Shown here: in pieces, positions 1 to 34,160 of the stretch
How the letters are laid out: every line of letters starts with the position of its first letter
Position numbering within the stretch: position 1 is the first letter of the stretch
From: Lentisphaeria bacterium
Lineage (GTDB): Bacteria > Verrucomicrobiota > Lentisphaeria > Victivallales > Victivallaceae
Assembly: GCA_017502435.1 (NCBI GenBank)
Contig: JAFVUZ010000236.1
Coordinates: forward strand, 1 to 34,160
Length of the DNA stretch: 34,160 bases
Direction: 5' to 3'
Translations under genes and position numbers: made by a program
The notes under the pieces: generated by a model
Seen by the model: the letters and a program-made list of their open reading frames with translations, nothing else
The model's database searches: none
What the model was told of the DNA's origin: nothing

Positions 1-235
1 CGAACGACATACCCCTGATGTGGCTAATTCGGCGAAAGATTTGATTGCTCATTCCCTAAAAAAAGGGGAGGAGCAATCGAACATTCCGCCGAAAAAATAT
101 CTAAACACCACACAGCCGCCGACATTCACGCACCAGCGTAATATCGCTCCGGGTCGTACCCGGCGCCGGGTGCAGGGGCGGCGTAAGCCCCTGCAAAAAA
201 GCACAAAATAAGTTATCTCCACATATTGGGAATAT
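1..235 (-). repeat. Left copy of a dispersed hairpin-rich repeat (inverted relative to the right end)
   Basis: Read on the minus strand, this stretch matches 33895-34132 almost base for base. It is near-identical over about 200 nt (1-200) and more diverged over the inner 35 nt. It contains a 15-bp stem with one mismatch (43-57 with 64-78) and the perfect 14-bp palindrome ACCCGGCGCCGGGT. The short ORFs that cross it are not credible genes because the palindromes dominate the sequence. The repeat probably continues left of base 1. I see no transposase, so this is an interspersed repeat, not a recognisable insertion sequence. Confidence 0.85.
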
Positions 236-343
236 ATCATTTCAAAAAGGTTTTTTCCCCACAAAACAGTTTTGCAACAACCCCTGTGAGTGGAGATATC
301 CGGACAGTTTGTGACAGATGGGATTTTTCAGGAGTTCAGGGAG

Positions 344-388
344 TTTTTTCTTAACTTCCTTAAATTCTTTAAACTCCTTATCTTCCTT
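344..388 (+). repeat. 9-bp tandem repeat (AACTTCCTT-like), about 5 units
   Basis: Four consecutive 9-nt units are clear: AACTTCCTT (353-361), AAATTCTTT (362-370), AAACTCCTT (371-379) and ATCTTCCTT (380-388). A weaker unit precedes them at 344-352. The same repeat, again with four clear units in 36 nt, lies at 9066-9101. Read on the minus strand the unit gives Lys-Glu-Val/Phe codons, but no start or ribosome-binding site suggests translation. Confidence 0.75.
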
Positions 389-425
389 AATAGTCGGATG
401 TCGCTGTGATCCGTAAATTTTGCGA

Positions 426-519
426 TAAAAAAAGCAGACACCAGTGTTCATGACCACTGATGCCTGCTTGTAATCCGGAATACAAAAGGCTCCTCATTTC
501 CAGCTATATCCCGGAATAC
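426..519 (-). ncRNA. Candidate small RNA, about 94 nt, with its own promoter and terminator
   Basis: A strong minus-strand promoter at 526-553 would start a transcript near 519. An intrinsic terminator at 427-469 would end it near 426. No gene on this strand follows in the window, so the transcript stands alone. A 36-codon ORF beginning ATGAGGAGC starts inside it but runs through the terminator stem and T-tract, which argues against a coding role. The motif GTATTCCGG occurs twice in the transcript, about 30 nt apart. I do not recognise a known RNA family. A short 5' leader of an unseen gene to the left is the main alternative. Confidence 0.45.
427..469 (-). terminator. Intrinsic terminator of the candidate sRNA
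   Basis: On the minus strand a stem of about 15 bp (469-455 pairing with 446-432, two imperfect pairs, 8-nt loop) is followed directly by seven T residues (433-427). This is the textbook form of a Rho-independent terminator. It lies about 180 nt beyond the stop codon of the glycosyltransferase gene, so it could also serve read-through from that operon. Confidence 0.8.
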
Positions 520-525
520 ACTATT

Positions 526-553
526 AATATAGCATGTTTTTTTATTATGTCAA
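526..553 (-). promoter_or_regulatory. Sigma70-type promoter with extended -10
   Basis: On the minus strand TTGACA (553-548) is followed after 16 nt by TATATT (531-526), with TGC directly before the -10 hexamer. It is one of the closest consensus matches in the window and faces the terminator at 427-469 with no gene between them. Confidence 0.65.
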
Positions 554-652
554 TCCCTTTTTTGAGAAAATATTGACTTTTTTTATCTTAAACTTGATTT
601 TGAGCATAAAAATAAAAAATAATAATCATTGTTAATTGAAAAATGATGCGCT
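554..652. other. AT-rich spacer after the glycosyltransferase gene
   Basis: This stretch is very AT-rich and carries no convincing gene. On the minus strand a weak 6-bp ATCATT/AATGAT stem followed by a T-rich run lies just past the glycosyltransferase stop and could be a weak terminator of the hom operon. Confidence 0.4.
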
Positions 653-1777
653 TCAGCAGTATTTTGAAACCATATATTTCAAAAATTGCAGGGTCTTCAA
701 CCCATCAAACCAATGCAGTAAAAATGCTGATGGTAATTGCTTTTGCGGCATATTCCCGGTGACTTTTTGCCAGTCTGTTTCAAAATTGTGTTGTTTAAAA
801 AATGCTCTTGATTCAGGAGAAATTGACTCAAGATATTTTTGCGGAGAAATCAGTTTGTCTTCTTCCGCGGCAGATATTACATTTTTTAATGCCTCAAATG
901 CGAATTGCGGGAAGGGGATGAACTCTTTTGCATTTTCAGTTATTGCCTGCAATGCGGTGCCGGTCCCGAATGGAACCCGCGGCGAAAATCTGGCTGACGG
1001 CTGCACTGTAACTTGCGGAAAATGTTTGACTCCGCTGCTTTTTACTGCAGATTGCAGAAAATAAAAGTCTTCTCCTGCTTTGAGTTTTCGCATCCCTCCC
1101 GCATATATGTAAGCCGATGCACGCACCGCAAAGGCTGAACCGACGGTAAAAAAAGCATATGGCGAATTTGCGTATTCAAGGCCTGTCCGGTATGATTGCA
1201 TATATTCTTCGTATTGTTTGATTGCTTCCGGATTTATTGCGTCCAACTGGTGTTTGACGTTGAAAGTTAATGCTCCGCATGATTTATTTTGATTCATGCC
1301 TTGTCGTATGCGGCTGAAATAGTCATTGCTGATTATTGTATCGGCATCAAGTGAACATATAACAGAGTTTTCAAAATCTTTGAAATCAAAAAGGTTCAGG
1401 ACATGATCCATTCCGATTTTTCGGGCCTCTCCGACACCATTTTTCAGAGTTTTTCCGTCTGAAGTGTGGTCAAAAATTGCCAGATTGGGAATTTTAAATT
1501 CATTTTTCCGCAAGCGTTCAAGCAGCAGAAAATTATCTTTTTTGTATTCTTCCGGCGAATTTTTGTGGCAATTTACTACTGCGGCGACGAGAATTTTCTC
1601 GTCTTCGGCAGTTGTTATTGCCTGCAGAAGATTTGAGAAAAAACTTTCGGCATTGTCATTTTCGTTCAACATTGGAACAACAACAGCAAAAGTAAAAAAT
1701 CCGTCGCAGGAACGGATAAGTTCACATCCTGCTGACGGATTTTTTCTTATATATTTTTGAATATCAAAAAGTTTCAA
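653..1777 (-). CDS. Family 2 glycosyltransferase (GT-A fold), substrate unknown
   Basis: The 374-residue product looks like a cytosolic GT2 enzyme. A first beta strand plus loop, AVVVPMLNEND, sits at residues 31-41. A GVGEARKIG segment follows at about 114-122, a DXD-type metal motif (SLDADT, DAD at 144-146) comes next, and a GED motif at 235-237 fits the catalytic-base position. There is no signal peptide or membrane segment. The start is TTG at 1777: an AAGGAG site at 1794-1789 lies inside the end of the aspartokinase gene, and the next Met falls inside the first strand. With only 3 nt after the aspartokinase stop, translation is probably coupled. It is the last gene of the hom operon. Why a glycosyltransferase sits with aspartate-pathway genes is not clear, and neither donor nor acceptor can be named. 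Confidence 0.75.
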   Translation of the reverse strand: MKLFDIQKYIRKNPSAGCELIRSCDGFFTFAVVVPMLNENDNAESFFSNLLQAITTAEDEKILVAAVVNCHKNSPEEYKKDNFLLLERLRKNEFKIPNLAIFDHTSDGKTLKNGVGEARKIGMDHVLNLFDFKDFENSVICSLDADTIISNDYFSRIRQGMNQNKSCGALTFNVKHQLDAINPEAIKQYEEYMQSYRTGLEYANSPYAFFTVGSAFAVRASAYIYAGGMRKLKAGEDFYFLQSAVKSSGVKHFPQVTVQPSARFSPRVPFGTGTALQAITENAKEFIPFPQFAFEALKNVISAAEEDKLISPQKYLESISPESRAFFKQHNFETDWQKVTGNMPQKQLPSAFLLHWFDGLKTLQFLKYMVSKYC

Positions 1778-1780
1778 AAA

Positions 1781-3187
1781 TCAAAGTTCTCCTTCGACCA
1801 AATCTCTGTGGAGAGCGATTTGAGCCTTTTCAAAGTCTTCACGGTCAATAATGAACTGCATATTGACCTGGCGGATGCACTGGTCGAGAGCGTAAATATT
1901 GACGTTTTCTTTGGCAAGTGCGGCTGCGGCACGTGAAAGGAAGCCCGGAATCTTCATATTTGAGCCGATGACGGCGACGATTGCGACTTTGTAAATTTTG
2001 ATGGTTGCACCGGGGAATTCTTTTTCCAGTGTTTCAATGCACTTGGTAAGATTGCGTGATTTTTCGGAAACATAATGCGTAATTGTATTGGCATTGGTGT
2101 TTTTGGCAATATAGCTTATTTTGTTGGCATTGAAAGCTGCAAGCAGACGGAAGTCGTAACCGCAGGCTCCGACCATTTCGGGATCGAAAACTTCGATTGC
2201 GACGATATCTTTGCGGCCGCAGATCATATCGACTTTGGGGGTCGGAGAAATGTAATCAACGCTGATCAGAGTGCCGGGGTTTTCGGGGTCGAAAGCATTT
2301 TTGACACGGATCGGAATATTGTTGATTTCCATTTCTTTTGAGGCTTTGGGATGGATTGCTTCCATTGCCATATCAGCGAGCTGGTCGGCGATGTCAAAAT
2401 TGGTATTGCCAATGATTTTAACTTTGTCGACGCCCATAAGTTTGGGATCGCCGGTTGAAAGGTGGAACTCTTTGTGAATGATACCTTCTTTTGCAGCGGT
2501 AACGGAAGCAACTTTGCAGAAAGTGATTTCACTGTAGCCGCGGTCATAGCGGTTCATGATGCCTTCGGCACATTTGACATAACCTGTGACGATGGGCATA
2601 CATTTTGCAAAATCGAGACCTGAAAGGTGTTTTTCGACCATCTGTTCGATGGAATGGCTTTCGTTATCTTTCCAGCCGGAGAGGTCGATGAATTTTGCAT
2701 TGACGCCTTTTTTCTTGAGGATTTCTACTGAGTTGAAGGCACTGTGAACTTCGCCGATCGCACTCAGAAATTCACGGCTGGCAGGCAGATAATCGGACGG
2801 TTTGAAGTGACCGAAACTGCGGAGCTGCATCAAATGAAGCAGACAGTCACGAACGCCGTCGATACGTTCATTGACAAAAGCATCTGCAACGTTCTGATCC
2901 AGACCGATGGATTCAAATGTACGGTTGAGTTCGATCATTCTGGCTCTGGTTTCTTCGAGTTTGGTGAGCCATTCATTGCTGCCGTCGGCGAATTTGCCGT
3001 AAACACCGGGTTCGCCGGTTTTTTTGTCTTCGAGGAGTAAATTGGTGATGCCGCCGTAAGCACTGACGATGAAGATGCGGTTATAGAGTTCATTTTCTTT
3101 GCGATTGCCGATAAGGACGTTATCGAGCAGTTCGCCGAAGCGGGTCATTGAAGTTCCGCCGATTTTTTCAACAGTATGGATTCCCAT
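1781..3187 (-). CDS. lysC: Aspartate kinase of the ectoine-associated (Ask_Ect) type
   Basis: It phosphorylates aspartate, the first step toward lysine, threonine and methionine. The 468-residue protein does not have the usual KFGGTS and GRGGSDTTA motifs. Instead it has VEKIGGTSM (6-14), SAYGGITNLLL (42-52), KKTGEPGVY (55-63) and DRGYSEITF (215-223), followed by IIHKEFHLS (236-244). From memory these match the aspartokinases found in ectoine clusters (Ask_Ect). The C-terminal part from about residue 400 looks like paired ACT domains, so feedback control by an amino acid is expected. The gene follows hom by 20 nt and precedes the glycosyltransferase by 3 nt. No ectABC genes are visible, so a general biosynthetic role is inferred. 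The start is ATG at 3187. Confidence 0.88.
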   Translation of the reverse strand: MGIHTVEKIGGTSMTRFGELLDNVLIGNRKENELYNRIFIVSAYGGITNLLLEDKKTGEPGVYGKFADGSNEWLTKLEETRARMIELNRTFESIGLDQNVADAFVNERIDGVRDCLLHLMQLRSFGHFKPSDYLPASREFLSAIGEVHSAFNSVEILKKKGVNAKFIDLSGWKDNESHSIEQMVEKHLSGLDFAKCMPIVTGYVKCAEGIMNRYDRGYSEITFCKVASVTAAKEGIIHKEFHLSTGDPKLMGVDKVKIIGNTNFDIADQLADMAMEAIHPKASKEMEINNIPIRVKNAFDPENPGTLISVDYISPTPKVDMICGRKDIVAIEVFDPEMVGACGYDFRLLAAFNANKISYIAKNTNANTITHYVSEKSRNLTKCIETLEKEFPGATIKIYKVAIVAVIGSNMKIPGFLSRAAAALAKENVNIYALDQCIRQVNMQFIIDREDFEKAQIALHRDLVEGEL

Positions 3188-3207
3188 GATTAAACCTCAA
3201 TCAATTA

Positions 3208-4551
3208 TTAAATGTTTTCAATGCGGAGCATACGGACTTTTTCGAGAGAGCAGTCGAGTGCTTCGAGTTTTGCGATAGCATCCATCATGGCTTTTTCTTT
3301 AGTCATGCCGGTCAGGATGATAAGAGGAACGCCGTTGCCTTCGCCTTCACCGTGCTGGATAAGGCTGTCGATATTGATTTTGCCTTCAGCGAAAATCTGG
3401 CTGACCTGAGCCATGACTCCGGGACGGTCGGTGACCATCATGCGGAGATAGTAGCATGAATCGATTTCATCCATGGAGATGATCTGGTCGAAAAGTTTTC
3501 CTTCGACGAAAGCGGGAGTTCTGTTAATTGAATTTGCTGCGATATTTTTGGCAACATCGACGATATCAGCGACAACAGCACTTGCTGTTGCTTTGCGGCC
3601 TGCACCTCTGCCGTAAAAGAGGGTGTTGCCGACGGTGTCGCCGTCAACCATGACGCCGTTGAAAACGTCGGAGATATTGCCGATCATGCCGTCAGCGTGT
3701 ACGAGGGTCGGATGGACACGCATTTCGACTTTGCCGTCTTTATTTTTTATGATGGCGAGAAGTTTGATGCGGTAGCCGAGTTCTGCGGCACAACCCATAT
3801 CGAAAAGGCTGATATTGCGGATGCCGTCAACGAACATATGGTCAAGGCCGAACCATTCGCCGTAAGCCAGGGCACTCAGAATGGCAGTTTTGTGAGCTGT
3901 ATCGAAACCGTCGATGTCGAGACTGGGTTCTGCTTCGGCATAACCGAGTTTCTGAGCATCTTTGAGGACGGTATCAAAATCGACGCCTTCATTTTCCATA
4001 CGGGTCAGGATATAGTTGCAGGTACCGTTCATGATACCGTAAATGCTGTTGATTTTGTTACTGATGAGACCTTCACGGAGTGCTTTGATGATGGGGATGC
4101 CGCCTGCGACGCTGGCTTCAAAGAAGATGTCAACGCCGTTTGCTTTGGCCGCTTCAAAAAGTTCTTTGCCGTGGAGGGCGAGGAGAGCTTTGTTGGCGGT
4201 AACGACGTGTTTTTTGTTGTTGAGAGCCTGCAGGATGAATTTTTTTGCAATAGTGGTTCCGCCGACGAGTTCAACGACAATGTCACATTCATTGATGACT
4301 TCGTTTGCATCGGTGGTCAGGACATTATCGGGAATGGCGATTCCTCTGTCGCTTGTTATATCCAGATCGGCAATTTTGTGAAGTTTGACACTGATGGATG
4401 TTCGGGTTGAGATGACGCTGTAATTGTTCAACAGATTCTCTGCAACCCCGGCACCGACGGTACCGAACCCAATGATTCCGACTTTGATTTCTTTCACTTT
4501 TTTTACCTTTTTTTTCGTGGATTTTCGATTAATGAAACAAAGGAACGGCAT
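3208..4551 (-). CDS. hom: Homoserine dehydrogenase with C-terminal ACT domain
   Basis: It reduces aspartate semialdehyde to homoserine with NAD(P)H, committing carbon to threonine and methionine. The nucleotide-binding motif GIIGFGTVGAG is at about 25-35. The catalytic core carries the family signature YAEAEPSLDIDG followed by D and K. An ACT domain occupies roughly residues 370-447 and should sense threonine or a related effector. The start is uncertain: the first ATG (4551) adds an unusual basic stretch, and GTG at 4497, with AAAGG 7-8 nt upstream, would give the 429 residues typical of the family. It is the first gene of the hom-aspartokinase-glycosyltransferase operon, with a good promoter at 4596-4625. 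Confidence 0.92.
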   Translation of the reverse strand: MPFLCFINRKSTKKKVKKVKEIKVGIIGFGTVGAGVAENLLNNYSVISTRTSISVKLHKIADLDITSDRGIAIPDNVLTTDANEVINECDIVVELVGGTTIAKKFILQALNNKKHVVTANKALLALHGKELFEAAKANGVDIFFEASVAGGIPIIKALREGLISNKINSIYGIMNGTCNYILTRMENEGVDFDTVLKDAQKLGYAEAEPSLDIDGFDTAHKTAILSALAYGEWFGLDHMFVDGIRNISLFDMGCAAELGYRIKLLAIIKNKDGKVEMRVHPTLVHADGMIGNISDVFNGVMVDGDTVGNTLFYGRGAGRKATASAVVADIVDVAKNIAANSINRTPAFVEGKLFDQIISMDEIDSCYYLRMMVTDRPGVMAQVSQIFAEGKINIDSLIQHGEGEGNGVPLIILTGMTKEKAMMDAIAKLEALDCSLEKVRMLRIENI

Positions 4552-4595
4552 TTGCTCATTCCGTGAGACTATTATTTATAAAATATAACAGAACC

Positions 4596-4625
4596 ATAAT
4601 ATACAACATATTTGCAAAGTGTCAA
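4596..4625 (-). promoter_or_regulatory. Sigma70-type promoter of the hom operon
   Basis: On the minus strand TTGACA (4625-4620) is followed after 18 nt by TATTAT (4601-4596). An overlapping TATATT gives a 16-nt spacer. Transcription would start near 4589. That leaves a leader of about 38 nt to the ATG or 92 nt to the alternative GTG start of hom. Confidence 0.6.
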
Positions 4626-4792
4626 ATAAAAAATGCAAAAAGGTGATTTTTTTTGCCGAAAAATGTTTTTCCTGCATAAAAAATACAAAAAAATCAAAAA
4701 AAATTGCAAAAATCTGTTGAATTATGCAGAAAATGAGTATATCTTAAAGGAGATATACAAAAAATATGGCAATTACTTACAGGAGGAAAAAA

Positions 4793-5248
4793 ATGGCTTG
4801 CGATTTTTTGAACTACATCACCCGTGATTCTGTCATGATTCTTGATGGTGCTGACAAATTGCAGATTATGGACGAATTGATCAGCCGTGCCGCTGATTTG
4901 ACCAAATTGAACCGCGATACTATTTACCGTTTGACATGGAAACGTGAAAAAATGATGACCACTGCCGTCGGTAAAGGTCTGGCTCTGCCTCATATCCGTG
5001 TTAATGATATTCCATCTCCCGTCATTGTTATCGGTGTTGCAAAAAATGATATCGCAGATTATGTTGCACAGGATGGTAAACCGGTACGTGTAGTTGTTTT
5101 CCTGGCTGCTCCTGATGAAAATCAGGATGCTTATCTGCAGCTTCTCGGCAGTGTCTCCCGCAAAATGCGTGAGGAAGGTGTGATCGAAAAATTGCTCGAA
5201 AGCACCGAAAATGCCGCTGTGCTTTACAATACTGTCACTGCTCTTTAA
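4793..5248 (+). CDS. ptsN: PTS EIIA domain protein, PtsN (nitrogen PTS)-like
   Basis: The 151-residue protein is a single EIIA domain of the fructose/nitrogen type. The motif GKGLALPHIRV (60-70) holds the expected phosphohistidine, His67. The start is ATG 4793, preceded by a perfect AGGAGG with a 6-7 nt spacer; an in-frame ATG nine codons earlier has a poorer arrangement. In other bacteria such proteins have regulatory phosphorylation roles rather than sugar transport. No HPr, EI or rpoN gene is visible here, so the partner is unknown. It precedes the zinc-ribbon gene by 21 nt and is divergent from hom. Confidence 0.8.
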   Translation: MACDFLNYITRDSVMILDGADKLQIMDELISRAADLTKLNRDTIYRLTWKREKMMTTAVGKGLALPHIRVNDIPSPVIVIGVAKNDIADYVAQDGKPVRVVVFLAAPDENQDAYLQLLGSVSRKMREEGVIEKLLESTENAAVLYNTVTAL

Positions 5249-5269
5249 TTGAAATTGTGAGGTCATGAT

Positions 5270-5662
5270 ATGGCAAGTAATGCTGCAGATATAGGGGCTA
5301 AAGCACAAGTCGATTTTCATTGTCTTGATGATAATTGCAAAAGTGTGATTCAGTTCAATCTGGCTGAAGTCATTCGCAAAGACTTTCAGGCGGTCTGTCC
5401 GAAATGTCACAAAACTTACTGCTTTGATGCTCAACTGCAGGACAAACTGACCCGTATGCTTGAACTCGTTGCCGCTGTCCGCAATGCCGAAGATATTCTC
5501 GGGGACAGCAATGTTTCTGTCAATGTTGCAGGTGGTTCGGTCAAAATACCGTATGCACTTTTGCTTACGCGTTTGAATACGCTGGTGACATTGGAAATGG
5601 GAGGCAGAAAGGTGGATTTTCATTTGTGGATCGCTCCCTCAAGTGCCGATACTTTCCGTTGA
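5270..5662 (+). CDS. Zinc-ribbon protein of unknown function
   Basis: I do not recognise the family of this 130-residue protein. Residues 15-51 contain HC-x4-C (Cys18, Cys23) and CPKC-x4-C (Cys43, Cys46, Cys51), which suggests a zinc ribbon. The rest is predicted soluble: a helical centre (52-80), a short Gly/Ser turn (81-93) and a mixed C-terminal part. There is no signal peptide. GTGAGGTC lies upstream of ATG 5270. It follows the PtsN-like gene by 21 nt and ends before a terminator that overlaps the secA promoter, so it belongs with the PtsN-like gene rather than secA. Confidence 0.6.
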   Translation: MASNAADIGAKAQVDFHCLDDNCKSVIQFNLAEVIRKDFQAVCPKCHKTYCFDAQLQDKLTRMLELVAAVRNAEDILGDSNVSVNVAGGSVKIPYALLLTRLNTLVTLEMGGRKVDFHLWIAPSSADTFR

Positions 5663-5697
5663 TGGAACGGCATTTTTTGAAAATTGGCTTTTAAATG

Positions 5698-5735
5698 ATC
5701 CCGGATCTGTTTTTTTGACAGGTCGGGATTGTTTT
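5698..5735 (+). terminator. Intrinsic terminator after the zinc-ribbon gene
   Basis: ATCCCGGATCTG (5698-5709) pairs, with a bulge, with CAGGTCGGGAT (5719-5729). A T-rich tail follows (TTGTTTT). The loop and 3' arm also contain the secA -35 hexamer. Confidence 0.6.
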
Positions 5736-5742
5736 GTATAAT
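5715..5742 (+). promoter_or_regulatory. Consensus sigma70 promoter of secA
   Basis: TTGACA (5715-5720), a 16-nt spacer and TATAAT (5737-5742) are perfect hexamers. Transcription would start near 5749, giving a leader of about 30 nt before ATG 5779. The promoter overlaps the upstream gene's terminator. Confidence 0.75.
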
Positions 5743-5778
5743 TGAACTTAAATTTAAAAAACGGAGATGTGAAAAAAT

Positions 5779-8766
5779 ATGTTTGGTAATTTCCTGAAAA
5801 AAGTGTTCGGTACCAAGTCAAAACGTGACGTGAAACGAATGCTGCCGCTTGTCGCCACAATCAATGCTCTTGAAGTTTCTTATCAGTCACTTTCTGATGA
5901 TGAACTCAAAAATAAAACTCTTGAGTTCAAGGAACGCCTTGCAAAAGGAGAGACCACCGATGATATCATGTGCGAAGCATTTGCCGTTGTAAAAAATGCC
6001 TGCCGCCGTCTCTGCGGTTCCAAAGTTATGGTTTGTGACCACGAACTTGAATGGAACATGATTCCGTTTGATGTGCAGATCATGGATGCTATTGCATTGC
6101 ACAAAGGTAAAATTGCTGAAATGGCGACAGGTGAAGGTAAAACTCTGGTTGCTTCCATGCCGCTTTACCTCAATGCTTTGACCGGACGCAACTGTCAGCT
6201 GGTTACTGTCAATGATTATCTTGCCCGCCGAGACTCCGAGTGGATCGGTGCGATTTATAAATTTCTGGGATTGACTGTCGGATGTCTGCAGAATATGCAG
6301 CCGCCGCCTGTCCGTCAGCAGCAGTATGCCTGCGACATCACTTACGGTACAAACAGTGAATTCGGGTTTGATTATCTGCGTGATATGGGGATGGCGGTTG
6401 ATGCAAAATATCTGGTTCAGCGTGACCATTTTTATGTTATCATTGACGAAATCGACAGTATTTTGATTGACGAGGCGAGAACTCCGCTGATTATTTCCGG
6501 TCCGGTTCCGATGTCAACCCACCAGTTTGATACCATTCAGCCGCTGGTTTCTCAAGTTTATCAGCAGCAGAATGCACTCTGTTCCCGCCTTATGCGTGAA
6601 GCAAATGAGTATTTGAATCGTGAAGACGGCATGACTAAAGATGAACTCAATATCGTTCTCCGCAAACTTCTGCAGGTCCGCTTCGGTATGCCGACTCACA
6701 AACAGTTGCTGCGTGCATTGGAAGATGGCGAACTGCTTAAAGAATTGGAAAAATATGAATCTTATGTCCGCAGTGACAATAACCGCGGTATGATCCAGGA
6801 AGTTCAGAGTGAACTTTTCTTTACCATTGACGAAAAGAGTAATGAAGCTGACCTGACAGCCAAAGGCCGTGAAGCAATCGCTCCCGGACATCCGGAAGAT
6901 TTTATTATGCCTGATCTGCTGATGTCAATTCATGAAATTGAAAGCGACAGTACGCTTACTGAAAAACAGAAACTTGACAAGCGGCAGAAATTTCAGGAGG
7001 ATTTTTCTGCTCAGAGTGAAAAACTGCACGATATTTCACAGCTGCTCAAAGCATACTGCCTCTTTGAAAAAGATGTCCATTATGTCGTTCAGGAAGGTAA
7101 AGTTATGATCGTTGACGAGCATACCGGACGTTTGATGCCCGGACGTCGTTTCAGCGACGGACTGCATCAGGCTCTGGAGGCCAAGGAACGTGTTCAAATC
7201 GAACAGGAAACTCAGACCATGGCGACCATTACCATTCAGAATTACTTCCGTATGTATGAAAAACTTGCCGGTATGACCGGTACTGCGGAAACTGAAGCCA
7301 ACGAGTTTTATCAGATCTATAAACTTGACGTGACTGTTATTCCTCCGAACCGTCCCTGCATCCGCAAAGATGACAATGACTCCATTTTCAAAACCAAACG
7401 TGAAAAATTCAACGCTATTGTTGATGAAGTTGAACGCCGTCATGCTCTCGGTCAGCCGGTTCTGCTCGGTACTATTTCGGTTGAGGATTCTGAAATTTTG
7501 AGCCGTATGCTCAAACGCAAAAATATTCCGCATAACGTTCTGAATGCCAAAAATAATATGCGTGAAGCTGAAATCGTCGCTGAAGCAGGTCAGAGAGGTG
7601 CCGTTACTGTCGCTACCAATATGGCAGGCCGCGGAACAGACATCAAACTCGGCGAAGGTGTTGCCGAACTTGGCGGTTTGCACGTTATCGGCAGTTCACG
7701 TCATGATTCCCGCCGAATTGACCGTCAGCTGCGTGGCCGCTGCAGCCGTCAGGGCGACCCCGGTTCATCTAAATTTTATGTCTCACTTGAAGACAATCTG
7801 ATGCGTCTTTTCGGTTCTGACCGCATTGTCAGTATTTTTGATAAATTCGGTATTGAAGAGGGAGAAGAACTTCAGCATCCTTTGCTGAACCGTTCCATTG
7901 AAACTGCTCAACGCCGTGTTGAACAGCAGCATTTTGCCATCCGTAAACACACTCTTGAATTTGACGATGTTATGAATAAACAGCGTGAAATCATTTACGG
8001 ATTGCGTAAGGATGCATTGCTGTCTGATAATCCGCATGATGTGCTTTTCTCTATTGTTGAAGATGTGCTTACTGAAAATGTTAATGCCTGTGCAACACCG
8101 AGAGAAGGCGAAAATACTTATGACAAGGCACGTTTGATTGAATATTTGAATATGTCTTTCCCGATTGAGTTCAGCGAAGACGAATTGACAGCAGGTTTTG
8201 AAAACGGAATGCTGAAAGACCCGCAGGCTCTCGTTTTGCAGCTTACTGAAAAAATCGAAGCCGCTTATAATCTCAAAAATGAGGTTATGACTCCCGAAAA
8301 TGTCGATTATCTGGAGCGTCATACCATTCTTGAATCCATTGACAGTCTCTGGCAGGAACATCTCTATGCCATGGATGGTCTGCGTTCAAGTATGTCTCTG
8401 CGTATTTATGCTCAGAAAGATCCGCTGGTCGAGTACAAAAATGAGGCTTTTGACGTATTCAAAAAGATGATGGACAAAGTTTATCTCTCTGTCGTTGCCA
8501 ATCTTTTCCGCGTAACTGTTTCAAGTCTTGAGGAGTTTGAAAGATTGCTTGCTCTTCAACAGCAGCAGATGAATATCAACAAAGCAGAGGTCAGCAGTGA
8601 ACTTCTGGAAGTCCTCGAAGGCCGCCGTCAGGCAATGGAAGATGTTCAGGATGCTGAAGAAGTGCCGCTCGTCAGTACTTATCGCCGCACTGAAGAAAAA
8701 ATCGGCCGCAATGACCCCTGTCCCTGCGGCAGCGGCAAAAAATACAAAAAATGCTGCGGCCGCTGA
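5779..8766 (+). CDS. secA: Protein translocase ATPase SecA
   Basis: SecA drives preproteins through the SecYEG channel by ATP hydrolysis. The 995-residue product has Walker A (ATGEGKT, about residues 116-122) and the DEAD-like Walker B region (IDEIDSILIDEAR, about 222-234). The second helicase domain carries TNMAGRGTDIKL and QLRGRCSRQGDPGSS. A C-terminal SEC-C zinc motif (CPCGSGKKYKKCC) ends the protein. Length is slightly above the usual 830-970 residues. GGAG lies 12 nt before ATG 5779. The gene has its own consensus promoter and a strong terminator (8786-8824). All motifs expected for an active enzyme are present. Confidence 0.98.
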   Translation: MFGNFLKKVFGTKSKRDVKRMLPLVATINALEVSYQSLSDDELKNKTLEFKERLAKGETTDDIMCEAFAVVKNACRRLCGSKVMVCDHELEWNMIPFDVQIMDAIALHKGKIAEMATGEGKTLVASMPLYLNALTGRNCQLVTVNDYLARRDSEWIGAIYKFLGLTVGCLQNMQPPPVRQQQYACDITYGTNSEFGFDYLRDMGMAVDAKYLVQRDHFYVIIDEIDSILIDEARTPLIISGPVPMSTHQFDTIQPLVSQVYQQQNALCSRLMREANEYLNREDGMTKDELNIVLRKLLQVRFGMPTHKQLLRALEDGELLKELEKYESYVRSDNNRGMIQEVQSELFFTIDEKSNEADLTAKGREAIAPGHPEDFIMPDLLMSIHEIESDSTLTEKQKLDKRQKFQEDFSAQSEKLHDISQLLKAYCLFEKDVHYVVQEGKVMIVDEHTGRLMPGRRFSDGLHQALEAKERVQIEQETQTMATITIQNYFRMYEKLAGMTGTAETEANEFYQIYKLDVTVIPPNRPCIRKDDNDSIFKTKREKFNAIVDEVERRHALGQPVLLGTISVEDSEILSRMLKRKNIPHNVLNAKNNMREAEIVAEAGQRGAVTVATNMAGRGTDIKLGEGVAELGGLHVIGSSRHDSRRIDRQLRGRCSRQGDPGSSKFYVSLEDNLMRLFGSDRIVSIFDKFGIEEGEELQHPLLNRSIETAQRRVEQQHFAIRKHTLEFDDVMNKQREIIYGLRKDALLSDNPHDVLFSIVEDVLTENVNACATPREGENTYDKARLIEYLNMSFPIEFSEDELTAGFENGMLKDPQALVLQLTEKIEAAYNLKNEVMTPENVDYLERHTILESIDSLWQEHLYAMDGLRSSMSLRIYAQKDPLVEYKNEAFDVFKKMMDKVYLSVVANLFRVTVSSLEEFERLLALQQQQMNINKAEVSSELLEVLEGRRQAMEDVQDAEEVPLVSTYRRTEEKIGRNDPCPCGSGKKYKKCCGR

Positions 8767-8785
8767 CCTTTAAGCAATAAAATCA

Positions 8786-8824
8786 AATCCGGCATATCTG
8801 CTATCAGATGTGTCGGATTTTTTT
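8786..8824 (+). terminator. Intrinsic terminator of secA
   Basis: AATCCGGCATATCTG (8786-8800) pairs with CAGATGTGTCGGATT (8805-8819) with two imperfect pairs and a 4-nt loop. Five T residues follow (8820-8824). The stem begins 20 nt after the secA stop. Confidence 0.88.
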
Positions 8825-9060
8825 GCAGGGGGGGCCCACTTTCTTTCGAGGTGAAAGAAAGTGGACAAAGAAAGCCCTGTTACCTGCTTCGCAGGAAAAT
8901 AAACATTCCTGCGGTGCGGTGTGACGCTATCGCGTACGGTGTATGGCTGGGGCTGTCGGGCATTTTTTCGGACTTGTGCCACACGCTGTCGCGTAGTCAA
9001 ATCCCGTTGACAACCGGTCTTTAGGATAGCACTGGCAGAATAAAGGGGCGGGCACTATTT
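8825..9060. repeat. Gene-free repeat region related to the end repeats
   Basis: The stretch is a mosaic of palindromes without a credible gene. It has a perfect 12-bp stem (8836-8847 with 8853-8864, loop GAGGT) and a small CCTGC-TTC-GCAGG hairpin. The motif ACGCTRTCGCGTA occurs twice (8924-8936 and 8983-8995). The segment from about 8917 to 8971, running from TGTGACGCT to ATTTTTTCGG, aligns with the right-end repeat at about 33991-34043, so a diverged member of the same repeat family is likely. An ORF of 76 codons on the minus strand is only a by-product of the repeats. Confidence 0.6.
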
Positions 9061-9065
9061 TTTTA

Positions 9066-9101
9066 AAACTCCTTAACTTCCTTATTTTCTTTAACTTCCT
9101 T
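9066..9101 (+). repeat. 9-bp tandem repeat (AACTTCCTT-like), 4 units
   Basis: The units are AAACTCCTT (9066-9074), AACTTCCTT (9075-9083), ATTTTCTTT (9084-9092) and AACTTCCTT (9093-9101). Period, strand and consensus are the same as at 353-388. The rest of 9102-9189 holds a C-run and no gene. Confidence 0.75.
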
Positions 9102-9194
9102 ATCCACTGTACAAGTTAATGGCGTAATCCCCCCCCCTTTCAGATTTTGCGGAGCAAAAAATGAAAGTTACATAAAAGTGTTTGGAAAAAGGGG

Positions 9195-9235
9195 TGCGGG
9201 GAAAAGAACCTTTATTCATAAAGGTTTTTTCCCGC
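9195..9235. terminator. Long hairpin between the repeats and the minus-strand operon, possible terminator
   Basis: A nearly complete inverted repeat, from TGCGGGGAAAAGAACC through CCTTTATTCATAAAGG to TTTTTTCCCGCA, lies about 20 nt beyond the stop of the small membrane-protein gene. On the minus strand a CCCCTTTTTCC run follows, so it could end the rnr operon. Part of it (AAAGGTTTTTTCCC) recurs near 246-260, which suggests it also belongs to the repeat family. Confidence 0.5.
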
Positions 9236-9255
9236 AAAATATTTTCTATAAATCT

Positions 9256-9507
9256 TTACTTGTCCTCAACTTCGACAGCAGTGATGTCAATGGTATCCTG
9301 TGAGGGGGGAGGGGGCGGAGGTTCTTCACTGCGGGTGATGATGACGGTGTGTTTGCGGGTACTGAAAACGGCAAACAGTATCAGTATCAGCGTCAGCGGT
9401 ATGATTACCGGCAGCAGTGCCACAAAAAGCGAACCTATCAGCAGAATAAAGCTGACAATACAGAAAACTCCGATAAAAAGTAAAAGATAATAGCGTAAAA
9501 GACTCAT
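9256..9507 (-). CDS. Small two-helix membrane protein, unknown function
   Basis: The 83-residue product has two hydrophobic segments (about 6-26 and 28-48), a short basic turn (STRKH), and an acidic, proline-rich tail with six consecutive prolines at 63-68. Its family cannot be named. AAGGAGG lies 8 nt before ATG 9507, a very good ribosome-binding site. The start overlaps the trmL stop by 4 nt (ATGA), so translation is probably coupled to trmL. These two signals support a real gene despite its size. It is the last gene of the rnr operon. Confidence 0.65.
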   Translation of the reverse strand: MSLLRYYLLLFIGVFCIVSFILLIGSLFVALLPVIIPLTLILILFAVFSTRKHTVIITRSEEPPPPPPSQDTIDITAVEVEDK

Positions 9508-9965
9508 TTTTGAAACCTCCTTAATCCTTCATATAAAACAATTCCCGTACTGCAGGCAAGATTCAGACTGCGGTGAAACTTGCCGGTCATCGGGATAGTG
9601 AAAAGTTTGTCCTGATATTTTTCATACATTGCCGGATCCAGACCTTTTGATTCGCTGCCGAAAACGAGGAATGAATTTTTTTCATAGGGGCAGTCCCAGA
9701 AACTTTTTTCTGTTTTTGTCGAGAAAAAATAGAGAACTGCATCCGGATTACGCTGCAGAAAATCTTCCCAGTTTTCGTAAATCGTCAAATCGAGATACTG
9801 CCAGTAATCCATTCCGGCCCGTTTGAGATATTTGTCCGTAAGTTCAAAACCGAGCGGCTTTATCAGGTGCAGACGGGTGTCAGTTGAAACACACATACGT
9901 CCGATACTGCCGGTGTTTTGCGGGATTTCAGGCTCAAAAAGTACGATATTAAAAAGTGAATCCAT
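9504..9965 (-). CDS. trmL: tRNA (cytidine/uridine-34 2'-O)-methyltransferase TrmL-like (SPOUT)
   Basis: It is expected to methylate the ribose at wobble position 34 of certain leucine tRNAs with SAM. The 153-residue length is typical. Family motifs are NIVLFEPEIPQNTGSIGR (6-23), FGSESKGL (102-109, the SAM-binding knot) and IPMTGKFHRSLNLACS (124-139). The last segment differs a little from the common IPM-x4-SMNLS form. It lies 3 nt after the rsmB-like gene and shares ATGA with the small membrane-protein gene. Confidence 0.9.
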   Translation of the reverse strand: MDSLFNIVLFEPEIPQNTGSIGRMCVSTDTRLHLIKPLGFELTDKYLKRAGMDYWQYLDLTIYENWEDFLQRNPDAVLYFFSTKTEKSFWDCPYEKNSFLVFGSESKGLDPAMYEKYQDKLFTIPMTGKFHRSLNLACSTGIVLYEGLRRFQK

Positions 9966-9968
9966 AAA

Positions 9969-11315
9969 TTATTTCCTTTGCAGTTTGGCGACGAACATTG
10001 AATCTGAATCCAGAATATCCATGTCGCACTGGAACATACCGTTTTCGCAAATTTCGCCTTTTTTGAGCGGATTTTCAAATTTTACGATGCGGTATTCTTC
10101 ATGACGTTTGAGGAAGTCATTGACGATATTTTCATTTTCTGCGGCAAAAACCGAACAGGTGGCATAAACGAGAAAACCTTCATGTTTTACGCCTTCTGCA
10201 GCATAATCGAGCAGTTTTGACTGGATTTGAGTGATTTCAGCAAGTTCCGACGGGTCGAAAGTGAAAATTCCGTCCGGATTACGCCGCCAGACTCCTGAAC
10301 AGCTGCAGGGGGCATCGACCAATACGAGGTCAAAATTCATTTTGTAATTTTTTTTGAGTTCTTTGCCGTCATAAGGTTTGCATTGAATATTCGGGAATCC
10401 TGCACGTCTGGCACGGAGTTTGAGTTCCTGCAGTTTGTATTCACGGATGTCGCAGGCAACGACAGTGCCTTTGCAGTCCATCATGGAGGCAAGCTGCAGA
10501 GTTTTGCCGCCGGCACCGGCACACAGGTCGAGGACGCGGTAATTTTTCTTCGGGTCGCAGACTTTGCCGATAAGTTGCGATGCTGCATCCTGAACTTCAA
10601 AGAGGCCGTTCTGAAAACTTTTGAGAGTACGCAAATTCACCTTCGGGCGGTAAATTGAGAGAGCATTTTCCAGTAAGGGATGCTGAGTGTACGGCAGTGA
10701 ATTTGCTTCAAAATCATCACAGACAGTTTTTTTGTCTCCCTGCAGACGCAGCCACATCGGCGGGCGGCGGTGGATAAGTTCCATATATTTTTTTGCATCG
10801 ACGGAGGGTGAAAAAAGTTCAGTCAGAGTTGAAGGGATAAAATCGTCATCGGCGAGAAGTTTCGGAACTTTGAAAAATCTCAAAAGAGCATCTCCCTGTT
10901 CCCGCATTGAAGCGGTATTATTGATTTTCGGGGCGTTGTCATTTTTGAGCCACAGTTCCATGGCGGCGAAACGGCATTGTGAAAGAAGCAGTGCACAGTA
11001 AAGCATTTTGCCAAGTTGAGCTGAATCGGTGATTTTTCCTTCCGCAAGCAATATTTTCTGTTCTGCAGGCGGGAGCAGTTTTATAACTATCCCCAGATGG
11101 CGGAACACCGCATAAATTCCTTCGGAAATAAGTTGGCGGTCGCGTGAACCGAGTTGGCGGTTGCTGCGGAAATATGCACTTAATGTACGGTCAAGAACCT
11201 TTTTTTCGCCGAAAACGGCATAAAAAATCGCTGATAACGCTTTTTCTGCATTGATGCATTGAGTTTTTAATTTTTGCGGAGCAAGGGCCGCAGATTTGTC
11301 CTGAAATTTTTTCAT
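9969..11315 (-). CDS. rsmB: RsmB-like 16S rRNA m5C methyltransferase (NusB + NOL1/NOP2/Sun)
   Basis: The 448-residue protein has an N-terminal NusB-like helical domain (about 1-150, with LGSRDRQLISEGIYAV) and a C-terminal Rossmann methyltransferase. The SAM motif VLDLCAGAGGKT is at about 254-265. Motif IV, DAPCSCSG (about 330-337), carries one conserved cysteine. Motif VI, YATCSVFAAENE (about 383-394), carries the catalytic cysteine in TCS. The usual RsmB target is C967 of 16S rRNA; the exact base here is inference. It starts 5 nt after the DUF2233 gene stop, with only a weak ribosome-binding site, so coupling is likely. Confidence 0.88.
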   Translation of the reverse strand: MKKFQDKSAALAPQKLKTQCINAEKALSAIFYAVFGEKKVLDRTLSAYFRSNRQLGSRDRQLISEGIYAVFRHLGIVIKLLPPAEQKILLAEGKITDSAQLGKMLYCALLLSQCRFAAMELWLKNDNAPKINNTASMREQGDALLRFFKVPKLLADDDFIPSTLTELFSPSVDAKKYMELIHRRPPMWLRLQGDKKTVCDDFEANSLPYTQHPLLENALSIYRPKVNLRTLKSFQNGLFEVQDAASQLIGKVCDPKKNYRVLDLCAGAGGKTLQLASMMDCKGTVVACDIREYKLQELKLRARRAGFPNIQCKPYDGKELKKNYKMNFDLVLVDAPCSCSGVWRRNPDGIFTFDPSELAEITQIQSKLLDYAAEGVKHEGFLVYATCSVFAAENENIVNDFLKRHEEYRIVKFENPLKKGEICENGMFQCDMDILDSDSMFVAKLQRK

Positions 11316-11320
11316 AAAAG

Positions 11321-12193
11321 TTATTTTTTCTTTTTGATTACTGCAAGAGAGGTTGCAACACGGCGTTCTCCGCCCATGAATTGATGGGAGAGAATTTCCG
11401 GTTTCTGCTTTTTATTATTCCAATTGACGAGGGTGGTTGAACCGCCTCCGTCCATATTGATTGCATTGTATGCTCCGAAATAACGCATGAATTCGGCACA
11501 TTCGACTACGCTTGCCCCTTCGCTGACAAATTTCTGTCTGCCGTCAACGGTCATGAAATAGAGGTATCTGCCGTCCTGAGAAATACCGTAACAGGTGCGG
11601 GGATGGTAATCTTTGTATTTTATTGAAACATTTCCGTTTTTGAGGATGATGGAAAAACCGGCGAGTGCGATTTTGAAATTTTTTCTGTTTTCATTGGCTT
11701 TTACGGTACGGATTTCAACTTTGTTATCTCTGGTCAGGATAAATGCCGGAGTTGCTTTCTTCTTATCAGCAATGATGTCGCCGTCGGAAATGACGAGGTT
11801 GATATTGCCGCCGTAAATATGATTGAACGGACTTCGCCACGGACTCCACGGAGTTGCATTGACAGCGACGAGAACATCGTATCCTTCGGAGCGTTTGTTG
11901 AGCATAAAATCCCTGACTTTGAGTCTTTTTGTCTGAATCGGCAGTTGCGGAAAGTCCGGCATGGGTTTGCCGAAATCTTTGTCTTTTGGAGTTGCAATCA
12001 AATCAATTCCGGGGGATTGCAGGTCGATTCTGACGGTATGAATTTTCATGGGACGCGGTTTTTTGGGGTATATATGTGCGTGCATGATGCCGTCATGGAG
12101 TTTTCCGGCTTTGTTCCAATCGTATTGGATTTTGTTTTCTGCCGCAAGAACTGCTGCAAAAAGCATAATGAACAGAATTGCAAATTTTTTCAT
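11321..12193 (-). CDS. Exported phosphodiester glycosidase-like protein (DUF2233/NAGPA)
   Basis: The 290-residue product begins with a signal peptide (MKKFAILFIMLFAAVLAAEN), so it acts outside the cytoplasm. The C-terminal half has the DUF2233 pattern: HPRTCYGISQDG (197-208), LYFMTVDGRQ (211-220), YNAINMDGGGS (242-252) and a late ERRVATSLAV. The family includes the enzyme that uncovers mannose-6-phosphate and enzymes that cleave sugar phosphodiesters; the substrate here is unknown. It lies 11 nt after rnr and 5 nt before the rsmB-like gene, an exported enzyme inside an RNA-processing operon. Confidence 0.82.
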   Translation of the reverse strand: MKKFAILFIMLFAAVLAAENKIQYDWNKAGKLHDGIMHAHIYPKKPRPMKIHTVRIDLQSPGIDLIATPKDKDFGKPMPDFPQLPIQTKRLKVRDFMLNKRSEGYDVLVAVNATPWSPWRSPFNHIYGGNINLVISDGDIIADKKKATPAFILTRDNKVEIRTVKANENRKNFKIALAGFSIILKNGNVSIKYKDYHPRTCYGISQDGRYLYFMTVDGRQKFVSEGASVVECAEFMRYFGAYNAINMDGGGSTTLVNWNNKKQKPEILSHQFMGGERRVATSLAVIKKKK

Positions 12194-12204
12194 TTAAAAA
12201 TCTT

Positions 12205-14181
12205 TCAGTTGCTCAATTTGAAATATGCCGCTCCGCGGGCGAAATCGACTTCATACAATCTCAGCGGAATATAATCTCCGATTTTGAAACGTTTATTGCC
12301 CCGTTCGCTGCGGAGGCCTTCGGTGGTTTTATAGAAAACTCCCGGCAGATCATCGATACGGACAAAGCCGCTGAATCCGAGTTCAGCAATGTCCACAGTC
12401 AAGCCGACAGCAGTGATTTTGGAAATAATTCCTTCATAAAAATTGAGGGAACCTTTCTCCAGTAATTCCTGCAGATAGCGGAGTTTCAGCCGGTCGCTGG
12501 CGGCATAATATGCGTTGTCGTTGTTTTCTTCTTTTTCAGAGAGGTCAAGGCCGAGTTTTGCGAAAGAATCTTTGGGCTTCAGCCTCTGATTTGTATCAAA
12601 GTTCCACAACTGCTGATGTACAGCAAGATCGGTATAGCGGCGGATTGGGCTGGTAAAATGGGTATATCTGCCCTTGCCGAGGCCGAAGTGCAGATCGGGC
12701 TTTTCCTGGTAAAATGCCCGTGGCAGCGACCGCAAGAAAAGACTCAGAATTACCGGCTTTTTGTCGTCATCAGGCAATTTTTCAATAAAGGCATTGCACG
12801 CTTCTCTGGAGGTCAGATCGCCGGGATAAAATCCGAAAGTTGCCGCCATCATCTCCGAGAAATCCAGAATTTTTTCAGCATCAGGCAGGGGATGAACACG
12901 GAAAAGTCCCGGGATATTTTTTTCTGTCAGCATTTCACCGATCCATGAATTTGCCGCCAGCATACATTCTTCAACGGCGAAATCAGCGGGGCGTTGTTCT
13001 TTGACAGCAAGGCCGTTTATTTTGTCGGCATTTTCGTCGCAGAGAACACGGACTTCGGGGATTGGGAGGTCGATGAACTTCTCGATTTGCTGACGGTGAT
13101 GACGCATTTTTTGAGTGCAGTCGATAAGTTTTGCGATTTTTCCGGCGAAAGTTTTGTTCCAGTTATCGGGCAGTTTTTTGGGATCGTCAATGAAACTTTG
13201 AACTGTATCATAATCAAGTCTGCGATCGACTTTGATGAGGGTGTGACAGCGTCTGCCTTCAATGATTTTTCCGTTTTTGAGGTCAACTTTGAGAATCACG
13301 CTGTGAGCGAGGGAGATTTCATTTTCTCTGAGACTGATTTTAGCAGTCAGGTCTTTCGGGAGCATGGGCAGGGTTCTGCCGGGGAGATAGGCGGTAAAAC
13401 CGCGTTTGAAAGCGGCTTTGTCAAATTCGCTTTTGGGTGAAATATATGCAGCAACATCGGCAATATGCACGCCGATTTCAGCGATTTTGCCGCCGCGTGG
13501 AATTTTCATACTGATTGCATCGTCGTAATCTTTTGCATCGACCGGGTCGATGGTGACGGTCCATTCGGCGGTGAAATCTTCACGTTCGATTTCGCGTGGG
13601 ATAATTGCAGCAGCGGCGGCATTTTCCTCATCGGTATATGGTGCACTAAGTCCGTATTCTGCAACAACAGCATCGAGGTCGCCCTGAATTGTTCCGCTTT
13701 GGCCGATGGTGCGGACGACTTTGGCGGAGACGTCACGGAAAGAGTTGCTGTGGGCGAGTTCGACTTCGACCCATTCGCCGTTTTTTGCTTTGTTTTTGAA
13801 CCCTTTGGCTATGGAGAAATCAAAATTTATTTTGCGGTTGAGCGGGCGGACATAGTTGCCGGGGAGAACCTCAGCGACAAGTTTTTTGTGTTTGCGTTCG
13901 ACGATTTCCACAATTTTTCCGGCTGGACCTTTGAGGGCATCATCCGTCCCCGGGCGTGGAGGGAGAATTATGATTTTTACGCGGTCGCCGTCCATGGCAT
14001 TTGACATATATTTGGAGGGGATAAAAACTTCATCCGGATGTTGATTGGGATTTTCGACATCTTCTTTGAAGAAGCCGAATCCTGCGGCAGTTGCAGATAT
14101 GATACCGGTTAAAGTATCATCATTCTGTGCTGTTGAGTGCATTTTTTTTTCAGATTTCGGAAATTTGTTTTTCTTCTTCAT
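12205..14181 (-). CDS. rnr: Ribonuclease R (RNase II/RNB family exoribonuclease)
   Basis: It is a 3'-5' exoribonuclease that degrades structured RNA. The 658-residue protein has N-terminal cold-shock-like RNA-binding domains. The RNB domain has the metal-binding motif DPVDAKDYDD (about 212-221), and a C-terminal S1 domain covers about 575-658. I prefer ATG 14181: the GGAG just upstream lies between it and an earlier in-frame ATG (14193), which has no ribosome-binding site. The long basic tail of some RNase R proteins is missing, and the basic stretch is at the N-terminus instead. It is the first gene of a five-gene operon. Confidence 0.94.
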   Translation of the reverse strand: MKKKNKFPKSEKKMHSTAQNDDTLTGIISATAAGFGFFKEDVENPNQHPDEVFIPSKYMSNAMDGDRVKIIILPPRPGTDDALKGPAGKIVEIVERKHKKLVAEVLPGNYVRPLNRKINFDFSIAKGFKNKAKNGEWVEVELAHSNSFRDVSAKVVRTIGQSGTIQGDLDAVVAEYGLSAPYTDEENAAAAAIIPREIEREDFTAEWTVTIDPVDAKDYDDAISMKIPRGGKIAEIGVHIADVAAYISPKSEFDKAAFKRGFTAYLPGRTLPMLPKDLTAKISLRENEISLAHSVILKVDLKNGKIIEGRRCHTLIKVDRRLDYDTVQSFIDDPKKLPDNWNKTFAGKIAKLIDCTQKMRHHRQQIEKFIDLPIPEVRVLCDENADKINGLAVKEQRPADFAVEECMLAANSWIGEMLTEKNIPGLFRVHPLPDAEKILDFSEMMAATFGFYPGDLTSREACNAFIEKLPDDDKKPVILSLFLRSLPRAFYQEKPDLHFGLGKGRYTHFTSPIRRYTDLAVHQQLWNFDTNQRLKPKDSFAKLGLDLSEKEENNDNAYYAASDRLKLRYLQELLEKGSLNFYEGIISKITAVGLTVDIAELGFSGFVRIDDLPGVFYKTTEGLRSERGNKRFKIGDYIPLRLYEVDFARGAAYFKLSN

Positions 14182-14207
14182 ATATTTCTCCATAATTAAC
14201 TATAGGT

Positions 14208-14235
14208 ATTATAACCGAAAAAATGCAATTTGCAA
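14208..14235 (-). promoter_or_regulatory. Sigma70-type promoter of the rnr operon
   Basis: On the minus strand TTGCAA (14235-14230) is followed after 16 nt by TATAAT (14213-14208). The predicted start is about 20 nt before the preferred rnr ATG. Confidence 0.6.
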
Positions 14236-14295
14236 GGAGCAAAAGGATATTTTTCAGGTTAAATTTCATTATTTTTTGAAAAGTGCATTTTCAAG

Positions 14296-14323
14296 TTGAA
14301 AAAAATTTTTTCTGCATTATATT
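14296..14323 (+). promoter_or_regulatory. Sigma70-type promoter of the MATE gene
   Basis: TTGAAA (14296-14301) and TATATT (14318-14323) are separated by 16 nt, about 40 nt before the MATE start codon. It is divergent from the rnr promoter. Confidence 0.55.
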
Positions 14324-14361
14324 ATGTGAATTTTATTTCTAATTGAAATGCAGGAGTTTTT

Positions 14362-15726
14362 ATGCTTTCAAAGTTTTTTAATTTTTTATTCGGCGACAAA
14401 GTTTTCAATAAAAAGCTGTTTACGCTGGCGCTGCCGATAAGTCTGCAGAACCTGATGCTGGCATTGGTGGCGGCTGCTGATGCCGTGATGCTCGGCAAAC
14501 TGGAGCAGAATGCAATGGCGGCGGTGTCGCTTGCCACTCAGATACAGTTTGTGCAGAATATGTTTCTCGGGGCGATCTGCTGGGGCGTCGGTGTGCTGGG
14601 GGCTCAATATTGGGGCAAAAAAGATATACTTTTTCTCGGCAGACTGTTTGGTTTGAGTATCAGGGAATCGCTGATAATTTCAGTTGTTTTTTTTATCGGA
14701 TGCAGATTTTTCCCTGATAAACTGATGAAACTTTTTGCTTCTGATCCGGTGCTGATAAATATCGGTGCTGAATATTTGAGAATTGCCGCATGGTCGTACC
14801 TTATTACCGGGATTTCTCAATGTTACCTTGCCATTATGAGGGTAAGCGAACACGCGGTGTATTCGGCATGGATAAGTTCGGTGACTGTGGTTGTTAACAT
14901 TATTCTCAATGCAGTATTGATTTTCGGATTGTTCGGGGTTCCTGCAATGGGGGTGAAAGGAGCGGCTCTGGCTACGCTGATTGCCCGTATTTTTGAATTG
15001 TGCTGGTGTATCGGAACGACTTTCGGTAAAACTTTTATCAAATTGAAAATAAGAATGATTTTCAGTTTCAGCCGTATTCTGCTGCTGGATTTCTGGCGTT
15101 ATACCGGCCCGATACTCGGAGCGTTTATTCTCTGGGGGGTAGGTTTTACTGCGTACACTGCCATCATGGGGCATATGGGCTGTGATGCGGCGGCAGGTAA
15201 TGCGATTGCCGCTGTGGTGCGTGATTTGATGTGCTGTCTCTGCAATGGTATTGCTGTTGGAAGCGGTATTATTATCGGCAATGAACTTGGAGCAGGGGAT
15301 CTTGCCAAAGGTAAACTTTATGGAGAGAAAGCATTGGTCATGTCATTTGTTGCCGGAATAATTTCGCTCTGTATGATTTTGTGCAGTATTCCGGTTGTTT
15401 TGAGTTTTATTCAGCTTACAACACAGGCACGGGAATATATGATTGGAATGTTCTGTATCATGTCATTTTATATGATTGGCCGCTGTATCTGTACGGTGGT
15501 GATCAACGGAGTTTTTTCTGCAGGCGGCGATACAATGTTTGATCCGATAAGTGTACTTGTTGCCATGTACGGAGTCGGTTTGCCGTGTGCGTTTCTCGGA
15601 GCGTTTTATTTTCACTGGCCGGTACTGGTGATATACGGATGCACCTGTTTGGATGAAGTCGGCAAAGTTCCGTGGGTAATCTGTCACTTCCTCAAATACA
15701 AATGGGTCAAAAATATCACCCGCTGA
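14362..15726 (+). CDS. MATE-family multidrug/cation antiporter
   Basis: The 454-residue inner-membrane protein has about 12 hydrophobic segments in two similar halves. The start resembles the MATE pattern: FTLALPISLQNLMLALVAAADAVMLG (residues 16 onward), then AQYWGKKD and VFSAGGDTMFDP near the end of the second half. Such proteins export drugs or metabolites against Na+ or H+; the substrate cannot be told. AGGAG lies 5 nt before ATG 14362. It has its own promoter and ends 2 nt from the stop of the convergent HAD gene, leaving no room for a separate terminator. Confidence 0.9.
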   Translation: MLSKFFNFLFGDKVFNKKLFTLALPISLQNLMLALVAAADAVMLGKLEQNAMAAVSLATQIQFVQNMFLGAICWGVGVLGAQYWGKKDILFLGRLFGLSIRESLIISVVFFIGCRFFPDKLMKLFASDPVLINIGAEYLRIAAWSYLITGISQCYLAIMRVSEHAVYSAWISSVTVVVNIILNAVLIFGLFGVPAMGVKGAALATLIARIFELCWCIGTTFGKTFIKLKIRMIFSFSRILLLDFWRYTGPILGAFILWGVGFTAYTAIMGHMGCDAAAGNAIAAVVRDLMCCLCNGIAVGSGIIIGNELGAGDLAKGKLYGEKALVMSFVAGIISLCMILCSIPVVLSFIQLTTQAREYMIGMFCIMSFYMIGRCICTVVINGVFSAGGDTMFDPISVLVAMYGVGLPCAFLGAFYFHWPVLVIYGCTCLDEVGKVPWVICHFLKYKWVKNITR

Positions 15727-15728
15727 AA

Positions 15729-16454
15729 TTACTGCTGTTTGGCGGCAATAAAAGCGACAGCCTCCGGCAGTTGATGAAAATCGTAAATAATATAATCAGG
15801 TTCTGCACCGGAGAACTTCTGTTCGCCCTGATTGGAGCGGAAAAAAACAGTTTTCATGCCGATTTCATGTCCGCCGAGAATATCACGGTACATATCATTG
15901 CCGATAAAAATCGTCTCTTCCGGCAGTAAATTCATTTTTTCGAGAGCCATTGAGAACATACGCGGGTCGGGTTTACGGAAACCGTAATCGCTTGAAACGA
16001 TGACCGTATTGAAAAATTTATCCAGTCCGACAGATTCAAGTTCGCCCAACGCCCAGATTTTCTGTCCGTCGGATATTGCCGCAACAGGATACATTTCAGT
16101 AAGTTTTTTCAGTGCGGGCAGGACACCTTCGTAGAGTTCGAGTTTGTATCTGCCTGCGGCACGGAACGCGTTGGCAATGAACATGGGGGAGATGGGGCGA
16201 TGTTTTGTTGTTTTGTATTTTTTTATGATTTCAGCGAAAAGTCTGACTGCATCAAATTCGGGAAATTCTTCTGTACTTTCATTTTTCTGCCGCCGCAGGA
16301 TCGAAAAATATTCCTCTTTCAGCATTTCAGGAGAAATTTTTACGCCGTAATAATCAAGCAAATTTGCAATCATACGGTAAATATTATCGTCACTTTCAGT
16401 CGTATAAATATCAATAAGTGTTCCGTTGATGTCAAAAATCAAACCTTTTATCAT
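15729..16454 (-). CDS. HAD-superfamily hydrolase with DxN motif
   Basis: The 241-residue protein has the HAD motifs: motif I FDINGTLID (D8, N10), motif II AISDG, the motif III lysine in YGFRKPDPRMF, and motif IV IFIGNDMYRD. A helical cap domain lies between motifs I and II. The usual second Asp of motif I, the general acid/base of HAD phosphatases, is Asn here, so phosphatase activity is uncertain. AAGGAG lies 6 nt before ATG 16454. It starts 2 nt after the kinase-like gene's stop, so the two are almost certainly translated together. Confidence 0.85.
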   Translation of the reverse strand: MIKGLIFDINGTLIDIYTTESDDNIYRMIANLLDYYGVKISPEMLKEEYFSILRRQKNESTEEFPEFDAVRLFAEIIKKYKTTKHRPISPMFIANAFRAAGRYKLELYEGVLPALKKLTEMYPVAAISDGQKIWALGELESVGLDKFFNTVIVSSDYGFRKPDPRMFSMALEKMNLLPEETIFIGNDMYRDILGGHEIGMKTVFFRSNQGEQKFSGAEPDYIIYDFHQLPEAVAFIAAKQQ

Positions 16455-16456
16455 AT

Positions 16457-17443
16457 TCAGCTCCTTTTCAATGTAAGTTTTGCTTCTTCTATAAGTTGTC
16501 TGCGGTATTGATGATTCAGATAGGTGTTGCGGGCAATACGCAGAAGCGTTTTGCCCATATAAAACGGCAGTCGTGCCGTAATTGAACGGAACGCCTGTTC
16601 ACGGTCTGGAAAGTGGCAGCTGTACTCCCATATGAAATGTTTTATAAACGGTTCTGCCGCATATTTATTTTTGGTGTGAAAGAGGAAAAAATGTTTGAGT
16701 TCGCCCGCTATACGCCCTGTGTCAAACAATCTGTCCGAACGTGACATCCGCTCAAGATCAAAACTTATGACATATAAGCCTTGCCCGAAAAAGAAATTTG
16801 CCGGAGTAGCATCTCCATGCACCAGAACTTCCTGATCCTGATACATCACCGGATCATGGCGGTATTTTTCGCCGAGATTACGCAGATATTCTGTTTCGCA
16901 CCTGTCGCAGATATTATGAAGCTGGCTGACAATGTTGTTGTAATAGCGGCATATTTTCTGAAAATCGACCATTACCGGCTGTGCGGAACGGTTGTGGAGT
17001 GTGGCAAGGAACAGTGCCAACGCACTGAGTTTATCCAAAAGATATTTTTCATTTCTGTTATATATGGACTGCAGTATCACCGTGTCAAGCGGTTCGCCGT
17101 AACAGAATTCAGTAACCAGCAGACAGTTCAGATTTTCATTGCATCCGAGCGGACGTGCGACGTAATGATTTTTTCCGAGATAACTGCGTATTTCATTGAG
17201 GTTATTGAATTCGCGGTACATTTTGCGTTTTGCCTGTTCAAAATCGTTTTTGCCGGCGGCGAAAAATTTGCCGACGACCTTGACATTGCTTGTCCTGTCC
17301 TCATAAATATAGACAGCATGAGATGAACGGCTGTTGAAAACTCTGATTCCATTTCTGCCGTCTGCTCCGACTTGCACCAGAATATCATGAACCAGATAAT
17401 TGTAAAGCGGGTCGTTTTTTGAAAGATGTCCTGTAAACTGCAT
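16457..17443 (-). CDS. APH-like small-molecule kinase
   Basis: The 328-residue protein has the aminoglycoside phosphotransferase/choline kinase fold signature: VLVHGDATPANFFF (207-219, with D211 as probable base and N216) and ISFDLERM (226-233, metal-binding D229). A possible ATP-binding lysine is in VVGKF (K59). It is cytosolic. The substrate is unknown; such kinases act on sugars, choline or antibiotics. It forms a two-gene unit with the HAD hydrolase. The ribosome-binding site AAGGAA lies 7 nt before ATG 17443, inside a perfect 15-bp inverted repeat (17446-17489). Confidence 0.78.
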   Translation of the reverse strand: MQFTGHLSKNDPLYNYLVHDILVQVGADGRNGIRVFNSRSSHAVYIYEDRTSNVKVVGKFFAAGKNDFEQAKRKMYREFNNLNEIRSYLGKNHYVARPLGCNENLNCLLVTEFCYGEPLDTVILQSIYNRNEKYLLDKLSALALFLATLHNRSAQPVMVDFQKICRYYNNIVSQLHNICDRCETEYLRNLGEKYRHDPVMYQDQEVLVHGDATPANFFFGQGLYVISFDLERMSRSDRLFDTGRIAGELKHFFLFHTKNKYAAEPFIKHFIWEYSCHFPDREQAFRSITARLPFYMGKTLLRIARNTYLNHQYRRQLIEEAKLTLKRS

Positions 17444-17445
17444 AA

Positions 17446-17489
17446 AAAAATTCCTTTTTGTCTGAATGTAAAGGCAAAAAGGAATTTTT
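17446..17489 (-). promoter_or_regulatory. Perfect 15-bp inverted repeat covering the kinase gene's ribosome-binding site
   Basis: The arms AAAAATTCCTTTTTG (17446-17460) and CAAAAAGGAATTTTT (17475-17489) are exact complements around a 14-nt loop. In the minus-strand transcript the 3' arm contains the AAGGAA ribosome-binding site and runs into seven T residues and then the ATG. It could be a terminator of the upstream PHP gene placed against the next start codon, a translation-blocking hairpin, or both. The stem is AT-rich (4 G/C pairs). Confidence 0.6.
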
Positions 17490-17549
17490 CAATTTGTTTT
17501 TTACGTAAAATCTTTAAACAATAACAGTTACTTTGTTTATTGCAAAGAT

Positions 17550-19274
17550 TTACCGTATATAGAACGGCGTGGGAACGAGTATTGTCAATTCATCTTTGCC
17601 GGAAACTTCGACACGGATGAAAAGTTTTGCATCATTGGCAGGAATTTCAATATCCTTATTTACATATTCTGCGTCCGGTTTTTCGCTGTATATGACCTTA
17701 TCGTCAGCGTAAATGCGGATTTCTGAAACTTTGCCGGTATCGGGACGTGCGGTGACGTGGATGGTGCCGCAGGTGGTATTGATTTCATCTCCGGGGAGCA
17801 AGTTGTTGAAAGTGATATCTGCTTCGCTGAAGCCGCAGGCGGCAATGGTATGGCCTTTTTTGATTGCTTTCACAACGCTGTCACGTGACGGTTTTTCGCC
17901 CTCAAGATAGATGAAATTCGGAGCCGGATTATCCAGAATACGCTGGAATCCGAACAGATCGACAGATACCATCATGGCGATTTTTTTGCCTTTGAGGTAA
18001 TACTCTTCAATATTTGTTCCTGCAAGACTGACCAAAGGTTCTGTATCGACAGCATCATAGGGATAATCATGCCAATACGGACTCTTGTTGGGATGGGTTG
18101 CAATTGAAGCACCGTTTTTGTCATTGACATATTTGAGTGCTTTGTGCAAATATGCATCCACTTCGGCATCTGAGAAAAGACTGCGGGTGAATTCAGGAGT
18201 ATAGGCATCATGATCAATGCCGACAGCCAGCATGTGATAGCCGTTATGATACAAATGTTCATAGCGGTCATTCCAGTTGAAGGGATGATATTCCTGACCG
18301 TCGAGGAAGAGGACTTTGTCGTCGGAGAATTTTTCCGGATCGAGACCGCCTTCATAAGGAGCTGCATCTTTGAGTGCGAAACTGCAGATGTCATAATTCA
18401 TATGCCGCATGATTGCATTGATAGTTCCGGGAGCGGAGTCGCAGCCGAACCAGTCCAGTGAATGCATATGAACGGTAAGTTTGTAGTTGCGTTTATCGGC
18501 AGGGATTTCACCGACCGGAGGAAGTTCCGGAGTAATGCCTTTTTTGAAATTTTCAAAATAAGTCATAAGGTTTTTGAGGTATTTTTCCCAGAAAGCAAGA
18601 CATTTGCCGGAATTTTCATCCAATTCTTCAGGAACCATTATCTGGTTCAGGAAATACATACCTTTGCCGTATTGTCCCTGCAGAACCAGTGCACCGTCTT
18701 TAACAGCGGGGTCCATGTAGGATCCGAGGATTTCCCAATTCGGATTTGCGAGGAAACAGGACTGGGCGGCAGAGAGAATTGTTTCTGTTGTATCTCTTTT
18801 GTCTCTATGCATTACCAGACGGAAAGAATTTGCTCTGACTTTCCAGTCAAGCATTTCATCGGGAGTGATTTTTTCGGGGTAATTCAGCAGCTGACGTCCT
18901 TTGCCTTCAAACCACGGCATCATGTAGTGAAAGTACATATCTTCTTTGTCATTGTAGCTGTGGATGGTGCGGACATAGCGGTGGATCAGATTGGTATGGC
19001 CCAATTCGTGCGGCAGAAAATACGGTGCCCACCGTTCATAGTCCTGGTGCATGAACAAAACAATACCGCCGCGTGCAACCCATTCACGGATATACAGTTC
19101 ATCATTTTCAATATAGTCATTGAAGCCGTTCTGTTCAATGAGTGCGATATCATATTTTTCGAGGTAATTTTTCTGGGAATAATCAATTTTTTCAATATCA
19201 TATCCCTGTTCTTTGATAAATTCATTAAATGACCAGTGCGGTCTGAACCAATGTGCAAAATAACCTATTTTCAT
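17550..19274 (-). CDS. ThuA-like/class I amidotransferase-like domain fused to a PHP metallohydrolase (CehA/McbA-like)
   Basis: The 574-residue cytosolic protein has two parts. Residues 1-240 resemble a ThuA/GATase1-like alpha/beta fold (YDIALIEQNG, REWVARGGIVLFMHQD, QYGKGMYFLNQIM). From about 265 there is a PHP phosphoesterase-like domain with HMHS (269-272), DGQEYHPF (E328), GIDHD (about 352-356) and THPNKS (H394), a set that fits metal binding. A beta-rich C-terminal module (about 475-574) follows. PHP domains with such a tail occur in CehA/McbA-type hydrolases. Substrate unknown; sugar or glycan chemistry is a guess from the neighbouring regulator. ATG 19274 is chosen because GGGAG precedes it by 6 nt; an earlier start would add 14 basic residues. 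Confidence 0.7.
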   Translation of the reverse strand: MKIGYFAHWFRPHWSFNEFIKEQGYDIEKIDYSQKNYLEKYDIALIEQNGFNDYIENDELYIREWVARGGIVLFMHQDYERWAPYFLPHELGHTNLIHRYVRTIHSYNDKEDMYFHYMMPWFEGKGRQLLNYPEKITPDEMLDWKVRANSFRLVMHRDKRDTTETILSAAQSCFLANPNWEILGSYMDPAVKDGALVLQGQYGKGMYFLNQIMVPEELDENSGKCLAFWEKYLKNLMTYFENFKKGITPELPPVGEIPADKRNYKLTVHMHSLDWFGCDSAPGTINAIMRHMNYDICSFALKDAAPYEGGLDPEKFSDDKVLFLDGQEYHPFNWNDRYEHLYHNGYHMLAVGIDHDAYTPEFTRSLFSDAEVDAYLHKALKYVNDKNGASIATHPNKSPYWHDYPYDAVDTEPLVSLAGTNIEEYYLKGKKIAMMVSVDLFGFQRILDNPAPNFIYLEGEKPSRDSVVKAIKKGHTIAACGFSEADITFNNLLPGDEINTTCGTIHVTARPDTGKVSEIRIYADDKVIYSEKPDAEYVNKDIEIPANDAKLFIRVEVSGKDELTILVPTPFYIR

Positions 19275-19319
19275 ATAAAACTCCCTGTTTATTCTGATTT
19301 TTTTGTTTTTGAGCAATTT

Positions 19320-19342
19320 TCATTTCCATATTGCAGAAATGA
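19320..19342. promoter_or_regulatory. Operator-like inverted repeat downstream of the PHP promoter
   Basis: TCATTTC (19320-19326) and GAAATGA (19336-19342) are exact inverted copies 9 nt apart. They start just after the predicted transcription start (about 19346), a usual place for a repressor site. Blocks ATCCT, TTTC, TGCAA and GGAAAT (minus strand) recur in the same order and position in front of the regulator gene (20519-20542). Confidence 0.4.
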
Positions 19343-19352
19343 GGATAATATT

Positions 19353-19380
19353 AATATATTTGTCCATAAAAGATTTTCAA
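19353..19380 (-). promoter_or_regulatory. Sigma70-type promoter of the PHP gene
   Basis: On the minus strand TTGAAA (19380-19375) and TATATT (19358-19353) are separated by 16 nt. It would give a leader of about 70 nt before ATG 19274. Confidence 0.55.
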
Positions 19381-19419
19381 GTAGAAAACTATAAAATTTT
19401 TCCCATAGAGATCCTTTCT

Positions 19420-20517
19420 TTAAAGTATGTATTCCGGGTACAGTGAAAAAATTTCTTTGATTTTCGGAAATGTGACAGTTTCATATTCAGTTCTTATGCC
19501 GTCCCTGCGTTCGATCAATGCTTCGACAAGTTTTTTGTAACGGTCGATGCGGTATGAGAAGCGGGCATTTTCATAAATATTTTTCTGATTTGCAAGACAC
19601 CAGTTTGACAGAATCAGCGGCATTTTGTGCGGGATGCCGGTATCTGCATAAAAATCATTTCCAGGATATACGCTGTTTGTCAGCAGGTGCAAATCCGCAT
19701 AAAGTCCGTCAAACTGATATTTTTTATATAAATTATTCAACAGTTTCAGACGGTCAAAAAACGGCAGATCACGGCTGTAAACATGGAAATTTTCTTCGCT
19801 GTAATCAAGCTGCAATTCTTTCTGTTTCTGAAAAAATCCGTCTTTTCCCTTTTGACTGCAGACGGCAAAATCACTGCCGAAATAAAAAATCTTTCTGGCA
19901 CCGTCATCATATAACTGCTGAACTGCGTTCGCCATCGCTTCACTGCTGTTCTGGTGAAAAAGGCAATAGACGCTTTTGAAGTTTTCAAAGTGTGACAGAG
20001 CAACTCTGCCGGTATAAATAGCAAGAGAACAGTTTTTTTCTGCCAGCACAGGCAGATATATCAGAAAGCCGTTGCCCATAAATGCCACCCTTGAATTTTC
20101 CGGCAGAAAATTTTCGGATTCAGATGTATTCTGCAAATCTGCAACCGGCATTGAGATAACACTCAAGCCCGTTCTGCAGGCGTAATTGGCGGCTTCACGG
20201 ATCAGATTCAAATGCAGATTGCCGTTGATCGGATTGTCGGCAAAGTCAGGATCGGCAACGAGAATTATCAATGGACTTTTTTCATTGAATTGTTTCGCTG
20301 GATAAACGAATGTTCCGACTTTCGGAATGCGGTATATGATTTTCTGTGCTGCAAGAATTTCAAAAACTTTGCGTAAAGTCTTTCTGGCACAACCGAATTT
20401 TTTTGCAAGAAAAATTTCTGAAGGCAATCTTTTATCGCTCCAGGATTTGTCAGTTATAAATTGTCTGACTTTGTTCAACAGTTCATTTCTGACGGTAAAT
20501 TCATTTTTTTTCGGCAT
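19420..20517 (-). CDS. GntR-type HTH regulator with LacI-like sugar-binding domain
   Basis: The 365-residue protein has an N-terminal GntR winged helix (about 5-70: KRLPSEIFLAKKFGCARKTLRKVFEIL, then KVGTFVYP). The C-terminal domain resembles periplasmic-binding-protein/LacI sensors (LIILVADPDF, IFYFGSDF, FDGLYADLHLLTNS), so the effector is probably a sugar or small metabolite. Such GntR-LacI hybrids (AraR type) are usually local repressors. It lies upstream of the ThuA-PHP gene on the same strand, each with its own promoter, and that gene is the likely target. A shared sequence element supports auto- and cross-regulation. Confidence 0.85.
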   Translation of the reverse strand: MPKKNEFTVRNELLNKVRQFITDKSWSDKRLPSEIFLAKKFGCARKTLRKVFEILAAQKIIYRIPKVGTFVYPAKQFNEKSPLIILVADPDFADNPINGNLHLNLIREAANYACRTGLSVISMPVADLQNTSESENFLPENSRVAFMGNGFLIYLPVLAEKNCSLAIYTGRVALSHFENFKSVYCLFHQNSSEAMANAVQQLYDDGARKIFYFGSDFAVCSQKGKDGFFQKQKELQLDYSEENFHVYSRDLPFFDRLKLLNNLYKKYQFDGLYADLHLLTNSVYPGNDFYADTGIPHKMPLILSNWCLANQKNIYENARFSYRIDRYKKLVEALIERRDGIRTEYETVTFPKIKEIFSLYPEYIL

Positions 20518-20518
20518 T

Positions 20519-20542
20519 TTATTTCCCTTGCATGAAAAGGAT
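20519..20542. promoter_or_regulatory. Second copy of the operator-like element, in the regulator's own leader
   Basis: On the minus strand this reads ATCC-TTTTC-ATGCAA-GGGAAAT. It shares four ordered blocks with the element in front of the PHP gene and also lies just downstream of the predicted start of transcription. Part of it doubles as the regulator's ribosome-binding site (AAGGGA), which weakens the comparison. Confidence 0.35.
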
Positions 20543-20556
20543 TTTTATTACTGCTT

Positions 20557-20585
20557 ATAATAAATTCTTGTCTCCTATCTGTCAA
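20557..20585 (-). promoter_or_regulatory. Sigma70-type promoter of the regulator gene
   Basis: On the minus strand TTGACA (20585-20580), a 17-nt spacer and TATTAT (20562-20557). The leader to ATG 20517 is about 33 nt. Confidence 0.65.
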
Positions 20586-20710
20586 GAGGGAATATATATT
20601 TTTTGTTGATTTTTTTATGTATGTTTGCATTGCCAACAGACAGTTTTTTTGCAAGTGGCGACGTAAACTATTGCAAAAAAATAACTATCTCCAAGAGCGT
20701 AAAAAATAAG

Positions 20711-21502
20711 TTAAAATGGATTTTGGGCTTTTACATTTGCACTGAAACTTTTCGGATTGTAGATATTGAGAACTTTGCAGATAGTATTTGCCATCTCCAG
20801 ATGACCTTTGGCTCCGGGGTGGATATATTCGCCGAGCCATAATTTCAAAGTTGCGGGATCTGCAGCATTGGTCTGCCAGTGTTTTTCATGATCAACGAGA
20901 ATGGTACTGTATTTTTTTGCAGTATCGCGGATGACCTGATTGAATGCGGAGATATTTTTCAACCGCACCACATAGGACGGACTTTTCCGGGGATCAAAAC
21001 TGCTGTCAATAGTGTTGTAAGTCTGCAGGATGACGATTGCTTTATCTGACTGCAGTCTTTTAACCAGTGTTTCGAGGCGTGAGCGGAAGCCTTCTGCCCC
21101 ACGGCAGTTTTTTCTCGGCATATCATTCATACCTATCAGGACGAAAACTACCTGTGGAGTGTAGCGTTTGATTCTGCGTTGATATTCAGCTGGATTCAGC
21201 AGTTCAAAAGTTGCTTCGCCGCTGGTTCCGGAATTGATGACGGTATCCTTGAACAAACGGCATTCAAAGCGGAGGCGTTCATTGAAAATTTCCGCAAAAC
21301 TACGCCAGCCGTAAGTATGTTTTGCCCCGTGAGTGATTGAATCTCCGTAAAAGACCCAAGTCCACGGTTCTTTTGTTTTTTTGTTGATGTGATCTGCAAT
21401 TTTCTGCATATCAGAATTGACTTTGTTTTCAGCAAAGAGTGAAGTACAGAACAAAAACTGTATCAGAAAAAGAATAGATTTTTTCATTTTTTGAGAACTC
21501 AT
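20711..21502 (-). CDS. Exported SGNH/GDSL hydrolase
   Basis: The 263-residue protein has a hydrophobic signal peptide (about residues 6-24). SGNH motifs are FYGDSITHG (51-59, nucleophile S55), SGTSGEA (block II), GMNDM (124-128, N126) and EYIHPG (225-230, H228). The residue that is normally Asp, three before the His, is Glu here (E225). It is probably a secreted carbohydrate or lipid esterase. ATG 21502 lies 2 nt after the upstream gene's stop; ATG 21487 is an alternative that leaves a cleaner signal peptide. It forms an operon with the alpha/beta hydrolase gene. Confidence 0.85.
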   Translation of the reverse strand: MSSQKMKKSILFLIQFLFCTSLFAENKVNSDMQKIADHINKKTKEPWTWVFYGDSITHGAKHTYGWRSFAEIFNERLRFECRLFKDTVINSGTSGEATFELLNPAEYQRRIKRYTPQVVFVLIGMNDMPRKNCRGAEGFRSRLETLVKRLQSDKAIVILQTYNTIDSSFDPRKSPSYVVRLKNISAFNQVIRDTAKKYSTILVDHEKHWQTNAADPATLKLWLGEYIHPGAKGHLEMANTICKVLNIYNPKSFSANVKAQNPF

Positions 21503-21504
21503 GA

Positions 21505-22710
21505 TTATTTTTTATTTGCAGAATATCCGGTTACTGCATCGGTTGAACCGCACAAATCATTGTATTTTGCATCTGCATCGTATGCAGTAAGATAGAATGA
21601 ATGGGCATTGGCAGGGATTTTTGCAGAAATTATTTTGCCGTTGATATCGGCTTTGATTTTCTGCCATTTGCGTTTGTGATATTTTGAGTCAGTGGAATCT
21701 GTAAAACACAAAAAGGCGGATTTTATACCCATGCCCTGACCGAGGATTTCTGCTGAGGCAACGTTGTCTTTAACCTTGATGTCGCTGAGTTTCGGCAGGT
21801 TTGCTGTACCGTTGAGAAAGTGAGAGACCATACGTTTGCAGCTGGCAAAATAAAATCCGACGTGCGAATGCGGCAGGGCGTTGACGATTGAACGGTTGTA
21901 AGTTGTCGGACATTCTTTGAATGCTTTGCTGATACTGGCTACGGTCATATTCTGATCGTTGGTACTTACGACCCAGTACAGCGGAACTTTGATTGCATGG
22001 TGGAATCTGCCATTGATAAATTTTGAACTTGTTTTTACATCACCGCAGTAAATTTCAACACCGCCTTTGAAACGTGTATCGATGGAGGCGACCATTGCAC
22101 CGTACCAGCTGCCCCATGACAGACCGACAAAAGCGGTTTTGTCCGGATTGACATTTGGCTGTGAACGCAGAACAGAATGGGCGAGGATCATATTGGCAAC
22201 GTTTGCGACATGATCCTGACGTTTGCCACCGTCGAGCGGAGAGCGTTTGACGGAGCGTTCTGTCGGTTTTTGAGTTTTCAGCGGACGCTGATTGTACCAG
22301 TCAAGAGCAATGACTGCATATCCCTGGGCAATCCAGTGCTTAGTGTATTGCGGATAAGCTGTTCCGCCGCCTCCGTGAATCAGAACGACTGCGGGATAGC
22401 CGCCTTTTGGGGCAGGAGTTGAGGGGAAGCCCATATAGGCGAAAAAGTCGGCACGGACTTTTTGTGACAGCGGTTTAGGATTGTCGGATTTGAAAGTTTT
22501 GTCATTTTTTGCCGGACCGAATCCTTTGATCAAAAGTGCCTGCAGTCCTTCAACCTTACTGTCGTCGTAGGGGGCTTCGCGGTATTCCGGTTTGATTTTC
22601 AGGATGTCGATATCCCAGTATTTGTCGGGATTTTCACGGACAAAACCGGGTTTGGCCGCCAGGAGAGCAATGGAGACGAAAGTACAGAAAAAAGCGGTGA
22701 ATTTTTTCAT
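21505..22710 (-). CDS. Exported alpha/beta hydrolase, acetyl-xylan-esterase/dienelactone-hydrolase-like
   Basis: The 401-residue protein starts with a signal peptide (about 1-20). It has an oxyanion-loop HGGGG (112-116), nucleophile elbow GLSWGSW (196-202, S198), likely acid D252 (STNDQN) and a His in LPHSHVGF (H281 or H283). A beta-rich extension follows from about 310. This is the pattern of large secreted carbohydrate esterases and S9-like hydrolases. AAAGGAA lies about 9 nt before ATG 22710. It is followed after 2 nt by the SGNH gene. No promoter is clear in the 41 nt separating it from the UPF0210 gene, so read-through from the fmt operon is possible. Confidence 0.82.
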   Translation of the reverse strand: MKKFTAFFCTFVSIALLAAKPGFVRENPDKYWDIDILKIKPEYREAPYDDSKVEGLQALLIKGFGPAKNDKTFKSDNPKPLSQKVRADFFAYMGFPSTPAPKGGYPAVVLIHGGGGTAYPQYTKHWIAQGYAVIALDWYNQRPLKTQKPTERSVKRSPLDGGKRQDHVANVANMILAHSVLRSQPNVNPDKTAFVGLSWGSWYGAMVASIDTRFKGGVEIYCGDVKTSSKFINGRFHHAIKVPLYWVVSTNDQNMTVASISKAFKECPTTYNRSIVNALPHSHVGFYFASCKRMVSHFLNGTANLPKLSDIKVKDNVASAEILGQGMGIKSAFLCFTDSTDSKYHKRKWQKIKADINGKIISAKIPANAHSFYLTAYDADAKYNDLCGSTDAVTGYSANKK

Positions 22711-22751
22711 GACAAAAGTTCCTTTTCAGTATTTTTTTTATGTGAAATTTT

Positions 22752-24110
22752 TCAGTTTTTCAGGCTGTGGATCGGGGCTGGAATATGACCTCCGCGTGAA
22801 ATAAATGCAAGCGGAGACTGATTGCGTACCGACATGACCGGAGCTTCCCCCAGCAAGCCGCCGAAATTGACGGTATCGCCGACTTTGCAGCCGCAGGCTG
22901 GAATAAGTCTGACGGCGGTTGTTTTGGTATTTGCCACGCCGATTGAGATTTCATCCGCAATGATTCCGGAAATAACAGCTGCACTTGTATCTCCGGGAAT
23001 TGCGATCATATCAAGTCCGACAGAACATACGGCAGTCATGGCTTCAAGTTTTTCAAGAGAAAGGACTCCGCTTCTGGCGGCGGCGATCATGCCTGCATCT
23101 TCAGAGACCGGAATAAATGCTCCGGAAAGACCGCCAACCTGACTGGAAGCCATGACACCGCCTTTTTTGACAGCATCATTAAGCAGAGCCAGAGCGGCAG
23201 TTGTTCCCGGACAGCCGCACTGTTCCAATCCCATTCCTTCAAGAATATACGCCACAGAGTCGCCGACTGCAGGAGTCGGAGCCAGAGATAAATCGACGAT
23301 TCCGAAAGGAACATTCAGACGGTTGGATGCTTCACGGGCGATAAGCTGACCGACGCGGGTGATTTTGAAGGCGGTTTTTTTGATAAGTTCGGCAAGTTCA
23401 GAGAAGTTGCAGTTGCCTGCACGTTTGATTGCAGAGGCGACAACTCCGGGACCGGAAACGCCGACATTTATTACTGTTTCAGGTTCGCCGATGCCGTGAA
23501 AAGCACCTGCCATGAAGGGATTATCTTCGGGGGCGTTGGCGAAAACCACAAGTTTTGCACAGCCGATGGAGCCTTTGTCAGCGGTCAATTCAGCGGCTTT
23601 TTTGATAATATGTCCCATTTGAGCAACGGCATCCATATTGATACCGGCTTTGGTTGAGGCAACATTGACGGATGAGCAGACGCGTTCGGTACTTGCCAAT
23701 GCTTCGGGGATGGAGTCAATAAGGATTCTTGCCCCGTTGGAGTACCCTTTCTGGACGAGTGCACTGTAACCGCCGATGAAGTTGATTCCGAGTTCGTGAG
23801 CGGCTTTGTCGAGAGTTTTTGCCAGATTGATGACGCCGTCGTTGTTGAGATTGCCGGAAAGCAGAGCGATCGGAGTTACGGAAACACGTTTGTTGATGAT
23901 GGGAATACCGTAAGTTTTTTCCAGTTCATCGCCGGTTTTTACGAGGTCTCTGGCAGAGACCATTATTTTGTCATAAACTTTGTCTGCCAGCCGTTTCGGG
24001 TCGTCACTCTGACAGTCATAGAGGGAAATTCCCATGGTGATAGTACGGATGTCGAGACACTCTTCACGTATCATGTTGAGTGTTTCCATGATATTTTCAG
24101 CAGCTAACAT
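22752..24110 (-). CDS. UPF0210 (PFL-like, DUF711) family protein
   Basis: The 453-residue protein matches the conserved UPF0210 family by memory of its features: [23 protein letters not shown] near the start, [20 protein letters not shown], and a Gly-rich segment [16 protein letters not shown]. The biochemical role is not established. ATG 24110 is chosen because AGGAG precedes it by 6-7 nt; a longer ORF start adds 27 residues that overlap the upstream ACT gene. It lies 13 nt after that ACT gene, a pairing known from many bacteria. Confidence 0.85.
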
Positions 24111-24123
24111 GGTTTTCTCCTGT

Positions 24124-24393
24124 TCAAATTTTGTGCATGGAGTTGAAAATATCTTCGTGCATGGTACGGATGAAAAGGTTGTTGTCCTCACCGAGTTTGG
24201 TCATGCTGTCAACGAAATCTGTAAAAGGTACGGTTATTGAATCAATATCTGCGACCATAAGCATTGAAAAATAACCTTTGAGTACAGTTTGGGAAATATC
24301 GAGGATGTTGACGCCGTATTGGGCACAGCCGTTGCTGACTTTGGCAATAATGCCGACGGAGTCACGGCCGGTAACGGAAATGACAGCTTTCAT
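24124..24393 (-). CDS. Small ACT-domain protein (UPF0237 type)
   Basis: The whole 89-residue protein is one ACT domain. It starts with [20 protein letters not shown], the ligand-binding loop typical of the family, and later has [23 protein letters not shown]. It is probably a cytosolic amino-acid sensor or a partner of the UPF0210 protein encoded 13 nt downstream. AAAGG lies upstream of ATG 24393. It follows fmt by 37 nt. Confidence 0.88.
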
Positions 24394-24430
24394 TTGATGA
24401 CCTTTCTTTTGTATGATAAAAATTGAAAAA

Positions 24431-25396
24431 TCAGAGTGATTTGACTTGCAGACGGTAGCCGTTCAGGAAATCTTTGTGCGACATCATTTTTTTGCCGGGG
24501 ACGAGAACGGAGATAATACGCACGACTCTGCCGTCTGCACCGGCAATACGCAGAGCGGCTTTGTCAGCCTGAATGACGCATGATTTGAGCGGAGAAATTT
24601 CATCTTCGAGACGGCTGTCGCAGAGAAAGAAGTTTTTGAGAGTGCCGTCAGCCATCGGCAGTTCGATTGAAGCCATCGGCCATGGATTGAATGCATGGAT
24701 TTTTGCGTTGATATGTGCACCGATGTCCCGGGAGAGGTCGATGATGCCGTCGCTTTTTTTGAATTTTGAACAGAATGTGACTTGTGACGGTTCCTGCGGG
24801 AAGGGCTGAAGTTTGCCCTGTGCGATTTCAAGGAGGACGCTTTCAATACTTGCTCCAGCCAGAGCACCGAGACGTTTTTCCAGAGTTTCTGCGGTATCGG
24901 ATTCTTCGACAAGAGTTGCCAATGCACGGTAAATCGGACCGGAATCAAGACCTTTCTCCATTTTCATAAATGTAATGCCGGAAGTTTTTTCGCGGGCGAG
25001 CAGTGCGGAAATGACCGGACTTGCACCGCGGAATTTGGGCAGCAGCGATGAATGAATATTGATACAGGCGATTTTTGGCAGATTCAGTAACGGTTCACGG
25101 AGGATTTGAGCGAATGAGACAACGACGAGAAAATCCGGTGCAAGTTTTTCAATATGGCGTACATAACTTTCCTCATTGACCCTTTCGACTTTTTCGATAG
25201 GGATACCGAGTTCGGCGGCACGGATGCCGACAGGCGTGGGGGTCAGGATTTTTTTCCGTCCGGCGGGGCGGTCGATCTGAGTTGCACAGCCGACGAGTTC
25301 CAGACTCTCTGCCTGAAGTAATTTTTCAAAAATCGGGATGGCTATTTCGCCTGCTCCCATAAAAAAAACCTTGAACTTTTCCACTTTTTGCACCAT
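24431..25396 (-). CDS. fmt: Methionyl-tRNA formyltransferase
   Basis: It formylates initiator Met-tRNA with 10-formyl-tetrahydrofolate. The 321-residue length is normal. The N-terminal Rossmann domain carries the catalytic set N113 and H115 in INIHSSLLPKFRGASP and D151 in EKGLDSGPI. The C-terminal OB-type domain (about 210-321) includes the NAKIHAFNPWP segment. It shares a 77-bp divergent promoter region with the HPPK-Dus gene, which acts in folate synthesis, and heads an operon with the ACT and UPF0210 genes. No def gene is adjacent. ATG 25396 has only a weak ribosome-binding site. Confidence 0.95.
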   Translation of the reverse strand: MVQKVEKFKVFFMGAGEIAIPIFEKLLQAESLELVGCATQIDRPAGRKKILTPTPVGIRAAELGIPIEKVERVNEESYVRHIEKLAPDFLVVVSFAQILREPLLNLPKIACINIHSSLLPKFRGASPVISALLAREKTSGITFMKMEKGLDSGPIYRALATLVEESDTAETLEKRLGALAGASIESVLLEIAQGKLQPFPQEPSQVTFCSKFKKSDGIIDLSRDIGAHINAKIHAFNPWPMASIELPMADGTLKNFFLCDSRLEDEISPLKSCVIQADKAALRIAGADGRVVRIISVLVPGKKMMSHKDFLNGYRLQVKSL

Positions 25397-25402
25397 TTTT
25401 GC

Positions 25403-25454
25403 TTGAATTTCCGTGAAATGCTGTTAATATACATCTACAATGTGTAAAAATCAA
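25403..25454. promoter_or_regulatory. Overlapping divergent promoters for fmt and the HPPK-Dus gene
   Basis: Plus strand: TTGAAT (25403-25408), 16 nt, TAATAT (25425-25430). Minus strand: TTGATT (25454-25449), 17 nt, TATATT (25431-25426). The two -10 hexamers overlap, so polymerase could bind only one direction at a time. The HPPK-Dus start (ATG 25474) lacks a clear ribosome-binding site. Confidence 0.5.
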
Positions 25455-25473
25455 ATAAAAAATTGTGTAAAAT

Positions 25474-26796
25474 ATGAAGAGAAAGATTTTTTTGGCTCTC
25501 GGCGGCAATATCGGTGATGTTCCGTCGGTTTTTGACAGGGCATTGAAATATTTATCAGATAACGGAGTTTCAATTTTAAAACGCAGTTCATGTGCTGTTA
25601 CCACTCCGGAAGATTGTCCGCCGGGAACTCCGGACTTCTACAATTCTGCGGTTCTGGCGGAAACGGAACTTGAAGCTGAAGATTTGCTTAAACTGACGCA
25701 GAAAACAGAAGTTTTGTGCGGCAGACCTGCCGATCACGGTTTTCATGAATCACGGACGCTTGACATTGATATAATTTATATGGAGGATGTCAGGTATTAT
25801 ACAGGGCATCTGCAAATACCGCATCCGCGTGCGGCAGCCAGAGATTTTGTTATGCGTTTTCTGCTGGAACTTGATGCTGATGCATATTCCAAGGTTCAGC
25901 CGTTGAAAATGTTGACCCCGTGTCCCGGACCGATGGAGGGAGTTATGACTCCTGCTTTGATAAAAACTGCCGTAGAAGAGAAGGTCTGCAGTGAATTTGT
26001 AACTCCGTTTTTGCGTATATCGGAACATATTCCGAAAGAAAAGGAAATCCGCAAATTTCTTGAGCCGTATAAAAATAACCGTGTTACTCTGCAACTGATG
26101 GGAAATTCTCCTTCGCTGCTGGCAGAGAGTGCGGCAATGGCAATGAAATTTGATATCGCTGGAATAAATCTCAATTTCGGCTGTCCGAGCGGTCAGGTCC
26201 TGCGTCATCAAAGCGGCGGAGCCATGTTGAAAAATCCGCCGCTTATGCGGGAAATTTGCCGTGCCATCCGCAACCGTTGTCCTGAACTTGTGCTGAGTGC
26301 CAAAATCAGAATGGGTTTTGACAGTGAAAAAGAGTGTGAAAACTGGCTTGGAGATTGGAGTTCTTCAAATGATGATGCACCTGATTTCTTTATCCTCCAC
26401 AGCCGTTCTGTCAGTGAAAATTATCAGCCTCTGCCGGAATCTGAACATATCAGCCGCAGTAAAAAAGTTGTTAAACTGGTCAGTCAGCCGGTGATGCTCA
26501 ATGGCGACATCGGGGATGTGAAAACAGCTGTTGAACGTATGCAGAAAACGGGCGGAGTTTCCTTTATGTCCGCCCGTATGTGGCTGAAAGATCCGTATAT
26601 TTTCCGCAATTTTGAGAATGGGATATTTGAGCCGTCTTCGCCGGATGAAAGGATCCGCTTTTATAAACTTGTGCTTGAAAATGCACAAAAGTCAGGTTTG
26701 CCATATAATAACGGGAAGCAAATAGAGTTGTCGCAGCTCATGTTTGCTCCCCGTAATCCGTTTTTTGCGGAGTTATGCCGTAAAGGCAAAAACTGA
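25474..26796 (+). CDS. folK: Fusion of HPPK (FolK) and tRNA-dihydrouridine synthase (Dus)
   Basis: One 440-codon ORF encodes two enzymes. Residues 1-145 are HPPK, which pyrophosphorylates 6-hydroxymethyl-dihydropterin: LALGGNIGD (7-15), PDFYNSAV (53-60), CGRP (82-85), RTLDIDIIY (94-102, catalytic D97 and D99) and IPHPRAAARDFVMRFL (115-130). Residues 147-440 are Dus: LTPCPGPMEGVMT, INLNFGCPS (231-239, catalytic C237), GGAML, SAKIRMGF (K277), ILHSR (H309), MLNGDIG, and MSARMWLKDPYIF. Both active sites look intact; the Dus C-terminal helical domain is shortish. No stop or internal start with a good ribosome-binding site separates the halves. In Bacillus folK and a dus gene are near neighbours, so this fuses a known adjacency. 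A frame error cannot be wholly excluded but is unlikely, since one frame covers both. Confidence 0.9.
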   Translation: MKRKIFLALGGNIGDVPSVFDRALKYLSDNGVSILKRSSCAVTTPEDCPPGTPDFYNSAVLAETELEAEDLLKLTQKTEVLCGRPADHGFHESRTLDIDIIYMEDVRYYTGHLQIPHPRAAARDFVMRFLLELDADAYSKVQPLKMLTPCPGPMEGVMTPALIKTAVEEKVCSEFVTPFLRISEHIPKEKEIRKFLEPYKNNRVTLQLMGNSPSLLAESAAMAMKFDIAGINLNFGCPSGQVLRHQSGGAMLKNPPLMREICRAIRNRCPELVLSAKIRMGFDSEKECENWLGDWSSSNDDAPDFFILHSRSVSENYQPLPESEHISRSKKVVKLVSQPVMLNGDIGDVKTAVERMQKTGGVSFMSARMWLKDPYIFRNFENGIFEPSSPDERIRFYKLVLENAQKSGLPYNNGKQIELSQLMFAPRNPFFAELCRKGKN

Positions 26797-26797
26797 A

Positions 26798-28960
26798 TTA
26801 TTCAGCATATACTTTGAGAATTGCTTTTGAATAAGTATTGCTGTTGCCGGCAAAAGTCCAGTCGGGATGCCCTTTTTTCTGATTGCCGAGACCGAGATCA
26901 TGGTCTTTTTTTACAAAACCGTTGAAAGCAAAAATTGTCTCTTTCAATGTGGGATTGTGAATCTGCATTGAACCGTAATTTCCACCGGCAACCGGTGTAT
27001 CGCCGAAGTCAAATACATTATTGTTGGCACCGGGGATTTTTGCTTCATTTGTATTTTTGTAGTTTTTGGGCCAGAATTCGATTCTGCCCTCGTCGGCGGA
27101 TTGGGTTTTGATATTTTTGGAATTGGTTATGACCTTGAGATTTTTAACTTTCCCTGCAAAAGAGAAGCCGGATTTGATGACGGGAACACCGATTTTTCTG
27201 ACATCACCGGTAAAGGCATCCATCATTATAAATGCAAAATCTTTGTCGCCTTTTTTATTGACCAATTCTATATAATAGATGATTTTTTTGACTTTACCTG
27301 TGAATTTTGCGGAGTTATCCTGAATGTATTTAATGGAACCGTCGGCTTGAGTTGCTGTTTTCAGGTCGCATTCATAGATGAGAGAGGTGTTTTCAGAAAT
27401 ACTTTTTGCAAAATTGTCAGTATCGATTTTTTGTTCGCAGCGGAAAGCACCGAGTGGAAGTCCTGCTTCGTTCCAGAGATTTCCTCTGTTGTGCTGATGC
27501 CACATATAACGGAGGGATGAAGGTGATTTAACTTTATCGGATGAAACGATAATGTCGGTACCTTTTACCTCAAATTTTGCCCGTTCCCAGTTGCCGCGAA
27601 TATCTGCAAGTTCAAAATTGTCATCTTTGCCGTTGAGCAGCCATTTTTCGACGTGTTTGAATTTGAGGATGAATTTGCCGTCTTTGACTTCAAAAGATGT
27701 CAGTTGCGGAGAATCTGCTTTGAGGGCAGTTTTGCCATGGGTATATTTGAGAGCGAGCAGAGAAAGTCTTTTGCCGACATCTTTTTTGTTATGCGGATGG
27801 ATGTCTTTGAAATCGCCGATGTCGTTGATGATTGCCAGTTTGACATTTTTTGCAGCATTGGCAAATTTCTGCTGAGTTTCCCAGATGAGCGGCAATGCGT
27901 AGGGGGAGGGGTAAGTATAGGGAGCAAGCTGAACGATATAAAAAGGCATATCGGGATTGTCGAAAACTTTTCGCCATCCATTGGTGAGTGCCTGAAGTTT
28001 ATAGAAATAGTTTGCTCCGTCACCGAGATTGGAACAGCCCTGATACCAGATCGCACCTTTGACTGCAAAAGGCAGCAGAGGATAAATCATGCGGTTGTAA
28101 GCCATTGTCGGATACTGCAGACCGGGATAAGGAACTGCGGCCTTAGGATATGCCGGAGGAGTCGGACGCGGGGTATTTTCAGCGACTGCTTTTTTGAAAG
28201 CAGCGAGCCATTTTTCATATATTGAGGTAATTTGCGTGTTGATTTGCTTATATTCCGGAGTTCCCGGGATTTTGGCATTGACTTCAAAGGCGGTATTTTT
28301 GAGAGCCGGGACAGAGTCAAAGCCGACCGGAGGTATCCACGGTTCAATGCGTGAACCGCTCCAGCAGGAAACGACGAGCCCGATCGGCACATCGAGAGCT
28401 TTGAACATCTCCTGACCGAAATAAAATGCAGTTGCAGAGAGAGATACTGCATTGTTGCCGTTTGCCATAATCCATTTCAACTGGATTTTACCGTCAAAGG
28501 GCAGGGGGGAGATTTTGGTTGGCACAGTGACAAAGCGGATAAAATCAGTTCTGCCCTCTGCAACGTGTTTATTGCCGTCGGTTGCACGCCAGCGGGGATT
28601 ATTTGTCCACATATTCATAGCCATATTGGATTGACCGCCGCAGAGCCAGACATCGCCGATGAGAACATTTGCAATAGCTGCGGAGTTTTTGGCTCCGGCG
28701 GCTTTCAGTATCTGACCTTTTTTGTTGGCTGACATTGGAGCGAGAAATGCGGTCCATCTGCCTTTGGCATCAGCGGTGGTGCTGACGGTTTGACCGTTGA
28801 AAGTGACGGTGATTTTTTCATTGGGAGCGGCAGTTCCGTGAATTGGCACTTTGACATCTCTCTGCAGAACCATGTGGTCGCAGAAAATGTCCGCCAGTTT
28901 GACGTCAGCAAAAAGACTGCAGACGGTCAAAGCGGCGAGCATGGTGAATAATTTTTTCAT
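26798..28960 (-). CDS. Exported sialate O-acetylesterase-like protein (SASA/SGNH) with C-terminal extension
   Basis: The 720-residue protein has a signal peptide (about 1-19). A beta domain (20-100; CDHMVLQRDVKVPIHGTA) is typical of the family. The SGNH catalytic part has GDVWLCGGQSNM (102-113, S111), IWYQGCSN, and DIHPHNKKDVGKRL (about 390-405) with the catalytic His. Many family members have WYQGESN where this one has Cys. Residues beyond about 540 form a beta-rich extension with no recognised family. Such enzymes remove acetyl groups from sialic acid or plant glycans. It starts with a 4-nt ATGA overlap with the upstream glucosaminidase-like gene, and its stop codon is 1 nt from that of the convergent HPPK-Dus gene. 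Confidence 0.88.
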   Translation of the reverse strand: MKKLFTMLAALTVCSLFADVKLADIFCDHMVLQRDVKVPIHGTAAPNEKITVTFNGQTVSTTADAKGRWTAFLAPMSANKKGQILKAAGAKNSAAIANVLIGDVWLCGGQSNMAMNMWTNNPRWRATDGNKHVAEGRTDFIRFVTVPTKISPLPFDGKIQLKWIMANGNNAVSLSATAFYFGQEMFKALDVPIGLVVSCWSGSRIEPWIPPVGFDSVPALKNTAFEVNAKIPGTPEYKQINTQITSIYEKWLAAFKKAVAENTPRPTPPAYPKAAVPYPGLQYPTMAYNRMIYPLLPFAVKGAIWYQGCSNLGDGANYFYKLQALTNGWRKVFDNPDMPFYIVQLAPYTYPSPYALPLIWETQQKFANAAKNVKLAIINDIGDFKDIHPHNKKDVGKRLSLLALKYTHGKTALKADSPQLTSFEVKDGKFILKFKHVEKWLLNGKDDNFELADIRGNWERAKFEVKGTDIIVSSDKVKSPSSLRYMWHQHNRGNLWNEAGLPLGAFRCEQKIDTDNFAKSISENTSLIYECDLKTATQADGSIKYIQDNSAKFTGKVKKIIYYIELVNKKGDKDFAFIMMDAFTGDVRKIGVPVIKSGFSFAGKVKNLKVITNSKNIKTQSADEGRIEFWPKNYKNTNEAKIPGANNNVFDFGDTPVAGGNYGSMQIHNPTLKETIFAFNGFVKKDHDLGLGNQKKGHPDWTFAGNSNTYSKAILKVYAE

Positions 28961-30174
28961 TTTTTTTCCTTTCGGGGTTGATTGGTAATATTTTTTAATG
29001 GTGAATAAACTTTATAATACGGACATTTGCCGTTTGCCGGGTCGGGAGCCGGGAGTTCAGGCATTCCGGCATAAACCGGAATGAGAAATTTGTATGGCAG
29101 ATTGAGCATATTATCTTTTTGCAATGCTTTGTATTCATTTACTGCTTCGCTGAAAGCAGCGCCGGCGTTCTGCATATATTGACCCCAGAAGTTGCGTGAT
29201 TCGCCTTTTTCGGTTTTACTGCGGAAATCCACGTTCCATTTTTGCAGATAGCGTGTATTCTGATAGTTGTTGATATAGCGGCGTGCAATTTTGAGAGCTC
29301 CGCCATAGAGTGATTTCCATTTTGTGTTCCATGCAGGATTTCCCCATGTTTCTGACATTTCGGGAGTTCCGCCGGCGGCTTCTTTCATGGCGTGGTAATA
29401 GATGGTGAATCTGCCGTTGCCGGAGGCGTTTATATTGAAAAAATTATATAAATTATCAAAGTTGGCAAGTTCGCTGACTTCAAAAACTTTGTCCGGAGTC
29501 AGGACGGAATAGCCGTTCTCGTGCTGAATTTTGTTATTGTAATAGTGAAGCAGCAGAGTGCCGCATTTGCCGTCGATGAGCGGAGTTCCGTGCAGCCCCT
29601 GTTCCTGACGGACTCTGGCGGCGAGAAAAAGCGGATTGATGTTGAAAAGTCTGCCGAGTTCACAGAAATATTCTGTATAAGTTTTGCCGTTTTCAAGTTT
29701 GGCATCTGCCATGAAGGTTTTTGCAATGGCACTCGCAACAGTATGCGGCAGAATTTCTCCCGGAGCGGACAGGTCTTTGAACTGGAAAATGTCACGTTCA
29801 TTGAGAAAATTTCTGGGGTCGAGAAAATATGCGGCTGCTTCCACAGAGGCACGGCGGAAACCGGCATCGTAAGATTTCAGGTCAGTCGGATGGCGGTATG
29901 CAGTAAACGCTTTATTTACGGAGATGAGAGTGCGTGAAGGATTTGCTTCTGTTTCCTGATGTAGAACGTAATTCCATGTATATTGGGGATTGAGTTTGGT
30001 GATTTGCAGTGCTTCAAATGTCCATTCCGGATGAGTTTTCTGCAATGGTGCGAGTTTTTCTGCATAATCAGCAGGGAATCCGCCGGCAATCAGATTTTGT
30101 TTAATTTCTTCAATTGCAAATGTACAGATTGAAATTAAAAACAGAATTACGCATGAAATTTTTTTATGATTCAT
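28957..30174 (-). CDS. Exported endo-beta-N-acetylglucosaminidase-like peptidoglycan hydrolase
   Basis: The 405-residue protein has a signal peptide (MNHKKISCVILFLISICTFA). It follows the pattern of bacterial glucosaminidase-type proteins: FPADYAEKLAPLQKTHPEWTFEAL near the start, then YFLDPRNFLNERDIFQF, and a lysozyme-like segment AARVRQEQG whose Glu is a candidate catalytic residue. It probably cuts peptidoglycan or another glycan outside the cytoplasm. ATG 30174 is chosen because AAGGAG lies 5 nt upstream; the longer ORF adds 13 residues before the signal peptide. The promoter is at 30193-30220, and the gene overlaps the sialate esterase start by 4 nt. Confidence 0.75.
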   Translation of the reverse strand: MNHKKISCVILFLISICTFAIEEIKQNLIAGGFPADYAEKLAPLQKTHPEWTFEALQITKLNPQYTWNYVLHQETEANPSRTLISVNKAFTAYRHPTDLKSYDAGFRRASVEAAAYFLDPRNFLNERDIFQFKDLSAPGEILPHTVASAIAKTFMADAKLENGKTYTEYFCELGRLFNINPLFLAARVRQEQGLHGTPLIDGKCGTLLLHYYNNKIQHENGYSVLTPDKVFEVSELANFDNLYNFFNINASGNGRFTIYYHAMKEAAGGTPEMSETWGNPAWNTKWKSLYGGALKIARRYINNYQNTRYLQKWNVDFRSKTEKGESRNFWGQYMQNAGAAFSEAVNEYKALQKDNMLNLPYKFLIPVYAGMPELPAPDPANGKCPYYKVYSPLKNITNQPRKEKK

Positions 30175-30192
30175 ATTTTCTCCTTGCTTTGT

Positions 30193-30220
30193 AATATAGC
30201 ATAATAAAATCATTATTCAA
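30193..30220 (-). promoter_or_regulatory. Sigma70-type promoter of the glucosaminidase/esterase operon
   Basis: On the minus strand TTGAAT (30220-30215), 16 nt, TATATT (30198-30193) with TGC just before the -10 (extended -10). Confidence 0.55.
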
Positions 30221-30228
30221 AAAAAACA

Positions 30229-30256
30229 TTGTATTTTTTTTTTGCTGATGTATATT
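30229..30256 (+). promoter_or_regulatory. Sigma70-type promoter of the ruvC operon
   Basis: TTGTAT (30229-30234), 16 nt, TATATT (30251-30256). The leader to ATG 30304 is about 40 nt. Confidence 0.5.
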
Positions 30257-30303
30257 AAAACGTGTATTTCAATAGTTTGCATCAGATAAAAAAAGGGTTG
30301 ATA

Positions 30304-30813
30304 ATGATAATTTTGGGAATAGATCCTGCTATCAGAACGAGCGGTTACGGAGTAATTGAATGTTCAGAAAAAGGAGAAATAAAAGTTCTGGACTGCGGCG
30401 TGATTGTAAATAAACCTAAAATGCTGCATACTGAATGTTTGCGGCGTATCGCAGGCGGTGTCGCAGAGTTGTTGGAAACATATAAAATCGATTGTGCGGC
30501 AATAGAAGAGCCCTTCGTCGGCAAAAACAGCAAAACTGCAATCATTCTCGGTATGGCAAGAGGTGCATTTCTGGCAAAACTTGCTGAAAATGATATTCCT
30601 GTTTATTCATACAGTGCGAGAGTTGCCAAAAAGGCAGCCGTCGGCAACGGCAGTGCCGAAAAGGAACAGGTCGCATTGATGATGGCTGCCCAGTTGGGAA
30701 TAGAGGTCGAAAACATTCTGCTGGATGCCACTGATGCTTTGGCGATCGCCATGTGTCATGCCCAGCGGGCACTGCATTATGAAATCGGTGATTTATTGTC
30801 GTCAAAAATATGA
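30304..30813 (+). CDS. ruvC: Holliday junction resolvase RuvC
   Basis: RuvC cuts four-way DNA junctions together with RuvAB. The 169-residue length is typical when ATG 30304 is used; an earlier start adds 14 unlikely residues. The acidic catalytic set is visible: D7 in GIDPAIRTSGYG, E68/E69 in AAIEEPFVGKN, and D140/D143 in LLDATDALAIA. Lys-rich AKKAAVGNGSAEKEQV matches the DNA-contact segment. ruvA and ruvB are not nearby. The stop overlaps the TatD-like start (ATGA), and ruvC is first in an operon with tcdA. Confidence 0.95.
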   Translation: MIILGIDPAIRTSGYGVIECSEKGEIKVLDCGVIVNKPKMLHTECLRRIAGGVAELLETYKIDCAAIEEPFVGKNSKTAIILGMARGAFLAKLAENDIPVYSYSARVAKKAAVGNGSAEKEQVALMMAAQLGIEVENILLDATDALAIAMCHAQRALHYEIGDLLSSKI

Positions 30814-31403
30814 TATATTTTGATTTTCATACTCATTTGGATAGAAAAAATTCCTGCAGATCCTGTACACTTGAAGAATTGCAGAATGGTATTTCATTGC
30901 TTGACAACAGGAAGATTTCATTGCAGTTTCATCCGTGGCATCTGAAAGTGAATTATGACGGATTGCCGGAGAAATTTGTTGAATTTGCAAAGTCAGATTG
31001 CGTTTATGCAATCGGGGAGATCGGTCTTGACCGTTTGAAAGGTCCTTCGCTTGAGGTGCAGAAAGCGTATTTTGCTGATTTGCTGAAATTGACAGATGAA
31101 TTGCAAAAGCCGGTGATTCTGCACGTTGTACGATGTGCGGATGATGTTCTGCATATGCTTGCCGGATATCCCGATTTAATAAAAATATGGCATGGTTTCA
31201 GGGGCAGGAGCGAGTTGTTTGAGCGGATTGTCAAAGCAGATATTTTTGTATCTTTACATTATTCCATGCTTGAAAATGCGGAGTTTATCAACTATATTAA
31301 ACAGCATCGTGAATATCTTGACCGTATAGGTTTTGAGAGTGATGACCGTGAAATTGAGGTTGAAAAATTGTATCGTACTTTTGAAGGGTTGATAAATGAG
31401 TGA
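30810..31403 (+). CDS. Short TatD-family metallohydrolase
   Basis: The 197-residue protein has the TatD metal-binding pattern: FDFHTHLD (4-11, H7 and H9), GEIGLD (69-74, E70), ILHVVR (H105), WHGFRG (H128) and GFESDD (175-179). It is about 60 residues shorter than typical TatD (about 260). The loss is spread across loops, with metal ligands kept, so it may be an active compact relative rather than a fragment. Its start overlaps ruvC by 4 nt and its end overlaps tcdA by 8 nt. TatD proteins are DNases or other phosphoesterases; the substrate here is unknown. Confidence 0.82.
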   Translation: MIYFDFHTHLDRKNSCRSCTLEELQNGISLLDNRKISLQFHPWHLKVNYDGLPEKFVEFAKSDCVYAIGEIGLDRLKGPSLEVQKAYFADLLKLTDELQKPVILHVVRCADDVLHMLAGYPDLIKIWHGFRGRSELFERIVKADIFVSLHYSMLENAEFINYIKQHREYLDRIGFESDDREIEVEKLYRTFEGLINE

Positions 31404-32121
31404 AATTCCGCCGTTTTTAATGCGTACCGAACTGCTTTTCGGTGCAGAAAAACTTGCAAAACTCCGCAACGCTCACGTCCTCGTGCTTGGTCTCGGCGGT
31501 GTCGGTGCTTATACTGCGGAAATGCTTGTCCGTGCGGGAGTCGGTGAACTTACGATCGTTGACGGCGATATTGTCGAAGAGACAAACCTCAACCGTCAGC
31601 TGGTTGCATTGCATTCAACTATTGGCAAGTCCAAAAGTTCTGTGTTAAAAGAGCGTTTTTCTGATATAAATCCTGACTGTATCATTCATGATGTTTTTGA
31701 GTATATTGAAAATGATAAAACTGAAAAACTGCTCGAAACAAAATTTGATTATGCCGTTGATGCCATTGATTCGCTTTCGCCCAAAGTCTATTTTCTGAAA
31801 CGCTGTCTTGAACTCGGTATTCCGGTTATAAGTTCTATGGGGTCAGGCGGCAGAGTTGATCCGCTGGCAGTCAAAATCGCCGATATTTCCAAAACATACA
31901 ACTGCGGACTTGCACGTGCCGTGCGTACAAAATTGAAAAAACTCGGTATCGTCAAAGGAATAAAAACTGTCTTTTCCGATGAATCAGTCCCCCCCGAAGC
32001 CGTTCTGGCATATACCGACGAAAACGGTTACAACCACTCTATGACCGGAACTGTTTCATATATAGTTGCGGTTTTCGGCTGCGTACTTGCTTCAGAAGTT
32101 ATCCGCAAAATCACACAATAA
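31396..32121 (+). CDS. tcdA: tRNA threonylcarbamoyladenosine dehydratase TcdA (E1/ThiF-like)
   Basis: It is expected to convert t6A37 of tRNA into the cyclic ct6A form with ATP. The 241-residue protein has the ThiF/E1 fold with LGLGGVGAYTAE (31-42), TIVDGDIVEETNLNRQ (about 53-68, typical of the family) and YAVDAIDSLSPKVYFL. The start RTELLFGAEKLAKL agrees with the YgdL/TcdA group rather than ThiF or MoeB. The CxxC zinc site of MoeB-type proteins is absent, as in TcdA. The start overlaps the TatD-like gene by 8 nt. Its stop is 2 nt from that of the convergent esterase gene. Confidence 0.9.
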   Translation: MSEIPPFLMRTELLFGAEKLAKLRNAHVLVLGLGGVGAYTAEMLVRAGVGELTIVDGDIVEETNLNRQLVALHSTIGKSKSSVLKERFSDINPDCIIHDVFEYIENDKTEKLLETKFDYAVDAIDSLSPKVYFLKRCLELGIPVISSMGSGGRVDPLAVKIADISKTYNCGLARAVRTKLKKLGIVKGIKTVFSDESVPPEAVLAYTDENGYNHSMTGTVSYIVAVFGCVLASEVIRKITQ

Positions 32122-32123
32122 AA

Positions 32124-32963
32124 TCAAACCAGAGCCGCCTGATAGGCATGAGTATAACGCTCAAGGATCGCAGGATCTTTTTCTGCGGCAATCAAAGTTT
32201 CAACAAAATTGACAGCCTGATTTGTCCAATTGCACAAATCCAAAGTATTTTCAGCAAGCAGCATTCCGTGTTCGCCCCAGTAGCCGAGCATAAGTTCACA
32301 GGGGCGTTTATTTTTTGCCATAGCCAGAGCAAATTCAATACTGCAGCGGTAATTTACCAACTGATCACAGACAGTATGCCACAAAAATGCCGGCGGAGTT
32401 TTTTCATCGACCAGATTTACAGGTGAATATTTACTGCGGATTTCTCTGAAATCCTCTCCGAGCAGGTTCTGCTGAGTCCCTAAATGGCTCCATTCTTCAA
32501 AAGCCAGCACTCCGTAATTCAATATCATTGCATATGGCAAATGAGAATATTTATCAAATTCGTCGCCGTCAGAGGCGTCCAGATCATCGCACAGATTTCC
32601 CAGACTTGCCGCCAGATGACCGCCTGCGGAAAATCCGCATGAACATACTTTATCCGCATCAATATTCCATTTATCTGCATTACCGCGGATAATTTTCATA
32701 GCGCGCATGGCATCAAGCTGCGGAGCGGGAAAACGTTCAGGGGCAGTTCTGTAATCCAGTACAATAACATGATAGCCCAACTCATTAAATCTGCGGGCAA
32801 CGGGAGTCCCCTCTGTCGGCTCGCAGACATTGCCATAACCTCCGCCGGGAATGAGAAGTATTGCAGGGCGTTTTTCTGAAGTTTCAAGCAGAAACGGAGT
32901 TATTGAAGGGCGGTCGGCTTTAGTTTTGATATTTTCATCTTTCCAGAGATAAATTTTTCCCAT
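32124..32963 (-). CDS. Alpha/beta-hydrolase esterase (BD-FAE/xylan-esterase-like)
   Basis: The 279-residue cytosolic protein has oxyanion motif PGGGY (39-43), nucleophile elbow GFSAGGH (110-116, S112), a likely acid in HTVCDQLV and a His in GEHGM. This is the pattern of carboxylesterases and feruloyl or acetyl esterases. No signal peptide is present, so it may act on imported oligosaccharides. ATG 32963 is chosen because AAGGTG precedes it by 6-7 nt; an upstream TTG would overlap the patatin gene. It lies 10 nt after the patatin stop, so the two are probably one operon. Confidence 0.83.
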   Translation of the reverse strand: MGKIYLWKDENIKTKADRPSITPFLLETSEKRPAILLIPGGGYGNVCEPTEGTPVARRFNELGYHVIVLDYRTAPERFPAPQLDAMRAMKIIRGNADKWNIDADKVCSCGFSAGGHLAASLGNLCDDLDASDGDEFDKYSHLPYAMILNYGVLAFEEWSHLGTQQNLLGEDFREIRSKYSPVNLVDEKTPPAFLWHTVCDQLVNYRCSIEFALAMAKNKRPCELMLGYWGEHGMLLAENTLDLCNWTNQAVNFVETLIAAEKDPAILERYTHAYQAALV

Positions 32964-32973
32964 TTTTTTCACC

Positions 32974-33822
32974 TTATTGAGCAAGAAATTTTTTTATTTC
33001 ATCCATACGGCGCATGGCAAGTTCACGTCCGATGTCATAAGTTTGCTGCAGTATTTCCGGATTTTTGCACATTCTTTTGACGGGGAGTTTTTGTTCCGGA
33101 CGGAGCAGCAGTATTTCGTTGCGGGCGGCTTTCTGTTCGATATAACGCACTGTTTCATTATAAATTTCATGACGTTTTTCCATTGTCTTGACGAGTTCCG
33201 GATATTTGCGATAGATCAGACGCAAAAGTCCCTGTGCCGCAGACGGTTTTTTAATATAGCCCTGCGGTTGAGTCAGAATGACAATATTGCGGTCATAGCC
33301 GAGAGTTTCAAAAAATTTGACAGGTATTGAATCTGCTAATGCACCGTCAAGATACTTGCCGCCGTTGACTTCGACGATTTTTGAAACCAGCGGCATTGAA
33401 GCGGAAGCCCGCATATATTCAAAACAATCAGAATCTGCTTTATCGCATTTTTTATATAAAGCCCTGCCGGTTTCAATATCCGTGCAAACCATGTAGAATT
33501 CAAGCAGATTTTTTTCAAAAGTTTCAATATCAAAAATATCCAGTTCCAGCGGCAGTTCCCGGTAACAGAAATCAGCTCCGAATATATTTCCTGTCGTCAG
33601 CCATGACCAGTAACTGCAGTATTTCAGGTTGCGGCAGTATTTTTTGTTGTACCGCAAAGCCCGCCCCGGCTGTTTCGATTTGAAATTGCAGCCGAATGCC
33701 GCTCCGGCAGAAACTCCGATCATGCCGTCAAATTCGACTCCTTCAGTCAGCATTGTATCGAATATCCCCGCTGAAAAAAGCCCCCGCATGGCTCCCCCTT
33801 CAAGTATCAATCCTTTTTTCAT
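32974..33822 (-). CDS. Patatin-like phospholipase
   Basis: The 282-residue protein has the patatin signature: glycine-rich oxyanion motif GGAMRG (9-14), serine motif GVSAG (36-40, S38) and catalytic Asp in DGALADSIP (D159). It has no signal peptide. It resembles the YjjU-like group of bacterial patatins and probably hydrolyses phospholipids or acyl esters. GGAG lies 5 nt before ATG 33822. The esterase gene follows after 10 nt. No clear promoter is visible between it and the end repeat. Confidence 0.9.
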   Translation of the reverse strand: MKKGLILEGGAMRGLFSAGIFDTMLTEGVEFDGMIGVSAGAAFGCNFKSKQPGRALRYNKKYCRNLKYCSYWSWLTTGNIFGADFCYRELPLELDIFDIETFEKNLLEFYMVCTDIETGRALYKKCDKADSDCFEYMRASASMPLVSKIVEVNGGKYLDGALADSIPVKFFETLGYDRNIVILTQPQGYIKKPSAAQGLLRLIYRKYPELVKTMEKRHEIYNETVRYIEQKAARNEILLLRPEQKLPVKRMCKNPEILQQTYDIGRELAMRRMDEIKKFLAQ

Positions 33823-33894
33823 TCTGTCTCCGGTATCGGTTATTGTTTATTTCCTGCAGTAAAAACGCCTTTAATTTTTGAATTTGTAAAACGC

Positions 33895-34132
33895 TATGTT
33901 CCCAATACGGGGAGACATCTGTATCTTGTGTTTTTTTTGCAGGGGCTTACGCCGCCCCTGCACCCGGCGCCGGGTACGACCCGGAGCGATGTGACGCTGG
34001 CGCGTGAGTGTCAGCGGCTGTGCGGTGTTTAGCTATTTTTTCGGCGGAATGTTCGATTGCTCCTCCCCTTTTTTTAGGGGATGAGCAATCAAATCTTCCG
34101 CCGGATTAGCCACATCAGGGGTATGCCGTTCG
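33895..34132 (+). repeat. Right copy of the dispersed hairpin-rich repeat
   Basis: It matches positions 1-235 in inverted orientation. It contains GCAGGGGC/GCCCCTGC arms (33939-33946, 33954-33961) and the perfect palindrome ACCCGGCGCCGGGT (33962-33975). A nested stem also lies here: 34055-34069 with 34076-34090 inside 34042-34049 with 34096-34103. No gene lies in 33823-34160. The 28 nt beyond 34132 probably continue the repeat. Confidence 0.88.
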
Positions 34133-34160
34133 TTGCTATCGCAACTCACTATACCCCCGC

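Follow-up and report, generated by a model that had tools for sequence, protein, structure and literature searches.

An in-frame HPPK-Dus fusion in one genus of Victivallaceae, probably derived from overlapping folK and dus genes

The window analyzed here is a stretch of 34,160 nucleotides from a Lentisphaeria bacterium (GenBank assembly GCA_017502435.1, contig JAFVUZ010000236.1). Positions 25474..26796 of its forward strand, stop codon included, form a single ORF that begins with ATG and encodes 440 amino acids with no internal stop, according to frame analysis of the window. An in-frame TAA lies one codon upstream (25468-25470), and no start precedes the ATG at 25474 in this frame; the computed probability that 440 codons would stay open by chance at the local GC content is about 2e-11. 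Pfam finds two domains in the product, HPPK (PF01288, residues 6-134, 86.7 bits against a cut-off of 25.7, E = 2e-24) and Dus (PF01207, residues 153-396, 124.3 bits against a cut-off of 20.4, E = 7e-36), with a linker of residues 135-152 between them (25876..25929, forward strand). An earlier note made from the DNA letters alone had claimed one uninterrupted ORF joining these two domains. Its coordinates and length of 440 residues are both borne out, and the Pfam check of the product that it proposed places both domains far above their cut-offs. Structure prediction for the fusion protein alone gives a mean pLDDT of 36, which is unusable.

The genus is represented by three draft genomes, 84-98% complete: G000, which holds the window (2.86 Mb in 266 contigs, 87% complete, 5% estimated contamination), G001, and G002 (98% complete). 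The folK-dus fusion gene of G000, which has a counterpart in G001, is divergent from fmt, encoding methionyl-tRNA formyltransferase (24431..25396, reverse strand), across a gap of 77 bp (25397-25473). It converges with a gene for a 720-residue protein (26798..28960, reverse strand) that looks by eye like a sialate O-acetylesterase, and G001 has this same neighbor. Beyond fmt lie two further reverse-strand genes (22752-24393), by eye an ACT-domain protein and a UPF0210 (DUF711) protein; a UPF0210-like gene also occurs beyond fmt in G001. The earlier note saw in fmt, as another folate-dependent gene, part of a common theme. The divergent arrangement is kept in G001, but no fmt is found beside the folK and dus genes of G002, so fmt is not a consistent companion and the theme lacks support.

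The HPPK (FolK) half, at 25489..25875 of the forward strand, scores 84.2 bits against the NCBIfam folK equivalog model TIGR01498, above its cut-off of 54.1 bits. It shares with E. coli FolK the whole domain, the metal-binding Asp pair (D95 and D97 of the E. coli enzyme align with D97 and D99 of the fusion protein) and the invariant Arg, His and Phe residues, such that E. coli R82, R92, N55, H115, R121 and F123 are all conserved, as R84, R94, N57, H117, R123 and F125 respectively. It differs from E. coli FolK in being joined at its C-terminus to Dus, and in replacing the E. coli loop 3 residues R84, R88 and W89 together with a few pterin-pocket positions. The standalone FolK proteins of the order likewise lack R88 and W89, and most of them lack R84. 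Because these standalone relatives differ there too, the loop 3 and pterin-pocket changes were not caused by the fusion. By homology, the domain would use ATP and a pterin to make 6-hydroxymethyl-7,8-dihydropterin diphosphate. One HPPK copy is found in G000 and one match in G001, each being the fusion itself, in drafts from which a second folK could be missing. Together with the presence of folP and folE in G000, this single copy suggests that the HPPK function is probably needed.

The Dus half (residues 153-440; 25930..26793, forward strand) shares with E. coli DusC (PDB 4bf9) and the Dus family the barrel motifs PMEGV, N-x-x-C, K-x-R and H-x-R with their catalytic Cys, Lys and His, and differs from them in its short, divergent C-terminal part. 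Cys98, Lys139 and His168 of E. coli DusC align with C237, K277 and H309, the three residues that the earlier note had picked out as catalytic. Assignment to a subfamily requires more care. The domain matches the NCBIfam DusB, DusC and DusA models and reaches the cut-off of none; with 74 bits against a cut-off of 395 for the DusC equivalog NF007838, it is classed as DusC-like rather than DusC. In a phylogenetic tree it groups with E. coli DusC at a support of 99/91, with long branches that make the DusC placement unsure, and it falls in the order's own second Dus clade, separate from a DusB-like copy. Both G000 and G001 encode that DusB-like copy elsewhere; hence neither species has the fused Dus as its sole Dus. 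Members of the order's DusC-like clade (L008-L034 and related loci) are proteins of about 300 residues in which the C-terminal part is short and an IEL(S/A)NFLWG-type motif recurs; the two members scanned, the G000 fusion and the G002 protein, score under every NCBIfam Dus cut-off. By homology again, the C-terminal domain would reduce a uridine in the D-loop of tRNA, using FMN and NADPH.

An ORF of this kind might arise as a chimera of assembly or binning, or from a sequencing error that deletes a stop at the junction, and the draft state of G000, with its many contigs and its estimated contamination, invites the suspicion. The second species, G001, argues strongly against it. In that separately assembled genome the same continuous gene, with the same flanking genes, encodes a protein 71% identical over residues 1-437, and 439 codons of the two genes align with no internal gap and none across the junction. 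The linker has diverged to 56% identity and is still in frame. A separate assembly carrying the same gene, with a linker that has diverged and yet kept frame, makes an assembly error very unlikely, and we regard an artifact of any of these kinds as scarcely credible. The differences between the two genes are concentrated at third codon positions, with 24%, 18% and 51% for first, second and third positions. The NG86 method gives dN = 0.24 and dS = 1.90, with dN/dS about 0.13 in each domain, values that are approximate since dS is near saturation. The pattern, for all the roughness of the ratio, points to purifying selection on both halves of the protein. Since two species preserve the unbroken frame, comparison at the sequence level confirms the in-frame joining of HPPK to Dus as a true gene fusion.

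The two domains could still act separately if one chain were made and then cleaved, or if a product containing only Dus were translated from an internal start. Candidate starts can be found in G000, namely an ATG at residue 146, immediately ahead of the Dus domain, and another at residue 158 preceded by a GGAGG-like stretch. The first of these is absent from G001, however, and initiation at 154 or 158 would leave the product without its first strand and without some or all of the conserved PMEGV motif, while a TTG at 147, common to both species, has no clear ribosome-binding site upstream by eye. Separate action of the two domains is judged highly improbable.

The likely origin of the fusion can be read from the third species of the genus. 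In G002, folK (5972-6436 of L038) and dus (6421-7323) are adjacent and unfused, overlap by 16 bp in different frames, and sit in a different neighborhood from that of the fusion gene. The tree places the fused Dus as sister to the G002 Dus with support of 97/95, and the fused HPPK as sister to the G002 FolK with a modest 81/77. Between the DFVM motif of HPPK and the PMEGV motif of Dus, the two fused genes have 75 nt each and unfused G002 has 104 nt; the 29 nt by which they differ (2 mod 3) would bring the folK and dus frames together. We infer that the overlapping pair of G002 represents the older state and the likely precursor, and that adjacent, overlapping folK and dus genes would have been joined into one frame in an ancestor shared by the other two species. 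The earlier note had proposed that a known adjacency was turned into one protein, by reference to Bacillus. Adjacency of a local kind is seen in G002, and there is no sign of inheritance from an ancient Bacillus-like linkage.

To place the event, searches covered 78 genomes of the family, 137 of the order, 198 of the class and a phylum sample of 388, the class search being run at a strict threshold, under which weak and distant cases of fusion or adjacency might go unnoticed. Among the matches listed, only G000 and G001 show a match across both domains, and no other HPPK-Dus fusion appears in the family, order, class or phylum sample. The comparison with related genomes that the earlier note had called for therefore adds one species, G001. 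Elsewhere in the family and order, HPPK and the DusC-like Dus lie on different contigs or are separated by distances that run from 76 kb (G029) through about 0.98 Mb (G020) to about 1.5 Mb (G012). In wider searches, genome contigs gave only a standalone HPPK of Thiomicrorhabdus, viral contigs gave no match to the fusion, and no plasmid locus covered 80% of the query. With no other fusion from the family to the phylum sample, joining of folK to dus appears to be a recent, genus-level event and not a conserved partnership. Open frames of 416-513 residues around HPPK in six other genomes (G175, G194, G078, G036, G018 and G038) were considered as fusions and rejected; HPPK is C-terminal in them, there is no Dus match, and the stretch before HPPK looks by eye like non-coding read-through.

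Another genus of the family offers a separate observation. The reverse strand of G011:C113 (L053) encodes a 335-residue fusion of HPPK and an HD domain (Pfam E-values of 5e-26 and 8e-6), and in the congener G027 the HPPK match contains one in-frame TGA. Given the HPPK-HD protein of G011, folK has fused with at least two different partners within this family, a point in favor of incidental joining.

Does the fusion link the two activities? Folate synthesis and tRNA modification would be coupled if pterin or folate status, or a reduced pterin as substrate, affected Dus, or if binding of tRNA affected HPPK. Retention of the architecture in two species, purifying selection and a fixed linker length speak for such coupling. 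Against it, folK and dus are unlinked in other relatives, folK is joined to a different partner elsewhere in the family, and in E. coli the HPPK and Dus activities are each self-sufficient. Coupling in this broad sense is quite improbable. Its more specific form, in which the fusion acts in this genus as a sensor or coupling device, linking dihydrouridylation of the tRNA D-loop to the supply of pterin or folate, is very doubtful. The earlier note had suggested a functional link between pterin and tRNA modification chemistry, a suggestion that finds no support, the two genes lying apart in other relatives. The fusion would fix co-expression of HPPK and Dus at 1:1, and nothing is known to be exchanged between the two domains, be it substrate, cofactor or product. 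Most simply, the fusion would be a harmless by-product of adjacency, and each domain most likely retains its ordinary reaction. Overall, we consider it very likely that this is a bifunctional protein formed by in-frame merger of overlapping folK and dus genes, its two domains inferred to carry out their usual reactions and to be uncoupled.

The protein matters for several reasons. With Dus, the known HPPK fusions gain a partner that has apparently not been described before. A genus that shows both the merged gene and its likely precursor provides a clean example of fusion from overlapping genes, and also a caution against inferring a functional link from a fusion found in one shallow lineage. 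We know of no earlier direct tie between pterin synthesis and tRNA dihydrouridine, and coupling, if true, would be the first known to us.

Fusions of HPPK as such are familiar. FolB-FolK and FolK-FolP proteins have already been described (PMC1971073; PMC4224340), and solved structures of HPPK fusions include 2cg8, 7mpy and 4pzv. A search confined to part of the literature found no description of the HPPK-Dus architecture, in agreement with the earlier note, which had tentatively taken the combination to be undescribed. The protein of G000 and G001 resembles FolB-FolK and FolK-FolP in joining HPPK to another enzyme in one chain, and differs in the nature of the partner, since the known partners are steps of the folate pathway whereas this one would be a tRNA-modifying enzyme. 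From the side of Dus, a survey of architectures assigns just the catalytic domain to DusB and DusC, with disordered tails, a zinc finger or a dsRBD as extras in the family (PMC3674756). The fusion protein is similar to those surveyed in that additional N- or C-terminal parts occur among them, and differs from them in that its additional part is HPPK rather than any of the extras named.
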